A stretch of DNA of 64,000 bases from Cellulomonas sp. PhB150. Its GTDB lineage: Bacteria; Actinomycetota; Actinomycetes; Actinomycetales; Cellulomonadaceae. The stretch is taken from assembly GCF_003755175.1 (NCBI RefSeq), contig NZ_RKHX01000001.1, positions 744,001 to 808,000 of the forward strand, read 5' to 3'. Positions 1 to 64,000 of the stretch are shown one piece after another; within the stretch, counting starts at the first letter, position 1, and the number at the start of each line of letters is the position of its first letter. The position numbers and the translations under genes are program-made. The notes under the pieces were generated by a model, which saw only the letters and a program-made list of their open reading frames with translations, made no database searches and was not told where the DNA came from.

Positions 1-624
1 GAAGACGGCCTCGGCCGGGGCGTCCTCGGCGTCTCGTCGTGCGGTCTCGATGCCCGACGAGGCGGCGAGCACGACGACCGCCGCGATCGCACTCCCGACC
101 AGCAGGTGGCGCTCGTGGGGCCGGACGCGCTCCGCCAGCTCGTCCCGACGCGCGGCGCCGACGAGCGCGGCGATCGTGAACCAGCCCGCGATGAGCACGA
201 GGAGCGCCACCAGGGTGCGCAGCACCGCGTCGACCACGAGCGCCCGCGCGACGTCCCGGACCGTCGCCTCGGGTGCCGAGAAGAACTGCGCGTAGTCGTT
301 GAGGTCACCCGTGAGCGCCTTGAGGGTCGTCGCCTGGTCGAGCTGGTCGAACGAGGCGGGGATCTCCTGGACGGTGATGCGGGCACCGAGCGCGAGCGGC
401 AGCGGGGAGTCGATCCGCAGCGTGCCGAGCGGGCCCAGGTCGACCGTGAGGGTCTCGTCGGTCGTGACGTCGTAGCGGGCCTCGTGCGGGCCGAAGCTGC
501 CCTCGACGGACGCCGTCGTCACGCCGAAGACGAGGCTCGCGACCACCGCCACGGCCCCCAGCAGGATCCGAGGCCACCAGCGCCGACGCGTGCGCGTCGT
601 CCCGGGGCTGGTCAGGCTGCTCAT
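1..624 (-). CDS. Partial membrane protein, possible N-terminus of a membrane-anchored metallophosphoesterase
   Basis: The ATG at 624 opens 208 codons that run off the left edge, so only the N-terminal part is present. AGGAG lies four bases before the ATG. Residues 21-40 form a hydrophobic segment (ILLGAVAVVASLVFGVTTAS), followed by an extracytoplasmic stretch containing GPHEARYDV and VDLGPLGTLRIDSPLPL, then two further membrane segments near residues 145-165 and 180-195. I recall this arrangement from the front half of actinobacterial membrane metallophosphoesterases. The catalytic metal-binding part would lie outside the window, so the function is inference; that it is a polytopic membrane protein is seen directly. 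Confidence 0.6.
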   Translation of the reverse strand, partial: MSSLTSPGTTRTRRRWWPRILLGAVAVVASLVFGVTTASVEGSFGPHEARYDVTTDETLTVDLGPLGTLRIDSPLPLALGARITVQEIPASFDQLDQATTLKALTGDLNDYAQFFSAPEATVRDVARALVVDAVLRTLVALLVLIAGWFTIAALVGAARRDELAERVRPHERHLLVGSAIAAVVVLAASSGIETARRDAEDAPAEAVF

Positions 625-860
625 ACGCTCCTACCTTAGGTCCGCGCGCTGCCCCGTCCCGAACGCGGGCCTGGCACGCGGGACGGACGAGCACTCCGGT
701 CGGGGTGCTTGCCGGCGGCGCGCTCCAGGCGCGTTGCGGGCGCGAGCGAGGCCGGTGCGGCCGGCGGCACCCTGCGACGCGAACGGTGAGCCGCCTCAGG
801 TGCACTCGGTCGTGCGAGTGCCGCCCGAGCCGTTGCCGGCCCGGGCGACAAGCCGCACGC

Positions 861-1637
861 TCAGCCCTGCGCGTCGCGCCAGGCGACCCACTTCTTGACG
901 AGCTCCAGGTCGTAGTCCGGCCCGGAGGTGCCGATCGTGAACAGGGTCGCCCCGGCCGCCACGAGCGCGTCGGCGACCTCCTCGGGTGCGCTGCCGACCC
1001 CGACGGAGCGCTCGACGAGCGTGGCCGTCTCGCGGCCGACCGCCGCCCCGTGCTCGTCGAGGATCGCGCTCTTGCGGGCGAGGGTCTCGACGTCGCCGAA
1101 GGAGTGCCATTGGTCGGCGTGCTCGGCCACGACGCGCAGCGTCTTGCGCTCGCCACCGCCGCCGATGAGGATCGGGATCTCTCGCGTCGGCAGCGGGTTC
1201 GACGCGGCCCAGCGCGCCTTGATGCGGGGCAGCGCGTCGGCGAGGTCCGCGATGCGCGAGCCGGCGGTGCCGAACTCGTAGCCGAACTGGTCGTAGTCCT
1301 TCTCGAACCAGCCGGCGCCGATGCCGAGGATCAGCCGGCCACCGCTGATGTGGTCGACCGTGCGGGCCATGTCCGCCAGGAGCTCGGGGTTCCGGTAGGA
1401 GTTGCAGGTGACGAGGGCGCCGATCTCGACGCGCTCCGTCTGCTCGGCCCAGGCGCCGAGCATGGTCCAGCACTCGTAGTGCTTGCCGTCGGGATCGCCG
1501 CTGAGCGGGAAGAAGTGGTCCCAGTTGAAGATGACGTCGACGCCGGCGTCCTCGGCGCGGCGGACCGCGTCACGGATCTGGCCGTAGTCGGCGTGCTGGG
1601 GCTGGATCTGGACACCGATGCGCACAGGAAAGGTCAC
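861..1637 (-). CDS. LLM-class F420-dependent oxidoreductase
   Basis: A 258-residue protein of the bacterial luciferase-like monooxygenase superfamily, in the F420-dependent branch common in actinobacteria. Supporting features are the N-terminal barrel strand RIGVQIQPQHADYGQ, the NWDHFFPL segment, the LLADMARTVDHISGGRL helix and the diagnostic LILGIGAGWFEKDY motif near residue 105, followed by PILIGGGGERKTL near residue 155. It probably moves a hydride between coenzyme F420 and an unknown small molecule in the cytoplasm. The start is GTG at 1637; a TAGGCT box ends six bases upstream and no ribosome site is visible, so the message is likely leaderless. Substrate cannot be read from sequence. 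Confidence 0.88.
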   Translation of the reverse strand: MTFPVRIGVQIQPQHADYGQIRDAVRRAEDAGVDVIFNWDHFFPLSGDPDGKHYECWTMLGAWAEQTERVEIGALVTCNSYRNPELLADMARTVDHISGGRLILGIGAGWFEKDYDQFGYEFGTAGSRIADLADALPRIKARWAASNPLPTREIPILIGGGGERKTLRVVAEHADQWHSFGDVETLARKSAILDEHGAAVGRETATLVERSVGVGSAPEEVADALVAAGATLFTIGTSGPDYDLELVKKWVAWRDAQG

Positions 1638-1643
1638 CCGACG

Positions 1644-1649
1644 AGCCTA
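1644..1649 (-). promoter_or_regulatory. Leaderless -10 box (TAGGCT) of the F420 oxidoreductase
   Basis: TAGGCT on the minus strand, six bases before the GTG start at 1637, fits the actinobacterial TANNNT box at leaderless spacing. No Shine-Dalgarno sequence lies between. Confidence 0.5.
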
Positions 1650-1724
1650 AGCGGCTCGCGCGGAACCCGCTGGCCCTGACCGTCGCACGGACGAGGCCGA
1701 GGCGCTCCGTGCGAGCATCGAGCC

Positions 1725-2258
1725 GTGGAACTGCTCCTGCGTCCCTGGCGCCCCGACGACGCCGCCGACCTGGCCGCTGCGGCATCGACCACCCCCGACC
1801 TCGCCGTCCAGGTCGGCGGCGCCGACCTCTTGGAGCCCGAGGCGAGCCGGCGCCACCTCGTCGCCGTCGACGCCCTACGACCCACGAACCTGGCGTTCGC
1901 GATCACCGTGGACGGCCACGCGGTCGGCAACGTGGGCCTGAGCGGCATCGAGCACACCCACGACACGGCATGGGTCTCGTACTGGCTCGCGACCAGCGCG
2001 CGCGGTCAGGGCCTGGCCGGCCGCGCCGTCGCGACCGTGGCCCGCCTGGCGTTCGCCGAGCTGGGTCTGTTCCGGCTCGAGCTCGGCCACCGCGTCAACA
2101 ACCCCGCCTCGTGCCGGGTCGCCCTCGCGGCCGGCTTCCCTGCCGAAGGGCTCGAGCGCGCCAAGCTCCGCTACGGCCGCGATCGCTTCGACGTCGAGAC
2201 CCACGCGAGGCTCGCCACCGACCCCGACGTGACCTTGACGATGCCCGCCGCCTGGTGA
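1725..2258 (+). CDS. GNAT family N-acetyltransferase
   Basis: A 177-residue protein spanning one RimJ/RimL-type GNAT domain. It opens with ELLLRPWRPDDAADLA, the typical first strand and helix, continues with FAITVDGHAVGNVGLSGI and YWLATSARGQGLAGRAVATV, where RGQGLAG matches the acetyl-CoA pyrophosphate loop (Q/R-x-x-G-x-G/A), and ends with RLELGHRVNNPASCRVALAAGF, the conserved Asn-x-x-Ser strand-helix. It should transfer an acetyl group from acetyl-CoA to an amine, possibly a protein N-terminus or a small molecule. The start is GTG at 1725 with no clear ribosome site. It converges on the HNH gene across a tandem-repeat spacer. Confidence 0.85.
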   Translation: MELLLRPWRPDDAADLAAAASTTPDLAVQVGGADLLEPEASRRHLVAVDALRPTNLAFAITVDGHAVGNVGLSGIEHTHDTAWVSYWLATSARGQGLAGRAVATVARLAFAELGLFRLELGHRVNNPASCRVALAAGFPAEGLERAKLRYGRDRFDVETHARLATDPDVTLTMPAAW

Positions 2259-2307
2259 GGTGTCGGGTGCCCCCGGCACCCTGGCCACACATCCACGCCG
2301 GGCACGC

Positions 2308-2415
2308 AGGCACCCAGTCATCCGAGGCACCCAGGCACCCCAGGCACCCAGGCACCCAGGCACCCCAGGCACCCCAGGCACCCAGGCACCCAGGCACCCA
2401 GGCACCCAGTCATCC
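2308..2415. repeat. Short tandem repeat array, unit about 8 bp (aggcaccc)
   Basis: About a dozen copies of an 8-9 base unit (aggcaccc / aggcacccc) fill the space between two convergent genes. The longer piece ggcacccagtcatcc appears at both ends of the array (from 2309 and from 2401), as if the block expanded inside it. The strand composition is extreme, with almost no T inside the array. It carries no credible reading frame. It may act as a transcription barrier or a slippage site. Confidence 0.85.
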
Positions 2416-2424
2416 CGGGGACCG

Positions 2425-3810
2425 CTAGAACGGCGGTGGCCCGATGTCCTCAGGGACGTCCGGCACCGGCGGAGGCCGATGCCCCCGAGCCGACGGCAGC
2501 ACGATCACTGAGTCCGGCGCTCGGGAGTACGTGATCCCGAGCGCGCTCGTCCACGTCATCACGCCACTGACGGGATCCCGGCGCGGCGTCCACGCCCCGT
2601 CGGTCTTCGCCTGGTGGTGGTGCTTGCACAGGCAGTCGAGGTTCGAGGCCGTCGTCTGCTCCTCGGCCGGCCGGCTCGGGTCGAACGGCACCCGGTGGTC
2701 GAGCTCGCACCGCATCGCGGGCCGACGGCACCCGGGGAACCGACAGGTCCGGTCCCGCGAGGTCACCAGGCCGGTGAGGTCGACCCCCGGCCGGTACCGG
2801 ACCGGTGACCGCTCCAGGATCGCCCCGGTCACCGCGTCGTGCAGCAGCCGCGACCAGGTCGCGTCCTGCGCGAGCTTGCGTGCTACCGGCGCCGGGATCG
2901 GCCCGTAGCCGGCCAGGTAGCCGGGGTTCTCGTCGAGACCCATCAGCGTCCCCGCCCCGACCGTGACCTCGACCGACGTCCGGCGGCCCTTGCGCTGCGG
3001 CAACGGCCGCCCGGACGGCAGTTCGCCGCGATCGAGCACGTCCCCGAACAGGTCCACGAGTGCGTCGGCACGCAGCTGGTCGGCCGTGCGTGTCTCGCCG
3101 GGTACCCGACTGTCGGCGAGGGCATCGAGCACGGTCTTCACCGTGATGCCGTCCGCCGCAGCGAGGTACGCGCTCACCCAGACCATCGAGTCGGGCATCC
3201 ACTGCACCTCGACGCGTCGCTCCTCGTGCGCAGCGACCTCACGCTTCGCGGCGGTCTCCGGGTCCGCGAGGACGACCGCCTGGCGCACGTGCCGCTTCAG
3301 CTGCGGCGCGGTCAGGCTCCCGCCGCGCTCGGCGGCGTCGCGCACGACGGCATCCCGTGCCGGACCGTCCGCGAGCGTCGCCACCTCGGCGAGGATCGCG
3401 TCGACCTTGCGGACGTCGAGCATCCCGTTGAGCAGGCCGTCGTTCAGGGCGGGCTCGCGGCCGAGCGCCTCCGCACGCAGCACCATCGCCTGGGCAGCCT
3501 GCCGCGTGCACGCGAGGGCGCTGGCGATCTCGTCGTCCGCGTACGACGCCGCCAGGCCTCCCCGCGCCGCGATCTCGCGCGCGGCCTCCGCCTGGCGCGC
3601 CGCCCCGATGGCCTGGACCTGGTCCCACGCGGCGATCACGGCGATGAGGTCTGGTCCGGCGAGGTCCGCGACCGGCGTCGACTCGACGAGCTCGAGGATG
3701 TCACGCGGATCCACGGCCGCGACGGGGAACCGCGGATAGCGGAGCCCGCCGACGGCGGGCTCGAGCACCGCCTCCGCATACGCCACCACCACCGCCACCA
3801 CCCCGTTCAA
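2425..3810 (-). CDS. DUF222 / HNH endonuclease domain protein (13E12-like)
   Basis: A 461-residue protein with an N-terminal helical DUF222 domain (roughly residues 30-330) and a C-terminal HNH nuclease motif: CRFPGCRRPAMRCELDHRVP, then NLDCLCKHHHQAKT. The CxxxC pair, the DH of ELDH and the HHH cluster are the metal-binding residues expected of an active HNH nuclease. This family is multicopy in actinobacteria and includes the mycobacterial 13E12 repeat proteins, several of which belong to the SOS response. The start is TTG at 3810. A LexA-like box lies just upstream, so DNA-damage control is plausible. The biological role of the family is not established. Confidence 0.88.
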   Translation of the reverse strand: MNGVVAVVVAYAEAVLEPAVGGLRYPRFPVAAVDPRDILELVESTPVADLAGPDLIAVIAAWDQVQAIGAARQAEAAREIAARGGLAASYADDEIASALACTRQAAQAMVLRAEALGREPALNDGLLNGMLDVRKVDAILAEVATLADGPARDAVVRDAAERGGSLTAPQLKRHVRQAVVLADPETAAKREVAAHEERRVEVQWMPDSMVWVSAYLAAADGITVKTVLDALADSRVPGETRTADQLRADALVDLFGDVLDRGELPSGRPLPQRKGRRTSVEVTVGAGTLMGLDENPGYLAGYGPIPAPVARKLAQDATWSRLLHDAVTGAILERSPVRYRPGVDLTGLVTSRDRTCRFPGCRRPAMRCELDHRVPFDPSRPAEEQTTASNLDCLCKHHHQAKTDGAWTPRRDPVSGVMTWTSALGITYSRAPDSVIVLPSARGHRPPPVPDVPEDIGPPPF

Positions 3811-3821
3811 CTTGTCCGCTA

Positions 3822-3837
3822 TCGAACAAATGTACTA
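3822..3837 (-). promoter_or_regulatory. LexA/SOS-box-like operator upstream of the HNH gene
   Basis: TCGAACAAATGTACTA matches the actinobacterial LexA pattern TCGAAC-N4-GTTCGA with a perfect left half (6 of 6) and 4 of 6 on the right. It sits 12-27 bases before the TTG start and overlaps a minus-strand TACATT box that could serve as -10. Confidence 0.5.
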
Positions 3838-3873
3838 TCGGGGCCCGACACGACGTGCGGTTCGTCCACAGGA

Positions 3874-5718
3874 CTACTGGTACGTCACGAGGTCCGGCTT
3901 CGGCGTGATCTTGTACGTCTTCTTCGGCGACAGCATCGGGTGGTCCTCGTCGTAGAAGTTCTTCCACCCCCAGTGCACGTCGGGCGCCCCGGCGCGCAGC
4001 GCCTTCCACGTCCCCCGCTTCGCCGGCTGCGAGCCCTGCCCGTCCACGTGGATGAGCACCGCCAGCTCGTCGTGCGACACGTCGAGCTTCGAGCGGTCCT
4101 TGATCATCGACAGCGAGAACTGGTGCAGCACGAACATCTTCTGCGGCAGGTGCCGCTCGGCCGTGAACTCGGCGAGCCAGTCGCCGACGCGGTTGACCTC
4201 CGCGACCTTCACGGACCCGATCTGGCGCAGGTGCTTCTGGTTCTTCTTCAGGCGCCACTCGGGGTCGAGCGCGAGCCCGACGTTCGGCATCGCCAGCAGG
4301 TCCTCGTACCGCTTGGCCTGCGTGAGGAAGTCGGTACGCCCCGGCTGGAGGTCGAGCACGACGGCGAGGCCCTTGCGGTGCGCGGCCTCGACGAGCGGGC
4401 GCAGCTCGGCGACCGACCGCTCGCGCGAGTAGTCCTTGTCGTCGCCGGCCGAAGCCGACGCGATCGTCGCGATGATCTCCACCATCGGGACCACCGTGTC
4501 CTTCGTCAGCGCGCGGTACGGCTTGGCGGTCCTGGTCGCCCGCGCGACCGTCTTGGCCACGGACTGCTCGCCCAGCACGCCCAGCGCCTTGCTCCCCGGG
4601 GTCCCGTAGAGCGCGACGTACCGCTTGCCGCGCACGCCGTCGCCCTCGGGGAACACGAGCTGCCCGCCGCCCGGGACGAGCACGCCCGTCCGGGCGGTGG
4701 CGACGCGGGCGGCCAGGGTCGAGGGCGAGCCGAAGCCCGTGCCCAGCGCGATGACCGAGTCCGGCGTCGCGGTCGCGACGGCCTTGACCGTCGCGGAGGT
4801 CGCGCGCGGGTCGCCGCCAGGGATCGTCACGACCGGCACGCCGGCGGCTCGCAGCGTGGCCAGCGCGGCCACAGGCGTCGGACCGGCGCCGACGAGCGCC
4901 ACGAGGCCGGCCGGCGCCGTCGGGAGCACGGTGGGCGCGGGTGTCGTGGTCGGGCCAGGTGCGGCCGACGAGGCAGCCGCGCCAGACGAGGCAGCGGAGT
5001 CGCCCGACGACGGGCCCGACATCCCGGCCGTCGGCGAACCCGTCGGCGTCGCACTCGGCGTCGACGTCGGCCTCGGTGCGTGAGCCGTCGGCCCGACGAG
5101 CACGACCGGCCGCTCCCCGTCGAGCGCCACCACCGCGGAGGCAGCGGCACCGTCACCCTTCTTCACCCGCCGCGCGTCCCCGAACGTCACCCCGGTCACG
5201 GCCTCGAGATCCGCGGCGGACGCCCCGGGCGCGACGGCCTCGAGCGAGACCCCGCCCACGTCGGGCACGTCTCCCACGGCCACCACGCGCGTGGCTCCGA
5301 GCCGACGGACCTCGGCGGCGAGGGCGGCGTCGGAGACCCCGTCGCCGACCAGCAGCACCGGCGCACCGACGGCGACCGCGATCGACGCCGCGGTCAGCTG
5401 CCCGTCCGGGTCGCCCGCGTCGGCCACGACCACCGCGGGCGCTGACACGAACACCGCGCGTGAGGCCTCGAGCGCCGCGACCGCGGGTCCGGCGTCGACG
5501 ACGGTCGCCGCAGCAGCAGGCGCCGCGACCTCGGAACCAGCAGGAGGCGGGTCGGCAGGAGCCGAGGCGACGGGCGACGGGGTCGCCGGAGCAGAGGAGG
5601 GCGCCGACGACGAGGGCGACGCACTCGGCGTCGTCCCCTCCGTGCATGCCACGAGCAGCCCCAGCACCACGACCCCAGCGGCCGCACCCCGCACCAGGCG
5701 CGATCGGTCGAACGACAC
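3874..5718 (-). CDS. Secreted lipoprotein of unknown function with cell-wall-binding-repeat-like region
   Basis: A 614-residue exported lipoprotein. The frame extends to 5763, but the GTG at 5718 is chosen because GGAGGGGG lies five bases before it and it puts a signal sequence at the N-terminus: GVVVLGLLVAC, with the lipobox Cys near residue 25. A Ser/Pro/Ala linker follows. Residues about 75-200 (AVFVSAPAVVVADAGDPDG, VGAPVLLVGDGVSD, RLGATRVVAVGDV) and again 260-360 resemble the Rossmann-like units of cell-wall-binding repeat proteins. The C-terminal part (GLAVVLDLQPG, VGLALDPEWRL) looks like a barrel-type domain, possibly a glycoside-hydrolase fold. No catalytic residues can be assigned. 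It probably acts at the outer face of the membrane. Confidence 0.75.
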   Translation of the reverse strand: MSFDRSRLVRGAAAGVVVLGLLVACTEGTTPSASPSSSAPSSAPATPSPVASAPADPPPAGSEVAAPAAAATVVDAGPAVAALEASRAVFVSAPAVVVADAGDPDGQLTAASIAVAVGAPVLLVGDGVSDAALAAEVRRLGATRVVAVGDVPDVGGVSLEAVAPGASAADLEAVTGVTFGDARRVKKGDGAAASAVVALDGERPVVLVGPTAHAPRPTSTPSATPTGSPTAGMSGPSSGDSAASSGAAASSAAPGPTTTPAPTVLPTAPAGLVALVGAGPTPVAALATLRAAGVPVVTIPGGDPRATSATVKAVATATPDSVIALGTGFGSPSTLAARVATARTGVLVPGGGQLVFPEGDGVRGKRYVALYGTPGSKALGVLGEQSVAKTVARATRTAKPYRALTKDTVVPMVEIIATIASASAGDDKDYSRERSVAELRPLVEAAHRKGLAVVLDLQPGRTDFLTQAKRYEDLLAMPNVGLALDPEWRLKKNQKHLRQIGSVKVAEVNRVGDWLAEFTAERHLPQKMFVLHQFSLSMIKDRSKLDVSHDELAVLIHVDGQGSQPAKRGTWKALRAGAPDVHWGWKNFYDEDHPMLSPKKTYKITPKPDLVTYQ

Positions 5719-5787
5719 GCAGTCCCCCTCCGTCGAGTCGGCCGCCCACTGTATGTGGGTCACGTGGCCGATCCGAAAACGGGGAGG

Positions 5788-6726
5788 TCAGACCTCCGCG
5801 GAGACCCGGATCAGGTTGCGCCACGGGTCGGCGAACGTCAGCGACGCCCCGTCGTCGGCCACCGCGACCCCGGCCGCGGCGACCCGCGCACCGAGCGCGC
5901 CCAGGTCGTCGGCGGTCGGCACGGCGATCCGCACCTCGCCCAGCCCGAGCGCCGAGGCCCGCGGTCCCGCTCCGGCCGAGCTCCACGTGTTCATGGCCAG
6001 GTGGTGGTGGTACCCACCGGCGGAGACGAACAGCGCACCGTGCCACTGCGCGGTCACGTCGAAGCCGAGCGCGTCGACGTAGAAGGCCCGCGCGGACGGC
6101 ACGTCGCCCACCGACAGGTGCACGTGCCCGACGACCGCCTCCCCGGTCCCGGGCGAAGCCAGGAGCGCGTCCGTCAGGTGCTCGCCCAGGAACGCGTTCG
6201 GGTCGAGCCGCAGCGAGTCCATCACCACGGTCCCGTCCTCGCCGTGGTTCCACAGCGAGCGGCTCCGGTCCCAGTACAGCTCGACGCCGTTGCCCTCGGG
6301 ATCCGTGAAGTAGAAGGCCAGCGAGACGAGGTGGTCGGCCGATCCGGTGAACGAGCCCGGCTCGCGCTGCGCGAGCGACGCCAGCGTCGCGGCCAGCCCG
6401 GCCTCGTCGTCGAACAGGATCGCCGTGTGGAAGAGCCCGGCCGACCCGCGCGCGGCGGGCGGCAGGTCGGGCGTGTGCTTCAGCACGACGAGCGGCGTCG
6501 TCCCTCGTCCGAGCACCACGGTCGCCGGCCCGGTCGCGAACCGGTCCGCCGGCTGCTCGACGACCGACAGCGCCAACCCGTCCCGGTAGAACCGCAGCTG
6601 CCGGTCGAGGTCGCCCACCAGCAGCGTGACGGCGTCCATGGCCGTGCCGGCCGCGATGCTGTCGTGCGGGTGCGGGCTCGCGAGCTGCTGGGCGGCGCCC
6701 TGTCCGGGGGTGGGTGCGGTCGACAC
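5788..6726 (-). CDS. VOC family protein, two-domain ring-cleavage dioxygenase / glyoxalase type
   Basis: A 312-residue protein with two vicinal-oxygen-chelate domains. The first (about residues 30-150) has VTLLVGDLDRQLRFYRDGLAL and YFTDPEGNGVELYWDR; the second (about 170-312) has VGHVHLSVGDVPSARAFYVD, then HHHLAMNTWSS and FADPWRNLIRV. The H of VHLSV, the HHHLA cluster and the E of VELYW are candidate metal ligands, as in catechol-2,3-dioxygenase relatives. The GTG start at 6726 follows AAGGAG. A perfect palindrome 37-52 bases upstream resembles a MarR-family operator, which suggests induction by an aromatic or quinone compound. The substrate is unknown. Confidence 0.82.
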   Translation of the reverse strand: MSTAPTPGQGAAQQLASPHPHDSIAAGTAMDAVTLLVGDLDRQLRFYRDGLALSVVEQPADRFATGPATVVLGRGTTPLVVLKHTPDLPPAARGSAGLFHTAILFDDEAGLAATLASLAQREPGSFTGSADHLVSLAFYFTDPEGNGVELYWDRSRSLWNHGEDGTVVMDSLRLDPNAFLGEHLTDALLASPGTGEAVVGHVHLSVGDVPSARAFYVDALGFDVTAQWHGALFVSAGGYHHHLAMNTWSSAGAGPRASALGLGEVRIAVPTADDLGALGARVAAAGVAVADDGASLTFADPWRNLIRVSAEV

Positions 6727-6762
6727 GGTCGTGCTCCTTCGTCGGGGGTCTACCCGAACAAT

Positions 6763-6778
6763 AGTTGAAGCATCAACT
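6763..6778. promoter_or_regulatory. MarR-type palindromic operator before the VOC gene
   Basis: AGTTGAAGCATCAACT has perfect 6-bp arms (AGTTGA/TCAACT) around a 4-base centre. It lies upstream of the VOC start and overlaps the last codons of the CYTH gene. The TTGA/TCAA arms are typical of MarR-family sites near dioxygenase genes; no MarR gene is adjacent. Confidence 0.5.
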
Positions 6779-7417
6779 TTGTTCCCGGGGCTGCTCCAGC
6801 TCGTTCGTCCCGAGCCCCCGCAGGAAGCGCGGCCCCCGCGCGGCGAGCTCCGCCTCGAAGTCGGCCGCCCACGGCCCGTACGGCGTCCTCGACAGCGCGT
6901 CGTTGGAGAACCGCGGGTCGTCGGTCACCTCGGTCACGCAGAACGCCGGGATCGCCAGGTCGGTGACCGGTCCCCCGCGCTCGACCTCCGCGACGACGAG
7001 CGGCGCGTTGGCCCCGCCGAACGTGTCGATGACCCAGCCGTCCGACCCGAGCCACGACGAGTGCCGCGTCTTGACGATCCGCGACCCGCCGCGCCGGATC
7101 ATCTCCAGCCCCACGGCCACGTCCACCTCGCGCTCGGCCTCGTACCGCGTGCCGGCGTTCATCGGCCCCTTGAGCGTGATCGCGCAGAAGTCGAACCGGT
7201 CCTCGAACGTGTCCAGCACCACGAGCGGCTCGAGCGTGGGGTCCAGCACGGCCGTCCCGCCGGAGGTCTGCGCGCGCAGCCGGATCGCGAAGCCCGCGTC
7301 GGCCAGGTAGTAGCTCTGCACGATCAGGGTGGGCGCGCCGTCCAGCACGTCCGTCGGCAGGTCACGGACCCAGAAGCGCCGCTCGAACTCGAAGTCGCCG
7401 TACCCGGTGTCGCTCAC
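6773..7417 (-). CDS. CYTH domain protein
   Basis: A 214-residue protein of the CYTH / triphosphate tunnel metalloenzyme family. The N-terminal FEFERRFWV corresponds to the ExExK metal and phosphate signature, with Arg in the Lys position. CAITLKGPMNAGTRYEAERE and the late strand WVIDTFGG...LVVAEVE supply the other charged tunnel residues. Members hydrolyse or cyclise triphosphate compounds or inorganic polyphosphate in the cytoplasm. The GTG start at 7417 is preceded at six bases by TACGCT, so translation is probably leaderless. The substrate is not predictable from the sequence. Confidence 0.82.
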   Translation of the reverse strand: MSDTGYGDFEFERRFWVRDLPTDVLDGAPTLIVQSYYLADAGFAIRLRAQTSGGTAVLDPTLEPLVVLDTFEDRFDFCAITLKGPMNAGTRYEAEREVDVAVGLEMIRRGGSRIVKTRHSSWLGSDGWVIDTFGGANAPLVVAEVERGGPVTDLAIPAFCVTEVTDDPRFSNDALSRTPYGPWAADFEAELAARGPRFLRGLGTNELEQPREQS

Positions 7418-7423
7418 ACGCCG

Positions 7424-7429
7424 AGCGTA
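7424..7429 (-). promoter_or_regulatory. Leaderless -10 box (TACGCT) of the CYTH gene
   Basis: TACGCT on the minus strand ends six bases before the GTG at 7417, with no ribosome site between. Confidence 0.5.
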
Positions 7430-7433
7430 GGCG

Positions 7434-9965
7434 TCAGTCCGTGCTCACGGCCGCCAGCACGGCGAGCCGCGCCGCGCGCACGCCCGGGCCGACGGCCGCG
7501 AGCACCCCGACGACGACCGCGAGCGCGAGCATCGCCAGCAGCGAGGACCACGGCACGGCGAGCTCGCGGAGCCCCACGTCCCCGAACACGGTCGGCAAGG
7601 TGGACGCCAGCGCGACGCCCACACCGAGCCCGACGACCGTCCCGAACACCGCCGTGAGCACCGACTCGGCCGTAATCACCGAGGCGAGCTGCAGCCGCCC
7701 GAGCCCCACGGCGCGCAGCAGCCCGATCTCCCGCGTCCGCTCGATCACGGACAGCGCGAGCGTGTTGACGATCCCGAGCACCGCGATCACCACCGAGAGC
7801 CCGAGCAGCGCGTAGAGGATCACGAGCACCTGGTCCACCTGGTCGGCGAGCTCGGACACGAACTCGTCGGGGTCCATGACCGTCACCACGACGTACGGCC
7901 GCACGGTGGCGGTCAGCTCCGCGCGCACGTCGTCGAGCGAGGCGCCCGGGAGCACGGTGACGAACACCGTCGAGACGACCTGCTGCGCGGCGGGCACGAG
8001 CGTGGACAGCAGGTCGGCCGGCACGACGACGGGCACGCCGAACGCCGGCGAGTCGATGACCGCCCCGATCTGCGCGGTCCGCGTCCCGCTCTCGCCCGTC
8101 AGCTCGACCCGGTCGCCGAGTGCCCATCCCCGGTCGTCGGCCGCGGTCCGCTGCACGGCGATCTCGCCGGCCGCGAGCGCCGAGCCCAGCGACCCGGCGA
8201 CGTCCTCGACCACGATGCTGCGCCCCACGGCGGCGGGGTCGATGCCCGAGACCGCGGTCGACGAGCCGTCGACGCGCAGCGCCGCGCTCGCGAACGAGTC
8301 GGCCGCGCGCACGTCGGGCAGCGCCCGCACGTCGTCGAGCGCCTGCTCGGGCACCGAGGACGACGCCGGCGCCCGCAGCACGAAGTCCGCGGTCGCCTCC
8401 TTCGACACGATCGCGCTGGTCGAGGCCTGCGCGGTCGCCGCGATCACGGCCGATGCCCCCACCAGCGCCATCCCGATCATCAGCGCACCCGCGGTGTTCG
8501 CCGTCCGCCGCGGGTTGCGCGTGACGTTCCCCCGCGCGAGCCGCCCGACGGGCCGCAGCGGCAGCAGTGCCGCACCGAGCACGCGCAGCACCGCGCGGGC
8601 CAGCACGGGTGAGACCGCGAGCACGCCCAGCACCACGGCGCCGGCCCCGTACCCGAGCCGCGCACCCGCAGCATCGTCCCCGGGCCGCGCCATCGCCCAC
8701 GCGACGGCCCCGGTCCCGGCGACGAGGAGCACGAGCCCGACGACGGCACGCCTCCGCAGCGAGCGCTCCGGCACCGTCACCTCGTCGCGGAGCGCCTCCA
8801 CGGGCGGGACGAGCGCCGCACGACGCGCGGGGACCGCGGCCGCCGCGACGCTGACCAGCGTCCCGATCAGCACGGACACGAGCACGGTGAAGCCGTCGAG
8901 CGGGATCTGACCGGTCAGCTGCATCCCCAGCCCGGCCAGGACGCGCCGCAGCACGACGACGAGCCCGAGCCCGGCGAGCACGCCGACCCCCGCCCCCACG
9001 AGCCCGACGACCACCGCCTGCAGCACGATCGAGGCGAACACCTGCAGCGGCGAGGCGCCCACGGCCCGCAGCAGTGCGAGCTCGCGCGTGCGCTGGCGCA
9101 CCCACATCGAGAACGTGTTGGCGATGATGAACGCGCCCACGAACAGCGAGATGCCGGCGAACACCAGCAGGAACGTCGTGATGAAGCCCAGCACCTGCTC
9201 GATCGACGCGGTCGTCTCGTCGCGCAGCTGCTCGCCGGTGACCACCTGCGCGTCGGACCCGACCACGGGCTCCAGCCGGGCCACGAGCGACTCCTGCGCG
9301 AGCCCGTCGACCGCGTAGACCCCGATCGACGCGACCGACCCGTCCGGCGCGAACAGCGCCTCCGCGGTCGCCGTGTCGACGAACACGACGGTCGCACCGG
9401 CCAACGCCGAGCCGAGCCCGACCTCGCCGACGACCCGCACCTCGCGGATGTCTCCCGCCAGCACCACCCGGGTCGTGTCCCCGATCGCCAGCCCCGACGA
9501 GGCCAGCGTGGCGGTCTCGAGCGCGACCTCGTCCGGCCCGCTCGGCGCCACCCCGGCCACCAGGTGCAGCGCGGGGTCCCGCGCGTCGTAGCCGAACGCG
9601 AAGCTGGGCGCCTGCGTGCTCTGCACGGCCGTCCCGTCGGCCCCGACGAGGACCGCGGGGCCCTGCAGGTCCGGCAGCGCGCGCTCGACGCCGTCGACCG
9701 CCTCGATCGTCGGGACCAGGTCGAGCGGGACGCGGTTGCGGCTCACGCCGCCGAACCCGCTGGTCGACGCACCGGCCTCGTCCGCCCCGCGGACGTAGGC
9801 GTCGCCCAGCGTCGTCGTCGCGACGATGTCCGTGAACGTCGAGCCCAGCATCGTGCGCAGTGCGAACGTGCCCGCGACGAAGGCGACCCCGAGCGCCACC
9901 GCGAGCACGGACAGGAAGAACCGGACGAGGTGCGCGCGGATCCCGCGCAGCGCGACCCGACCCAT
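7434..9965 (-). CDS. ABC transporter permease, FtsX/MacB-like, two permease units
   Basis: An 843-residue membrane protein. It begins MGRVALRGIRAHLVRFFLSV with a first membrane segment, then an extracytoplasmic MacB-like domain to about residue 250. The first FtsX unit follows (three segments, including FVGAFIIANTFSMWVRQRTR and ELALLRAVGASPLQV), then a central linker, a second extracytoplasmic domain, and a second FtsX unit with VIAVLGIVNTLALSVIER and EIGLLRAVGLGRLQL. This 4+4-helix layout is typical of actinobacterial lipid or peptide export permeases. The ATG overlaps the stop of the upstream ATPase in TGATG, so the two are translationally coupled. Confidence 0.9.
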   Translation of the reverse strand: MGRVALRGIRAHLVRFFLSVLAVALGVAFVAGTFALRTMLGSTFTDIVATTTLGDAYVRGADEAGASTSGFGGVSRNRVPLDLVPTIEAVDGVERALPDLQGPAVLVGADGTAVQSTQAPSFAFGYDARDPALHLVAGVAPSGPDEVALETATLASSGLAIGDTTRVVLAGDIREVRVVGEVGLGSALAGATVVFVDTATAEALFAPDGSVASIGVYAVDGLAQESLVARLEPVVGSDAQVVTGEQLRDETTASIEQVLGFITTFLLVFAGISLFVGAFIIANTFSMWVRQRTRELALLRAVGASPLQVFASIVLQAVVVGLVGAGVGVLAGLGLVVVLRRVLAGLGMQLTGQIPLDGFTVLVSVLIGTLVSVAAAAVPARRAALVPPVEALRDEVTVPERSLRRRAVVGLVLLVAGTGAVAWAMARPGDDAAGARLGYGAGAVVLGVLAVSPVLARAVLRVLGAALLPLRPVGRLARGNVTRNPRRTANTAGALMIGMALVGASAVIAATAQASTSAIVSKEATADFVLRAPASSSVPEQALDDVRALPDVRAADSFASAALRVDGSSTAVSGIDPAAVGRSIVVEDVAGSLGSALAAGEIAVQRTAADDRGWALGDRVELTGESGTRTAQIGAVIDSPAFGVPVVVPADLLSTLVPAAQQVVSTVFVTVLPGASLDDVRAELTATVRPYVVVTVMDPDEFVSELADQVDQVLVILYALLGLSVVIAVLGIVNTLALSVIERTREIGLLRAVGLGRLQLASVITAESVLTAVFGTVVGLGVGVALASTLPTVFGDVGLRELAVPWSSLLAMLALAVVVGVLAAVGPGVRAARLAVLAAVSTD

Positions 9966-10714
9966 CAGGCCGCGTCCCGCGGCGGGCCGGTCAGCGCGCC
10001 CAGGGTCTCGAGCACGGCCGCCCGGGTCGGGTCGCGCAGCTCGTCGACGACCCGCCCGTCGGCGAGGAACAGCACCCGGTGCGCGTACCCGGCAGACGTC
10101 GCGTCGTGCGTGACCATGACGACCGACTGGCCGAGGTCGTCGACGCTGCGGCGCAGGAACCCGAGCACCTCCGCGGCCGACGTCGAGTCGAGGTTCCCGG
10201 TCGGCTCGTCGGCGAACACCACCGCGGGCCGCGCGACCAGCGCCCGCGCGCACGCCACCCGCTGCTGCTGCCCGCCCGAGAGCTCGGTGGGCCGGTGCCC
10301 CAGCCGGTCCGTCAGCCCGAGGGTGCGCACGACGAGGTCGAGGTGCTCGGGGTCCACCGGCCGACGCGCGATGTCCAGCGGGAGCGTGATGTTCTCCAGC
10401 GCCGTGAGCGTCGGCACCAGGTTGTAGGCCTGGAACACGAACCCCACGCGCGTGCGCCGCAGCTTCGTCAGCCGCCGCTCGGACATCTTGCTGACCGGCT
10501 CGCCGTCCACGACGACCGACCCCGACGTCGGCTTGTCGAGCCCGGCCAGGCAGTGCATGAGCGTCGACTTGCCGGAGCCCGACGCGCCCATGATCGCGGT
10601 CAGCTCGCCCCGCACGAGGTCCACGTCGACCCCGTCGAGCGCGCGCACGGCCGTCGGCCCCTCGCCGTACACCTTGACGAGGGAACGGGCGTACGCGATC
10701 ACGGAGCTCGACAT
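9965..10714 (-). CDS. ABC transporter ATP-binding protein (MacB/LolD type)
   Basis: A 249-residue ATPase. Walker A is GASGSGKST near residue 42, the Q-loop is in VFQAYNLVPTLTALEN, the ABC signature is LSGGQQQRV, Walker B is AVVFADEPTGNLD and the switch His is in VVMVTHD. The open frame extends to 10897, but the ATG at 10714 is chosen because AGGAA lies a few bases before it and the domain begins there (SSSVIAYARSLVKVYGEGP). It pairs with the FtsX-type permease immediately downstream, forming a two-gene exporter operon. The exported compound is unknown. Confidence 0.93.
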   Translation of the reverse strand: MSSSVIAYARSLVKVYGEGPTAVRALDGVDVDLVRGELTAIMGASGSGKSTLMHCLAGLDKPTSGSVVVDGEPVSKMSERRLTKLRRTRVGFVFQAYNLVPTLTALENITLPLDIARRPVDPEHLDLVVRTLGLTDRLGHRPTELSGGQQQRVACARALVARPAVVFADEPTGNLDSTSAAEVLGFLRRSVDDLGQSVVMVTHDATSAGYAHRVLFLADGRVVDELRDPTRAAVLETLGALTGPPRDAA

Positions 10715-10856
10715 GGATTCCTCGCTGGCTCGGGACGGGAGCACGATCGTCCCCCGCGCAGCCCCCGCGCGCCACGGGCCGGACGGCGGTCTGGACCCCC
10801 CGGCCGACCCGCTAGGTTCGCCGTGACCAGCGCAGACAGCCCAGCAGGAGCCGTTC

Positions 10857-12575
10857 ATGAGCGACGCAGCCCCCCGCCCCTCCTGGTGGCGCCGCACCCT
10901 CGCGCGCCTGGGCCGCTGGGCAGGCCGCTACTCCGCGTTCGGCCTCGCGGGCGCGCTCGCGTTCTTCGCGACTGCGCTCGGCCCGGCGCTGATCCCCCGC
11001 AGCCCGCTGTTCCAGGGTCTGGCGGCCGGCATCTGCGCGGCCATCGGCTACGGCCTCGGCGTCCTGCTCGCCTGGGTGCTCCGGCTCGCGGGCGTGCGGT
11101 GGCCGGCGCGGGTCGTGCACTGGGGCTGGCGCCTCCTGCTGGCCGCGACGATCGTCACGGTCCCCGTCGCTCTCGTCGTGAGCACCACGTGGCAGGACGA
11201 CCTGCGGGACCTGTTCGGCATGGAGCACCCCTCGTCGGCGCACTCGATCACGATCCTCGTGCTCGCCCTGCTGATCGCCATCGGGCTCGTCGGCCTCGGC
11301 CGCGCGCTGCGTCGTCTCACTCATCTCGTCGGGCGGCTCGTCGGCCGCTGGATCCCGCCCGTCGTCGCCCGGCTCACGGCCGTCGCCGTCGTGGCGCTCG
11401 CCGTGGTCCTCCTGGTGAACGGCACGATCGTGCAGGGCGGGATGGCCGCGCTCAACTCGATCTACGGGAGCGTCGACGACACGACCGCCGAGGGCGTCGT
11501 CCAGCCGACCGACCCGCTGCGCAGCGGGTCGGACGCGTCGCTCGCGGCGTGGGACGAGCTCGGCAAGCAGGGGCGCACGTTCGTCGCCGGCGGCCGGCCC
11601 GAGGCACAGCTCGAGGCCGTCGCTGCCCGCACGGGCGCGACGAAGCCCGTCATGGACCCGATCCGCGTCTACGCGGGCCTGCAGTCCGGCGACGACCTCG
11701 ACGCGATCGCGCAGGTCGTCGTCGCCGAGCTCGACCGCACCCATGCGTGGGACCGCTCGGTGCTCGCCGTGGTCACCGCGACCGGCACCGGCTGGGTGGA
11801 CCCGTCGATGGCCGACTCGCTCGAGCTGCTCTGGGGCGGCGACACCGCGATCGCCTCGATGCAGTACTCCTACCTGCCGAGCTGGGTCAGCTTCCTGGGC
11901 GCGCGCTCGACGCCGCCCGCCGCCGGCAAGGCGCTGTTCGAGGCGATCTACGCGCGCTGGTCGCAGCTGCCGGAGGACGACCGGCCGCTGCTCGAGGTCG
12001 CCGGCATCTCGTTGGGCTCGTTCGGCTCGCAGGGCGCGTTCTCGAGCCTGCAGGACGTGACCGCCCGCACCGACGGTGCGCTGTGGATGGGCACCCCGGG
12101 GTTCACGCCGCTGTGGGGCGACCTGACGGCGCACCGCGACGCCGGCTCCCCCGAGATCACGCCCGTCGTCGACGGCGGCGCGACCGCGCGATGGGCCAAC
12201 CGCCCGGGCGAGGGCGACGACCGCCAGCTCTGGCAGCTCGGCACCAGCTGGCAGCAGCCACGCGTCGTCTTCGACCAGCACGCCTCCGACGGCGTGACGT
12301 GGTGGTCGCCGGACCTGATCCTGCACCGGCCCGACTGGCTCGCCGAGCCGCGCGGCACCGACGTGCTCGACTCGACCACCTGGCTGCCCGTCGTGACGTT
12401 CTGGCGCTCGACGATCGACCTGTTCGTCGCCGCGTCGGTGCCAGCCGGGCACGGGCACAACTACCACCAGGAGTACGCCGACGGCTGGGCGGCGATCGCG
12501 CCCCCCGAGGGCTGGACCGAGCCCGACACGGACGTCCTGCGTGAGGTCGTGGGGTCGGTGGCCAGCGAGAGCTGA
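10857..12575 (+). CDS. Membrane alpha/beta-hydrolase (abhydrolase_9-type)
   Basis: A 572-residue protein with a membrane N-terminus and a catalytic C-terminus. Hydrophobic segments lie at about residues 25-50, 60-80, 95-115, 130-150 and 170-190. The second half matches the actinobacterial alpha/beta-hydrolase family with VVTATGTGWVDPSMADSLEL, EVAGISLGSFGSQGAFS (GISLGS is the nucleophile elbow), ALWMGTPGFTPLWGDLT, TWWSPDLILHRPDWL and late His residues in AGHGHNYHQEY. The natural substrate is unknown, probably a lipid or envelope ester. GGAG precedes the ATG, and a TAGGTT -10 box sits at 10813. It is divergent from the ABC operon. Confidence 0.85.
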   Translation: MSDAAPRPSWWRRTLARLGRWAGRYSAFGLAGALAFFATALGPALIPRSPLFQGLAAGICAAIGYGLGVLLAWVLRLAGVRWPARVVHWGWRLLLAATIVTVPVALVVSTTWQDDLRDLFGMEHPSSAHSITILVLALLIAIGLVGLGRALRRLTHLVGRLVGRWIPPVVARLTAVAVVALAVVLLVNGTIVQGGMAALNSIYGSVDDTTAEGVVQPTDPLRSGSDASLAAWDELGKQGRTFVAGGRPEAQLEAVAARTGATKPVMDPIRVYAGLQSGDDLDAIAQVVVAELDRTHAWDRSVLAVVTATGTGWVDPSMADSLELLWGGDTAIASMQYSYLPSWVSFLGARSTPPAAGKALFEAIYARWSQLPEDDRPLLEVAGISLGSFGSQGAFSSLQDVTARTDGALWMGTPGFTPLWGDLTAHRDAGSPEITPVVDGGATARWANRPGEGDDRQLWQLGTSWQQPRVVFDQHASDGVTWWSPDLILHRPDWLAEPRGTDVLDSTTWLPVVTFWRSTIDLFVAASVPAGHGHNYHQEYADGWAAIAPPEGWTEPDTDVLREVVGSVASES

Positions 12576-12747
12576 CCCGTGTCGTTCGTCACGGCGTGCC
12601 GGTTCGCGCGGCCGAGTGTGAGAAGGTGGGGCCTCCGGGAGCGCCGCTGTCTGCGTGCGCCCCGCGTCGTGGAGATCGCCCGAGCCCGCACGTTCGACTC
12701 GGTTGCTTACGCGGCGATCCCGACCCAGCCCTGAGAGGCCCTTTCCT

Positions 12748-14208
12748 GTGACGACTTTCGCTGACCTCGGCGTGCCCGCTGCTCTTGTCCGTTCCCTGAC
12801 GGACCAGGGCATCACCGCCCCCTTCCCCATCCAGACCGCGACCCTGCCCGACTCGCTGGCCGGCACCGACGTGCTCGGCCGCGGCCGCACCGGCTCCGGC
12901 AAGACGCTCGCGTTCGCCCTCCCCCTCGTCGTGCGCACCGCCGCGGCCCGCGCCAAGACGGCCCCCCGCCGCCCCCGCGCGCTGGTCCTGGCCCCGACCC
13001 GCGAGCTCGCCTCGCAGATCGACGCCACCGTCGCGCCGCTCGCCAAGGAGCTCGGCCTGACCACGACGACGATCTTCGGCGGCGTCGCGCAGTCCCGCCA
13101 GGTCTCGGCCCTGAACGCCGGCGTCGACATCGTCATCGCGTGCCCCGGTCGCCTCGAGGACCTGATGAAGCAGCGCCTCATCTCGCTCGACGACGTGCAG
13201 ATCACCGTGCTCGACGAGGCCGACCACATGGCCGACCTCGGCTTCCTGCCGGTCGTCAAGCGCCTGCTCGACCGCACGCCGACCAACGGCCAGCGCCTGC
13301 TGTTCTCCGCGACGCTGGACAACGGCGTCGACGTCATCATCAAGCGCTACCTGCGCTCCCCCGTCGAGCACTCCGTCGACAGCGCCGCCTCGCCGGTCAG
13401 CACCATGACGCACCACGTGCTCGAGGTGCGCGACGCCGACACCAAGAAGGCAGTCGTGCAGCAGCTCGCCTCCGGCACCGGCCGCCGCGTGCTGTTCATG
13501 CGCACCAAGCACCACGCCAAGAAGCTGGCCAAGCAGCTGACCGCCGACGGCATCCCCGCGGTGGACCTGCACGGCAACCTCGGCCAGGGTGCGCGCGAGC
13601 GCAACCTCGAGGCGTTCTCCTCCGGCGCTGTCAAGGTGCTCGTCGCGACGGACATCGCCGCGCGCGGCATCCACATCGACGACGTCGAGCTCGTCATCCA
13701 CGTGGACCCGCCGGCCGAGCACAAGGCCTACCTGCACCGCTCGGGCCGCACGGCTCGCGCCGGGTCGGGCGGCGACGTGGTCACCCTCGTCCTGCCCGAG
13801 CAGCGCGGTGACGTCCGCGCGCTGACGCGGGCCGCGAAGATCACCGCGCAGCCCCAGCACGTCACGCCCGGCGACGCGACGCTCACGCGCCTCGTCGGCG
13901 AGGTCGCCCCGCACGTGCGCCCCGCGCCGGTGCAGACCCAGCCGCAGCAGGCCTCGCGCCCGCGGTCGGCCTCGAACGGCCAGCGCTCGGGTCGCGGCCA
14001 GGGCCAGGGCCAGGCCCGCTCGGCCCAGCCTCGCTCGACCACGATGTACTCGACCACGACGGGCCAGCCGAGCGTCGGCTCGGCGCCCAGCCACGCGGGT
14101 CAGGGCCAGTCCGGCCAGCAGCGCCCGACCGGCGACCCCGCGCGCCGTCGCCGCCGCGGCGGCCGGGGCCGCGGCGCCGCTGCCCCGCAGCAGTCGTCGC
14201 GCGCCTGA
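12748..14208 (+). CDS. DEAD-box RNA helicase
   Basis: A 486-residue ATP-dependent RNA helicase. Motifs in order are the Q motif FPIQTATLP, Walker A GRTGSGKT, Ia PTRELASQI, Ib CPGRLEDLM, DEAD as LDEADHMADLGF, SAT in LFSATLD, and domain 2 FMRTKHHAKKLAKQL, ATDIAARGIHIDDVELV and HRSGRTARAG. The last 110 or so residues are a Gln/Ser/Gly/Arg-rich tail (RSGRGQGQGQARSAQP, RRRRRGGRGRGA), typical of RNA-binding cold-shock helicases. The GTG at 12748 starts the family-typical VTTFADLGVPAALVRSL; a weak GAGAGG lies upstream. The 170-base spacer before it could hold a structured leader. It converges on the MFS gene with four bases between stops. Confidence 0.93.
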   Translation: MTTFADLGVPAALVRSLTDQGITAPFPIQTATLPDSLAGTDVLGRGRTGSGKTLAFALPLVVRTAAARAKTAPRRPRALVLAPTRELASQIDATVAPLAKELGLTTTTIFGGVAQSRQVSALNAGVDIVIACPGRLEDLMKQRLISLDDVQITVLDEADHMADLGFLPVVKRLLDRTPTNGQRLLFSATLDNGVDVIIKRYLRSPVEHSVDSAASPVSTMTHHVLEVRDADTKKAVVQQLASGTGRRVLFMRTKHHAKKLAKQLTADGIPAVDLHGNLGQGARERNLEAFSSGAVKVLVATDIAARGIHIDDVELVIHVDPPAEHKAYLHRSGRTARAGSGGDVVTLVLPEQRGDVRALTRAAKITAQPQHVTPGDATLTRLVGEVAPHVRPAPVQTQPQQASRPRSASNGQRSGRGQGQGQARSAQPRSTTMYSTTTGQPSVGSAPSHAGQGQSGQQRPTGDPARRRRRGGRGRGAAAPQQSSRA

Positions 14209-14212
14209 CGTC

Positions 14213-15448
14213 TCACACCGGCCGGGCACTCCTCAGGGGTGCCCGGCCGAGTGCTGCCGCCCCCAGCAGCACGACGACCGAGACGGCGATGAGCACGCGG
14301 TAGTCGACCACCGCCAGTGCGGCGGCACCGAGCATCGTGACGACGGTCTGCGGGAGGTTGAACGACACGTTCATCGCCGCCGACGTCCGCCCCTGCAGCT
14401 CGGGCGGCGTCACCTTGATCCGGTAGGTCGAGGCCCCGACGACGACCCACGGGATGCCCACGCCGCCGACCGCGAGGCCGAGCCCGACCGCGACGAGCCC
14501 CCACGGCTCGGGCACGGGCGCCACGAACGTGAGCACGAGCGCCCCGGTCATCGCGATCGCCAGCATCAGCAGGCCGGCCACGACGGCACCACGCTCCCCC
14601 AGCCGCCGCACCACCCGGGCCGCGACGAGCCCGCCGAGCACCGCGCCCACTCCCTGCACGGGCACGACGACGCCGAGCGCCTCGGCCCCGAGCCCGAGCG
14701 CCTGGTCGAGGATCGGGAAGATCGCGACGTTGGTCAGTCCGGTGATGCCGAAGCCCACCGCGAGCACGAGCGTCAGCCGGGCCAGCTCCGGCTCGCGGGC
14801 GATGAACCGCACCCCCGCCACGAGCTGGTCCCAGTAGCCGGGCCCCTCCTCGCGGTTCGGCGGCGTCTCCGCGACGCGCACGGTCAGCAGGATGACGGCG
14901 GTCGCGACGAAGGTCGTCGAGGTGAGCGCCACGACGGCACCCGGCCCGAAGGCCACGAACAGCGCCGTCCCGAGCAGCGGGCTGAGCAGCCGCAGCGCCT
15001 GGTCGATCGTCGTGAACAGCCCGTTGGCCGACGCGAGCTCGTCGTCCGGCAGCAGGTCGCGCAGCAGCCCGGACTGCGCCGCGCCCGTGGCGTACCCCGC
15101 GCAGCCGTAGAGGAAGGTCACGACGTAGATGACCCACACCTGCTCGGCGCTGTGCACCGTGAGCAGCGCGAGCAGGACCACGGCCGTCACGACGTTGACC
15201 ACGACGAGCGCCGCGCGGCGGGACACCTGGTCGACGAGGTGGCCCAGCACGGGCGCGAGCAGCGCCGGCAGGCCGAGCACCGCGAACACGAGCGCGGCCT
15301 GCGCGTCCGAGCCGGTGAGCTGCTTCGCCCAGACGGCCATCATCAGGTACAGCGCGCTGTCACCGACGTTCGTGCAGACCCATGCGGCGGTGAGGCGGCG
15401 GAACGCAGGCCTCGCGAGCGGGCGGCCGGGCGCCTCCACGGCACTCAC
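14213..15448 (-). CDS. MFS transporter (probable efflux)
   Basis: A 411-residue major facilitator with about 12 hydrophobic segments, starting RPLARPAFRRLTAAWVCTNV, typical of actinobacterial drug-efflux MFS proteins. The loop GHLVDQVSRRAAL corresponds to the G-x-x-x-D-R/K-x-G-R-R/K motif between helices 2 and 3, and the repeat-like VAARVVRRLGERGAVV lies at the start of the second half. The GTG start overlaps the stop of the upstream regulator in GTGA, so the pair is translated together. The cargo is unknown; export of a toxic compound is the likeliest role. Confidence 0.88.
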   Translation of the reverse strand: MSAVEAPGRPLARPAFRRLTAAWVCTNVGDSALYLMMAVWAKQLTGSDAQAALVFAVLGLPALLAPVLGHLVDQVSRRAALVVVNVVTAVVLLALLTVHSAEQVWVIYVVTFLYGCAGYATGAAQSGLLRDLLPDDELASANGLFTTIDQALRLLSPLLGTALFVAFGPGAVVALTSTTFVATAVILLTVRVAETPPNREEGPGYWDQLVAGVRFIAREPELARLTLVLAVGFGITGLTNVAIFPILDQALGLGAEALGVVVPVQGVGAVLGGLVAARVVRRLGERGAVVAGLLMLAIAMTGALVLTFVAPVPEPWGLVAVGLGLAVGGVGIPWVVVGASTYRIKVTPPELQGRTSAAMNVSFNLPQTVVTMLGAAALAVVDYRVLIAVSVVVLLGAAALGRAPLRSARPV

Positions 15449-16041
15449 CGCTCGACCCCGGGAACCACGTCGAGGTCGGGGAGCACGACGCCGAGGAGTC
15501 GGCCACGCACCGCGCCCGCGGGCCGCGCCGACGGGTCGTCCCCGCGCCCGGTGAACGGGTCGGTGAGCTCTCGCACGCGACGGACGAGGTCCGCCATCTC
15601 CTCGCGCGTGGCCCAGAAGGTCGACCGGTTCACGACCACCGCCTCGGCCCAGCCCTGCGCCACGCTCGTCGCCGCGGCGAGCTCGGCCGCCATGCTCTCG
15701 GCCTCGCGCCGGAGGGTCATCGCCGCCAGCGCGCCCACCGCCCGCACGGAGTCGGGGTCGGACTCGTCGGCCCGCAGCTCGCGGTTCCGGCTGACCGACC
15801 GCCACGGCCACGCGGTCCCCTGCCGCTCGCCGCGCTCGATGTAGCCGTAGCGCGCGAGCGTCCTCAGGTGGAAGGAGCAGTTGCCGACCGTCTGGCCGGT
15901 GAGCTCGGCGGCGCGGGACGCGGTGAGCTCGCCCTCGGCGTCGAGGAGGTCGAGCAGCTCGATGCGGACGGGGTGGGCCAGCGCCCGCAGGGCCTCGGGA
16001 TCGGTCGTCGTGAAGACGTCGTCTCTATTCACAACAACCAT
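15445..16041 (-). CDS. ArsR-like winged-helix transcriptional regulator
   Basis: A 198-residue regulator with an N-terminal winged helix. DPEALRALAHPVRIELLDLL and ASRAAELTGQTVGNCSFHLR form the first helices and the recognition helix, and LARYGYIERGERQGTAWPW forms the wing. The C-terminal half is helical and probably binds a ligand or dimerises. The ATG at 16041 is preferred over a TTG nine codons upstream because AAGAGGTG lies just before it. A 13-bp inverted repeat overlaps that ribosome site, so the protein probably represses itself and the coupled MFS exporter. Confidence 0.85.
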   Translation of the reverse strand: MVVVNRDDVFTTTDPEALRALAHPVRIELLDLLDAEGELTASRAAELTGQTVGNCSFHLRTLARYGYIERGERQGTAWPWRSVSRNRELRADESDPDSVRAVGALAAMTLRREAESMAAELAAATSVAQGWAEAVVVNRSTFWATREEMADLVRRVRELTDPFTGRGDDPSARPAGAVRGRLLGVVLPDLDVVPGVER

Positions 16042-16045
16042 TGTG

Positions 16046-16077
16046 CAACACCTCTTGTTATTCCACAAGGGGTGTTG
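16046..16077. promoter_or_regulatory. Inverted-repeat operator of the MFS regulator operon
   Basis: CAACACCTCTTGT and ACAAGGGGTGTTG are 13-bp arms that match at 12 of 13 positions around a six-base spacer. They lie 5-36 bases upstream of the regulator ATG and cover its ribosome site. A smaller ACAA-CCA-TTGT dyad spans the start codon itself. Confidence 0.65.
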
Positions 16078-16174
16078 TGGAAGCTCAGGGTCTAGCGCTC
16101 CGGCGCGCGGGCGGTCATCATGGGGACACCGCCCAGCCCCGGGGAGATCTCATGCCTCACCTGCAGGAACGCTG

Positions 16175-16777
16175 ATGGCCATCGTCTCGCGAGGCTTTCG
16201 CGGGAAGCGCGCCTCCGACCCGCGGCTCCCGCCCGGCCAGTACCTGGAGGGCGGCTTCCCCGTCCTCTCGGCGGGGCCGACGCCACGCGCCGACCTCGGC
16301 ACCTGGACGTTCTCGATCACCGGGAGCGGCACGACGCGCGCGTCCTGGACGTGGGCCGAGCTGCGGGCTCTGCCGGCCGACGACATCGTCAAGGACATCC
16401 ACTGCGTGACGAAGTGGACCAAGCTCGACTCCTCCTGGCGGGGCGTCTCCCTGGACACGCTCCTCGAAGCGGTCGAGATCGCGCCCGAGGAGCAGTTCGC
16501 GCTCGCGCACTGCGACGGCGGGTACACGACCAACGTGCCGCTCGCCGACCTGCGCGGCGGCAAGGCCTGGATCGCGTACGGCTACGACGGCGCGCCCCTG
16601 CGCCCCGAGCACGGCGGCCCCGCCCGCCTGCTCATCCCCCACCTGTACTTCTGGAAGTCCGCGAAGTGGGTGCGCAGCATCGACCTCGGCCCCAGCGACA
16701 CCTACGGGTTCTGGGAGAAGCTCGGGTACCACGCCTACGGCGACCCGTGGAAGGAACAGCGGTACTGGGGTGACTGA
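16175..16777 (+). CDS. Sulfite oxidase-like molybdopterin oxidoreductase
   Basis: A 200-residue protein matching the molybdenum-cofactor domain of the sulfite oxidase / MsrP superfamily, without the extra dimerisation domain. Evidence: TWTFSITGSGTTRASWTWAE, DDIVKDIHCVTKWTKLDSSW with the Mo-coordinating Cys of HCVTKW, GVSLDTLLEAV, ALAHCDGGYTTNVPLADL, PEHGGPARLLIPHLYFWKS and AKWVRSIDL. No export signal is seen, unlike MsrP. The ATG at 16175 follows AGGAA. It overlaps the next gene, a flavin reductase, by eight bases, so the reductase probably supplies or removes its electrons. The substrate is unknown. Confidence 0.88.
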   Translation: MAIVSRGFRGKRASDPRLPPGQYLEGGFPVLSAGPTPRADLGTWTFSITGSGTTRASWTWAELRALPADDIVKDIHCVTKWTKLDSSWRGVSLDTLLEAVEIAPEEQFALAHCDGGYTTNVPLADLRGGKAWIAYGYDGAPLRPEHGGPARLLIPHLYFWKSAKWVRSIDLGPSDTYGFWEKLGYHAYGDPWKEQRYWGD

Positions 16778-17564
16778 CGCTCCCGACGAGGTCGCGGACC
16801 TCGTCCCCGACGACGTCCCCTACTCCGTGCCGTGGCGAGTCGCGACGCTCGTGGCGCGCGTGCGCGAGACGGCGACGGCGATGACGCTCGAGCTGGACGT
16901 GCCCGGCTGGCGTGGCGCGATGGCCGGCCAGCACGTCGACGTGCGGCTCACCGCGGAGGACGGCTACTCCGCGCAGCGCTCCTACTCGCTCGCGTCCCCC
17001 GCATCGATGGGTGCACCGGGACCGGCATCGGAGCGCGTCGCACTGACGGTGCAGGTGGTCGACGACGGCGAGGTCTCCCCCTACCTGACCGAGGACCTGC
17101 AGGTCGGAGACCTGCTCGAGCTGCGCGGGCCGATCGGGAACTGGTTCGTGTGGCACCCGACCGACGCCCGTCCGGTGCAGCTCGTCGCGGGCGGGTCGGG
17201 GCTCGTCCCCCTGATGTCGATGGCGCGGACGCACGTGGAGAGGGGCTCGTCGGCGCCCATGCGCCTGCTCGTCTCCGTCCGCAGCCCGGCCGATGCGCTG
17301 TACGCCGACGAGCTCGACGGACTCGGCCCGGGCGTCGAGGTCACCCGCGTGTGGACGCGGTCCGGGCCGCCCGCGTGGGCCGGGCCGGTGGGGCGCGTCT
17401 CGTCGGAGCTGCTGGCCGCGGCCTGCGTCCCGCCCGACGAGTCGCCGCGCGTGTTCGTGTGCGGCCCGACCGCCTTCGTCGAGGCGGTCGCCGACGCGCT
17501 CGTCGACCTCGGCCACGACGCCGACCTCATCCGCACCGAGCGGTTCGGGCCCACGGGCACCTGA
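16770..17564 (+). CDS. FAD-binding ferredoxin-reductase-type oxidoreductase
   Basis: A 264-residue protein of the ferredoxin-NADP reductase family without a fused iron-sulfur domain. Residues 20-130 form the FAD barrel, with AGQHVDVRLTAEDGYSAQRS and YSLASP (the RxYS flavin motif). Residues 135-264 form the NAD(P) domain, with QLVAGGSGLVPLMSMARTH and VFVCGPTAFVEAVADAL (the C-G-P motif). It starts with GTG inside the end of the sulfite oxidase-like gene, so the two are translationally coupled and likely form an NAD(P)H-FAD-Mo electron chain. Confidence 0.9.
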   Translation: MTDAPDEVADLVPDDVPYSVPWRVATLVARVRETATAMTLELDVPGWRGAMAGQHVDVRLTAEDGYSAQRSYSLASPASMGAPGPASERVALTVQVVDDGEVSPYLTEDLQVGDLLELRGPIGNWFVWHPTDARPVQLVAGGSGLVPLMSMARTHVERGSSAPMRLLVSVRSPADALYADELDGLGPGVEVTRVWTRSGPPAWAGPVGRVSSELLAAACVPPDESPRVFVCGPTAFVEAVADALVDLGHDADLIRTERFGPTGT

Positions 17565-17578
17565 CGCAGACTGGTCGC

Positions 17579-18058
17579 ATGACGTACGCCGCCGACGACC
17601 ACCTGGCCGAGCGCACCCTGCTCGTCGCCGCCGCCTACGTGGTGCTGCGCCGAGGAGACCAGGTGCTGATGCAGCTGCGGCAGGGCACCGGCTACCGCGA
17701 CGGGCACTGGGCGGTGCTGGCCGGCCACGTGGACGCGGGCGAGTCCGTGCACGAGGCCGCAGTGCGCGAGGCGCTCGAGGAGGGCGGCGTCACGATCGAG
17801 CCCGGCGACCTCGTGCCGCTGACCGCGCTGCACCGCTTCGCGCGCGGCGGCCCGGCGGTCGAGCAGCGGCTCGACGTGTTCTTCGAGGTCACCCGCTGGA
17901 CCGGCGAGCCGGACCTGCGCGAGCCGGACCGCGCGGCGCGGATGGCCTGGTTCGCGCTCGACGCGCTCCCCGAGCCGGTCGTGCCGCACGAGCGGCTCGT
18001 CCTGGACGCGCTCGCGAGCGGGACGCCGCTGCCGGCGTTCCGCTCGCTCGCGTCGTGA
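17579..18058 (+). CDS. Nudix hydrolase
   Basis: A 159-residue Nudix protein. The full signature G-x5-E-x7-REUxEExGU is present at about residues 44-66: GHVDAGESV then HEAAVREALEEGGV. It hydrolyses a nucleoside diphosphate linked to another group using Mg2+ held by the RExxEE glutamates; the exact substrate is not predictable. The ATG at 17579 has a CAGACT box six bases upstream, one base off the leaderless TANNNT pattern, and no ribosome site. It converges on ppc. Confidence 0.9.
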   Translation: MTYAADDHLAERTLLVAAAYVVLRRGDQVLMQLRQGTGYRDGHWAVLAGHVDAGESVHEAAVREALEEGGVTIEPGDLVPLTALHRFARGGPAVEQRLDVFFEVTRWTGEPDLREPDRAARMAWFALDALPEPVVPHERLVLDALASGTPLPAFRSLAS

Positions 18059-18061
18059 GGG

Positions 18062-20737
18062 TCAGCCCGTGTTCTGGACGCCCGCGGCGACGCCGTTGAC
18101 GGTGAGCAGCAGCAGGCGGCGCAGGTCGTCGGCCTGCTCGGGGGCCTCGCCCGTGCGCAGCCCACGCAGCGCGCGCAGCTGAAGCAGCGACAGCGCGTCG
18201 ACGTAGGGGCTGCGCAGCTGGACCGCGCGGCCCAGGATGCGCTTGCGGGACAGCACCGCGTCCGAGTCCGTGATCGCGAGCACCCAGTGGCGGGTCAGCG
18301 CCATCTCCTCGAGCACCTGCGCCGCGAGGTCGTCACGGTCGCCGAGCGCGAGGTAGCGGGCGGCGATGCGCTCGTCGGTCTTGGCCAGCGACATCTCGAC
18401 GTTGTCGATCATCGTGGCGAACAGCGGCCAGCGGGCGTAGGCCTCACGCAGCTCGGTGAGGTCGTCGACCTCCTCGAGCGCGGTGCCCAGGCCGTACCAG
18501 CCGGCCAGGTTGATGCGCGCCTGCGACCACGAGAACACCCAGGGGATCGCGCGCAGGTCGTCGAGCGAGGAGACCGACAGGCCGCGGCGCGCCGGGCGCG
18601 AGCCGATGGGCAGCAGGCCCACCTCCTCGAGCGGCGTGACCTCGGCGAACCACTGCGGGAAGCCCTCGGCGCGGACCAGCGCGTGGAAGCGGGTGCGCGA
18701 CGACTCGTCGAGGCGGGTCGCGAGCTCGGCGAACCGCTCGGTCGCGGCCGCGTTGCGCTTCTCCACCGACGGCGTGCCGGCCAGCAGCGTCGCCGCCATG
18801 ACCTGCTCGATGTGACGGGCGGCGATGACCGGGTCGCCGTAGCGCGCGAAGATGACCTCGCCCTGCTCGGTGAGCTTGAACCGGCCGTCGACCGAGCCCG
18901 GGGGCTGGGCCAGCACGGCGCGGTTGGCGGGGCCGCCGCCGCGGCCGAGCGCGCCGCCGCGGCCGTGGAAGAGCGTCAGCTCGATGTCGTGCCGGCGCGC
19001 CCAGTCCGTGATGCGGGCCTGCGCGGCGTCGAGCGCGAGCGTCGCGGAGACCGGGCCGACGTCCTTGGACGAGTCGGAGTAGCCGAGCATGACCTCGACC
19101 TTGCGGCCGTTGGCGGCCAGCCGGCGCTGGACCGGCTCGAACTCGAGCGACTTCTCGAGGATGTCGACGGCGGCCTCGAGGTCCGCGAAGGTCTCGAAGA
19201 GCGGGATCGCGTCGATCACGGGCGCGTCGTCCGAGCCAGCGAACGCGTAGTCGGCCAGCTCGTACACGGCGGCGAGGTGCTCGGGCTTCTGCGTGAACGA
19301 GACGATGTAGCGCCGCGCGGCGAGCGGCCCGAACCGGCGCTGCACGTGACCGAGGGCGCGGAAGGTGTCGAGCACCTCGACGGTGCGGGGCTCGAGCGTG
19401 CCGTCGACGCCGTTCTTGGCCAGGTCGGCCAGCGCGGCCTCGTGCACCTGCGAGTGCTGGCGCAGCTCGAGCTCGGCCAGGTGGAAGCCGAACGACGTGA
19501 CCTGCCACAGCAGTCGCTGCAGGTCGCCGTACGCCGAGCGCTTGGCGCCCGCCGCGTCGAGCGAGCGCTGCACGACCAGCAGGTCGGCCTCGAGCGCCTC
19601 GGGACCGGCGTAGGCGAGGTCCGCGTCCCGGCGCCGCGTCGCGGCGATCCGCTCGGCGACCACCAGGATGACGCGGCGGTGCGGCTCGTTGGGGGCGTCT
19701 GCGGCGATCCGGGCGGTGATCTCGTCGGACAGCGCGCGCTGGCGCTGCCAGAGCGTGGCGAGCTCGGCCGAGGCGGGGGTGCCGTCGCTGTCGAGCGTGA
19801 GCCCCTCGGCCGCACGACGGGCCGAGGCCTCGAGCGCGGTGAGCACCTGCTCGGACAGCAGCAGCGCGGACGCCCGCGTGATCTCGGCGGTGACGTTGGG
19901 GTTGCCGTCGCGGTCGCCGCCGATCCACGAACCCAGGCGGGCGAACGGGCGGACGACGGGAGCCTGGGTGCCGGCGGCCTCGCCGAGGATCCAGTCGTCC
20001 AGGCGCCGGTAGACCGCCGGGAAGCCGTCGGCCAGCGTCGACTCGAAGACCGCCAGGACGGTGCGGACCTCGTCGAGGACGGTCGGCTTGGCCTGGCGCA
20101 GGGGCGCGGTGCGCCACAGCGTCTCGATCTCGGACAGCAGCCGGCGCTCGTTCTCGACGAGCGACATCCCCCCGATGTTGCGGGCGTCGCGCTCGGCGAC
20201 CAGCTCCGCGATGCGGCGGATCGAGCGGGACACCGCACGGCGGCGCGCCTCGGTCGGGTGAGCCGTCAGGACCGGGCGGAACTCGAGGTCCTGCAGGCGC
20301 TGGCGCGCGACGTCGTCACCGAGCTCCTCGCGGACCTTGAGCACCGCGGCGGGCAGCGAGTCGTCCGGCGCCAGGCTGTGCGGCTCGAGGCTGGCCTCGC
20401 GGTCACGCAGCACGCGGATGCGGTGGTACTCCTCGGCGGTGTTCGCGAGGTGGAAGTAGCAGGTGAACGCGCGCGCGACCTGCTCGGCCCGCTCGAGCGT
20501 GAAGCCCGCGACGAGCTCCTCCGCCCGGGCGAGCGCGTCGCTCGTCGGGTCCGTGTGCGCGTGGATCGCGAGCTCGCGCAGGGCCTCGACGTCGGCGAGC
20601 AGGTCGTCTCCGCCTGCCTCGGCCAGCACGCGGCCCAGGAACTCGCCCAGCACGCGGACGTCGTTGCGCAGGGGCTCGGGGATCTCGTGGCTGGCGAGGA
20701 GTCGGGGGACGTCGCGCGGCGGGAGCGGTGCTGTCAC
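18062..20737 (-). CDS. ppc: Phosphoenolpyruvate carboxylase
   Basis: An 891-residue enzyme that fixes bicarbonate onto PEP to give oxaloacetate, refilling the TCA cycle. The catalytic His is in [16 protein letters not shown] (near residue 160); [13 protein letters not shown] and [17 protein letters not shown] are the other active-site signatures, and the C-terminal [12 protein letters not shown] is the conserved end. The length is normal for bacterial PEPC. GTG at 20737 is chosen over GTG 20755 because a TACTTT box lies exactly six bases before it, the leaderless pattern seen elsewhere here; no ribosome site serves either start. Confidence 0.97.
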
Positions 20738-20743
20738 GGGGTC

Positions 20744-20749
20744 AAAGTA
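20744..20749 (-). promoter_or_regulatory. Leaderless -10 box (TACTTT) of ppc
   Basis: TACTTT on the minus strand ends six bases before GTG 20737. If real, it rules out the longer GTG 20755 start, because transcription would begin after it. Confidence 0.45.
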
Positions 20750-20826
20750 GGCCACAAGCGCCCGGGTGCGTCCAGAGGTCCAGGCGTTGGGCGGTGTGAC
20801 GCGCGTCTCGTCGACCTCCCCCGGGC

Positions 20827-21675
20827 TCAGGCCCCGGCGAGCTCGTCGAGCAGCGACGGACGGCTCGGACGCCAGCCCAGCGCGCGGGCCTTCGCTCCCG
20901 AGGCCTGCTGGTCGAGCAGCAGCGCGTCGGCGAACCCCTCACCGAGCCGCGCGCGCGTCGCGTCGACGCTCTCGGCGACCACCACGCCGGCGGCCGCCTC
21001 GGCGACCTCGCGCGCGGTCGGGTTCTGGCCGCTCGCCGCGATGAGCCGCTCCCCCGCCGGGCCCCGCTCGAGGGCGAGGACGTACAGCTCCGCGAGGTCG
21101 TCGACGTGCACGGTCGTCCAGTGCTGGGTCCCGTCGCCGACGAGCAGCAGCGCGCCGTCCCCGTCACGCGGGCCGGCCGCGACGACGCCCGCCGGGATGC
21201 CGCCCTTGCGGCCGTAGACGATCGCGGGCGCGACCACCGTGGCGCGCACGCCGGAGGACATCAGGCGCTCCTCACGCGCCGCGCGCCAGGCGACGATCGC
21301 TGGCGGGTCCAGCGGGCTGTCCTCCGTGAGGTCCGCGCCGGAGCCCCAGATCCAGATGCCGCTCGTGTGCAGGTACGGCTTGCCGGTCCCGGAGAAGGCG
21401 GCGACCACCGCGTCGATCACGCCGTCGTCGAGCTGCGCGGAGGTGCCGTCGTCGGCCGCGGCGAGGTGGATCGCCGCGTCGACCTCGCCCAGGCGCGCCG
21501 TGAGCCAGGCGGTGTCGCCCAGGTCCCCGACGACCGCCGTCGCGCCACCCGCGCGCGCCTGCTCCGCGGACGCGTCGCTGCGGGTCAGCGCCAGGACGTC
21601 GTGCCCGTGCGCGACGAGCGCCTCGAGCACCGCCGAGCCGACGTAGCCGGTCGAACCCGTGAGCAGCACGTTCAT
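20827..21675 (-). CDS. NAD-dependent epimerase/dehydratase family protein (extended SDR)
   Basis: A 282-residue protein with an N-terminal Rossmann fold: MNVLLTGSTGYVGSAVLEAL has the TGxTGxxG dinucleotide motif, and VDAAIHLAAADDG and LHTSGIWIWG follow in the usual places. The IVYGRKGG segment carries the active-site Tyr of extended SDR enzymes. It probably uses NAD(P)H on a sugar nucleotide or small carbonyl compound. The ATG at 21675 follows GGAGGAG at ideal spacing, so the 13-codon upstream extension of the frame is rejected. Confidence 0.88.
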   Translation of the reverse strand: MNVLLTGSTGYVGSAVLEALVAHGHDVLALTRSDASAEQARAGGATAVVGDLGDTAWLTARLGEVDAAIHLAAADDGTSAQLDDGVIDAVVAAFSGTGKPYLHTSGIWIWGSGADLTEDSPLDPPAIVAWRAAREERLMSSGVRATVVAPAIVYGRKGGIPAGVVAAGPRDGDGALLLVGDGTQHWTTVHVDDLAELYVLALERGPAGERLIAASGQNPTAREVAEAAAGVVVAESVDATRARLGEGFADALLLDQQASGAKARALGWRPSRPSLLDELAGA

Positions 21676-21755
21676 GGTGATCTCCTCCGTCTGGACCATC
21701 GACGTGGGCGACAACCACGCGCGGCCCCAGGCTGTTCCCAGGTTGCCGGGCTAAC

Positions 21756-22439
21756 GTGGCGGGACCGCCAGCCGGACCTCACCCAGGAGATCCCATCTCG
21801 CTCCGACCGATCGTGCTCGTGCACGGCACGCGCACCTCGTCGGCCATCTGGGCCGACCAGGTCGCCGCACTGCAGCGCTCGGGGCACCCCACGCTGGCCC
21901 TCGACCTGCCCGGCCACGGCGTGCGGTCCGCCGAGCGGTTCAGCATGAGCGGCGCCCTCGCGGCCATCGACGACGCCGTGGCGTCGTTCGCGGTCCCGCC
22001 GCTGCTCGTCGGCCTGTCGCTCGGCGGCTACACGAGCCTGGCGTACGCGCACGCGAACCAGTCGAAGCTCGCGGGCGTGGTGCTCGCCGGCTGCTCGACC
22101 GAGATCAAGGGCAAGCCGCTCGGCGCCTACCGCCGCGCCTCGGGCGTCGTCGCGGGCCTCGCCCGTGCGGGCGGCGGCACCTGGCACGTGGTGACCGACA
22201 TGCTGGCCGCGCTCGCCGGGTACTCCCCGCTCGCCGACCTGCGCCGGCTGCGACTGCCCGTCTGGCTGGTCAACGGCAGCCGCGACCCCCTGCGTCTCGA
22301 CGAGCGGCGCTACCTGCTCGCCGCACCGGGCTCGCGGCTGACCGTCGTGCCCGGCGCCGGGCACGACGTGAACTCCCACGCCCCCGTCGCGTTCAACCGC
22401 GTCCTGCTCGACGCCCTGCACGAGCTGCGCGCCGCCTGA
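21756..22439 (+). CDS. Alpha/beta hydrolase
   Basis: A single alpha/beta-hydrolase domain of about 215 residues. It opens with RPIVLVHGTRTSSAIW (the HG oxyanion loop), has LLVGLSLGGYTSLAYA with nucleophile Ser in GLSLGG, the acid in NGSRDPLRL and the catalytic His in VVPGAGHDVNSH. It probably cleaves an ester or amide; the substrate is unknown. The start is uncertain. GTG 21756 is the only conventional start before the first strand, but it overlaps a TAACGT -10 box (21752-21757). An excellent AGGAG at 21785 points instead to an ATC codon at 21795, in frame and five bases downstream. Confidence 0.85.
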   Translation: MAGPPAGPHPGDPISLRPIVLVHGTRTSSAIWADQVAALQRSGHPTLALDLPGHGVRSAERFSMSGALAAIDDAVASFAVPPLLVGLSLGGYTSLAYAHANQSKLAGVVLAGCSTEIKGKPLGAYRRASGVVAGLARAGGGTWHVVTDMLAALAGYSPLADLRRLRLPVWLVNGSRDPLRLDERRYLLAAPGSRLTVVPGAGHDVNSHAPVAFNRVLLDALHELRAA

Positions 22440-22450
22440 CGGATCGGCAC

Positions 22451-22993
22451 TCAGGCCGTCGGCAGCGCCGCAGGCTCCGGGGGCTTCATCGCCTGCTTCG
22501 CCGGCGGGCAGCGCACGTCGCGCACGTGCGTCACGGCGCCCGCCTGCACGGTGTAGACGAAGCAGCGCGCCGCCGCGCTGTCGACCTGCCGCGTGGCGCC
22601 GACGACCCGGCCGGCGCGGATCGAGAGATCCGCGTCGATGCGGACCGTCACCCGCGCCCCGCTCGTGCTCGTGGTGCTTCCCCGCCACGCGATCGGGGCG
22701 GCGGTGAGCGTACCGGTGGCCTCGTCGGGCACGGGCAGGGTGATGACCGCCGATCCCTTGGTCGCCTTGGCGGCCAGCAGCGCCGCCACGAGCTGCTTGG
22801 CCGAGTACTTCTCGTCGTCGGGCGGGTCGAGCCAGCGCGCGACGTCGGCGCTGCGCGCGGCCGCGTACCTGCCGGCCGCGGCGTCGCCCGTGCCGACAGA
22901 CTGCTGCCCCAGCACCTGCACCGACGCGGCGGCGCTCACGACGAGCACGACCAGCGTGCCCCCGAGTACGCCTGCGGTCAGCTTTGCCCCCAT
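22451..22993 (-). CDS. Membrane-anchored or secreted protein of unknown function
   Basis: A 180-residue protein with one N-terminal hydrophobic segment (LTAGVLGGTLVVLVVSAAAS), then an extracytoplasmic region with two Cys (RCFVYTVQ and DVRCPPAK) that could form a disulfide. I do not recognise a family. The middle, from YSAKQLVAALLAAKATKG to VTVRIDADLSIRAGRVVGAT, reads as an alpha/beta domain. The ATG at 22993 is preceded at seven bases by TACCAT with no ribosome site, consistent with a leaderless message. It lies between the hydrolase gene and a dienelactone hydrolase, with no clear link to either. Confidence 0.75.
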   Translation of the reverse strand: MGAKLTAGVLGGTLVVLVVSAAASVQVLGQQSVGTGDAAAGRYAAARSADVARWLDPPDDEKYSAKQLVAALLAAKATKGSAVITLPVPDEATGTLTAAPIAWRGSTTSTSGARVTVRIDADLSIRAGRVVGATRQVDSAAARCFVYTVQAGAVTHVRDVRCPPAKQAMKPPEPAALPTA

Positions 22994-23000
22994 TTGCCGG

Positions 23001-23006
23001 ATGGTA
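23001..23006 (-). promoter_or_regulatory. Leaderless -10 box (TACCAT)
   Basis: TACCAT on the minus strand lies seven bases before the ATG at 22993, with no ribosome site between. Confidence 0.45.
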
Positions 23007-23052
23007 GTCCGGTGCGGTCGGCCCGCGCTGGGGTCTGACGGATGAAGTCCGG

Positions 23053-23634
23053 CTAGCGCGCGTCGACCGCGGCGAGGAACGCGAGGACACGCTCGAGCGC
23101 GAGCGTCGCGGCCTCCTCGTCGTACTCCTCGAGGCTGCTGTCCGCGAACAGGTGGTCCTCGCCGTCGTAGAGGAACAGCTCCGCGCCGGCCACCTTCACG
23201 AGCTCGCGCGCCGCGTCGAGGTCCCCCTCCTCGACGAACAGCTCGTCCTCCTCCATCGCGTGCACCTGCACGGGGACGCCGGCGGGCCACTCGTCGGCGA
23301 ACTCCGTGGGCGGCACGCACGAGTGGAAGAACACCGCGCCGAGCGCGCCGGCCCGGGTCTGCGCGAGCGCCTGCGCCGGCATGACGCCCAGCGAGAAGCC
23401 GACGTAGACGACCTCGCCCGGGGCGTCCTCGACCGCGTCCTGGCCGCGCTTGATGACGGTGCCGAAGCCGACCCGGTCGGCGTACTCGAGGCCGTCCTCG
23501 AGGGTGTCGAACGTGTGGCCCTCGTACATGTCGGGCACGGTCACGTCGTGGCCGGCCGCGCGCAGCGAGTCGGCGAACTCGGTGATGCCCTCGGTCAGGC
23601 CCTGGGCGTGGTGGAACAGGATGATCTCGGCCAT
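23053..23634 (-). CDS. Dienelactone hydrolase family protein
   Basis: A 193-residue cytoplasmic alpha/beta-hydrolase of the dienelactone hydrolase family. EIILFHHAQGLTEGI is the first strand and oxyanion region, VVYVGFSLGVMPAQAL carries the nucleophile position (Ser in GFSLG, where classical enzymes use Cys), VQVHAMEEDELF supplies the acid, and LFLYDGEDHLFADSS the His. It should open lactones or hydrolyse small esters. The ATG at 23634 follows GAGGAG, which fixes the start. It is divergent from the ABC operon that begins at 23857. Confidence 0.88.
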   Translation of the reverse strand: MAEIILFHHAQGLTEGITEFADSLRAAGHDVTVPDMYEGHTFDTLEDGLEYADRVGFGTVIKRGQDAVEDAPGEVVYVGFSLGVMPAQALAQTRAGALGAVFFHSCVPPTEFADEWPAGVPVQVHAMEEDELFVEEGDLDAARELVKVAGAELFLYDGEDHLFADSSLEEYDEEAATLALERVLAFLAAVDAR

Positions 23635-23775
23635 GGCGGGCTCCTCGTGCGGTGGTCTGGACAGCCGCGAACACCCTAGCCGTGGGTCCTGACACCCGAC
23701 CTCCTCACGGACGTCTGGCTGCAGAACCGCAGATGAGCGCTGCAGGCTGCGGGTGAAGTCCGGCGAGCCACCCGA

Positions 23776-23781
23776 TACGGT
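23776..23781 (+). promoter_or_regulatory. Probable -10 box (TACGGT) of the second ABC exporter
   Basis: TACGGT fits TANNNT about 75 bases before the GTG at 23857, inside the 222-base divergent spacer. No strong -35 is visible. Confidence 0.35.
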
Positions 23782-23856
23782 GTCCGCATCGGGACGTCGG
23801 GGGCCGGGTCGTCGTCCTCCACCGTCCAGCCCCTCCCGCAGAAGGCCGGTGGAACT

Positions 23857-24609
23857 GTGACAGACCTCGACGTCCGCACCGAGAAGATCCCGGCGGCCCG
23901 CGCCGTCGACGCGATGAAGACCTACGGCACCGGTGAGGCCTCGGTGCACGCGCTCGCCGGCGTCACGGTGGACTTCCCGCGGCACGGCTTCACCGCCATC
24001 ATGGGCCCGTCCGGGTCGGGCAAGAGCACGCTCATGCAGTGCGTCGCCGGCCTGGACCGTCTCACGTCGGGGCACGTGTTCATCGGCACGACGGCGATCG
24101 ACGGGCTCTCGAAGACGGACCTGACGCTCCTGCGGCGTGACCGGCTCGGGTTCATCTTCCAGCAGTACAACCTGATCCCCTCGCTGTCCGCGGAGGAGAA
24201 CATCCTGCTCCCGCTGTCCCTGGCGGGGACCAAGGTCGATCGAGCCTGGTTCGACGAGGTCGTGCAGACGGTCGGCATGCAGGACCGGCTGAAGAACCTG
24301 CCGAGCCAGCTCTCCGGTGGCCAGCAGCAGCGCGTCGCGGTCGCCCGCGCCCTGGTGCCGAAGCCCGAGATCATCTTCGCCGACGAACCCACCGGCGCCC
24401 TGGACTCCCGGACCGGGACCGAGATCCTGTCGTTCATGCGCCGTGCGGTCGACACGACCGGGCAGACGATCGTCATGGTCACCCACGACCCGCACGCCGC
24501 GTCCTACGCCGACCGTGTGCTGTTCCTCGCCGACGGGCAGATCGTCGACGAGATGGACGCACCGACCACCGACCGCGTGCTCGACCGCATGAAGCGCTTC
24601 GAGGGCTGA
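23857..24609 (+). CDS. ABC transporter ATP-binding protein (MacB/LolD type)
   Basis: A 250-residue ATPase with Walker [11 protein letters not shown]-loop [17 protein letters not shown], signature [15 protein letters not shown], Walker [14 protein letters not shown] and switch His in [11 protein letters not shown]. It is closely similar in motif content to the ATPase at 9965-10714. The gene starts at GTG 23857 after GGTGGA and ends five bases before the permease, so the two form one operon. The role is to energise export of an unknown lipid or peptide. Confidence 0.93.
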
Positions 24610-24614
24610 CGCCG

Positions 24615-27104
24615 ATGTTCCGGCTGATCATCAGCAGCGTCCGCCACAACCGGAGCCGCTACACCGCCACGCTGATCGCGATCATCACCGGCGTCGCGTT
24701 CTACGCCGCGACCGGGTTCGTCTCCGACCGCGTCATCGACAGCCTCGAGGGCGACGTCAACCGCCAGTACGGCAACGTCGACGTCGCGGTCGTCGCCGAG
24801 GAGTCCGCCAGCTCGACGGCCGTCCCGGCGACGATCTCCGGGAAGCAGGCCGACGCTCTCACAGCCCTCCCAGGTGTCGAGGGATCCGCGGGCAGCCTCG
24901 TCGGCGCGACCGGCTTCGTCGACGCGCAGGGCAAGCCGTACGCCACCGACGCCGCGGGCCGGCTGTGGATCACGGACGACCAGCTCAACCCGCTGCAGAT
25001 CTCGTCGGGCCGGGCCCCCGCCAAGACCGGCGAGATCGCGGTCGACCGGGGCCTGGCCGACCGCCAGAAGCTCAAGACCGGTGACCAGGTCACCGTCCTG
25101 ACCCTGGCGGGCAACCAGCCCGCGACGATCGTCGGCATCACGCACTTCGCCAAGAGCGACGCGCTCGACGACGGCGGGACCGTCTCGGTCCCGGAGGCCG
25201 CGGCGTTCGACTGGCTGAGCAACGGTCACCGGGTCTACCAGGAGTACTACCTGCGCGGCGCGGACCCAGACGCGCTCCGCACGGCCGCGGCGAAGATCGC
25301 TCCGACGGGTTTCACAGCGCTGTCGGGCGACGAGTTCCGCGCCGAGAAGCGTGAGTCGGTCGGCTCGTTCGGACAGGTGCTCAAGCAGGCGCTGCAGGCG
25401 TTCGCGATCCTGGCGCTGCTCGTCGGCGGCTTCGTCATCTACAACACGTTCACGGTGATCGTCGCGCAGCGGCTGCGCGAGCTCGCGGTGCTGGCAGCGA
25501 TCGGCGCGACGGGCAAGCAGCTCAAGCGCTCGCTGCGGTACGAGGGGCTCGTCATCGGGCTCGTCGGCTCGATCCTCGGCGTCGTCGCGGGGCTGGGGCT
25601 GACGTTCGTCCTCATCGGCGCACTCACGCTGTTCGGCGTCTCGCTGCCCGGCAGCGGCCTGGTGCTGACCCCGAGCAACGTGATCAGCGGGATCTTCCTG
25701 GGCACGATCATCACGGTGCTCTCCGTGATGATCCCCGCCCGCCGCGCCGCGAGGACCGAGCCGATCGAGGCCATGCGGTCGGCCGCGGTCGAGAGCGTCA
25801 AGCTGCCGGTCCGACGCGGGGTCACGGCCGCGGTCCTCGGCCTGCTCGGCCTGGCGGCGATGCTGCTGGGCACCAACGCCGGCCTCATCGGCCTCGGCGT
25901 CGTGCTGTTCGTCGCTGCCGTGCTCATCGGCGGCCCGCACATCGCCTCGATCGGCGCACGCCTGGCCCGCCCGCTGCTGTCCCGCTTCGGCATCGAGGGA
26001 CGGCTCGCCGTCGACAACTCGGTGCGCAACCCGAAGCGCACGGCCGCCACGGCGAACGCCCTGGTGATCGGCGTGTTCCTGGTGACCCTCGTCGCCGTGG
26101 TCGGCACCACCGTCAAGGACTTCGCGGTGGGCCAGCTCGCCACTCTCCAGAGCGCGGACTACCTCGTGATCTCCGACGGCGGCACGGTCGACGCCGCCTT
26201 CGTCGACAAGCTGAGCGCGGTCAAGGACGTGGAGCAGGTCGTGCCGTTCCAGCGCCAGGCGGTCTCCGTCGACTCCACCCCGGGCGCGCTCTCCACGGGC
26301 GACATCGCGGCCCTGCGCCAGGTCGCCAACATCCAGGTCTCCTCCGGCAGCCTGGACAAGCTCGGACCGGGCACGATCGCCGTGCCGGAGGACGACAAGA
26401 CCCCGCACCGGGTCGGGTCGACCGTCACGGTGACGAACGACGCGGGCACCTCGACGGACCTGCGGGTCGTCGCCGTCATCGGGTTGTCGCTCGACTCGGG
26501 CGTCATCGGGAACCTGGTCGACCAGGCCACCTTCACGTCGATCGAGGGGGACGTCGCACCGACGGCAGCGTTCGTCGACACCGCGGACGGCGCCCAGACG
26601 GAGACCAAGGAGGCGATCCAGACCCTCGCCGACCTGCGGCCCGACATCACGGTCACACCGGGGAACCAGCTCGGTCAGACCCTGTCGACGGTGTTCGACT
26701 TCATCATCAACGCCGTGACCGGGCTGCTCCTCATGAGCGTCCTCGTGGCGCTCATCGGGATCATCAACACGATGTCGCTGTCGATCCTCGAGCGCCGCCG
26801 CGAGCTCGGGCTGCTGCGCATCATCGGGACGACCGACGACCGGGTCAAGCGGATGATCCGGCTCGAGGCGGTGCTGATCTCGCTGCTCGGGACCCTCACG
26901 GGCCTGGTCGCGGGCGTGATCGTCAGCCTCTGCGTCACGGTGTCGATCAACCGGCTCACGAACGTGGCGATCACACCCCATGCGCCGTTCATCGAGATCG
27001 TGGTCATCCTCGTGGCGGGCGTGGTCCTGGGCTTCGTCGCGGCCCTGCTGCCGGCACGCCGCTCGACCCGGATGTCCCCGCTCGAGGCCGTCCAGGCGAC
27101 GTGA
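24615..27104 (+). CDS. ABC transporter permease, FtsX/MacB-like, two permease units
   Basis: An 829-residue membrane protein. The N-terminus MFRLIISSVRHNRSRYTATL has the first membrane helix. A MacB-like extracytoplasmic domain spans about residues 45-255, followed by an FtsX unit with LLVGGFVIYNTFTVIVAQRL and ELAVLAAIGATGKQLKRSL. A second extracytoplasmic domain and FtsX unit follow (LIGIINTMSLSILERRRELG, LLRIIGTTDDRVKRM). The layout is the same as the 7434-9965 permease, so the window has two paralogous exporters. It follows its ATPase by five bases and ends at a strong hairpin. Confidence 0.92.
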   Translation: MFRLIISSVRHNRSRYTATLIAIITGVAFYAATGFVSDRVIDSLEGDVNRQYGNVDVAVVAEESASSTAVPATISGKQADALTALPGVEGSAGSLVGATGFVDAQGKPYATDAAGRLWITDDQLNPLQISSGRAPAKTGEIAVDRGLADRQKLKTGDQVTVLTLAGNQPATIVGITHFAKSDALDDGGTVSVPEAAAFDWLSNGHRVYQEYYLRGADPDALRTAAAKIAPTGFTALSGDEFRAEKRESVGSFGQVLKQALQAFAILALLVGGFVIYNTFTVIVAQRLRELAVLAAIGATGKQLKRSLRYEGLVIGLVGSILGVVAGLGLTFVLIGALTLFGVSLPGSGLVLTPSNVISGIFLGTIITVLSVMIPARRAARTEPIEAMRSAAVESVKLPVRRGVTAAVLGLLGLAAMLLGTNAGLIGLGVVLFVAAVLIGGPHIASIGARLARPLLSRFGIEGRLAVDNSVRNPKRTAATANALVIGVFLVTLVAVVGTTVKDFAVGQLATLQSADYLVISDGGTVDAAFVDKLSAVKDVEQVVPFQRQAVSVDSTPGALSTGDIAALRQVANIQVSSGSLDKLGPGTIAVPEDDKTPHRVGSTVTVTNDAGTSTDLRVVAVIGLSLDSGVIGNLVDQATFTSIEGDVAPTAAFVDTADGAQTETKEAIQTLADLRPDITVTPGNQLGQTLSTVFDFIINAVTGLLLMSVLVALIGIINTMSLSILERRRELGLLRIIGTTDDRVKRMIRLEAVLISLLGTLTGLVAGVIVSLCVTVSINRLTNVAITPHAPFIEIVVILVAGVVLGFVAALLPARRSTRMSPLEAVQAT

Positions 27105-27108
27105 CGCG

Positions 27109-27143
27109 CTCGGCGCCGCGAGGGTGGACCCCGCGGCGCCGAG
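27109..27143. terminator. Bidirectional hairpin between convergent genes
   Basis: CTCGGCGCCGCG and CGCGGCGCCGAG are perfect 12-bp arms around an 11-base loop, placed between the convergent stops of the ABC permease and the deacetylase. No T-run follows on either strand, as is usual in high-GC actinobacteria. Confidence 0.7.
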
Positions 27144-27146
27144 GCG

Positions 27147-28670
27147 TCACTCGCTGAAGTACTTGCCGCCCGGCTTGAGCGCGTCGCCGAGCAGCTGCGG
27201 GATCGTGACCAACGTGTAGCCCTTGGCCTGGAGCGCGCGGTAGATGCCCGGTGCGGCCTTCACGGTCGACGGGTGGATGTCGTGCATGAGGATGATGGCG
27301 CCGCGGTGCGCGCCTGCCAGAGCCCGCTGCGTCGTGATGGCCGCATCGCGGTTCTTCCAGTCCTCGGTGTCGACGTCCCAGAGGATCGCGGACTCGCCGC
27401 GACCCTTGAGCACGCCCTGCACGGTGTCGTTGGTGGCGCCGTACGGCGGGCGGACGAGCACCGGCTCGAACCCGGTCGCCTTCTTGATGGCAGCGGCGGT
27501 CCTGTCGAGCTCCGAGTTGACCTGGTCCGGCGTGAGCCGACGCAGGTCGGGGTGCGTCCACGTGTGGTTCCCGATCGCGTGACCCTCGGCGAGCTCGCGT
27601 GCGGCGACCTTCGGGTAGGACGCCGTCTGCTTGCCGATCTGGAAGAACGTGGCGTGGGCGCCAGCCGCCTTGAGCTCGTCGAGCAGCTTGTCCGTGTACG
27701 GGCCCGGGCCGTCGTCGTACGTCACGGCGATGCACTTGAGCTTGCTGCAGTCGACATCGCCGGTCGCGGGTGCCCGCGTCGGGGCGCTGGTAACGGTGGC
27801 CGTTGCGGTGGCCCTTGCGGTGGCCGTCGGGATGGCAGTGCTCCCGGCGAACGGCTGCCCCGCCATCGCCGCGGCACGGATCGCCGACCCCTGCGCGGTG
27901 AGCAGGGTCGCGGCCTGCGCCGGCTCGATCCGCACGGCGACCGCTCCCGCCGCGGACGCCACGGGCTCGCCCGGGTCCATGACGGTGACGAGCGACCCGT
28001 CCGACCCGAAGCGGACGTCGTGCGTGACCTCCGCCGGCTCGGGAGCGGTCTCGGACAGGTCGGCCTGCCCGAGGGCGACCCCGGCCCACTCGGCGAGCTG
28101 CTGCGGATCGCCGACGAGGTCGGCGCTGGGCCACGTGCGGTCCGCGGTGACATCCGTGTAGAGCGCCTGCGAACGGCTCTGGCCGTGCGCTCCGCCCGTG
28201 TAGAGGAACGTGGTCGCCTGCACGCCGAGGTACGGTCCGGCGGCCAGGACGGCGTCGAAGCCGATGTTCAGCTCGTTCGCGGATCCGGGCGACCGGCGCG
28301 GCTCGTACTCGGCGACGCCCGCCGACACGATGGCGTCGGTCGCGGTGCGCAGCGACGTGTCGCCCGCGAGCGTCAACGTCGAGAACGCGCGCTGGTCCTC
28401 GTCGTCCGCGGTCGAGCTCTGCGCGGCGACGACGCCGGCGACCGAGCCTGCGTCGATGGGTGCCGGCACGGCCACGACGGACGCGGGTCCGGCCGTGGCG
28501 CTCGGCGAGGCGGTCGGCGTGGGCGTCTCCCCGGCATCGGGATCGTCGTCGGAGCTGACCGAGGCGATGGCCGCGGCGACCGCCCCGAGGACGAGGACGA
28601 TCGTGATGAGGACGGCGACGAGCGGGAGGAGGCGGCGGCGGGGCCGCGGAGCGGTCTCGGAGGTCGTCAT
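27147..28670 (-). CDS. Polysaccharide deacetylase with N-terminal RsiV/PdaC-like domain
   Basis: A 507-residue protein anchored by one N-terminal helix (LLPLVAVLITIVLVLGAVAA). A DUF3298-like region around residues 110-260 (FLYTGGAHGQSRSQALYTDV) precedes a C-terminal NodB domain (about 305-500). NodB motifs are AVTYDDGPGPYTDKLL (metal and catalytic DD), AIGNHTWTHPDLRRL (the HxxxH metal pair), VRPPYGATNDTV and AIILMHDIHPSTV. It should remove acetyl groups from peptidoglycan or another envelope glycan outside the membrane. The ATG at 28670 has TAGCGT seven bases upstream, a leaderless pattern. The NodB half is a clear paralogue of the gene at 39838. Confidence 0.9.
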   Translation of the reverse strand: MTTSETAPRPRRRLLPLVAVLITIVLVLGAVAAAIASVSSDDDPDAGETPTPTASPSATAGPASVVAVPAPIDAGSVAGVVAAQSSTADDEDQRAFSTLTLAGDTSLRTATDAIVSAGVAEYEPRRSPGSANELNIGFDAVLAAGPYLGVQATTFLYTGGAHGQSRSQALYTDVTADRTWPSADLVGDPQQLAEWAGVALGQADLSETAPEPAEVTHDVRFGSDGSLVTVMDPGEPVASAAGAVAVRIEPAQAATLLTAQGSAIRAAAMAGQPFAGSTAIPTATARATATATVTSAPTRAPATGDVDCSKLKCIAVTYDDGPGPYTDKLLDELKAAGAHATFFQIGKQTASYPKVAARELAEGHAIGNHTWTHPDLRRLTPDQVNSELDRTAAAIKKATGFEPVLVRPPYGATNDTVQGVLKGRGESAILWDVDTEDWKNRDAAITTQRALAGAHRGAIILMHDIHPSTVKAAPGIYRALQAKGYTLVTIPQLLGDALKPGGKYFSE

Positions 28671-28677
28671 GGCGTCC

Positions 28678-28683
28678 ACGCTA
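28678..28683 (-). promoter_or_regulatory. Leaderless -10 box (TAGCGT) of the deacetylase
   Basis: TAGCGT on the minus strand lies seven bases before the ATG at 28670, with no ribosome site between. Confidence 0.45.
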
Positions 28684-28724
28684 CCCATCGCCGGGGCGGT
28701 GACCGGCCGCCGTGGTCCGGCCCG

Positions 28725-29573
28725 TCAGGCCTGGATCTCGCCGTGCCGCGCCAGCGCGACCGCACCGCCCACGGCGAGCACGAACCCGGCGATCGCCACG
28801 CCTGCCCACCCCGGTCGGGTGTGGTCCCCCAGCACGAGGACTCCCACGATCGCCGGAGCGACCGTCTCGCCCACCACGAGGGGCGCGGTCGCCTGGGTGA
28901 CGCTCCCCCGCTGCAGCGCCGTGGAGTAGGTCAGCAGCGCCAGGACGCCCGCGATCGCCAGGGCGTACGTCGCCGGGCTGGTCAGCAGCGTCCCGGCATC
29001 GTGCAGGACGGCCGACGGCGTCAGCTCGACCGGGAGCATCCGCGCGGCCACGGACGTCGCGCCGAAGGCGAGTCCCGCGATCGCGCCCAGCACGGCGGCC
29101 CCACGGGCGCCGGGCACCCGGGCGGCGGGGACGGCCGCGAGTGCCAGCACGACCGTCACAGCGAGCAAGATCCACGCCCCGGTCGTGCTGGCCGGAGCAC
29201 CCGACTCCTCGGCGGCCGACGAGCCGACGAGCACCAGCCCGACGACCACCACGGTTAGCGCGACGCGGTCGGACCGGGTCAGCGGCATCTTGAGGAAGAT
29301 CGCCCCCAGCACGGCGGTGACGGCCAGGAAGGAGGCGACGACGGACTGCACGACGAACAGCGGGAGCGACTGCACCGCGACGAGCGAGAGCACGAAGCCG
29401 ACACCGTCGAGCCCGACCCCGAGGACGTAGCGCCACGACCGCAGCAGGCGGATGAGCAGGCGTGGGTCGAGGCCCTCGGCGGACGCCGTCCCGCGCGCCG
29501 CCACCGCCTGGAGCACCGAGCCCACGCCGTAGCAGAGCGCTGCCGCGACGGCGGTGACCAGGCCGAGGAGCAC
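28725..29573 (-). CDS. DMT-family (EamA-like) membrane protein
   Basis: A 282-residue protein with about nine to ten hydrophobic segments, in the drug/metabolite transporter layout used by actinobacterial EamA-like and DUF803-like proteins. Characteristic parts are LLGLVTAVAAALCYGVGSVL, SLPLFVVQSVVASFLAVTAV and SVTQATAPLVVGETVAPAIV. It probably carries a small metabolite or ion across the inner membrane; the direction and cargo are unknown. GTG at 29573 is chosen because TACCGT sits six bases upstream and the first membrane helix begins at once. Confidence 0.82.
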   Translation of the reverse strand: MLLGLVTAVAAALCYGVGSVLQAVAARGTASAEGLDPRLLIRLLRSWRYVLGVGLDGVGFVLSLVAVQSLPLFVVQSVVASFLAVTAVLGAIFLKMPLTRSDRVALTVVVVGLVLVGSSAAEESGAPASTTGAWILLAVTVVLALAAVPAARVPGARGAAVLGAIAGLAFGATSVAARMLPVELTPSAVLHDAGTLLTSPATYALAIAGVLALLTYSTALQRGSVTQATAPLVVGETVAPAIVGVLVLGDHTRPGWAGVAIAGFVLAVGGAVALARHGEIQA

Positions 29574-29579
29574 AGGGTG

Positions 29580-29585
29580 ACGGTA
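29580..29585 (-). promoter_or_regulatory. Leaderless -10 box (TACCGT)
   Basis: TACCGT on the minus strand ends six bases before the GTG at 29573, in the divergent spacer shared with the lysX operon. Confidence 0.45.
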
Positions 29586-29675
29586 GCGGAGCGGTGCGAC
29601 GAGCGGCGTGATGCGACAGACTGACGACGCGGTGGCGTGGACCACCAGCCGAAGCACCGAGCCTCCGGGGGGCCG

Positions 29676-30380
29676 ATGAGCACAGGTAGCCAGCCGAGGC
29701 TGCACCCCCTCCCGCTCGTCGTCGGCATCGTGGCCGCCCTGCTCTACTGCAACTTCCTGATCGACTGGGTCCTGCGTGGGTTCGAGGGCATGGGCGAGAT
29801 CGTCAGCGAGCTCGAGTCCCCGGGCGAGCCGAACGCCATGCTGCTGCGCGTCACCGACGTGGTGTGCGCGGTCCTCGTCGTCGTCCTGGTGGTCTGGGCC
29901 CGAGCCCTGCTCCCCCGGGGCGCGTGGCGCGAGGTGTTCACCTGGTCGACCGTGCTGTTCGCGATCGGCGCCGCGCTGGCCGCGATCGTCCCCGAGCCGT
30001 GCGGCCCGGGCGTGCCGTGCGACGCGCCGCACCAGGTGCTGCAGCGCGACGTGCACGGGTACGCGTCGGTCGCCAGCGACACCGCCCTGTTCCTCGGCGT
30101 CTTCGCCGTCATCGTCGTCACGTGGCGCGTGGGGCCGGCGTGGCTGCGGCGCGTGGGATGGGTCGTCCTCGTCCTGGGCGGCCTCGTCTCGAGCCTCGCG
30201 TTCGGCTACTACCACCGCTACCCCGACCCCGACTGGGCCGTGGGCGCCAGCCAGCGGATCCACATCGCGTTCATCGCCGCGTGGATCTTCTGCCTCGGGC
30301 TGTTCTCGGCCCGCGCCGAGCCCCCGTCCGCACCCGAGACCTCCCCCGCCCCAGCGCACGATCGGACGATGACGCGATGA
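29676..30380 (+). CDS. DUF998-type membrane protein
   Basis: A 234-residue integral membrane protein with about six segments, including HPLPLVVGIVAALLYCNFLI, VTDVVCAVLVVVLVVWARAL, STVLFAIGAALAAIVPE, SVASDTALFLGVFAVIVVTW, VVLVLGGLVSSLAFGYYHRY and HIAFIAAWIFCLGLFSA. Two Cys in EPCGPGVPCDAPH lie in the extracytoplasmic loop typical of DUF998 relatives. The ATG at 29676 follows a G-run. Its stop overlaps the lysX start (ATGA), so it is the first gene of a coupled three-gene operon. This suggests a membrane-lipid or envelope role, which is inference. Confidence 0.8.
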   Translation: MSTGSQPRLHPLPLVVGIVAALLYCNFLIDWVLRGFEGMGEIVSELESPGEPNAMLLRVTDVVCAVLVVVLVVWARALLPRGAWREVFTWSTVLFAIGAALAAIVPEPCGPGVPCDAPHQVLQRDVHGYASVASDTALFLGVFAVIVVTWRVGPAWLRRVGWVVLVLGGLVSSLAFGYYHRYPDPDWAVGASQRIHIAFIAAWIFCLGLFSARAEPPSAPETSPAPAHDRTMTR

Positions 30381-33300
30381 GTGAGGCACAGCCCGAGCGA
30401 GAGCTCTCGATCCACCGCGCCGGCGACGACCGGTGGCCCGACCGGTTCGCCGGCGCGATGTTCCTCTTCGCGGCCTTCACCGCGGTCGTCACGGTCGTGC
30501 CCGCGTGGCGCGCGTACTTCGAGAGCCCTCAGGACGCCGTGTCGCTCCTGACCATCCCCGTCGTCCCGAGCCTGGTGTACGTCACGCTCCTGCTGGTCGT
30601 CGCCGTCGCCCTGCGCCGCCGGCTGCGGGCCGCGTGGTGGGTCCTGGTGGTCTGGTGGCTGGTCATCCCGCAGCTCGGACGAGCCACGTTGATCGTGAAC
30701 GGCGAGCACGTCGCACTCGCCGTCATCGGCATCGTGGTGAACCTGCTGGTGCTGGTGATCGCGATCCGTGCACGTCGGCAGTTCGTCGCGCGAGGCGTGC
30801 CGGGGAGCTTTCGCGCGGCGGTCGCCGTGTTCGCGCTGGGTGGCATCGTCACTCTCTTCGGCGGCGCGGCGCTCGTCATGGCCTTCGGCAGCGCGGACAC
30901 CTACGGCGACGCGTGGCTCTACGTGTTCGGAGGCATGCTCACCGACATCGGCCGCGTCGGGCTGGAGAGCTCGGGCTCCGCGCCGTGGTGGATCAGTCTG
31001 CTCACGGGGGTGGTCGGGGCCATCGTCATCGTCATCGCCGCGACGCTCCTGTTCCGCGCGCCTCGTGGCACCCGGACGATGGCCGTCGCCGACGAGGCCC
31101 AGGTGCGTGCGATGCTCCGGGACTTCGGCGACCACGACTCCCTGGGGTACTTCGCGACGCGGCGGGACAAGGTCGTCGTGTGGGACACCGCAGCCGCGGA
31201 GACGGCGCGCGCCGGCGTCTCCCATCGGGTGATCGGCTCCGTCAGCCTCGCCAGCGGCAACCCCCTGGGCGATCCGGCACGCTGGCCCGACGCGATCGAC
31301 CGGTGGCGCCGGGACGCCCATGCCCGTGGCCTGTCGCTCGCGGTGATGGGCGCGGGGCACGAGGGGGCGCTCGCGTACGCGGACGCCGGGCTGCGCATGC
31401 TCGACATCGGCGACGAGGCCGTGGTCGACATGGGCACGTTCTCGCTGCGGGGGCCCGGCATGAAGGCGGTACGCCGCTCGGTGTCGAGCCTGCAGCGCCG
31501 GGGGTACACGACGACGGTCGTCCGGCACGCGAACCTCACCCGCGACGACTTCGACGCGCTCGACGCCGCGGCAGCGAGGTGGCGGGGCGACGGCGGCGAG
31601 GAGCGAGGGTTCTCGATGGCCCTCGGCCGGTTGGGCGACCCGCTCGACGGGCAGTGCGTGCTGGTGGAGGCGCGCGACGGCGAGGGTGACCTACGGGGCT
31701 TCCTCAGCTTCGTGCCGTGGGGCCGGGCCGGCCTCTCCCTCGACCTCATGCGCCGTGATCCCACCGCGGACAACGGCCTCGTCGAGCTCATGGTCGCGGG
31801 GCTCGCTGCACACAGCGCGACCTTCGGGGTCGGGCCCGTGTCGTTGAACTTCGCGATGTTCCGGGAGGCCTTCGAGCGCGGTGCGGAGGTCGGCGCCGGG
31901 CCGATCGCGCGGCTCTGGCGCCAGGGGCTGCTCGCCGCGAGCAAGAACTGGCAGCTCGAGTCGCTCTACCGCTCCAACATGAAGTACGCGCCGGAGTGGC
32001 AGCCCCGCTACATGGGCTACGAGTACACCTCGGACCTGCCGCGGGTGGGCGTCGCCGCCGGAAGCGCGGAGGGGTTCCTGAAGACGCCGACGCTCGCGTC
32101 GTTCCGCCGCGCGGGCGAGGTCAGCGACGCCCTGGACTCGGGCAGCACCGACCACGCGTCGGCGGTTCTCGCGCTCATCCCGCCGGCCCCGGACCCGGTC
32201 GCCGAGGCGCTGTCGACCGCGCACCTCCCCGAGCAGATGCGGGTGCGGCGGGCCAAGCTCGACCGGATCCGCGCGCAGGGCGTCGACCCCTACCCCGCGT
32301 CCGTGCCCCGAACCCACACGGTCGACGAGGTCCGCACCGCAGCGGGCGACCTCGCGCCCGACACCCGCACCGGCAGCACGGTCTCCGTCGCCGGCCGCGT
32401 CGTGCTCAAGCGCGACATGGGCGGCCTCGGGTTCGCCACGATCCGCGACGGCAGCGGCGACCTGCAGGTGATGGTCGACGCCCAGTCGCTGCCGGCCGAG
32501 CAGCTGACGTTCTGGGAGCACTCCGTCGACATCGGCGACCACGTCGGCGTCACGGGTGAGGTGATCACGACCCGCAAGGGCGAGCTGTCGGTCCTGGCCT
32601 CGTCCGTCGTCCTGGCCAGCAAGTCGTTGCGGCCGCTCCCGGACAAGCACAAGGGCATGGTCGATCCCGACGCGCGGGTGCGGAAGCGGTACGTCGACCT
32701 CATCGTCCGACCGGACGCCCGCACGATCGCCTACCAGCGCGCGACGATCGTGCGCAGCGTGCGCGACTCGCTCCAGGCGCGCGGGTTCACGGAGGTCGAG
32801 ACCCCGGTCCTGCAGACGATCCACGGCGGCGCCAACGCCCGCCCGTTCGAGACGCACATCAACGCGTACGACATGGACCTCTACCTGCGCATCGCGACCG
32901 AGCTGCACCTCAAGCGCCTGCTCGTGGGCGGCATGGAGAAGGTCTTCGAGATCGGCCGCCAGTTCCGCAACGAGGGCGCCGACTTCAAGCACAACCCCGA
33001 GTTCACCTCGCTCGAGGTCTACGAGACCTTCGGCGACTACGACACCATGCGGGTGCTCACCCAGGAGCTCATCCAGGAGGCGGCGACCAGCATCTACGGC
33101 TCCCCGGTCGCCCGACGAGCGGGAGCGGACGGCAAGGTCGTCGAGTACGACCTGTCCGGCCCGTGGCCGGTCAAGACGATCTGCCAGGCGGTCTCCGAGG
33201 CGCTGGGCGAGGAGGTCACCGCCGACACGCCGCTCCCGGTGCTGCTGCGCCACGCGGAGCGCATCGGCCTCGAGCTCGACCGCGAGCCCACCTGGGGTCC

Positions 33301-33709
33301 CGTGCTCGAGGAGATCTACGGCGAGCTGTGCGAAGGCCAGACGACGACGCCGGTGTTCTACACCGACTTCCCCAAGGAGAACGCCCCGCTGACCCGCCCG
33401 CACCGCGGCGACCCGCGGCTCGCGGAGAAGTGGGACCTGGTGATCTTCGGCGCCGAGCAGGGCACCGCCTACTCCGAGCTCGTCGACCCCGTCGACCAGC
33501 GCCAGCGCCTCGTCGCGCAGTCGCTGCTCGCGTCCGCGGGCGACGCCGAGGCGATGCAGGTCGACGAGGACTTCCTCGAGGCGCTCGAGTACGGCATGCC
33601 ACCGACCGGCGGCATGGGGCTCGGCATGGACCGGCTGGTCATGAACCTGACCGGCCTGAGCATCCGCGACACGATCCTGTTCCCGCTGGTCAAGCCCACC
33701 GGCTCGTGA
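30377..33709 (+). CDS. lysX: LysX: lysyl-phosphatidylglycerol synthase fused to lysyl-tRNA synthetase
   Basis: An 1110-residue fusion. Residues about 20-230 hold six membrane helices. Residues about 235-580 are the MprF-type aminoacyl-transferase domain (GSVSLASGNPLGDPARWPDA, FLSFVPWGRAGLSLDLMRRD, LNFAMFREAFERGAEVG, WQPRYMGYEYTSDLPRVGVA). Residues about 615-1110 are a class II lysyl-tRNA synthetase: an OB fold (VAGRVVLKRDMGGLGFATIR), motif 2 (FEIGRQFRNEGADFKHNPEF) and motif 3 (GGMGLGMDRLVMNLTG). It charges tRNA-Lys and moves lysine to phosphatidylglycerol, which raises resistance to cationic peptides. The length is close to that of mycobacterial LysX. Its start and stop both overlap neighbours. 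Confidence 0.96.
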   Translation: MSEAQPERELSIHRAGDDRWPDRFAGAMFLFAAFTAVVTVVPAWRAYFESPQDAVSLLTIPVVPSLVYVTLLLVVAVALRRRLRAAWWVLVVWWLVIPQLGRATLIVNGEHVALAVIGIVVNLLVLVIAIRARRQFVARGVPGSFRAAVAVFALGGIVTLFGGAALVMAFGSADTYGDAWLYVFGGMLTDIGRVGLESSGSAPWWISLLTGVVGAIVIVIAATLLFRAPRGTRTMAVADEAQVRAMLRDFGDHDSLGYFATRRDKVVVWDTAAAETARAGVSHRVIGSVSLASGNPLGDPARWPDAIDRWRRDAHARGLSLAVMGAGHEGALAYADAGLRMLDIGDEAVVDMGTFSLRGPGMKAVRRSVSSLQRRGYTTTVVRHANLTRDDFDALDAAAARWRGDGGEERGFSMALGRLGDPLDGQCVLVEARDGEGDLRGFLSFVPWGRAGLSLDLMRRDPTADNGLVELMVAGLAAHSATFGVGPVSLNFAMFREAFERGAEVGAGPIARLWRQGLLAASKNWQLESLYRSNMKYAPEWQPRYMGYEYTSDLPRVGVAAGSAEGFLKTPTLASFRRAGEVSDALDSGSTDHASAVLALIPPAPDPVAEALSTAHLPEQMRVRRAKLDRIRAQGVDPYPASVPRTHTVDEVRTAAGDLAPDTRTGSTVSVAGRVVLKRDMGGLGFATIRDGSGDLQVMVDAQSLPAEQLTFWEHSVDIGDHVGVTGEVITTRKGELSVLASSVVLASKSLRPLPDKHKGMVDPDARVRKRYVDLIVRPDARTIAYQRATIVRSVRDSLQARGFTEVETPVLQTIHGGANARPFETHINAYDMDLYLRIATELHLKRLLVGGMEKVFEIGRQFRNEGADFKHNPEFTSLEVYETFGDYDTMRVLTQELIQEAATSIYGSPVARRAGADGKVVEYDLSGPWPVKTICQAVSEALGEEVTADTPLPVLLRHAERIGLELDREPTWGPVLEEIYGELCEGQTTTPVFYTDFPKENAPLTRPHRGDPRLAEKWDLVIFGAEQGTAYSELVDPVDQRQRLVAQSLLASAGDAEAMQVDEDFLEALEYGMPPTGGMGLGMDRLVMNLTGLSIRDTILFPLVKPTGS

Positions 33710-35148
33710 CGACCACCTCGACGACCGCGCACCCGGCGGTGCAGAAGGTCTCCGTCCTGACGCTGGCGGCCATGGTCGTCGGCTCGATGGTCGGCGGCGG
33801 CATCTTCACGCTCCCCGCGCAGTTCGGCGGCGCGACCGGGGTGCTGGGAGCGCTCATCGCGTGGACCATCGCCGGCCTGGGCATGCTCATGCTCGCGTTC
33901 GTGTTCCAGTCGCTCGCGCTGCGCCGCCCGGACCTCGACAACGGCATCTACGCCTACGCACAGGCCGGGTTCGGCAACTACGCGGGCTTCAACGCCGCGT
34001 GGGGGTACTGGGCGAGCAACGTCGTCGGGAACGTCTTCTTCATGACCTTCGCGATGGCCAGCATCGGCGCGTTCGTCCCCGGGCTGGGCAAGGGCGACTC
34101 GGTGCTCGCCGTCCTCCTCGCGTCGGCCGGGGTGTGGCTGTTCCACGTGCTCATCGTCCGCGGGGTGCGCGAGGCCGCCGTCATCAACCGCATCGTGACC
34201 GTCGCGAAGATCGTGCCGATCGGCATGTTCATCATCATCGTGGCCGTCGCGTTCGACGCCGACACCTTCGGCCAGAACCTCCTCGGCGACGCCACGGGCT
34301 CGAGCCTTTTCGAGCAGGTCACGGACACGATGCTCGTCACGACGTTCGTCTTCCTCGGCATCGAGGGGGCGAGCGTCTACTCGCGCATGGCCCGTCGGCG
34401 CGAGGACATCGGGCGCGCGACCCTGCTCGGGCTGGGGAGCACCCTGGCGCTGTTCGCGTCCGTCACGCTCGTCTCCTACGGCGTGCTCCCCCAGCGCGAC
34501 CTCGCCGCCGCAGCCGAGCCGTCGATGGGCGCCGTGCTCGAGTCCGTGGTCGGCGGGTGGGGCTCGACGCTCATCGACCTCGGCGTCATCGTCTCCGTGC
34601 TCGGCGCCTACCTGGCCTGGACCCTGCTCAACGCCGAGGTCCTCTACATGCCGGCCCGCACCGAGCTGATGCCCCGCGTGCTGGCCCGCGCGAACCGTGA
34701 CGGCACGCCGGTCGCCGCCCTGATCGCGACGAACATCTCCGTGCAGGCGTTCCTGCTGGTCGTGCTCGTCGTCGACGACGCCCTCGACTTCCTGCTGACC
34801 CTCGACACCGCGCTCACGCTGCTGCCCTACCTGCTGGCCGCGGCGTTCGCCGTGAAGCTCGCGGTCACCGGTCAGACGTACGAGGTGGACGGCGATCGAC
34901 GACGCCGGGAGCTGGTGGTCGCCTCGCTCGCCGTCGTCTACTCCCTGTTCCTGGTCTACGCGGCCGGCGTGGAGTACGTCCTGCTCGGCTGCATCATCTA
35001 CGCGCCCGGGGTGTTCCTCTACCGGCGGGCACGGCGCGAGCACGGCGAGCGTGTGTTCACGCCCGCCGAGCTCGTCGCCTGCGTCGTCCTGTGGGCGCTC
35101 GCCTGCCTGGGCGTCGTCCTCATCGCGACCGGGGTGGTGTCGGTGTAG
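33706..35148 (+). CDS. Basic amino acid / polyamine antiporter (APC superfamily)
   Basis: A 480-residue transporter with about 12 helices. The signature QKVSVLTLAAMVVGSMVGGG then IFTLPAQFG is the helix-1 substrate-binding G-rich break of arginine/ornithine and lysine antiporters; LRRPDLDNGIYAYAQAGFGN and FVFLGIEGASVYSRMARRRE are also diagnostic. The GTG overlaps the lysX stop in GTGA, so it is translated with lysX. By context it may import lysine for lysyl-phosphatidylglycerol synthesis in exchange for a diamine; this is inference, since ArcD-type members mostly handle arginine. Confidence 0.92.
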   Translation: MTTTSTTAHPAVQKVSVLTLAAMVVGSMVGGGIFTLPAQFGGATGVLGALIAWTIAGLGMLMLAFVFQSLALRRPDLDNGIYAYAQAGFGNYAGFNAAWGYWASNVVGNVFFMTFAMASIGAFVPGLGKGDSVLAVLLASAGVWLFHVLIVRGVREAAVINRIVTVAKIVPIGMFIIIVAVAFDADTFGQNLLGDATGSSLFEQVTDTMLVTTFVFLGIEGASVYSRMARRREDIGRATLLGLGSTLALFASVTLVSYGVLPQRDLAAAAEPSMGAVLESVVGGWGSTLIDLGVIVSVLGAYLAWTLLNAEVLYMPARTELMPRVLARANRDGTPVAALIATNISVQAFLLVVLVVDDALDFLLTLDTALTLLPYLLAAAFAVKLAVTGQTYEVDGDRRRRELVVASLAVVYSLFLVYAAGVEYVLLGCIIYAPGVFLYRRARREHGERVFTPAELVACVVLWALACLGVVLIATGVVSV

Positions 35149-35152
35149 CCGA

Positions 35153-36031
35153 TCACCTGTCGTGGCGCACCGCGGCCATGCGGACCGGCCCGGCGAGCAG
35201 CCCGCCGAGGGCGAGGAGCACCGCGGCGACCAGCGCCATGGCGCCGAGGTTCGCCCCGGTATGGGCGAGGACCCGGGTCTGCTGCGCCGCGACCGGGTCG
35301 GGCGTCGCCTGCTGGGCCGTCGGAGGCTCGGCCCGGTCGCCGGGCGTGACCGCCTTCGTCGGGGCGGGCGTGGTCGCCGTGGTCGGGACGGGGGTCGACG
35401 TCCGCGCGACAGCGGGCGTCGGGGTCGTCGTCGGGACCGCGGTCGGCTTGGCCGGCGTCGTCGGGACCGCGGTCGGCTTGGCCGGCGTGGTCGGGACCGC
35501 GGTGACCTTGGTCGACGTCGTGGGGACCGCGGTGGGGCGCGGGTCCGGCGACGCGGTCTTCGGCGGCACGACGACCGTCGCAGGCTGCTCGGTCGGGAGC
35601 GGCACGGGCGTGACGGTCGCAGGAGGCTCGGGCGCGACGGTCGGCAGCGGCTGGTCCACCAGGTCGATCCCGCAGACCGGCAGCCGCTCGGTCGGTACCC
35701 GCACCGGACCCTGCACCTCGATCTGGGTGATGCACGAGTCGATCGGGACGCCGGGCAGCGAGGACCAGGCCAGGAACGACGACCCCGCGAGCGACGAGCC
35801 CGGGTCGATCGTCAGGGTCGTGGTCCGCGTCTCACCGCGGTAGGTGTACGTGACCTCGACGGCGACGGCGTCCCGCAGCACGGCCCCCTGCGGGAGCTGG
35901 ATGCCGTCGATGGTGAGGCCGGCCGCGTCATCGGGCGTGGATGCCGCCTCCGCCGAGGCACCCGCGCCGACGAGCAGCGCGGTGCCGAGGACGGCGGTGA
36001 GGACGGCTCCGAGAGTGCGTGATCTGGACAT
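35153..36031 (-). CDS. Sortase-anchored surface protein with Pro/Thr-rich stalk
   Basis: A 292-residue exported protein. The signal peptide TLGAVLTAVLGTALLVGAGA ends near AEA at about residue 29. A small folded domain follows (to about residue 135) with two Cys in SCITQIEV and PVCGIDL. A low-complexity Pro/Thr/Ala stalk (VPTTPAKPTA repeated) spans about 140-245. The end is a sorting signal: LAHTG, a hydrophobic helix and the positive tail RMAAVRHDR. LAHTG fits the LAXTG pattern of class E sortases; no sortase gene is in the window. AAGG lies upstream of the ATG. Confidence 0.82.
   Translation of the reverse strand: MSRSRTLGAVLTAVLGTALLVGAGASAEAASTPDDAAGLTIDGIQLPQGAVLRDAVAVEVTYTYRGETRTTTLTIDPGSSLAGSSFLAWSSLPGVPIDSCITQIEVQGPVRVPTERLPVCGIDLVDQPLPTVAPEPPATVTPVPLPTEQPATVVVPPKTASPDPRPTAVPTTSTKVTAVPTTPAKPTAVPTTPAKPTAVPTTTPTPAVARTSTPVPTTATTPAPTKAVTPGDRAEPPTAQQATPDPVAAQQTRVLAHTGANLGAMALVAAVLLALGGLLAGPVRMAAVRHDR
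35430..35530. repeat. Tandem repeats coding the Pro/Thr stalk
   Basis: The 30-base unit that begins gtcgggaccgcggtcggctt occurs two to three times in tandem with small changes, coding VPTTPAKPTA repeats in the surface-protein stalk. Length variation by slippage or recombination is likely here. Confidence 0.7.
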
Positions 36032-36069
36032 GGTGGTGCGTGCCTTCGTTCTGTGTGAGGGAGGGAGGT

Positions 36070-36870
36070 TCAGACGTCGCGGCGGTTGAGCACGGCGACC
36101 GCGGCACCGAGGGCGAGCACGACCCAGGCGAGGAATGCCCCGAGCCCCGCGGACGGAGACATCGCCGCGTCGCCCGTGATGGTCGCGAAGGCCTCGCCGG
36201 CCGAGGCGGGCAGGGCGTCGAGCACCGTGCTCCACGCCGCGGGAAGCAGGGCAGCGAGGATCGGCGGCAGGACGAGCACGAGGCCGATGACGGTGGCGAC
36301 CGAGCCGGCGACGCTGCGCAGGATCATGCCGACGGCCATGCCGATCAGGGCGATGCCGACGAGGTAGACGACGACGCCGAGCATCGCGCGCAGGGCGAGC
36401 GGGTCGGTGAGCGCGAGGGTCGGCACACCGTGCGATCGCTGGACCGCCGATCCGACGCCGGCGGGGAGAAGCACGCCGATCGCCGCGGCGGGCGCGAGGA
36501 GCGCTGTGAGGGCGACCCCCTTGCCGACCACGATCCGTGAGCGCCGCGGAACGGCGGCCGCCGTCGTCCGGATCATGCCCGAGCCGTACTCCCGTGCGCC
36601 GACGAGCGCGCCCAGCGCGCCGACGAACATCACGGCGAGCCCTGTCCCGCCCACGGTGACGCTGAACGCCTCCGGGGCGGTCGTTCCCGCCGTGGTGCTG
36701 GTGGCCGCGATGATGCCGAACGCCGCGAGGACGGCGACGGCGGCGCCGAGGGTGACCCAGGTGGAGCGCAGGGTGCGCAGCTTGATCCACTCGGATCGGA
36801 CGACCCGTCCCGTCGTGACGCGGATGCGGGCTGAGCTGAACGTCGGCGCGGGGGCCGAGAGGGCGGTCAT
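36070..36870 (-). CDS. ABC-2 type transporter permease
   Basis: A 266-residue membrane protein with six hydrophobic segments. The N-terminus TGRVVRSEWIKLRTLRSTWV is the classic start of actinobacterial ABC-2 permeases (the SEWxKLRT motif). VMFVGALGALVGAREYGSGM and IRTTAAAVPRRSRIVVGKGV follow as in drug- and lantibiotic-resistance permeases. It overlaps its ATPase partner in ATGA. The pair probably exports an antibiotic, peptide or lipid under control of the adjacent two-component system. Confidence 0.9.
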   Translation of the reverse strand: MTALSAPAPTFSSARIRVTTGRVVRSEWIKLRTLRSTWVTLGAAVAVLAAFGIIAATSTTAGTTAPEAFSVTVGGTGLAVMFVGALGALVGAREYGSGMIRTTAAAVPRRSRIVVGKGVALTALLAPAAAIGVLLPAGVGSAVQRSHGVPTLALTDPLALRAMLGVVVYLVGIALIGMAVGMILRSVAGSVATVIGLVLVLPPILAALLPAAWSTVLDALPASAGEAFATITGDAAMSPSAGLGAFLAWVVLALGAAVAVLNRRDV

Positions 36871-37811
36871 GAGCGTGCACCTTCTGCGAGCAGGGCCGAG
36901 TCCGGCCCGGTGGTTCCGTGGTGGGTGACCGCGGAGTGGGTGAGGGCCATGTAGGCCTCTTCGAGCGAGACGGACACGGAGTGCAGCTCGTGGAGCACCA
37001 CCCCGTTCCGCAGGGCGAGGTCGCCGATGGCGGCAGCCTCGAGGCCGGTGACCTCGAGCGTGTGCGCGCCGCACCGCGTGAGCGAGACACCCGGCGTGGC
37101 CAGGATCCACTGGAGCCGGGCCGCGTCAGGGGTGGTCACGCGGACGTGCGCGCGGCCGGAGCCACCGAGCAGCTGGGCCATCGGCATGTCGGCGATGATG
37201 CGGCCCTTCCCGATGACGACGAGGTGGTCGGCGGTGAGCTCCATCTCGCTCATCAGGTGCGAGCTGAGGAACACCGTGCGGCCCTCGTCGGCAAGGCGAC
37301 GCAGGAGGGTGCGGATCCACAGGATCCCGTCCGGGTCCAGGCCGTTGACCGGCTCGTCGAGCATGACGATCGCGGGGTCCGCAAGGAGGGCTGCCGCGAT
37401 GCCGAGGCGCTGCCCCATGCCGAGCGAGAAGTCCCCGGCCGCGCGGTGCGCCACGGCGGTGAGGCCGACGGTCGCGAGGACCTCGTCGACGCGCTTGGTG
37501 CCGATGCCCACCGTCGCCCCGAGGGCGCGTAGGTGGTTGCGGGCGCTGCGCCCCTTGTCGACCGACTTCGCGTCGAGCAGGGCGCCGATGGTGCCGATCG
37601 GGGCGCGCAGGTCGCCGTAGGCGTGCCCGTTGATGAGGACGCGGCCGGCGGTGGGCCGGTCGAGGCCCATGATCGCGCGCATCGTCGTGGACTTCCCGGC
37701 ACCGTTCGGGCCGAGGAAGCCGGTGATCACGCCGGGCCGGACGGCGAACGAGATGTCGTCGACGGCGGCGGTCTTGCCGTACTTCTTGGTGAGGCTCTGT
37801 ACCTCGATCAT
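36867..37811 (-). CDS. ABC transporter ATP-binding protein (ABC-2 / DrrA-like)
   Basis: A 314-residue ATPase. MIEVQSLTKKYGKTAAVDDI starts the domain; Walker A is GPNGAGKST, the signature FSLGMGQRLGIAAALL, Walker B AIVMLDEPVNGLDPDG and the switch His in LSSHLMSEMEL. The C-terminal 80 residues are the accessory domain of drug-resistance ATPases. The ATG at 37811 is used, not the longer open frame, because AGGAG lies upstream and the fold begins there. A perfect inverted repeat about 90-115 bases upstream is the likely operator. Confidence 0.93.
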   Translation of the reverse strand: MIEVQSLTKKYGKTAAVDDISFAVRPGVITGFLGPNGAGKSTTMRAIMGLDRPTAGRVLINGHAYGDLRAPIGTIGALLDAKSVDKGRSARNHLRALGATVGIGTKRVDEVLATVGLTAVAHRAAGDFSLGMGQRLGIAAALLADPAIVMLDEPVNGLDPDGILWIRTLLRRLADEGRTVFLSSHLMSEMELTADHLVVIGKGRIIADMPMAQLLGGSGRAHVRVTTPDAARLQWILATPGVSLTRCGAHTLEVTGLEAAAIGDLALRNGVVLHELHSVSVSLEEAYMALTHSAVTHHGTTGPDSALLAEGARS

Positions 37812-37896
37812 GATGATCAGGCTCCTGGGTCGTTGTGCTGACAAGACCCAGGCTCGTCCTACGGGGTGCTGCTCGTCGTCGTCCGGATGCGGTGAC

Positions 37897-37926
37897 CTGC
37901 GCGTACTGCGCACGCAGTACGCGCAG
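37897..37926. promoter_or_regulatory. Perfect inverted repeat upstream of the ABC-2 operon (shared operator, copy 1)
   Basis: CTGCGCGTACTGCG is repeated in inverted form around a two-base centre, giving a perfect 30-bp palindrome. Its core CGTACTGC-N4-GCAGTACG occurs again at 40884-40903. It lies 86-115 bases before the ATPase start and 12 bases after the response-regulator stop, so a terminator role cannot be excluded. Confidence 0.7.
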
Positions 37927-37937
37927 CGATCAGCGGG

Positions 37938-38597
37938 TCAGCCCTTCGCCAGGCCGGACTGGTAGGCGAAGACCACCAGCTGGGCGCGGTCGCGCGCCCC
38001 GAGCTTCATCATCGAGCGGTTGACGTGCGTCTTGGCCGTCAACGGCGACAGGTACAGCTGCGCGGCGATCTCGTCGTTGCTCAGGCCCCGCGCGACGAGC
38101 TCGACGATCTCCCGCTCGCGCGGCGTCAGGTGCGCGAAGGCCTCGCCGTCCACGACCGGGGCGGCATGCTGGTCGAGCACCTGCGCGATGAGGCTGCGCG
38201 TGGCCTTGGGTGACAGGAGCGAGTCGCCGCCGGCGACCGTCCGGATGCCGTCGAGCAGCGCCGCGGGCCGCACGCCCTTGCCGAGGAACCCGCTCGCCCC
38301 GGCGCGCAGCGCGGCCACCACGTACTCGTCCATCTCGAAGGTGGTCAGGACGATGACCTTGACGTCCGCGAGGTCCGGGTCGGCGGCGATGACCTCGGTG
38401 GCGGCGATGCCGTCCATGCCCGGCATGCGGATGTCGATGAGCACGACGTCGGGGCGCTCCCGGCGCGCGATCTCGATCGCGGCCGCGCCGTCGTCGGCCT
38501 CGCCGACGACCTCCATGTCCGGCGCGGCGCCCACGAGGGCGGCGAACCCCGCTCGGATGAGCTCCTGGTCGTCGACGACGAGGACGCGGATCGTCAC
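37938..38597 (-). CDS. LuxR/NarL-family response regulator
   Basis: A 219-residue two-component regulator. The receiver domain (1-120) has VLVVDDQELIRAGF with the acidic pair, phospho-acceptor Asp in DVVLIDIRMPGMDG, Thr in VIVLTTFEMDE and Lys in GASGFLGKGVRP. The C-terminal LuxR helix-turn-helix is LTPREREIVELVARGLSNDE then IAAQLYLSPLTAKTHVNRSM. The GTG overlaps the kinase stop in GTGA. The partner kinase is the preceding gene, and the ABC-2 operon just downstream is the probable target. Confidence 0.95.
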   Translation of the reverse strand: MTIRVLVVDDQELIRAGFAALVGAAPDMEVVGEADDGAAAIEIARRERPDVVLIDIRMPGMDGIAATEVIAADPDLADVKVIVLTTFEMDEYVVAALRAGASGFLGKGVRPAALLDGIRTVAGGDSLLSPKATRSLIAQVLDQHAAPVVDGEAFAHLTPREREIVELVARGLSNDEIAAQLYLSPLTAKTHVNRSMMKLGARDRAQLVVFAYQSGLAKG

Positions 38598-39766
38598 GGG
38601 GCTCCGATCACGGCGGGGGTGGCAGGTGGAGGAAGGGTCGGCAGCACCACGCTGACACGGTAGACGGTGCCGTCCGAGGCTGCCAGGACCGCTCCCCCGA
38701 CCGAGGCGACGCGCTCACGCATCCCCACCAGCCCGTGCCCGCCGTCGGGCCGGCCCACCTGCGGCGTGGCAGCCAGCGGGTTGGTGATCTCGATGGTCAG
38801 GCTCGGAGAGGTCCAGGCGAGCAGGAGCTGCGCGCGCCCGGAGCCGTGCTTGTGCGCGTTCGTCAGCGCCTCCTGGATGACGCGGAACGCGGTGAGGTCG
38901 ACGACGGGTGCCAGGGGCTGCTCCTCCCCGGACACGTGGACGTCCAGCGCGAGACCCGTCGAGCGCACGTCGTCGAGCAGCCGGTCGAGGACCGACATCC
39001 CCTGGGCGGGCGCGGCGCGCAGGTCGTCGTCGGTCTCCCGGAGCACCTCCACGAGCGCGCCGAGCTCGCTCAGCACGGACTCGGCCGCGTCCTGGACGTG
39101 CACGAGTGCCGTCCTGGCCGCGTCGGTGTCCGTAGCCAGCAGCATCTCGGCGACCCCGGCCTGCACGCCGATCACGGCGACGTGGTGGCCGAGCACGTCG
39201 TGCAGCTCGCGCGCGATCCGAAGCCGCTCCTCGGCGACGCGCCGCGCCGCCTCGAGCTCGCGGGTCTGCTCGGCGCGCTCGGCGCGGTCGCTGGCCTCGC
39301 GGATCGCCGACCGACGGGACTCGACGGCGAAGCCTGCCGCCACCGCGATGGCCAGGAGCGCCGAGACGCCCAGCACGTCCCCGTCGGCCCAGTCTCCCGT
39401 CTGCACCGCGACCACGACCGCGACCGCGACGATCTCGACGAGCGCGGCCATCGTCCCGGCGAACCGTCGGCCCCAGGCGATCGCGGAGTACACGCCGATC
39501 AGGGAAGCGGCGAGCCCGCCCGAGGCCGCGCCGCCGAGGACCGTCGCGAGGCACAGCGCCGAGCCGGTGACCCCGAGCGCGAGCAGCGGGAGCGTGCGGC
39601 GCCACACCAGTGCGGCGATGCCGACGACGATGACCACGAGGACCCCGGCGGGCCGGTCGTCGTTCCGGCCGTCGACGAGGACGAGCGCGAGCAGCACCGC
39701 GGCGAGCACCCCGTCGCGCAGCATCGTCGGGCGCGCTCGCCACGCATCCAGGGCACGTCGGACCAT
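38594..39766 (-). CDS. Sensor histidine kinase (NarL-type, HisKA_3)
   Basis: A 390-residue kinase. Four to five N-terminal membrane helices (about residues 15-150) lack a large external domain, as in intramembrane-sensing kinases. The dimerisation helix carries the phospho-acceptor His in RIARELHDVLGHHVAVIGVQ. The ATPase region has FRVIQEALTNAHKHGSGRA (N box) and GRPDGGHGLVGMRERVASVG (G box). Such short sensors often watch membrane stress together with a neighbouring ABC transporter, which is present here. ATG 39766 has TATCGT six bases upstream, a leaderless start. Confidence 0.93.
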   Translation of the reverse strand: MVRRALDAWRARPTMLRDGVLAAVLLALVLVDGRNDDRPAGVLVVIVVGIAALVWRRTLPLLALGVTGSALCLATVLGGAASGGLAASLIGVYSAIAWGRRFAGTMAALVEIVAVAVVVAVQTGDWADGDVLGVSALLAIAVAAGFAVESRRSAIREASDRAERAEQTRELEAARRVAEERLRIARELHDVLGHHVAVIGVQAGVAEMLLATDTDAARTALVHVQDAAESVLSELGALVEVLRETDDDLRAAPAQGMSVLDRLLDDVRSTGLALDVHVSGEEQPLAPVVDLTAFRVIQEALTNAHKHGSGRAQLLLAWTSPSLTIEITNPLAATPQVGRPDGGHGLVGMRERVASVGGAVLAASDGTVYRVSVVLPTLPPPATPAVIGAP

Positions 39767-39772
39767 GCGCGC

Positions 39773-39778
39773 ACGATA
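39773..39778 (-). promoter_or_regulatory. Leaderless -10 box (TATCGT) of the kinase-regulator operon
   Basis: TATCGT on the minus strand ends six bases before the ATG at 39766, with no ribosome site between. Confidence 0.5.
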
Positions 39779-39791
39779 CCGAGCACGCGAC

Positions 39792-39820
39792 GATCCCCCG
39801 GGGCTGCGCGCCGGGGGATC
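39792..39820 (-). terminator. Hairpin terminator after the second deacetylase
   Basis: GATCCCCCGG and CCGGGGGATC are perfect 10-bp arms around a nine-base loop, 18 bases past the deacetylase stop and before the kinase promoter. Confidence 0.7.
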
Positions 39821-39837
39821 CTCGCGGTGCGAGCAGG

Positions 39838-40779
39838 TCACCGGTTGAAGTACTTGTGACCGGCGACCGGGTGGCCCAGCAGCTGCGGGACCGTCACGAG
39901 CGTGTAGCCGCGCGCCTTGAGCGCCTTGATGATCCCGGGCACCGCCTGGACGGTCGTCGGGTGGATGTCGTGCATGAGGATGATCGCGCCCGGCCGGGCG
40001 CCCGCGAGCGCGCGCTGGGTCGTGATGCTGACGCTGCGGTTCTTCCAGTCCTCGGTGTCGACGTTCCACAGCACGGCCGACAGGTGGTGCTGGCCCAGCA
40101 CGCCGAGGACCCGCGGGTTGACGGCGCCGTACGGCGGGCGCATGAGCGTCGGCGTGATGCCGGCCGCGTGGTGGATCGCGGTCTGCGTGCGCGCCACCTC
40201 ACGGGCGACCGCGCTCGAGGACAGCAGCGTGAGCTGCGGGTGCGACCAGCTGTGGTTGCCGACCGCGTGGCCGCCGGCGACCTCGGCCCGCACCAGGCTC
40301 GGGTAGTGGCCGACGTTGCCGCCGATGAGGAAGAACGTCGCCTCGACCTTGGCCGCCGCCAGCTCGCCGAGCAGCTTGTGCGTGTACGGCCCGGGGCCGT
40401 CGTCGAACGTCAGGGCGATGCACTTCTTGACGTTGCAGTTGACCTTGGCTGCCGGGACCGCGGGCGCGGCGGGGACACGGTGCGCGACGAGGGTCACGGG
40501 AGCTGTGCCCGCGGGCGGCGTGCTCACCGGGTGGTGCGAGCCGGTCGTGCTGGTCGACGAGACCTCGACCTGCGCGGCTGCAGCGGGCGACCGATGCGCC
40601 CAGCTCACGGCTCCGACGCCGATCATCGCTGCGGCCGCGACGGTCGCGGTGATACCGAACGCGACACGGCGGCCCCTTCCGCTCCCCGCCATCGGCGCCG
40701 GACCAGACTGGGGTGCGTAGCTCACCTGGATCGGCCTGCTGTGCGCCGACCGGGGCTCCGGACCCTGCGTGCCGTTCAT
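39838..40779 (-). CDS. Polysaccharide deacetylase (NodB domain)
   Basis: A 313-residue membrane-anchored enzyme. One hydrophobic segment (VAFGITATVAAAAMIGVGAV, about residues 39-58) is followed by a linker and a NodB domain (about 115-313). Motifs are ALTFDDGPGPYTHKLL, AVGNHSWSHPQLTLL, MRPPYGAVNPRVLG and AIILMHDIHPTTV, so the metal and catalytic residues are complete. It should deacetylate peptidoglycan GlcNAc or MurNAc outside the membrane, lowering lysozyme sensitivity. The ATG at 40779 follows GAGGAG. A copy of the palindrome seen before the ABC-2 operon lies upstream, suggesting control by the same two-component system. Confidence 0.92.
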   Translation of the reverse strand: MNGTQGPEPRSAHSRPIQVSYAPQSGPAPMAGSGRGRRVAFGITATVAAAAMIGVGAVSWAHRSPAAAAQVEVSSTSTTGSHHPVSTPPAGTAPVTLVAHRVPAAPAVPAAKVNCNVKKCIALTFDDGPGPYTHKLLGELAAAKVEATFFLIGGNVGHYPSLVRAEVAGGHAVGNHSWSHPQLTLLSSSAVAREVARTQTAIHHAAGITPTLMRPPYGAVNPRVLGVLGQHHLSAVLWNVDTEDWKNRSVSITTQRALAGARPGAIILMHDIHPTTVQAVPGIIKALKARGYTLVTVPQLLGHPVAGHKYFNR

Positions 40780-40883
40780 CGTCGTGCTCCTCCGCTGTGC
40801 TCTGCCTCGGACCGGTCGGCCCGTCGAGCACCACTCTTCGCCGCGGGGGCGCGCGGGTCGTCCTCCCTGCGCAGACACCTGTG

Positions 40884-40903
40884 CGTACTGCGGCGGCAGT
40901 ACG
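40884..40903. promoter_or_regulatory. Inverted repeat upstream of the second deacetylase (shared operator, copy 2)
   Basis: CGTACTGC-ggcg-GCAGTACG has perfect 8-bp arms and a four-base centre, the same half-site and spacing as copy 1 at 37902-37921. On the minus strand both copies run on into GCAGTACGC-(A/G)-CAGGT. It lies 105-124 bases before the deacetylase start. Confidence 0.65.
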
Positions 40904-40914
40904 GCGCGGCCGGC

Positions 40915-41619
40915 TCAGCGGGCAGGGCGGAGGCTGAACACGTTCCCGTCGGGGTCCGTGAGCTCGACGACGCGGTCGTCGAGCGCCGCTCGCGCCGCAC
41001 CGAGGCCGACGAGCCGCGCGACCTCGTCGGCCAGGCCGCCCGCGACCACCGCGAGCTCGAACCACTGCCGCCCACCGGGGTGCCGCTCCCCGGGCGGCTC
41101 CCCTCCCCACGAGATCTTCGTGCCGCCCTCCGGCGACTGCACCGCCGTCTCCTGGTCCTGGTCCCACACCAGCGGCCAGCCCAGCGCCGCGGACCAGAAC
41201 AGGCCGTCCGCACGCGTGCCCTCGCAGGTGACCTCGCCGAGGAACCCGGTCCCGGCCAGGAACGACGTGCCCGGTTCGATCACGCACAGCTCGTTGCCCT
41301 CGGGATCTGCCAGCACGACGTGCCGCTCCCCCGGGAGCTGACCGACGTCGAGGTGCCTCGCGCCGAGACCCAGCGCGCGGCCGACGACGTCCTGCTGGTC
41401 AGCCTCGCTCGTGCTCGTCAGGTGCAGGTGGAGGGGGTTCTGGTCCACCTTCGCCGAGCTGCTCGGGACGAACCGCAGGCCGAGCTGGGTCTCGGTCCCC
41501 GGAACCAGCACGCCGCGTCCGTCGTCGACCTCCGGCCGGCCGAGCAGCGCGGCCCAGAAGGTGCCGACGCGGGCGGGGTCGGCGGCCTCGAAGGCGACGG
41601 CCATCAATCGGCTGGTCAT
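40915..41619 (-). CDS. VOC family protein with two domains
   Basis: A 234-residue cytoplasmic protein with two glyoxalase-like domains. The first (1-120) has LMAVAFEAADPARVGTFWAA, NPLHLHLTS and VVLADPEGNELCVIEPG; the second (120-234) has CEGTRADGLFWSAALGWPLV, QWFELAVVAG and VELTDPDGNVFSLRP. This pattern is common in actinobacterial VOC proteins, whose substrates are mostly unknown; metal ligands are only partly conserved. The ATG at 41619 is preceded at six bases by TACGTT, so it is probably leaderless. Confidence 0.85.
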   Translation of the reverse strand: MTSRLMAVAFEAADPARVGTFWAALLGRPEVDDGRGVLVPGTETQLGLRFVPSSSAKVDQNPLHLHLTSTSEADQQDVVGRALGLGARHLDVGQLPGERHVVLADPEGNELCVIEPGTSFLAGTGFLGEVTCEGTRADGLFWSAALGWPLVWDQDQETAVQSPEGGTKISWGGEPPGERHPGGRQWFELAVVAGGLADEVARLVGLGAARAALDDRVVELTDPDGNVFSLRPAR

Positions 41620-41625
41620 CACGGC

Positions 41626-41631
41626 AACGTA
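41626..41631 (-). promoter_or_regulatory. Leaderless -10 box (TACGTT)
   Basis: TACGTT on the minus strand ends six bases before the ATG at 41619. The divergent gene at 41771 has its own box. Confidence 0.5.
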
Positions 41632-41757
41632 CGCGCGGTCGCCCCGCGCGGCACGCGGTCGCGCCGGCTCCGCGCGCGCCGCAGGCCGACCCGCTCCAGG
41701 AGCCGGGCCACGCGCGCCGTGGGCCGTTGGTCCGTCCTCGCGGGTCCGGACCGCCCG

Positions 41758-41763
41758 TAGCGT
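41758..41763 (+). promoter_or_regulatory. Leaderless -10 box (TAGCGT)
   Basis: TAGCGT ends seven bases before the GTG at 41771, the spacing seen at other leaderless starts in this window. Confidence 0.45.
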
Positions 41764-41770
41764 CGAGCAC

Positions 41771-42091
41771 GTGATCACCCTTCGACGACGTCCGACGACA
41801 TGCCGCACGAACGACTCGACGCCGAGCACGAAGTTCTGCCCGCGCTGCGGCGGTCCGAGCACGTGGGTCCGCCGTGAGGCCGGGCCGCAGAGCGACGGGG
41901 ACTCCCTCGCACGTACTGCCTGCGGGCGCTGCGCACCGGCCCTGGCCGCGTGGCTCGACGAGGGGCGCGATCCCGACGCCTTCGTCGACGTCACGCTCGC
42001 TGCGCCGTGGCGCGCAGCGCTGGACCATTTCGACGGCCTGGCGGATGCGGCGGCCCGCGACGAGGTCAGATCGCTCGTGCCCACGGCCTGA
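41771..42091 (+). CDS. Small zinc-ribbon protein of unknown function
   Basis: A 106-residue protein with FCPRCGGPSTW and ACGRCAPALAAW, two CxxC pairs about 27 residues apart that can hold one Zn2+. The rest is helical and acidic (WLDEGRDPDAFVDVTLA, ALDHFDGLADAAARDEV). I recognise no named family. The open frame extends far upstream, but the GTG at 41771 is chosen because TAGCGT lies seven bases before it. Zinc ribbons of this size often bind nucleic acid or act as scaffolds; no function can be assigned. Confidence 0.6.
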   Translation: MITLRRRPTTCRTNDSTPSTKFCPRCGGPSTWVRREAGPQSDGDSLARTACGRCAPALAAWLDEGRDPDAFVDVTLAAPWRAALDHFDGLADAAARDEVRSLVPTA

Positions 42092-42173
42092 CCGTCGACG
42101 CACGTGCGCCCTGTTGTCGGCGCTGACCAGGCCCGATAGCGTCCTCCCATCGTCATCCGACCGAGGGGGCACC

Positions 42174-43028
42174 ATGGCAGCGGACCAGGCTCACGACGAA
42201 GATCGCGGCGGTCTGCGCGGGTTCCTGGCCAGGGGCGGCATCTGGCGCTGGCTCCTCGTCCTGGTCGTGTACCTGGTGATCTACGAGCTCGCGAGCGTGG
42301 TCGCCGGGAAGGTCGGGGGCCACTACGTCGACGACGACCTGCTCAGCAGCGTCGGGTCCGTGTTCTTCCAGGTCACGTTCGCACTCATCGTGGGCGCGAT
42401 CGTCCTGATCGCGTTCACGGCGTACATGGGGTGGGGCAGCGAGGTGTTCGGGCGGCAGCGCGTCTACCGGTCGTGGTGGATGTGGCTCGGCCCCGTCATC
42501 GTGCTGATCCCGATCGTCCTGCGGGTGCTGGGCATCGAGTGGGGGGCGCACACGACCGAGATCGTCGTCGCGATCATGGTGACCGGGCTCCTGATCGGCT
42601 TCGTCGAGGAGCTCGCCTACCGGGGCATCGGCGTCAAGATGGTCCGCGACGGCGGTCACCGCGAGTGGGTGGTCGCAGCGGTGACCTCGCTCTTCTTCGG
42701 ACTCTCCCACCTGTCGAACCTGATCGGCGGGCAGTCGGGCCAGACCGTGGGCGGCACGGTCGTCTACACGATCGCGTTCGGCGTCCTCATGTACCTCACG
42801 CTGCGCACCACGGGCTTCCTGGTCGGCGCGATGCTCCTGCACGGGCTGACCGACCCCACGACCATCCTCGCGACGGGCGCCATCGACGAGGTCAAGACGG
42901 GTGCGGCCGCGAACTCGATGCTGACCGGCGCGGCCGGCTTCACCGTCCTCGTGATCCTCGCCGGGTACGTGCTGCTCATCTTCATCCGCGGCCGCGTCAC
43001 GGATCGTCGCGCTGCTCAGGTGGCGTAG
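42174..43028 (+). CDS. CPBP-family intramembrane protease (Abi/CAAX type)
   Basis: A 284-residue membrane protein with about eight helices. LIGFVEELAYRGIGVKMVRD carries the EE-x3-R motif, ALIVGAIVLIAFTAYMG and VAAVTSLFFGLSHLSNLIGG the FxxxH motif, and LVGAMLLHGLTDPTTI the second conserved His. These glutamates and histidines form the metal-like active site of CPBP proteases, which cut or modify membrane peptides and in some bacteria protect against self-made bacteriocins. ATG 42174 follows GAGGGGG; a TAGCGT box lies upstream. The target is unknown. Confidence 0.9.
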   Translation: MAADQAHDEDRGGLRGFLARGGIWRWLLVLVVYLVIYELASVVAGKVGGHYVDDDLLSSVGSVFFQVTFALIVGAIVLIAFTAYMGWGSEVFGRQRVYRSWWMWLGPVIVLIPIVLRVLGIEWGAHTTEIVVAIMVTGLLIGFVEELAYRGIGVKMVRDGGHREWVVAAVTSLFFGLSHLSNLIGGQSGQTVGGTVVYTIAFGVLMYLTLRTTGFLVGAMLLHGLTDPTTILATGAIDEVKTGAAANSMLTGAAGFTVLVILAGYVLLIFIRGRVTDRRAAQVA

Positions 43029-43053
43029 CGCGCGTCACGATGCGGACCGACCG

Positions 43054-44094
43054 GTGAGCCAGCTCGAGGACGTCGTCGACGACCTCTACTCCGGCCCGCT
43101 GTCGGAGTTCGTCGCCCGTCGCACCGCCGCGGTGAAGGCCGCCCGGTCCGCCAAGGACCGCGGGCTCGCCACCGCCATCGGTGAGCTGCGCAAGCCGACG
43201 GTCTCGGCGTGGCTCGCCAACCTCCTGGTGCGTGACCAGCCCGACGTGGCAGAGCAGATCGTGGCGCTGGGCGCGGGGCTGCGCGAGGCCGAGCGGTCGC
43301 TGGACGGACCGGCTCTGCGACAGCTCTCGTCCCAGCGGCGCCAGCTCGTCCGGTCCATGGTCGCGCGGGCGCGGACCCTCGCGCAGGCGGAGGGTGCCGC
43401 CGTGGGCGAGAGCGCGGTGCACGAGCTGGAGACGACGCTCGCCGCTGCCCTTGCCGACCCCGAGACCGCCCGCGAGGTCGTCTCCGGCCGACTCACCGGT
43501 CCCCGCGAGCACGTCGGGTTCGGTGGGACCGACGCTTCCGAGCAGTCGGCCTCCACGCCGTCGTCGCGACGAGCGGACACGCCGGCACCGACCCCGACGG
43601 CCCGGGCCGGCGGCAGGTTGCGGCTCGTCGGCGACGCCGAGCGAGCACCGAAGGCGACCGGACGGACGCCCGGCCTGGCGTCCGGCCCGAGCCCGGAGGA
43701 GCACCGCCGGGCCCGACGCGAGGAGCGGGAGCGGCGCGTGCGTGACGAGGCCCGCGCTGCGTGGGAGCAGGCCGACCGGGCGGTGCAGGAGGCGCTGCAG
43801 CGCACGGAGGCTGCTGCGGGGGTGCGCGACGAGAGCGCCGCGCAGACCGCGCGGGCCGAGGAGGCCGCCGAGCGGGCGCACGCGTCGGAGGAGGACCTCG
43901 TCGAGGAGCTCGCCGAGGTGCGGCGCCGGTTGACGGCGGCGGGCAAGGCAGCGACCGCTGCCGACAAGGCGCTCGCGACGAGCCAGCAGACGCTGCGCGC
44001 CGACGAGAAGGACGTCGCGGCCGCGGACCGCGCGCTCCGACGCGCGCAGGATCAGCTGCTGGCCGCCGCCGAGTCGCTCGACCAGCACGCCTGA
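43054..44094 (+). CDS. Actinobacterial coiled-coil protein of unknown function
   Basis: A 346-residue soluble protein. The N-terminal 120 residues (LYSGPLSEFVARRTAAVKAA, ELRKPTVSAWLANLLVRDQP, RRQLVRSMVARARTLAQAEG) match an uncharacterised actinobacterial family that I know only as hypothetical. A Ser/Pro/Thr linker (about 150-205) leads to a long Ala/Glu/Arg coiled coil to the end (EARAAWEQADRAVQEALQRT, AAGKAATAADKALATSQQTL). It may be a structural or nucleoid-associated factor, but nothing in the sequence proves this. It starts with GTG; the peptide operon follows after about 150 bases. Confidence 0.75.
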   Translation: MSQLEDVVDDLYSGPLSEFVARRTAAVKAARSAKDRGLATAIGELRKPTVSAWLANLLVRDQPDVAEQIVALGAGLREAERSLDGPALRQLSSQRRQLVRSMVARARTLAQAEGAAVGESAVHELETTLAAALADPETAREVVSGRLTGPREHVGFGGTDASEQSASTPSSRRADTPAPTPTARAGGRLRLVGDAERAPKATGRTPGLASGPSPEEHRRARREERERRVRDEARAAWEQADRAVQEALQRTEAAAGVRDESAAQTARAEEAAERAHASEEDLVEELAEVRRRLTAAGKAATAADKALATSQQTLRADEKDVAAADRALRRAQDQLLAAAESLDQHA

Positions 44095-44172
44095 CGACCG
44101 GGTGCCGCCCAGCCGTCGGGGGCGCGGCGTGCAGCCCGCGCAGGGAGCGCACGCCGAACGGCGCGATGTGCG

Positions 44173-44211
44173 GCTGCTCGATACGCTCGCGGAGCGACAT
44201 GGTCGAGCAGC
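44173..44211 (+). promoter_or_regulatory. Nested inverted repeat with -10 box before the repeat-peptide operon
   Basis: GCTGCTCGA (44173-44181) and TCGAGCAGC (44203-44211) are perfect 9-bp arms. Between them lie a TANNNT box, TACGCT (44182-44187), and a smaller CGCTC-gcg-GAGCG hairpin. This could be an operator straddling the promoter, an RNA hairpin in the leader, or the terminator of the upstream gene. The first gene of the operon starts at 44247. Confidence 0.5.
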
Positions 44212-44246
44212 GGCGCAGTCGCGTCACGCAAGACGAAGGGACGACG

Positions 44247-44492
44247 ATGGGCATCAACGACGACGACATCAGCACCGAGGCGCCCGCGGCGGGTGAGGGC
44301 ACGGCCGACGGCGGCGCCAACCCGAGCGGGCACGACGGCGGCGCGGACGGCTCGGCGGGCGAAGGCACGGCCGACGGCGGCGCCAACCCCAGCGGCCACG
44401 ACGGCGGCGCGGACGGCTCGGCGGGCGAAGGCACGGCCGACGGCGGCGCCAACCCCAGCGGCCACGACGGCGGCGCCGACGGCTCGGCGTGA
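44247..44492 (+). CDS. Repeat peptide, candidate RiPP precursor
   Basis: An 81-residue hydrophilic peptide: a 15-residue acidic start (MGINDDDISTEAPAA), then three amino-acid-identical 22-residue repeats that fill the rest. Each repeat begins GEGTADGG and contains NPSGHDGGADGSA; it has one His, one Asn and three Asp and no Cys, Lys, Arg or aromatic residue. No signal peptide is seen. AAGGGA precedes the ATG. The stop overlaps the start of a JmjC-like cupin oxygenase (GTGATG), so the two are made together. The repeats look like multiple cores of a modified peptide, with His, Asn or Asp as hydroxylation targets. I know no described family that matches. Confidence 0.8.
   Translation: MGINDDDISTEAPAAGEGTADGGANPSGHDGGADGSAGEGTADGGANPSGHDGGADGSAGEGTADGGANPSGHDGGADGSA
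44292..44489 (+). repeat. Three 66-bp tandem repeats coding identical 22-residue units
   Basis: Units lie at 44292-44357, 44358-44423 and 44424-44489. Unit 1 differs from unit 2 at four bases and unit 2 from unit 3 at one; all five changes are synonymous third-position changes. Confidence 0.97.
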
Positions 44493-45733
44493 TGGCTGGT
44501 TCGAGCACCGGCCGGGGGTCCGCCCTCGGCCGGTGCCTCGGCACGTCGCCGGAGACCTTCGCACGTGACCACTGGGGCACGGCGCCGTTGCTCTCCCGGG
44601 CCGGCACCCTGGGCGACGGCGGGTTCACGGACCTGTTCTCCGTGGAGGCCGTCGACGAGCTCGTCGCCCGCCGGGGTGTCCGCACGCCGTTCGTGCGCAT
44701 GGCCAAGGAGGGCTCCGTCCTGCCGGCAGGTCGGTTCACGGGCCCGGCTGGTTACGGCGCCGAGGTCGGCGACCAGCTCTCGAGCGAGAAGGTCCTGGCC
44801 GAGTTCGGCGCCGGCGCCACGATCGTGCTCCAGGGCCTGCACCGCCTGTGGCCTCCCCTGATCGACTTCACCAGGCGGCTCGTCGCCGAGATCGGGCACC
44901 CCGCCCAGGTCAACGCGTACGTGACGCCGCCGTCGTCGCGCGGCTTCGACGCGCACTACGACACGCACGACGTGTTCGTCCTGCAGGTCGCCGGCGAGAA
45001 GCACTGGAGGATCCACTCCCCCGTGCACGTCGACCCCCTCGCGGACCAGCCGTGGTCGGCGCATGCGGACGACGTCGCCCGCGCGGCACAGGGCGAGCCC
45101 GTGATCGACGCGGTCCTGACCGCGGGCGACGCGCTCTACCTGCCGCGAGGCTGGATCCACTCCGCCGAGGCCCTGGGCGACACCTCGGTGCACCTCACCG
45201 TCGGGATGTCGGCGTACACACGTGCCGACGTCGTCGACGCCCTGCTCGGTCTCGTCGGCGACACCCCTGCCCTGCGCTCCTCCCTCCCGCTCGGCGTCGA
45301 CGTCTCGGACCCGGAGGAGCTGCGCCCGATCGTCGATTCCGTGCTGGCGGACCTTGCCAACGCCCTCGCGCAGCGATCCGACCGGGCGGCCGAGCTGGTC
45401 GCCAAGGGGCTCGGCTCGCGGTTCGAGCAGCAGACCCGGCCCGAACCGGTCGGCCCCGTGCAGACCCTCGCGGCGGCGGCCCTCCTCACGACGACCCACC
45501 GCGTGCGGCTGCGGGAGGCGCTCGGCGCATCGGTCGAGGACGCTGACGACACGGTGCGCCTGAGGGCCCGCGGGCGAGCACTGGTGTTCCCTGCCGAGGC
45601 GGGGCCGGCACTGCGCCACCTGCTCACCGGCGAGCCGGTGGCCGTCGGCGACCTGCCCGGGCTCGACGCCGCGAGCGCCGTGGTCGTGGCTCGACGCCTC
45701 CTGCGCGAGGGGTACGTGGTGACGGCGGGGTGA
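44489..45733 (+). CDS. JmjC-like cupin protein (cupin_4 / ribosomal-oxygenase type)
   Basis: A 414-residue protein of the Fe(II)/2-oxoglutarate oxygenase family that includes bacterial RoxA/YcfD and human MINA53/NO66, which hydroxylate Arg or His side chains. The cupin core spans about residues 100-240. Metal ligands are His156 and Asp158 in FDAHYDTHDVFVLQVAGEKH and His224 in ALYLPRGWIHSAEAL. The C-terminal half (about 240-414) fits the dimerisation and winged-helix parts of this family. The start is GTG 44489 or ATG 44492; both overlap the stop of the repeat peptide, and the gene's own stop overlaps the ferredoxin-like gene. By context the repeat peptide is its likeliest substrate. Confidence 0.88.
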   Translation: MMAGSSTGRGSALGRCLGTSPETFARDHWGTAPLLSRAGTLGDGGFTDLFSVEAVDELVARRGVRTPFVRMAKEGSVLPAGRFTGPAGYGAEVGDQLSSEKVLAEFGAGATIVLQGLHRLWPPLIDFTRRLVAEIGHPAQVNAYVTPPSSRGFDAHYDTHDVFVLQVAGEKHWRIHSPVHVDPLADQPWSAHADDVARAAQGEPVIDAVLTAGDALYLPRGWIHSAEALGDTSVHLTVGMSAYTRADVVDALLGLVGDTPALRSSLPLGVDVSDPEELRPIVDSVLADLANALAQRSDRAAELVAKGLGSRFEQQTRPEPVGPVQTLAAAALLTTTHRVRLREALGASVEDADDTVRLRARGRALVFPAEAGPALRHLLTGEPVAVGDLPGLDAASAVVVARRLLREGYVVTAG

Positions 45734-46656
45734 GTGCCGAAGCGCCGCTCTGGGCACCCTGCAGCGACCGGTCGCGGGAGCGCGCCGACCCGCTGGCCGG
45801 GACCGGGTCGCACGGCGACACCTGGTTCCTGGTGGAGAGCTCGGGCGGGTGGGGGCGGCACGCCTTCCTCGACCCGCCGGCCGACGTCGAGCTCGGGCGC
45901 GCGCTCGTGCGCCGCATCGAGGGCGCGGGCACCCGCCCCCTCGCGATCCGCCGCGTCGGGCGTCGCCCGCGGCAGACCTCGACCCGCTGGGCCTTCGTCG
46001 ACTCCCGGGCCGGGCAGGAGGCGATCGTGTGGGGCGAGGTCGACGACCCCCGGGACCTGCTCGACGTGCCGCTCGACGGCTCCGCAGGGACGCCCTCGGA
46101 GCGACCGGTCTTCGCCGTCTGCACCCATGCGCGCCACGACCAGTGCTGCGCGGTGCGCGGCCGCCCCGTGGCCGCCCGCCTCGCGGAGCACTACCCCGAC
46201 GAGACGTGGGAGTGCTCGCACCTCGGCGGCGACCGGTTCGCCGGCACCATGGTCGTGCTGCCGCACGGGCTGTACTACGGCCGGGTCGACGACGCCGACG
46301 CGCTGGATGTCGCGACCGCCCACGGACGCGGCGAGGTGCTCCCGCACCTCCTGAGAGGGCGCAGCTCGTTCTCCCACGCGGTCCAGGCCGCTCAGCACGC
46401 TGCCCGGTCCCGGTTCGGCGACAACCGCATCACCTCCTACGCCCCGCTGCGTGAGGAGCGAAGCGGCCGGACCTGGTTCGTGGAGCTCGCCACTCCCGAC
46501 GGGTCGCTCGACGTCACGCTCGAGGAGGCGGGGTCGCCGCCCCTGCTGTCCACCTGTGCGGCGACTCGCGCCATCGCCGTCCCCCAGCTCGTCGTGGTGC
46601 AGGTCGGCCCGCACCGACCCGGGGATGGCGTTCGGCGTGCCGCACCCGAGGGCTGA
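45730..46656 (+). CDS. Sucrase/ferredoxin-like protein (Apd1/Aim32-type thioredoxin-like ferredoxin)
   Basis: A 308-residue soluble protein of the sucrase/ferredoxin-like family. The key region is VCTHARHDQCCAVRGRPVAA then ETWECSHLGGDRFAGTMVVL: Cys and His residues in a CxH...CC and CSHxGG arrangement as in yeast Apd1, which holds a [2Fe-2S] cluster. The N-terminal third (DTWFLVESSGGWGRHAF) and the PHGLYYGRV segment are also typical. It starts with GTG inside the cupin stop (GTGA), so it is the third coupled gene of the operon. It probably moves electrons, perhaps for a second modification of the repeat peptide or to keep the oxygenase iron reduced. Confidence 0.85.
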   Translation: MSAEAPLWAPCSDRSRERADPLAGTGSHGDTWFLVESSGGWGRHAFLDPPADVELGRALVRRIEGAGTRPLAIRRVGRRPRQTSTRWAFVDSRAGQEAIVWGEVDDPRDLLDVPLDGSAGTPSERPVFAVCTHARHDQCCAVRGRPVAARLAEHYPDETWECSHLGGDRFAGTMVVLPHGLYYGRVDDADALDVATAHGRGEVLPHLLRGRSSFSHAVQAAQHAARSRFGDNRITSYAPLREERSGRTWFVELATPDGSLDVTLEEAGSPPLLSTCAATRAIAVPQLVVVQVGPHRPGDGVRRAAPEG

Positions 46657-46687
46657 CCCAGCGGCAGCTGACCTCCGCGGCGCGGAC

Positions 46688-46709
46688 GTCCGGGCCTCAC
46701 GTCCCGGAC
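46688..46709 (+). terminator. Hairpin after the repeat-peptide operon
   Basis: GTCCGGG and CCCGGAC are perfect 7-bp arms around an eight-base loop, starting 32 bases past the ferredoxin-like stop. Confidence 0.5.
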
Positions 46710-46818
46710 CGGGCATCTCGTTCACCAGGCAGAGTGCCTTGACGAACTGCCCGCTTTGGGGCCATCTGGGACCAGGGCACGACTCTGCGACGGCGCAGGA
46801 CCGACGACCGGGGGCGCG

Positions 46819-49800
46819 ATGCGGGTTGCGGGCACGTGGAGGGAGCGGCGCCGCGCGACGGCGTGCGCGGCTGCGGTCGCGCTCGTCGCCGCCGCACTTC
46901 TGACGCCTGCAGCGGTCGCTCCGGCCATGGCGGCCTCGCCGCCGGACACGGTCGACACCGGCGACCCGCCACCGCCCGCGGACCCGACGACTCCCGGCGG
47001 CCTGGAGCAGGCGACTCCGGTCCCGGACGACAGCGTCGTCGAGATGCCGCCCCCGGCCTCCCCGGGCATCGTTGCGAATGCGAACACCGTCAAGATGGCC
47101 TGGGTCGGAGCGCCGAGCGATCGGCCGGCCGACGCGGCTCTCCTCACCCTTCAAGCCGCTCTGAACGCAGCGCCTGCCGGGGCCACGGTCTCCTTCGACC
47201 CGAACGACTACGCGTTCACGGGTGCCCTCACGGTGCCGCGGGCGGTGACGCTCGACAGCAGCGCCGCGTCGATGCTCTACACCCGGGTCACGGTCAGCGG
47301 CGGCGGCCTGGCGCTGGACGACGACGTCACCATCGCCGCCGCCAACACCGGCGCCGTGATCACCGTCACGGCGGCGAACGCGGTCCTGACCGACGTGACC
47401 ATCCGCAACCCGACCCCTGTGCTGCGACCTATCGGCGTCCAGCTCGGAGCAGGCGTCACGGGCGTCGTCATCGACGGGCTCGACGTGGACGGCGCGGGTC
47501 AGGCGTCGTCGTACGGCGTCAACCTCACGACTGGCGCTGCGACCGTGACCGATCCCACGATCGCGGGTGTCGCCTCTGGCGTCGTCGTCACCGCGGCCTC
47601 GGCGGCGGCCGGTATCACCGTGCGCGGCGGCTCGATCGCTGCGGTCACCGCCGGAATTGCTCTTGGCTCCGCCACCGGCCCCACGGTCGACGGCGTCGAC
47701 GTCAGCGGGCCTGCGGGCGCGGGAACGGGGATCGACCTGGCGAGCTCGACGGGCGCCGTCGTCGAGGCCGTCACCGTGCATGGTTTCGCCCGCGGCATCG
47801 GCACATCGCCGACGAATGCCGGCGCCGGCGCGACGATCACGGACGCGGTCGTCGACGGCAGCGGCCGCGAGGGCATCGCCCTCGGTTCGACGAGCGGCGC
47901 CGAGGTCACCGATGCCACGATCACGCTGACGGGAGCGGTGCAGACCACTGGCATCCTCACGCTGCTGGCCACGGGCGTGGTGATCGAGAGCCCCACGATC
48001 TCGGGCGCGATGTACGGCATCACGACCAGCGCCGCGAACACCGGCGCTGGACCGACGATCACCTCACCGACGATCACCGCCTTCGGTGGCATCACGCTCG
48101 GCTCGACGAAGGACGCGCTCGTCACCGACGCCGTGCTCGACAGCGGGACGTGGAGCGGGGGCACGGGGATCAACATCGTCAACGCCGGGCGCGTGACGAT
48201 CTCGGACGTGACCGCCTCGGGCTTCCTCTACGGGATCGCCTCGCAGTCGACGATCGATCCGGCATCGAACCGCGTCGACATCTCGATCTCCGACGTCCAC
48301 GTCGACGGAGCACCGAGCGCGTCGCACGGCGTCTCTCTGTACGACGTGGAGAACGCGACCGTCTCGCGCCTCACTGCGGACCTGACCGGGACCGGCCTCG
48401 TCGTCCACGAGTCGCAGGACGTGCAGGCGCAGGACCTCGTCATCACGGGCCACGAGGGGCCGACCTCCGTCACGGGAGCATCGATCCTGCGCGCCTACGG
48501 CTCCCTTGACGTCGACGTGAACCGTGCCTCGATCGACGGCGGCTCGTACGGCTTCTTCTACTCGGGCACCGACGGGTCCACGGTGACCAACGCGACGGTC
48601 GAGAACCTCGTGGAGTACGGGCTGTACGGGCGCAGCGTCGCGAACCTCGACGTGAGCGCGACCACGTTCACGGGCAACTCGGCCGTCGGGCTGTTCATCG
48701 TGACGAAGCCCGAGGACGGCATCAGTCACGACATCGCGGTGCACGACGACGTCATGACGGACAACGACCACGGGATCAGCGTGCTGCAGGGCACCACCGG
48801 AACGCGCATCACCGGGAACACCGTCAGCGGCCAGCCCGACTTCGTCGTCGCCGGCCCTGCACACGACCTGCTGGTCGCCGACAACGCGGTCGACCAGGTC
48901 GGCACCGCCGACGACGCTGCCATCACCGTCGCGCCGCTGTGGGAGGACGGCGCCCTGGCCGGCTCGTACTCCTCGTCGAACGTGCATGTGGCCCGGAACG
49001 TGTTCTCCGGCACGGGTACCTGGCTCCAGGTCGGCACCGCCGACCCTGACGCCGAGGCGGCGACGCGCCGGACCCTGCGCGACGACGTCCTCGTCACCGG
49101 CAACACCTTCCCTGCGGGCTCGACCGCAGTGCGCACGTTCGGCAACGCCGTCGTCGGAACGGACACGGCCACGAACGTCGCGCGCGCGCTGCCCGTCGAC
49201 GGTCCGATCGCCGTCGACGCCCGGGACCACGACGACCCCAACGACTGGGGGTCACGGTGCCGAGCGACCGGCTTCCTCGACGGCGCCTCGTACTACGACG
49301 GCGGCGGCGCAGGGGTGTACGAGCTCACCGATGCCCCCGTGCTCTACCCGATGAGCTGCATCGACCTGTCCCTCGTCGAGACCCTCGATTCCAGCACCGG
49401 CGCGCCGTTCCGCGCTGGCGACCTCGTGACCTGGGTCCTCACGCCGCACAACGACGGACCCCGTGTCGCGCCGGCCGGCTGGACGATCACCCAGCTCCTG
49501 CCCGCCGGGGTGGAGCTCGTCTCAATGACGGGTGACGGCTACACGGTCAGCGGAGCCACGGCTACGGCCACAGCAGACCTCGCCGTCGACGCCGACGGCG
49601 GCGCGCTGACCCTCACGGTGCGTCTCGTCACTCCCCCGCCCGGCCGGTCGACGATGCGCGACGTCGCCTACGTCGCGCCCGCACCCGACACCGATCTCGA
49701 CGGCGACGGCGTGGTCGACGCGATCATCGAGCGGCGGAGCCCGCTCACCGTCCCCACGATCAGGACCGACACCACGGAGTCCGCGACCGACAACGACGCC

Positions 49801-50046
49801 CAAGGCCTCTGGGAGGCGGTCGGTGCGCCGGCGCCGACCCCGACGCCGTCCCCCACCCCTGACGACCCGACACCGGCGCCCAGCGACTCGACGGCACCGA
49901 CGGCCGCGCCCGGCGAGGGCACCGGCGAGCCACCCGCGCCGATCGCTCTGACCGGTGCGGACGTCATCGGGCCCGGCCTGGTTGCCGCGGTCCTGGTCGC
50001 GGCCGGAGCCGCACTGGCGTTCCTGCGCCGCCGACGTATGCCGTGA
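46819..50046 (+). CDS. Large sortase-anchored parallel beta-helix surface protein
   Basis: A 1075-residue exported protein. The signal peptide (ATACAAAVALVAAALLTPAA) ends near AMAA at about residue 40. After a Pro-rich spacer, residues about 90-800 are a right-handed beta-helix built from short repeated turns (TDVTIRNPTP, VDGVDVSGPAG, NVTGNT-like ITGNTVSGQPD). Residues about 860-970 resemble a DUF11-type domain (RAGDLVTWVLTPHNDGPRVA). A Pro/Thr stalk leads to a sorting signal: IALTG, a hydrophobic helix and FLRRRRMP. It may bind or act on polysaccharide, but no catalytic residues can be named. ATG 46819 is used after a GGGGG run. Confidence 0.85.
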   Translation: MRVAGTWRERRRATACAAAVALVAAALLTPAAVAPAMAASPPDTVDTGDPPPPADPTTPGGLEQATPVPDDSVVEMPPPASPGIVANANTVKMAWVGAPSDRPADAALLTLQAALNAAPAGATVSFDPNDYAFTGALTVPRAVTLDSSAASMLYTRVTVSGGGLALDDDVTIAAANTGAVITVTAANAVLTDVTIRNPTPVLRPIGVQLGAGVTGVVIDGLDVDGAGQASSYGVNLTTGAATVTDPTIAGVASGVVVTAASAAAGITVRGGSIAAVTAGIALGSATGPTVDGVDVSGPAGAGTGIDLASSTGAVVEAVTVHGFARGIGTSPTNAGAGATITDAVVDGSGREGIALGSTSGAEVTDATITLTGAVQTTGILTLLATGVVIESPTISGAMYGITTSAANTGAGPTITSPTITAFGGITLGSTKDALVTDAVLDSGTWSGGTGINIVNAGRVTISDVTASGFLYGIASQSTIDPASNRVDISISDVHVDGAPSASHGVSLYDVENATVSRLTADLTGTGLVVHESQDVQAQDLVITGHEGPTSVTGASILRAYGSLDVDVNRASIDGGSYGFFYSGTDGSTVTNATVENLVEYGLYGRSVANLDVSATTFTGNSAVGLFIVTKPEDGISHDIAVHDDVMTDNDHGISVLQGTTGTRITGNTVSGQPDFVVAGPAHDLLVADNAVDQVGTADDAAITVAPLWEDGALAGSYSSSNVHVARNVFSGTGTWLQVGTADPDAEAATRRTLRDDVLVTGNTFPAGSTAVRTFGNAVVGTDTATNVARALPVDGPIAVDARDHDDPNDWGSRCRATGFLDGASYYDGGGAGVYELTDAPVLYPMSCIDLSLVETLDSSTGAPFRAGDLVTWVLTPHNDGPRVAPAGWTITQLLPAGVELVSMTGDGYTVSGATATATADLAVDADGGALTLTVRLVTPPPGRSTMRDVAYVAPAPDTDLDGDGVVDAIIERRSPLTVPTIRTDTTESATDNDAQGLWEAVGAPAPTPTPSPTPDDPTPAPSDSTAPTAAPGEGTGEPPAPIALTGADVIGPGLVAAVLVAAGAALAFLRRRRMP

Positions 50047-50114
50047 GCCACCGCGCGATGCGGGGTCGGCACATCAGGTCCGGGCCGGCGCCGCGGCTTT
50101 CCGAACGCAAGCAA

Positions 50115-50146
50115 AGAGGCCGTCTCTCCTCAGGAGAACGGCCTCT
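50115..50146 (-). terminator. Strong terminator, probably the original terminator of tRNA-Ala
   Basis: AGAGGCCGT/ACGGCCTCT arms plus inner TCTCCT/AGGAGA arms form a long hairpin. On the minus strand it is followed by TTTGCTT. It lies just beyond the left copy of the tRNA 3' end, so before the island inserted it would have stood about 14 bases after the tRNA gene. It may now also end the beta-helix gene from the other side. Confidence 0.75.
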
Positions 50147-50159
50147 GGCCTGCTACTTC

Positions 50160-50195
<36 letters not shown>

Positions 50196-50415
50196 AATCA
50201 CGCACCCCTTGTTGCCCGTGTCGAGCAACCTGGACCCGCCTCGTGCGTGCTTCACAAGTCTCGAGTAAACGCCGAGATCAGCGCCGTTCTCGCTACCGAT
50301 CGTATCGCTCAACCTGGATGGTTCTCGAGCCGCCGAGACCTGCCTCGCGACGCATTAATGGCCACTTTCTGGCCATCGCAGCTCGCTCCGAACGGGCTCG
50401 CGGACGCGGGCCCGC
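50196..50415. other. Left end of the island, non-coding
   Basis: No convincing gene is present. It holds the inverted repeat ATGGCCA-ctttc-TGGCCAT at 50357-50375. The TGGCCACT half recurs near the right end (minus strand, 54528-54538 region), so these may be integrase arm sites or a small hairpin. Confidence 0.45.
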
Positions 50416-51474
50416 CTAGCGATCTCGAAGGATGTCGGTCACGTTGCCTCGCGTAGCAGCGATCGTGAGCCCAACCCCAATCAGCAGGGCAGTCAGCGTG
50501 GCGGCGACAGCTTGAGCGACAGCCGTGACGACAAGCGCTGGCAGTGCACCGCTGCCGGTCACCATCGCGTGCGCGAGTACGCCGAGCAGTGTGCCGGCTG
50601 CGGGCGCGGGGGCCAAGGCCAACGTGTTCTCGATGACCACCAACATGACGACTGCTGAGCGTGGAGTGCCGAACGTGCGGTAGACGGCCAGGTCGGTGCG
50701 TCGTGCCCACAGAGCGAGTGCTGCGGCGGCGGCGACGGCAGCAGCGGCGAGCAGCCAGGGTTGTTGGTCCACGGTGCGTTTCCAGACCTGCGCGGGTGGA
50801 ACGTCACCTGCTTGCTGCCGCACGAACGGGGCGACGGCCGCGACGCCGTCGGGGTACGCGGTGGCGAGGATGTCGTGGCCGTAGGCGACTGCGGCGGGGT
50901 TCATGCGAATCCAACACGCATCGAGCGGCGCATCCGGGGCGATCGGAACCACGACGCTGGACGTCAGCGCCCCGATTGGCGCCTGCGAGATGACGGCGGT
51001 GACCTGCTGCGCTCGCGCGCCCTCCTGGTCGATCAACCACGAACCGTCGCCGACTTCGTTCAGCGCCGCCAAGTCGGCACCGACGGTCGTCGCCGCCCAC
51101 GGTGCGCGCGGTGCGAATACCTGGGCGGCGCCTGGGGTCAACCCGGTCAGAGGCAAGGGCTGGCCGCCAGGAAATGCGCTCAGCTCGGGTAGTCCGGTCG
51201 AGGACTGGCCGCCGGCGGCGGCCACACCGTCGAGCACGGCCAGGCGGGTGCACGTCGTGCCGTCGAGCGGAGTTGCGAGGTCAGTCGCGGTCGCGGTCCA
51301 CACGAGTGAGCCAGCGGCGCGCCGGGCGGATTCCTGGTTGATGGCGTGGCTACCTTGCACGAGCAGGAGCGCGATGAGCGCTCCTGCGACGATGCTCCCG
51401 ACCAGTCCCAGGACGAGGTGCACCGGCCCGAGGTTGCGTCGGGCTTCGGTGCACAGTTCACGAAGGCGCCACAT
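50416..51474 (-). CDS. ABC exporter permease (MacB/FtsX-like)
   Basis: A 352-residue permease with four membrane helices: one after the N-terminus (VHLVLGLVGSIVAGALIALL) and three at the C-terminus (WLLAAAAVAAAAALALW, SAVVMLVVIENTLALAPAPA, VVTAVAQAVAATLTALLIGV), with an extracytoplasmic domain of about 190 residues between, as in MacB. YRTFGTPRSAVV corresponds to the conserved cytoplasmic coupling loop. It overlaps the ATPase gene by 17 bases. With the adaptor and ATPase it should form a three-part exporter, probably for the secreted protein of this island or as its immunity pump. Confidence 0.85.
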   Translation of the reverse strand: MWRLRELCTEARRNLGPVHLVLGLVGSIVAGALIALLLVQGSHAINQESARRAAGSLVWTATATDLATPLDGTTCTRLAVLDGVAAAGGQSSTGLPELSAFPGGQPLPLTGLTPGAAQVFAPRAPWAATTVGADLAALNEVGDGSWLIDQEGARAQQVTAVISQAPIGALTSSVVVPIAPDAPLDACWIRMNPAAVAYGHDILATAYPDGVAAVAPFVRQQAGDVPPAQVWKRTVDQQPWLLAAAAVAAAAALALWARRTDLAVYRTFGTPRSAVVMLVVIENTLALAPAPAAGTLLGVLAHAMVTGSGALPALVVTAVAQAVAATLTALLIGVGLTIAATRGNVTDILRDR

Positions 51475-52114
51475 CGCCGCTCACCTCAGGCTCGAGCCGC
51501 AAGATCGCGTCGGCCATCTCCGCGACGTGCTCGTCGTGTGTTGCGAGCAGCACGGTCGTTTCAGTCGCGGCCTGAAGCAAGGCACGGGCCACGCCGCGGC
51601 CGGTGGCGATATCGAGATTGGCGGTCGGCTCGTCGGCGATGATCACGGCGGGGCGGGACATGAGCGCACGCGCTACCCCCACTCGTTGCGCCTGGCCACC
51701 GGACAGGGTGCGCGCGACCTGATCGGGGCTCTCGATCCCGACCCGCAGGAGCACCTCGACGGCGTCGTCGTGCAGATCGTCGCGCGACCCCCCGGCAGCG
51801 AGGGCTGGCAGTAACACGTTGTCCAGGGCCGTGCGCCGCGGAAGCAGGTTGACCGATTGCAGCACCCAGGCGATCTCGCCGCGCAGCATCGTCGGCGCGT
51901 CACGGACGGTGCGCGTCTGGCCGTCGATCGTGACCTCACCTGATGTCGGTGCCAGGAGCAGTCCAGCGATGGCGAGCGCAGTGGACTTTCCGGTGCCCGA
52001 TGGTCCCATCAGTGCGAGCGATGTCCCGGTCGGGACGAAGAGGTTGAGGTTGGTCAGCACCGCCCGGGCAGTGCCGGGATACGTCAGGCTGACGTCCGTC
52101 AGCGCGAGGGACAC
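51458..52114 (-). CDS. ABC exporter ATP-binding protein
   Basis: A 218-residue ATPase. Walker A is GPSGTGKST, the Q-loop lies in AWVLQSVNLLPRRTALDN, the signature is LSGGQAQRVGVARAL, Walker B VIIADEPTANLD and the switch His is in LLATHDEH, all complete. The size and motifs fit the MacB/LolD group with separate ATPase and permease. The GTG at 52114 lies inside the end of the adaptor gene (16-base overlap), so the two are coupled. Confidence 0.93.
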   Translation of the reverse strand: MSLALTDVSLTYPGTARAVLTNLNLFVPTGTSLALMGPSGTGKSTALAIAGLLLAPTSGEVTIDGQTRTVRDAPTMLRGEIAWVLQSVNLLPRRTALDNVLLPALAAGGSRDDLHDDAVEVLLRVGIESPDQVARTLSGGQAQRVGVARALMSRPAVIIADEPTANLDIATGRGVARALLQAATETTVLLATHDEHVAEMADAILRLEPEVSGDVAPS

Positions 52115-53148
52115 GTCACGTCGCCCACGATCATCAACGGATTGAGTAGTACTTGGTCTCCCTCATCGAGGGTTGTGCCGATGCGAGCCGTTCCGTCGGC
52201 GCCTGCTCCCACGACCTCGACCAGACGCGGTTTGCGGTCGGCAGCGAGCACGACGCAGGTCGCGCCCGCTGCGTCAGTCACGATCGCAGCGCCCGGCACC
52301 GCTTGACCCTCGACTGGGTTGGCGAGCCGTACCCGCCCGCCGAGGTTCGCGGTCGTGCCCGTGACATCACCGGTGAGGACGAGAGCGGCAGCCTCATCGG
52401 AGTCGTCAAAGGTCCAGCCCGTGGCATCGCGTTCGACGGCTACCGTCTGCCCGTGGCTGACGAACTCGTACGCGCCGGCTGGTCCACGTGACTCCGTCGT
52501 CAGACTGAAGCCGGTGGCCGTCGCGGCGCCGGTCAGGATGGCTTCTCCAGTGCTCGGGGCGGAAGCCCCCAGCTGAGCGTTCACGTTCTCGACGAGGAAC
52601 GGGTCCTTCGGGAGCCTGGTGAACCACGCGGGATTCAGCACGCCCGACGGTGAGTGTCCGATGCGCTTTTCGTATGCACGGACAGCGTCGCGCGTCTCAG
52701 CGTCAAACGTGCCGTCGTCGTCGAGCGACTGGCCGAGCAAACTCGCGAGGAGCCGTTGCGCGGTCTTCACATCGGGACCAGTGGCGCCGAGCTCGAGCGG
52801 TCGGTAGAGCACTGCACCGTCGCTGTACCCGACCACCGGAACTCCATCGACCGAGTAGATCGGCTCCCCAGTATGAACGGGCTCGCCGGCCCGTGCTGCG
52901 ATCTTCGTGACTGTCCCCGACAGCGCGGACGCCAGCACGGCCGGCCCGGGAGCGACCTCTGCCGAGATTGTCGCGTCGGCCGCATAGTCGAGGCTCCCCG
53001 AACTCACCGGAGCCGAGACGGGTACAGGCGGCGGGTCGAGCGTCGCCAACGCATCTCCTGCTCCGCGGGTCAGCAGCCACACTGCCAGCACTGCACCGAC
53101 GACCAGGACTACGAGCAGGGCCCCATAGCCCGCACGGATGTGCCGCAT
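52099..53148 (-). CDS. Membrane-fusion-like adaptor with peptidoglycan-binding domain
   Basis: A 349-residue protein with one N-terminal membrane helix (ALLVVLVVGAVLAVWLLTRG). A biotinyl-lipoyl-like segment (LSGTVTKIAARAGEPVHTGE, YSVDGVPVVGYSDGAVLYRP) is interrupted by a peptidoglycan-binding domain_1 unit (LGATGPDVKTAQRLLASLLG, DGTFDAETRDAVRAYEKRIG). The end is an HlyD/MacA-type beta-barrel part (IGTTLDEGDQVLLNPLMIVG). It probably ties the ABC exporter to the cell wall. ATG 53148 is chosen over 53193 because it overlaps the lipoprotein stop in TGATG. Confidence 0.85.
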   Translation of the reverse strand: MRHIRAGYGALLVVLVVGAVLAVWLLTRGAGDALATLDPPPVPVSAPVSSGSLDYAADATISAEVAPGPAVLASALSGTVTKIAARAGEPVHTGEPIYSVDGVPVVGYSDGAVLYRPLELGATGPDVKTAQRLLASLLGQSLDDDGTFDAETRDAVRAYEKRIGHSPSGVLNPAWFTRLPKDPFLVENVNAQLGASAPSTGEAILTGAATATGFSLTTESRGPAGAYEFVSHGQTVAVERDATGWTFDDSDEAAALVLTGDVTGTTANLGGRVRLANPVEGQAVPGAAIVTDAAGATCVVLAADRKPRLVEVVGAGADGTARIGTTLDEGDQVLLNPLMIVGDVTCPSR

Positions 53149-53738
53149 CAGCCTGCTGAACCGAAGAGCTGCGCCTTGTACTGCGTCCAGCATGCACCAG
53201 CCGCATCACCGTCGCCGCCGTCATTCACTGCGCGCGCGATTTTGTCCTGCACCTGGCTCACCGTGTCCGCCGAGCTCAAGGCGTGCACCCCAGCCGTATC
53301 GAGGCACGCTGCGAAATCAGCAAAGGTCGCCTCACGTTCGGCTCCCGTCGCCGCGTTCTGGTCTTGAATCGCCAGTTCGGCCTCCATGAGCCCGTACTGC
53401 TGCTCGCAAGCTGCCTGATCGTCTGGCCCGCTGACGGTCTTGCCACTCGCATCGACTTGCGTGCCAGCCCCGCCGCTGAACGTAAACCCGAACGTGACGC
53501 CATCGGGCCGCTTCTTAACCTCGTTGACGTCATACCCCTTGTCCACCATGCACTGCCTGACCGCGCGAACGATTCCCACGTACTGCGCCTCAGTAATCGG
53601 TCCCGACCCGTATGACAACGATGGCGTAGGGTCTCGATCCGTCGGTCCGCAGGCCCCCAACAGGAGCGTCACGATGAGCGCCAGGATCGCCGCTCCGGCC
53701 GCAGGAAGGTGACCGGCGTTCGACTTCGCGCTCAGCAC
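53148..53738 (-). CDS. Lipoprotein of unknown function in the island operon
   Basis: A 196-residue lipoprotein. The signal sequence ILALIVTLLLGAC ends in a lipobox with the acylated Cys at about residue 25. The mature part has five Cys (VRQCMVDKGYDV, AACEQQYG, FAACLDTAG, GACWTQYK and the lipidated one) and resembles small actinobacterial lipoproteins found beside MacAB-like exporters. The GTG at 53738 overlaps the stop of the secreted-protein gene by seven bases. It may be an immunity or chaperone partner of the secreted protein; this rests on gene order only. Confidence 0.75.
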   Translation of the reverse strand: MLSAKSNAGHLPAAGAAILALIVTLLLGACGPTDRDPTPSLSYGSGPITEAQYVGIVRAVRQCMVDKGYDVNEVKKRPDGVTFGFTFSGGAGTQVDASGKTVSGPDDQAACEQQYGLMEAELAIQDQNAATGAEREATFADFAACLDTAGVHALSSADTVSQVQDKIARAVNDGGDGDAAGACWTQYKAQLFGSAG

Positions 53739-54133
53739 GAGATCGACGCGTATGCGCCGTAACCCTCTTCTGCGCCGGTAAAGGTGTCGTTGCCCCAGCC
53801 GTACGTGCGGTAGTTGCCTGCGGTGCAGGACGTCGTCGAGGACGAAGACGTGAGTGTCGTCGTTCCGCCGCTGCTGGCCGCAGGGGCGGACGCGACGACG
53901 GTGCTGACCCGACGAAGCTGCGCCTTTGCGTAGGCCGCATAGGCGGAGTTCCCGCACGTTGTGATCGATGAGTAGTAGGTGTGACCGCCGGAGCGGTATG
54001 GCGTACCCGGGTACAGCCCACACTTGGAATTCATGGCTGCGTCTGCGGGTACCGCAGCCGCGAAGGCATCGGTGACAGACAAAGCGACGGCGGCCAGTAC
54101 TGAGACAACACGAGAATTCGACCCGCGCGCCAT
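53732..54133 (-). CDS. Small secreted four-Cys protein, candidate exported effector
   Basis: A 133-residue protein with a signal peptide (VVSVLAAVALSVTDAFAAAV) and a likely cut after ADA near residue 32. The mature chain of about 100 residues has four Cys (NSKCGLYPGTPYRSGGHTYY, SSITTC, TTSCTAGNYRTYGWGNDTF, SISC), is rich in Gly, Tyr, Ser and Thr, and carries a flexible Ser/Thr/Gly middle. Two disulfides are likely. I recognise no family. It is first in an operon with a lipoprotein and an exporter, an order reminiscent of bacteriocin-immunity clusters. The ATG follows GGGGGAA. Confidence 0.75.
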   Translation of the reverse strand: MARGSNSRVVSVLAAVALSVTDAFAAAVPADAAMNSKCGLYPGTPYRSGGHTYYSSITTCGNSAYAAYAKAQLRRVSTVVASAPAASSGGTTTLTSSSSTTSCTAGNYRTYGWGNDTFTGAEEGYGAYASISC

Positions 54134-54239
54134 GCTTCCCCCTCGAACGAAGTGAGTGCTGAGATCACTACAACCCAGTCCCCTTTCGGTTGCCTGGGCT
54201 ACCTGCGACGCTAGACCGGACGCTGCGCGCCGGTCGTGG

Positions 54240-54264
54240 GATCACAATGTGATCTGCATCACAT
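54240..54264. promoter_or_regulatory. Overlapping palindromes, Crp-like site
   Basis: GATCACA-A-TGTGATC (54240-54254) overlaps ATGTGAT-CTGC-ATCACAT (54247-54264). The second contains TGTGA-N6-TCACA, the full Crp-family consensus. It lies 107-131 bases before the secreted-protein start. Confidence 0.55.
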
Positions 54265-54394
54265 CGATGCCGCCTCCCTCGCGCAACGCGCCGCTCCATC
54301 GCAGGTCTGCACCGCCCGCCTCGCGTGGCGCAGTGGGGAGCCCATAGGACTGACCGCTCACCGACAAAAACGCGGCGAGCTCGGGCAGGGTCAT
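54242..54394 (-). pseudogene. Possible remnant of an excisionase-like helix-turn-helix gene
   Basis: On the minus strand the frame from 54394 reads MTLPELAAFLSVSGQSYG and later DLRWSGALREGG. The first part resembles the start of HTH_17/Xis proteins (LTLPELAxFLxVSRQ) and the second their VGxxLRW wing, but the middle is lost or shifted. The position beside the attachment site fits a decayed xis. Evidence is weak. Confidence 0.25.
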
Positions 54395-54587
54395 CGACGG
54401 CTCTGTGGCCGACCTCACGGTGGTGTCCATGCCAGCAGGTGTGCGGCGGACGTCCAAGACGCGACGAGGCGGTCCGAGACTCAACCCTGCGGACTCGATG
54501 CCGGGATCAATTCTGGCTATTAAATGGCTAGTGGCCACGTCCAGCTCCTGTGTTCAGGATCCCGACGTGGCCTCTGACCTGCGAAAA

Positions 54588-54663
<76 letters not shown>

Positions 54664-54757
54664 GCGGTCCACCGGAGCGGACCACCACACCCTTGCGGGC
54701 GCTCGGAGAGTTTAAGACGATCCGCGCCCGGAAAGCCAATCGGGCACCGCCCGCCCT

Positions 54758-54783
54758 CGGGACCGGGCCGGAGCCCGGTCCCG
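54758..54783 (-). terminator. Hairpin terminator of the beta-propeller gene
   Basis: CGGGACCGGGC and GCCCGGTCCCG are perfect 11-bp arms around a four-base loop, 11 bases past the stop of the minus-strand gene. Confidence 0.7.
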
Positions 54784-54793
54784 GGGGTGGCGG

Positions 54794-55924
54794 TCAGGAG
54801 GAGGCCAGGCCTTCGCCACCGATCGTGCCGGGCACGGTGACCGTACCCACGGGGGTCAGCGCACCACCCGCGCCGATGCGGAACGTGTCGACGGTCCCCA
54901 GGGCGCCGGTCTGCACGTCGAGCCAGCGGCCGTCGCTGCTCACGGTCGCGTCGACCGTGCCCGGGTTGGTGGCGGTGCGGCCGGTCGCCGTGAGCGTGCC
55001 GGAGCGTGCGACGTCGAAGCCGCTCAGGGTGGCGCTGCCCGCGTTCGAGGCCCACAACTGGTCGCCGGACGCCACGATCCAGCAGGTCGCCGCCTGAGCG
55101 GTCGGCTGCACGTCGATGGCCGCCAGGGTGCCGTGCGCGCCCAGCGCGAAGGTCGCGACGTTGCCGCTCGCCTCCGCGACGACCACGTGGTCGCGGGCGT
55201 CGAGCTCGATCGCGAACGGCACCGCGCCTGGCAGCGACGTCACCGTCGGCGCGTGCGACGGCCGCCCGAACGGCCCGAAGGTGAACACGTCGATGCTGTT
55301 CGCCGCGGCCTTCGTCGTGACGAGCAGGGTCCGGCCGTCGGGCCCGAACGCGACCTGACCCGGCGTGTGCGTGAACTCGGGCGCGACGGTCGGGTCCAGC
55401 CCGAGATCGCGGTGCCAGGACGGCACGGCGACGAGGTGGGAGCCGATGCGCGCGAAGCCCTGGACCGATCCGCCGTCGCGCGCGTTGAGCACGTAGACGC
55501 GCGCGTCGTGCACGGCGACGCTCACCGGGAACTCGCCGCGGGTCGGCACCACGTCGCGCAGCCGCAGCCGGTCACCGTCGACGGCGAACACGCTCAGGCT
55601 GTCGCTTCCCGCGTTGACGACGTAGAGCAGGCCCGCACCGCGGTCGAGCACGGTCGAGCCCTGGGATGCCAGCCGGTCGACGACCGCGCCGTCGAGAGCG
55701 CCGCCCGATCCGTGGGTGGGGTAGGAGCCGGCCGCGTGGAGCGAGCCGTCGTCGGCGCGGTCGTAGACGCGGACCGCGTTGCCGCCCGGGTCGTTGGTCG
55801 GGACGTAGACCACCGAGGGCGTCGGTGCGTGCCGCGCTGGTTCGTTCGCGAGCGCGGGGACGGCGGCCAGGACCGATGCGGAGGACAGGGCGACGATCGC
55901 GCCCCACCGGGTCATGCGCTTCAT
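54794..55924 (-). CDS. Secreted lactonase-like seven-bladed beta-propeller protein
   Basis: A 376-residue exported protein. The signal peptide WGAIVALSSASVLAAVPALA ends at about residue 27. The mature chain consists of repeated propeller blades such as VVYVPTNDPGGNAVRVYDRA, LLYVVNAGSDSLSVFAVDGD, VYVLNARDGGSVQGFARIG and LWASNAGSATLSGFDVARSG, like 6-phosphogluconolactonase-family propellers. The catalytic residues of true lactonases are not evident, so a binding or unknown role is possible. The ATG at 55924 is chosen because AAAAGG lies nine bases upstream. It is downstream of an ECF sigma pair that may control it. Confidence 0.82.
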   Translation of the reverse strand: MKRMTRWGAIVALSSASVLAAVPALANEPARHAPTPSVVYVPTNDPGGNAVRVYDRADDGSLHAAGSYPTHGSGGALDGAVVDRLASQGSTVLDRGAGLLYVVNAGSDSLSVFAVDGDRLRLRDVVPTRGEFPVSVAVHDARVYVLNARDGGSVQGFARIGSHLVAVPSWHRDLGLDPTVAPEFTHTPGQVAFGPDGRTLLVTTKAAANSIDVFTFGPFGRPSHAPTVTSLPGAVPFAIELDARDHVVVAEASGNVATFALGAHGTLAAIDVQPTAQAATCWIVASGDQLWASNAGSATLSGFDVARSGTLTATGRTATNPGTVDATVSSDGRWLDVQTGALGTVDTFRIGAGGALTPVGTVTVPGTIGGEGLASS

Positions 55925-56002
55925 GAGATGCCTTTTCTCGTCGGAGAGGTTGGACATCTCATCTGCGTCACGCGGGAAGCGGTTCTTACCTCGTCGCCCC
56001 GA

Positions 56003-56236
56003 TCAGCTCTCGTCGGCGGCGTCGGCCACGAGCGCGCGCAGGATCCCGGCGAGGTCCTCGGCGCAGGGACCGCACTGCGAGAGGTGGACCGCGATGCCGG
56101 GGTAGCGGGCACGGGCGGACCGCGGGTCCGCGTGGGTGAGCTCGGCGTACACCTCCAGCACGGCCATGGCCTCGTCGCACCCGACGTCGGCGGGGTCGGT
56201 GTGCAGGAAGTGCTCGACGCGCGTCCAGTCGCTCAT
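56003..56236 (-). CDS. Probable zinc-finger-type anti-sigma factor
   Basis: A 77-residue protein beginning MSDWTRVEHFLHT with GCDEAMAVLEVYAELTHADP and HLSQCGPCAEDLAGILRALV. The HLSQCGPC motif (HxxxCxxC), together with the upstream Cys, is the zinc-binding site of ZAS anti-sigma domains. It has no membrane helix, so it would be a soluble, perhaps redox-sensitive, regulator. Its ATG overlaps the sigma-factor stop in ATGA, the usual order for a sigma and its own anti-sigma. Confidence 0.85.
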   Translation of the reverse strand: MSDWTRVEHFLHTDPADVGCDEAMAVLEVYAELTHADPRSARARYPGIAVHLSQCGPCAEDLAGILRALVADAADES

Positions 56237-56883
56237 GCCGGCCTCCCCTCCCCCTGGCCAAGCTGCCCGTGCTCGACGAGGGCCGCGCGCACCTTGCGCC
56301 GCGCGTCGAACAGGGCCTTGTAGACGGTGTTGCGGCTGACGCCCAGCCCTACGGCCACGGCCTCGAGCGGCACGCCGTCGATGAGCACGGCGACGAACAC
56401 GCGGCGCTGGTAGTCGGTGAGGTCCTCGTCGACGGCCCGCGCGACCTCGGAGACGAGCTCGCGCTGCACGGCGTGCTCCTCCGGGCCCAGCCCCATCCGG
56501 TCCGGCAGCACCTCCCAGTCCACCTCGGTCCGCCCGGGCGCGTGGTGCTGCCACTGGTGGCGAGCCACCTTCGCGGACACCTCGAGCATGACGAACTTGT
56601 AGACCCACGTCGTGAACCGGGACTCGCCGCGGAACTGGTCCAGCTTGGCCAGCACAGCGAGCATCGCGTCGCCCGCGGACTGCACGGCGAGGTCGTCGAG
56701 CTCGCGGCCCGAGACCGCGATCTGGTGCGCGCGCCGGCCCATCTCGCGCCGAGCCACCCGGGTCATGAGCTCGTGCAGGCGAGCCAGGCACCCCTCGTGA
56801 TCGACCGCCGAGTCCTCGAGGCAGCCGAGCCACCCCGCGGAGGCAGGGTCGAGCTTGGCGGGGTCGACCCCGGCGGTGGGCAC
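56233..56883 (-). CDS. RNA polymerase sigma factor, ECF-like sigma-70
   Basis: A 216-residue sigma factor. Region 2 is LHELMTRVARREMGRRAHQI to QSAGDAMLAVLAKLDQFRGE then SRFTTWVYKFVMLEVSAKVA (the FTTWxY signature). Region 4 is LTDYQRRVFVAVLIDGVPLE then AVAVGLGVSRNTVYKALFDA, a clear helix-turn-helix. The extended segment between regions resembles ECF groups with long linkers. The GTG at 56883 is preceded at seven bases by TACGCT with no ribosome site, so it is likely leaderless. The regulon is unknown; the adjacent secreted propeller gene is a candidate. Confidence 0.9.
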   Translation of the reverse strand: MPTAGVDPAKLDPASAGWLGCLEDSAVDHEGCLARLHELMTRVARREMGRRAHQIAVSGRELDDLAVQSAGDAMLAVLAKLDQFRGESRFTTWVYKFVMLEVSAKVARHQWQHHAPGRTEVDWEVLPDRMGLGPEEHAVQRELVSEVARAVDEDLTDYQRRVFVAVLIDGVPLEAVAVGLGVSRNTVYKALFDARRKVRAALVEHGQLGQGEGRPA

Positions 56884-56890
56884 GGTTCGG

Positions 56891-56896
56891 AGCGTA
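56891..56896 (-). promoter_or_regulatory. Leaderless -10 box (TACGCT) of the sigma factor
   Basis: TACGCT on the minus strand lies seven bases before GTG 56883, inside the 26-base gap after the phosphatase gene. Confidence 0.45.
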
Positions 56897-56909
56897 CGCC
56901 CGCGCTGGC

Positions 56910-57608
56910 TCAGTCCGGGTCGCGGGTCTGCGCGTCGGCCTCGGAGCCGTGCACGGTGTCGGGTCCGGCGTTCCAGTCCGACGAGGCGTCCGTCGGGCCG
57001 AGGTTGTAGCCCGTCATGCGCCAGGAGGCCCGGCCGTCGACGGTCGAGGAGATGAGCTCGGCCCAGTGGGCGTTGAGCATGCCGACGAAGCCACGCCACT
57101 CGGGCGCCATCCCCAGCAGCTCGCCGACCGCGGAACTGATGGCCGCGCCGTGCGAGACGACGACGAGGGTGTCGCCGCGGTCCAGCGCGGCGGCGCGCTC
57201 GTTGATGGCCTCGGACGTGCGGGCGGCGACCTGGGCACGGGTCTCGGCGCCGACGCGCGACGGCTCTCCCCCGGCACGCCACAGCGCGAAGTCCTCGGGC
57301 CAGCTCGCGTGGATCTCGTCGCCCGTCAGGCCCTCCCAGTCGCCGAACGCGCGCTCGCGCACGCGGACCTCGGGGACGACCTCGAGGCCGGCGGCGCGCG
57401 CCAGGAAGCGCGCGGTCTCGTCGGCCCGGACCAGGTCGGAGGCGACGATGTGCGTCGGCTCGTGCCGCTCGAGCATGCGGGCAGCCGCCGTGCGAGCCTG
57501 CCAGCGCCCGATGTCGTCGAGCGGGATGTCGACCTGGCCCTGGAGGCGGGCCTCGGCGTTGTAGGCGGTGCGTCCGTGCCGCCAGAGCAGCAGCCGGCCG
57601 GCCGTCAC
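56910..57608 (-). CDS. Histidine phosphatase family protein (phosphoglycerate-mutase-like)
   Basis: A 232-residue phosphatase. The catalytic RHG motif is in LLLWRHGRTAYNAEARLQGQ near residue 10; SDLVRADETARFLA has the second Arg, and VVVSHGAAISSAVG the second active-site His. It removes phosphate from a small molecule by a phospho-His intermediate; the substrate is unknown. In actinobacteria this gene often follows rsfS, as here, where the GTG overlaps the rsfS stop in GTGA. The C-terminal 25 residues are a polar tail. Confidence 0.9.
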   Translation of the reverse strand: MTAGRLLLWRHGRTAYNAEARLQGQVDIPLDDIGRWQARTAAARMLERHEPTHIVASDLVRADETARFLARAAGLEVVPEVRVRERAFGDWEGLTGDEIHASWPEDFALWRAGGEPSRVGAETRAQVAARTSEAINERAAALDRGDTLVVVSHGAAISSAVGELLGMAPEWRGFVGMLNAHWAELISSTVDGRASWRMTGYNLGPTDASSDWNAGPDTVHGSEADAQTRDPD

Positions 57609-57994
57609 GCCACGTCGCTCGGCTCGGTGCCCCTCGCGTCCTCGGGCAGCTCGATGACCGGGCAGTCCTTCCAGAGGCGCTCGAGCGCGTAGTAGACGCG
57701 GTCCTCGGAGTGCTGCACGTGGACGACGACGTCGCCGAAGTCGACGAGCACCCAGCGGCCGGCCGACTTGCCCTCGCGGCGCACCGGCTTGGCACCGAGC
57801 TTGTGCAGGGACTCCTCGACGGCGTCGACGATGGCGCCGACCTGCCGCTCGTTGGTGCCGGACGCGATGAGGAAGACGTCCGTGAGGACGAGCTGCTCGC
57901 TCACGTCGAGGGCGATGATCTCCTCGGCCTTGATGTCGGAAGCTGCGCGGGCTGCCGCGATGGCAAGCTCGACGGCGCGTTCGGTGGCAGGCAC
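57605..57994 (-). CDS. rsfS: Ribosome silencing factor RsfS
   Basis: A 129-residue RsfS/Iojap protein. It binds ribosomal protein uL14 and blocks joining of the subunits when nutrients are short. Typical parts are KAEEIIALDVSEQLVLTDVF, LIASGTNERQVGAIVDAVEE, GKSAGRWVLVDFGDVVVHVQ and YYALERLWKDCPVIEL. It lies downstream of nadD as in most actinobacteria, here with a Pro-rich membrane protein gene between them, and is coupled to the phosphatase gene. Confidence 0.95.
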   Translation of the reverse strand: MPATERAVELAIAAARAASDIKAEEIIALDVSEQLVLTDVFLIASGTNERQVGAIVDAVEESLHKLGAKPVRREGKSAGRWVLVDFGDVVVHVQHSEDRVYYALERLWKDCPVIELPEDARGTEPSDVA

Positions 57995-58015
57995 GGGACT
58001 CCTTGGATCAGGGGA

Positions 58016-59377
58016 TCAGACAGACGAGGGTGTGACGGCGCCCGAGGACGACGCGAGGTGCACGCCGCCCGTCGTCGCGCCCGAGGCGCTGCCGTCAGGA
58101 CGGCCGTTCACGACGAGCAGCATGATGAGGAAGCCCAGGACGAAGGCGACCAGGGCGAGCACGATCAGGTGCAGCCAGGTGTACGGGTGCCGCGGCTTGC
58201 GCTCGGCCTCGTCCTCGTCGTCGAGCTCGTCGACGTGCGGGGCCGCGGCGGACTCGGCGGCGGGCAGGCCGACGGCGACGGGCGCCCACGCGGGCGCGAT
58301 CTCGTCGGAAGCGCCCGCGGCGGCCGGACCGGCCGGCGCGGCTGGCGTGACCGGCGCGTGATCAGGCTGAGCGGACCAGCCGACCCCGGGCGACGGGGTC
58401 GGGCGCACAGGCGCGGGCTCGGCGGGCCGCGCGGGCTGGGCCGTGGGGGTCCACGCGGCCGGAGCGGCCGGAGCGGCCGGGCGCTGGACCGGCGGCTGAG
58501 CGGCCTCCGGCGTGCGAGGCGCCCAGGGCGCGCGCTGCTCCGGGACAGGTGCGGCGGCCGGCTGCTGGAACGCCGAGGGGGCGGCCGGCGCCGTGCGCGG
58601 GGTCGGGGCGGACCACGACGGCGTGCCCTGCGTGACAGGTCGCGGGCTCGCAGTGGGGTCCAGCACGGTGTCGCGGCTCGATCGGCGCGAGCGCGCGGCG
58701 TCGCCGCCGTACGTCGGCGCGTCCCCTGCGGCCGGCCGGGGGCCAGAGCTCGACGGACGGGAGGTCGCCGTGGAGTCCGCGACGGCACTGCGCGGCGCGG
58801 CGTTCGGGGTGGCCGAGGGGCCACCGGGTGCCCGGACCTCCGAGGCCGTCCCCCACGCGGTGCGCGGCGGCGTGCTGGCGGCCGGGAGCCGCGTGGGAGC
58901 AGGTGCCGCGGACTGGGGCGACGCGGGCTGGGGAGCGGACATCTGCGGGGCAGAGGTGCGCGGGTGCGCCGAGGGCGACGTCTGCGGGCGGGGCGCCGAC
59001 GCGGCGGGCCTCGCGCTCGCCGGCTGCGGGGGGGCCGCGGGCCAGGACGTCTGCGGCGCGCCGTTCGTCGGCCGCGCGGGTGCAGCCGAAGGTTGCGCGG
59101 GTGCAGCCGAGGGCCGTGCGGGAGCTGAGGCAGGCTGCGCGGGCGCCGCGGCGCTCGTCGGCCAGCCCGACGGCTGCGCGGGGATCGGCTCGGAGACGCG
59201 GCGCGCGCGGCGGGAACCGGGCGCGGCGGGCGTCGAGCCGGTGGCGGGTGGTGCTGCGGGCGTCGTGGGACCTGCCGGCGCCGGCTGCGCGGGGGCAGGC
59301 GGGGTCGACTCGACAGCGCCGGTCTCGGCGCTGCGGTGGAGGTCACGGCGACGCCGCCGCTCTCCGGGTTCACTCAT
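58016..59377 (-). CDS. Pro/Ala-rich membrane protein of unknown function
   Basis: A 453-residue protein. The first 350 residues are disordered, rich in Pro, Ala, Ser and Gln with a basic start ([16 protein letters not shown]). A single membrane helix lies near the end ([20 protein letters not shown], about residues 400-420) with a short Gly/Ser tail outside. This gene sits between nadD and rsfS in Cellulomonas-like genomes and has no known function. Its ATG overlaps the nadD stop in ATGA. Composition alone suggests a cytoplasmic scaffold tethered to the membrane. Confidence 0.75.
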
Positions 59378-59973
59378 GACAGACCTCGATACAACCTGTG
59401 CTTGGCGATGTACTGGACGACCCCGTCAGGGACGAGGTACCAGACGGGCTTCCCTGCCTGGGCACGCGCGCGGACGTCGGTCGAGGAGATGGCCAGTGCG
59501 GGGATCTCGAGCACGTGCACTCGGTCCCGCGGGAGGCCGTCGACCGTCAGCGTGTGCCCGGGGCGGGTGACCGCCACGAACTGCGCCATCGAGAACAGCT
59601 CCTCCGCATCCTTCCACGTCAGGATCTGCTCGATGGCGTCCGCACCCGTGATGAAGAACAACTCGGCGTCCGGCCGCGTGTCCTTGAGGTCCCGCAGGGT
59701 GTCGACGGTGAACGTCACACCCTCACGGTCGATGTCCACGCGGCTCACGGTGAACCGGGGGTTCGACGCGGTCGCGACCACGGACATCAGGTAGCGGTGC
59801 TCCGGCAGGGTGACCTGCTGGTCGAGCTTGAAGGTGGGCCGGCCGGTCGGGACGAACACGACCTCGTCGAGGTCGAACGTCGCGGCAGCCTCCGACGCGG
59901 CGACGAGGTGGCCGTGGTGGATGGGGTCGAACGTGCCGCCCATCACCCCCAGCCGGGGTCGTCGCGTCGTCAT
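59374..59973 (-). CDS. nadD: Nicotinate-nucleotide adenylyltransferase
   Basis: A 199-residue enzyme that joins nicotinate mononucleotide and ATP to make deamido-NAD in NAD synthesis. [20 protein letters not shown] carries the HxGH nucleotidyl-transferase motif near residue 20. [20 protein letters not shown] and [16 protein letters not shown] bind substrate, and [16 protein letters not shown] is the ISSTxxR motif near the C-terminus. The length and motifs are complete. It heads the nadD - membrane protein - rsfS - phosphatase run in which every gene but rsfS overlaps its neighbour. Confidence 0.96.
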
Positions 59974-59993
59974 CTCCCCAGGGCCCGCGGCGC

Positions 59994-60149
59994 TCAGTGG
60001 CGCGTGCCCACGCTACGGAAGGCGTAGGTGATGAGCAGCATCGCGATGAGCCCACCGAAGGCCCCGAGCCCGAAGACGACGGGCGGGAACGGCAGCTCGG
60101 TCGTGTGCTCAGCGGCCTGCTCGGCAGCGGAGATCAGGGCAGCGTGCAC
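59994..60149 (-). CDS. Small 51-residue single-pass membrane protein
   Basis: A short gene starting at GTG 60149 after an almost ideal ribosome site, GGAGGAAG, seven bases upstream. The product has a short helical start ([20 protein letters not shown]), then one membrane helix ([20 protein letters not shown]) and a basic tail FRSVGTRH. Small membrane proteins of this kind occur between nadD and proA in related actinobacteria; the function is unknown. Confidence 0.8.
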
Positions 60150-60207
60150 GTGACTTCCTCCAGGGGTGGTTGGGCTGGCGACCAGTGTCGCACGGGGGTC
60201 TGAGCGA

Positions 60208-61533
60208 TCAGGGCCTGACGTGCCCGTCGCCGTGCACGATCCACTTGGTGGTCGTGAGCTCGGCCAGGCCCATCGGGCCGCGGGCGTGCAGCTTCTGCGT
60301 CGAGATGCCGATCTCGGCGCCCAGGCCGAGCTGCCCGCCGTCGGTGAAGCGCGTCGAGGCGTTGACCATGACGGCCGCCGAGTCGACCTCGGCGACGAAC
60401 CGCTCCGAGGCTGCGAGGTCGCGCGTGATGATCGCCTCGGTGTGGCCCGAGCTCCACGTGCGGATGTGCTCGAGCGCCTCGTCGAGGTCCTCCACGACGC
60501 GGACGGCGAGGTCGAGGGACAGGTACTCGGTGGCCCAGTCCTCGTCGGTGGCGGGCACGACGTCGGCCTCCTCGGGCGCGAGCGCGAGGGTCTCGGCGTC
60601 GCCGTGGATCGTCACGCCCTCGTCGGCGAGCATCGCGATCGCGATCGGCAGGAACTCGTCGGCCACGCCCTGGTGCACCAGCAGCGTCTCGGCCGCGTTG
60701 CACACCCCGACGCGCTGGGTCTTGGCGTTCAGCAGGATCGGCAGCGCGACGGCGAGGTCGGCGCTCTCGTCGACGTAGACGTGCACGTTGCCGACGCCGG
60801 TCTCGATGACGGGCACGGTCGACTCGCGCACGACGGTCCGGATGAGGTCGGCTCCCCCGCGCGGCACCAGCACGTCGACGAGCCCGCGGGCCCGCATGAG
60901 CGCCACTGCGCCCTCGCGCCCCCAGGCGTCGATCGACTGCACGAGCGCGCCGGGCAGGTCCCGGGACTCGAGCGCTGCGGCGAGCACCTCGACGATCACG
61001 GCGTTGCTCGACGCCGCCGCCGAGCCGCCGCGCAGGATCACGGCGTTGCCGCTCTTGAGCGCCAGCCCGGCGGCGTCGACGGTCACGTTCGGGCGCGCCT
61101 CGTAGATCATCCCGACGACGCCCATCGGCACGCGCACCTGGCGCAGCCGCAGGCCGTTGGGCAGCGTCGAGCCGCGCACGACCTCGCCGACGGGGTCCGG
61201 CAGCGCGGCGAGCTCGCGCAGCGCGTCGGCGATCGCGACGATGCGCTGCGGGTCCAGCGCGAGGCGGTCGAGCAGGCCCGCGGCCATCCCCGACTCGCGG
61301 CCGCGCGCCAGGTCCTCGGCGTTCGCGGCGACGATCCGGTCGGTCGCGGCGACCAGCGCGTCCGCGAGCGCGTGCAGCGCGGCGTCCTTGGTGGCCCGGT
61401 TGGCGGTCGCCAGTCGGCGCGACGCCCGCTTGGCGCGGGTCGCGACCGCCTCGACCTCCGCCGCGACGTCCACCGGGGCCGGCGTGCCGGGGGTGGTCGT
61501 CGTGAGGTCGGGGGCGTCGAGCGACGTGGTCAT
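60208..61533 (-). CDS. proA: Glutamate-5-semialdehyde dehydrogenase (gamma-glutamyl phosphate reductase)
   Basis: A 441-residue NADPH-dependent enzyme, second step of proline synthesis. [40 protein letters not shown] and [13 protein letters not shown] form the cofactor site. The active-site Cys is in [20 protein letters not shown], and [20 protein letters not shown] and [18 protein letters not shown] are the conserved C-terminal blocks. ATG 61533 has TACCCT six bases upstream and no ribosome site, so it is leaderless. proB is not in the window. Confidence 0.97.
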
Positions 61534-61539
61534 CCGGCC

Positions 61540-61545
61540 AGGGTA
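61540..61545 (-). promoter_or_regulatory. Leaderless -10 box (TACCCT) of proA
   Basis: TACCCT on the minus strand ends six bases before the ATG at 61533, with no ribosome site between. Confidence 0.5.
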
Positions 61546-61606
61546 GTCCGGTCGCCGACGGGTTGTCCGGCCCGTCCCGTGGAGAGAGACCCCGCGCCCG
61601 CGCCGG

Positions 61607-61978
61607 TCAGCGCGAGCCTGGGGCCAGGTGGGTGCCGAGCTCGTGCGTCACGGCCGCCAACGCCCCGGGGACGAGCGCGTAGTACGCCCACACCCCGCGC
61701 TTGTCCCGCGTGACGAGCCCCGCGTCGACGAGCACCTTGAGATGGTGCGACACCGTGGGCTGGCTCAGCCCGACCGGGTCAACGAGGTCGCAGACGCAGG
61801 CCTCCGCACCTTCGTGCGCGGCGATGAGCGAGAGGAGGCGCAGCCGAGCAGGGTCAGCGAGCGCCTTCATCGTCCGAGCCAGGTCGACGGCCGCTCGCTC
61901 CGTGAGCGGCGCGCGGGTCTGCGGTCCGCAGCACGCGCCGTCGGTCGCGGTCGTCACCGGCAGCATGTCGAGTGGCAT
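61607..61978 (-). CDS. arsR: ArsR-family arsenic-responsive repressor
   Basis: A 123-residue metalloregulator. [20 protein letters not shown] starts the winged helix, [20 protein letters not shown] contains the CxCDL arsenite-binding Cys pair and the recognition helix, and [20 protein letters not shown] is the wing. A further Cys pair near the N-terminus (DGACCGPQ) may complete the As(III) site. ATG 61978 is preferred over a start 24 codons upstream, which would run through the operator region. It is divergent from arsM and probably represses both directions. Confidence 0.92.
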
Positions 61979-62005
61979 CGTCCGATTCTGCCCCAGACAT
62001 CCACG

Positions 62006-62068
62006 GCTGTCGATATTGACATCGATCGATGGATCGCCCAGATTGGGCATCGACAGCTATCGATGGAT
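62006..62068. promoter_or_regulatory. Divergent arsR-arsM operator region
   Basis: GCTGTCGAT (62006-62014) and ATCGACAGC (62049-62057) are a perfect 9-bp inverted repeat. ATCGATGGAT is repeated directly at 62025-62034 and 62059-62068. The block ATATTGACATCGATCGATG resembles ArsR boxes of actinobacteria. It sits between the two divergent starts. Confidence 0.6.
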
Positions 62069-62087
62069 GAGCGGGAAGGCGGATGAC

Positions 62088-62843
62088 ATGAACGAGGTGC
62101 GCGAGCAGGTGCGTCAGCGGTACGCGCTGGCCGCCGTCCAGGGCGGCGACCAGGGTTGCTGCAGCGGCGCGTCGTGCGATCCGGAGCAGATCGTCGTCGA
62201 CGAGAAGTTCGGCGCCTCCCTCTACAGCGCGCAGGACGCCGTGAGCATCCCCGCCGAGGCCCTCGCCGCGTCGCTGGGCTGCGGCAACCCGCTCGCGGTC
62301 GCCGACCTGCGAGCGGGCGAGCGGGTGCTCGACCTCGGCTCGGGTGGCGGCATCGACGTGCTGCTCTCCGCCCGGCGGGTGGGGCCTGACGGGTTCGCCT
62401 ACGGCGTCGACATGACCGACGAGATGCTGGAGCTGGCGCGCGCCAACGCCACCAAGGCCGGCGCGACGAACGTCGAGTTCCTCCGGGGCACGATCGAGGA
62501 CCTGCCGCTCGACGACGCCGTGGTCGACGTGGTCATCTCCAACTGCGTGGTCAACCTGTCGACCGACAAGCCTGCCGTCCTGGCCGAGGCCTTCCGCGTG
62601 CTGGTTCCCGGAGGCCGCATCGGGATCTCGGACGTCGTCGCCGAAGACCACCTCAGCGAGCGGGACCGGGCGGAGCGGGGCTCGTACGTCGGGTGCATCG
62701 CCGGCGCGCTGTCGCGGTCCGAGTACGTCCAGGGGCTCGCCGCCGCAGGCTTCGCCGATGCCGAGGTGACGTTCACTCACGAGGTCGCCGAGGGCATGCA
62801 CGGCGCCATCGTCCGGGCGCGCAAGCCCTTGGCCGCACACTGA
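62088..62843 (+). CDS. arsM: Arsenite methyltransferase
   Basis: A 251-residue SAM-dependent enzyme that methylates As(III), with products that can leave the cell or be less toxic. [20 protein letters not shown], then the Cys cluster of [32 protein letters not shown] is the SAM-binding motif [21 protein letters not shown] and [17 protein letters not shown] carry the other two conserved arsenic-binding Cys. ATG 62088 follows GGAAGG; an in-frame ATG at 62067 is possible but lies in the operator. Confidence 0.94.
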
Positions 62844-62855
62844 CGCGGCCTCGGC

Positions 62856-62880
62856 GGACGCACCCGACCAGGGTGCGTCC
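62856..62880. terminator. Bidirectional hairpin between arsM and arsC
   Basis: GGACGCACCC and GGGTGCGTCC are perfect 10-bp arms around a five-base loop, between the convergent stops of arsM and arsC. Confidence 0.75.
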
Positions 62881-62889
62881 GTCGACCCG

Positions 62890-63306
62890 TCAGACCGAGA
62901 CGGGCTCGACGCCGAGCTCGGAGAGCAGCGCGAGGATGCGCCCGCGGATCTCGTCGCGGATGGGCCGGACCGACTCGATGCCCTGCCCGGCGGGGTCCTC
63001 GAGCACCCAGTCCTCGTACCGCTTGCCCGGGAAGTAGGGGCAGGCGTCCCCGCATCCCATCGTCACGACCACGTCGGAGGCCTGCACAGCCTCGGTGGTC
63101 AGCACCTTGGGCTGCTCGGCCCGGATGTCGATGCCGACCTCGGCCATCGCCTCGACGGCGACGACGTTGACCTGGTCGGCGGGCATCGATCCGGCCGAGC
63201 GGACCTCGACGGCACCGCCGGTCAGCGCGGTCAGGAAGCCGGCGGCCATCTGGGAGCGGCCGGCGTTGTGGACGCAGACGAACAGGACGCTGGGCTTGGT
63301 GCTCAT
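62890..63306 (-). CDS. arsC: Arsenate reductase, LMW-phosphatase type
   Basis: A 138-residue enzyme that reduces arsenate to arsenite. The P-loop VLFVCVHNAGRSQMAAGF has the CX5R catalytic motif; VVTMGCGDACPYFPGKRYED carries the two resolving Cys (CGDAC) and the DP of VLEDPAGQG the general acid. In actinobacteria the electrons come from thioredoxin or mycothiol/mycoredoxin. ATG 63306 follows AAGGAG. It is the downstream of two tandem arsC genes, 27 bases apart. Confidence 0.94.
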   Translation of the reverse strand: MSTKPSVLFVCVHNAGRSQMAAGFLTALTGGAVEVRSAGSMPADQVNVVAVEAMAEVGIDIRAEQPKVLTTEAVQASDVVVTMGCGDACPYFPGKRYEDWVLEDPAGQGIESVRPIRDEIRGRILALLSELGVEPVSV

Positions 63307-63333
63307 GGTTCTCCTTGGCAGTTGCAGAGGGGT

Positions 63334-63936
63334 TCAGGCGGGCAGTTGCAGGTGGGGTGCGAGGTCGGCGAGCAGGTCTCGCACGCGGGCGTCGATGTCG
63401 GCACGGATAGCCGCGACGCCTTCGGGTGAGGCCAGGGCCGGGTCGCCGACCGCCCAGTCCTCGTAGCGGATGCCGGGGTAGGTCGGGCACACGTCGCCGC
63501 AGCCCATGGTGATCACGACGTCCGCCGCGCGGACCGCGTCGTCGGTCAGCGGCTTCGGGAAGGCATCGTCCGTCGCGCCGAGGGCGGCGAGGGCGGGCTG
63601 CACGAGGGCATGGACGCTCTCGGACGGGGCCGAGCCAGCGGAGCGGACGGCAATCGCGTCGCCGGCGTAGTGGTTGAGCAGGGCAGCGGCGAGCTGGGAG
63701 CGGCCGGCGTTGGCGACGCAGACGAACAGGACGTGCGGGACGCTGGCCACGCCGTCGATGCGGTTGAGGTCCTCGAGCCGCTGGCGCGCGAACTTCTCGG
63801 CCAGGACCACGAGGTGCGCGCGCAGTCCCGCTGTGCGCGCGAGGGCGGTGGAGGAGTCGCGCACGACGTCGCGGATGCGCGTGGGATCGATGGCCGGGAA
63901 CCGGTCGGTGAGGTCGGTGGTGATTCGGTCGAGCAT
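63334..63936 (-). CDS. arsC: Arsenate reductase with N-terminal helical domain
   Basis: At least 200 residues. Residues 1-62 form a helical bundle (FPAIDPTRIRDVVRDSSTAL, LVVLAEKFARQRLEDLNRI) found in front of some actinobacterial arsenate reductases. Residues 66-200 are the reductase: VLFVCVANAGRSQLAAALLN (CX5R loop), VVITMGCGDVCPTYPGIRYE (resolving Cys pair) and VGDPALASPEG. The frame stays open upstream to the window edge (DHGEPGLSGVEDGIADLDH precedes the ATG) and no ribosome site serves 63936, so the true start may lie farther right, possibly beyond the window. Confidence 0.88.
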   Translation of the reverse strand: MLDRITTDLTDRFPAIDPTRIRDVVRDSSTALARTAGLRAHLVVLAEKFARQRLEDLNRIDGVASVPHVLFVCVANAGRSQLAAALLNHYAGDAIAVRSAGSAPSESVHALVQPALAALGATDDAFPKPLTDDAVRAADVVITMGCGDVCPTYPGIRYEDWAVGDPALASPEGVAAIRADIDARVRDLLADLAPHLQLPA

Positions 63937-64000
63937 GTGGTCGAGATCCGCGATCCCGTCCTCGACTCCTGAGAGCCCGGGCTCGCCATGGTCGACGGTC

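Follow-up and report, generated by a model that had tools for sequence, protein, structure and literature searches.

A short repeat peptide encoded in the window (the whole 64,000-nucleotide stretch of the Cellulomonas sp. PhB150 genome analysed here) is strongly supported as the substrate of the JmjC/cupin oxygenase whose gene adjoins its own, within a RiPP-like system not described before. This prediction follows from the linkage of the two genes and from the way in which the peptide type follows the phylogeny of the cupin. On balance, the NO66-like oxygenase probably beta-hydroxylates Asp in each repeat of its predicted substrate, a reading favoured by the conserved iron site, the ribosomal-oxygenase fold, the strand-then-helix C-terminal domain of the enzyme and the paired evolution of peptide and cupin. 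The arrangement by which a RiPP locus is recognised, a short ribosomal peptide encoded beside a putative modifying enzyme, was found here.

Locus layout and the repeat peptide

By its layout, the trio of repeat peptide, cupin and Suc_Fer-like gene is a compact operon of three overlapping genes (Table 1), with overlaps of 1 to 4 nt, stop to start, between neighbours. The TGA of the peptide gene (44490-44492) shares bases with the ATG of the cupin (44492) and with an alternative GTG (44489), and the overlap between the cupin end (45733) and the third gene's GTG (45730) reads GTGA. All parts of the stop-to-start trio described in the earlier note were found in the sequence as claimed. The host genome (3.8 Mb) contains a single match for the cupin (E <= 0.001) and a single match each for the Suc_Fer family and the peptide profile. 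A scan of 43900-46900 revealed no sigma-70 promoter or terminator.

Table 1. Coordinates of the trio and its features in the window
Feature	Position	Strand	Length	Remarks
Repeat peptide gene, candidate precursor	44247..44492	+	81 aa plus stop	relatives in 94/95 first-round loci
Acidic N-terminal stretch MGINDDDISTEAPAA	44247..44291	+		candidate leader / recognition sequence, on the basis of DDDI-type motif counts
Repeat 1, GEGTADGGANPSGHDGGADGSA	44292..44357	+		
Repeat 2, protein sequence GEGTADGGANPSGHDGGADGSA	44358..44423	+		
Repeat 3, protein sequence GEGTADGGANPSGHDGGADGSA	44424..44489	+		
GTGATG junction, peptide stop on cupin start	44489..44494	+		putative translational coupling, judged from the sequence
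JmjC_2 / cupin Fe(II)/2-oxoglutarate oxygenase	44492..45733	+	413 aa	PF08007 2.3e-29; nearest solved relative NO66
Iron ligands His155 and Asp157 (HxD)	44954..44962	+		kept in 204/204 aligned cupins
Iron ligand His223	45158..45160	+		kept in 204/204 aligned cupins
C-terminal winged-helix-like domain, residues 337-413	45500..45730	+		RRE-like strand-then-helix order in model
Suc_Fer-like, predicted thioredoxin-like [2Fe-2S] protein	45730..46656	+	308 aa	PF06999 1.6e-18; model pLDDT 87.4
C131-X8-C140, candidate cluster cysteines	46120..46149	+		invariant in 21/21 relatives
H164-L-G-G-D168, Asp at Apd1/Aim32 second-His position	46219..46233	+		Asp in 21/21 relatives

The peptide consists of a 15-residue acidic leader and three GEGTADGGANPSGHDGGADGSA repeats that are identical in protein, and TRF detected the corresponding tandem DNA repeat (3.1 copies of 66 nt, 96% match), which bears out the earlier description of an 81-residue peptide with an acidic leader and three identical 22-residue repeats. 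No match for the peptide was obtained from Pfam or NCBIfam. The 94 peptides collected in the first round of searching (see below) represent 80 distinct sequences, 72 of which have three units by the search pattern. All 229 units of the window's type (type A) found by this pattern are 22 residues long, with the consensus GEG[PTV]ADGG[AS]NPxGHDGGADG[ST]A, several letters of which are set by the search pattern itself. In 227 repeat units of relatives with DNA available, mean entropy was 0.24, 0.13 and 1.20 bits at codon positions 1, 2 and 3; this concentration at the third position indicates that the peptide is translated and that its protein sequence is under selection. Within type A the peptide varies little.

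Linkage and joint evolution of peptide and cupin

Relatives were collected by a first-round search of genome contigs carrying the cupin, in which the best 80 of at least 583 relatives were kept; 95 loci were analysed in all, among them the window's own copy (L087), with some genomes present twice. Within the genus, the cupin is carried by 15 of 81 genomes (the window's included), so its distribution there is patchy. Of the 95 loci, 94 have a peptide upstream of the cupin and 88 have a Suc_Fer gene. The lone locus without a peptide (L076) has N over much of the peptide, and its DGGADGTA end is still readable. The earlier note had let its reading depend on conservation of the trio in relatives, and conserved it was, both peptide and Suc_Fer gene accompanying the cupin in 87/95 loci.

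Linkage was tested independently with a profile of 14 peptides, which was searched without the cupin against 394 genomes of the class (E <= 0.001). The profile matched 48 genomes, and in 47 of these a cupin lay at most 162 nt away; the exception without a nearby cupin (G284) has a weak peptide match (3e-4). In the same 394 genomes the cupin was present in 89 (E <= 1e-40) and the Suc_Fer family in 203 (E <= 1e-15), from which it follows that the Suc_Fer family also occurs outside the operon. By these counts, the pairing of peptide and oxygenase is near-obligate across a wide range of Actinomycetota, and the third gene is frequent beside the pair, but not obligatory.

A wider set was assembled from the cupin loci of the 89 class genomes and of 34 further genomes from a search of the phylum (49 of 396 genomes, 15 of them shared), and together with the first-round loci it gave 256 loci with 206 distinct cupins after removal of duplicates on the basis of a 130-residue stretch of the cupin. 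A repeat peptide stands upstream of 193 of the 206 distinct cupins, compared with 22 of 1,254 control reading frames, the control applying identical motif rules where other long reading frames of these loci begin. The peptides were divided into type A, with the window's 22-mer (n=103); type B, with DGGAD repeats and no 22-mer block (n=37); type C, with Asp-rich repeats (DGDATD, DADGTD) that often follow a leader such as LTDEDIETV (n=46), including three loci (L181, L196 and L225) for which the frame chosen appears to be a wrong or unrelated one; and type D, with EVEDLAEVTSRDxTAGGDxDGTDSSSDFI and close variants (n=7). Repeats of types A, B and D were found in 0/1,254 control frames and are thus paired with the cupin above chance; all 22 control matches are of type C. 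Among the 13 cupins without a peptide by these motifs, four (L218, L221, L249 and L255) have less than 160 nt of upstream DNA, the N-masked L076 is a fifth, and L211 has a different repeat with Asp that escaped the patterns. Asp density (at least 5 Asp in 25 residues) had also been tried as a criterion and was rejected: it was satisfied at 171/200 cupins, but also at 219/1,393 control starts, and often in wrong frames. Motif classes were used for peptide typing in its place.

When the peptide labels were placed on a FastTree phylogeny of 204 cupins, 19 label changes were counted, while shuffled labels gave 91.1 and none of 200 shuffles was as low. Peptide and enzyme thus appear to have evolved together, although near-copies and several long branches make the details of the tree unsure; the label for absence of a peptide is not clustered on it. 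These results bear on an improbable alternative, in which the cupin targets a ribosomal or other protein and shares no more than an operon with the acidic peptide, itself a small protein that binds metal or has a regulatory role. The fold of the cupin is that of the ribosomal oxygenases, and unmodified Asp-rich repeats could bind calcium, both of which would suit such a division of roles; on the other side, the peptide almost never occurs without the cupin (47/48), stands beside most cupins (193/206) and has evolved jointly with them. The gene pairing argues for the peptide, rather than a ribosomal protein, as the cupin substrate.

The acidic leader follows the peptide types unevenly. A DDDI-type motif is present in 99/103 type A, 36/46 type C, 7/37 type B and 0/7 type D peptides, and in 0/22 of the control-frame matches; a looser pattern recovers it in 160/193 peptides. 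Neither a cleavage site nor a protease was identified in the 74 loci that have long flanks.

The oxygenase and the Suc_Fer-like protein

Membership of the cupin in PF08007 is indicated by both the profile (score 101.9 against a cut-off of 22 bits) and the HxD...H iron site; Cupin_8 also matches (E 9e-10). The iron ligands were read from alignment columns, as a regular expression lost divergent members. The intact Fe(II) ligands reported in the earlier note, numbered there 156/158/224 from GTG and here His155/Asp157/His223 from ATG, are confirmed by the alignment, in which Lys170 is likewise kept in 204/204 cupins and His159 in 202. In a fold search, the predicted structure matched NO66 (identity about 25%) and the overall ribosomal-oxygenase fold of NO66, MINA and YcfD. 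The cupin resembles these enzymes in its PF08007 domain, its HxD...H site and its C-terminal winged helix; they act on ribosomal proteins, whereas the window's cupin has a dedicated repeat peptide gene next door.

In the model, the C-terminal domain is built from strands at 337-340, 347-351, 354-359, 362-367 and 409-412 and helices at 368-377 and 393-405, plus a 3-residue helix turn at 385-387. RREs are defined by a winged helix in which three strands precede three helices, an order reported in PF08007 proteins in the available part of PMC12710340; the modelled C-terminal domain of the window's cupin resembles that of the JmjC proteins of that report in its strand-then-helix order. A Pfam search with the domain alone gave no match and no RRE-type domain.

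The third protein matches PF06999 and has the C-X8-C spacing and the H-x-G-G element of Apd1 and Aim32, for which the accessible text of PMC11138216 gives the motif C-X8-C-X24-75-H-X-G-G-H. The window's motif is C-X8-C-X23-H-L-G-G-D, and so the proposal that this protein is of Apd1 type stood as to C-X8-C and failed as to the second His. In the alignment of 21 relatives C131, C140, C162, H164 and D168 are invariant, and of 163 wider relatives, 147 have Asp and 2 have Cys at the fourth ligand position, with 14 lacking a readable motif (147/149 of the readable relatives thus have Asp in place of the second His). Foldseek with the model of the protein matched no solved structure (E <= 0.001), and searching the PDB by sequence gave nothing convincing; the assignment accordingly rests on Pfam and the motif, from which a [2Fe-2S] cluster is predicted.

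The Suc_Fer gene accompanies at least 91/103 type A, 28/37 type B and 40/46 type C pairs, 0/7 type D pairs and at least 4/13 cupins without a peptide, these values being lower bounds where loci end early. Such company could point to another chemistry, since a ferredoxin is unnecessary for simple 2-oxoglutarate hydroxylation: the peptide would be the substrate, but the reaction would be something other than simple Asp hydroxylation, for instance desaturation, decarboxylation or cross-linking, in which the iron-sulfur protein might assist. We consider this quite unlikely, as the 40 hydroxylase-type structures that lead the cupin fold list (NO66, MINA, YcfD, YxbC) are all hydroxylases or putative ones and the sequence holds no pointer to another outcome.

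Target residue, predicted product and related systems

In the peptides, the recurrent element is an Asp that precedes Gly, Ala, Ser or Thr. His is absent from 44 of the 193 peptides and Asn from 56, while the iron site is kept in 204/204 cupins, and Asp is therefore favoured over both as the target. In this argument the missing His carries more weight than the recurring Asp, because Asp-richness helped to define types B and C, which makes Asp constant there in part by construction. Among the three targets proposed earlier (His, Asn and Asp), Asp is the preferred one. The main alternative for the residue, which we regard as unlikely, is that the cupin hydroxylates the His of each HDGG motif and that the target has switched in other subgroups. 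Its strength lies in the nearest solved relatives, which hydroxylate His (NO66 and MINA; YcfD acts on Arg), and in the presence of His in 227/229 type-A units, both of which count against the Asp reading; it sits poorly with an unchanged iron site in cupins whose peptides lack His in 0/103 type A but 7/37 type B, 31/46 type C (31/43 without L181, L196 and L225) and 6/7 type D cases. His as a target common to the whole family is rejected, though the window's own subgroup may differ. Taken as a whole, the earlier reading keeps its conserved trio and its peptide as predicted substrate, with Asp favoured over His and Asn as the target, and loses the canonical Apd1 motif.

Under Asp beta-hydroxylation, which the repeat sequences suggest, the C-terminal winged-helix-like domain of the cupin would grip the DDDI-type leader and feed the repeats to the active site, each hydroxylation would spend one O2 and one 2-oxoglutarate, and the Suc_Fer-like protein might conceivably keep the oxygenase iron ferrous or act on the product. 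Such a pathway would yield a peptide carrying several beta-hydroxyaspartates, probably intracellular and metal-binding. Several observations weigh against this explanation: the leader motif is scarce in type B and missing from type D, Pfam finds no RRE-type domain, the Suc_Fer family occurs outside the operon, and no site of a metal-responsive regulator was found upstream. For the last of these, 77 upstream regions were searched with consensus strings for IdeR, Zur, Fur, LexA, CsoR, SigR and other sites, with no clear enrichment over shuffles.

Once the three genes and their antisense shadows (minus-strand families of 73 and 30 loci) are set aside, no gene family occurs in more than 10 of the 74 loci with long flanks, and no transporter, peptidase or regulator stands regularly beside the trio. 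Since the surroundings of the trio hold no conserved transporter, protease or other gene, the product is probably intracellular, and as the type-A peptide is in addition nearly constant, an intracellular, cofactor-like or metal-binding role would suit it better than that of a secreted antibiotic.

Hydroxylation of a RiPP precursor by JmjC/cupin enzymes is already known: in biphenomycin biosynthesis, PbsQ and BipG/BpmG hydroxylate Orn (PMC12257519, PMC12707348, in their available parts). As in those systems, a 2-oxoglutarate JmjC/cupin enzyme is encoded near a ribosomal precursor gene. According to the same excerpts, Orn hydroxylation is one of several steps in biphenomycin biosynthesis, with MNIO, B12-radical SAM, arginase and protease genes, whereas the window's trio stands alone, has an Asp-repeat precursor and involves no Orn or Arg. 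Bregman et al. 2025 (PMC12710340) state that the closest bacterial JmjC homologues are found in RiPP-like contexts, and their available text describes no precursor family, Asp repeats or iron-sulfur partner. Beta-hydroxyaspartate is made in a RiPP by the MNIO of nitrilobacillin biosynthesis, as stated in the accessible portion of PMC13060819; the predicted modification would be common to both systems, and the enzyme families are unrelated. No prior account of this peptide or trio was found in the open-access literature among the matches listed, and the precursor, the likely target residue and the iron-sulfur partner appear new to us, while a RiPP with a JmjC hydroxylase does not.

The most far-reaching interpretation, tentative and rather doubtful at present, is a new RiPP class across Actinomycetota in which a JmjC oxygenase equipped with a recognition domain of its own turns the Asp-repeat peptide into an intracellular poly-beta-hydroxyaspartyl metal ligand, aided by a dedicated [2Fe-2S] protein whose Cys2-His-Asp ligand set would be new. 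If it is true, a peptide pathway widespread in bacteria would be centred on relatives of the human ribosomal oxygenases NO66 and MINA, and RRE-like winged helices as guides of JmjC enzymes to their substrates would become testable. If the cupin hydroxylates peptide Asp, many actinobacteria would contain a kind of enzyme-modified peptide not described before; as a metal ligand, a peptide that is encoded by a gene and carries many beta-hydroxyaspartates would be unusual. The peptide profile matches at least 258 protein clusters, whose listed names are, with one exception, 'hypothetical protein', and at least these 258 would thereby gain a role.

Peptides upstream of related cupins

A second precursor-like peptide family, with the pattern EVEDLAEVTSRDxTAGGDxDGTDSSSDFI, was detected at seven loci holding relatives of the window cupin (L193, L229, L231, L232, L233, L234 and L236). 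These peptides are 32-37 aa long and lie upstream of divergent PF08007 cupins, which score 144-166, and the Suc_Fer gene is absent from within each of the seven loci. Other repeat peptides were found 5' of the cupin at two further loci: the one at L211 has repeats resembling SADGTDQGVxGGTYGPRDA, while at L225 a repeat similar to PTEDDENLDAPGEHSQDTGDE occurs twice.

Suc_Fer-like protein and genes flanking the trio

In the Suc_Fer-like protein of the window and in its relatives, an invariant Asp stands at the position of the second cluster His of Apd1/Aim32, and a Cys2-His-Asp [2Fe-2S] site is possible in this protein. The 1,096-aa frame resembles a large surface protein, anchored to the wall or membrane. 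Among the 74 loci with long flanks, no gene family occupied the position of the Rce1-like gene in more than 10.

Features in and around the trio
Feature	Coordinates	Strand	Remarks
Rce1-like CAAX-type membrane protease	42174-43025	+	PF02517, 5e-14; upstream of trio
Suc_Fer-like cluster motif	46219-46233	+	H164-L-G-G-D168
1,096-aa frame	46756-50046	+	many short repeats; hydrophobic stretch at C-terminus, then RRRR

Database names of the peptide

The peptide entry P0128 from Leifsonia poae carries the name "BatC protein", which looks like an annotation transfer error; every other peptide match among the matches listed is named "hypothetical protein".
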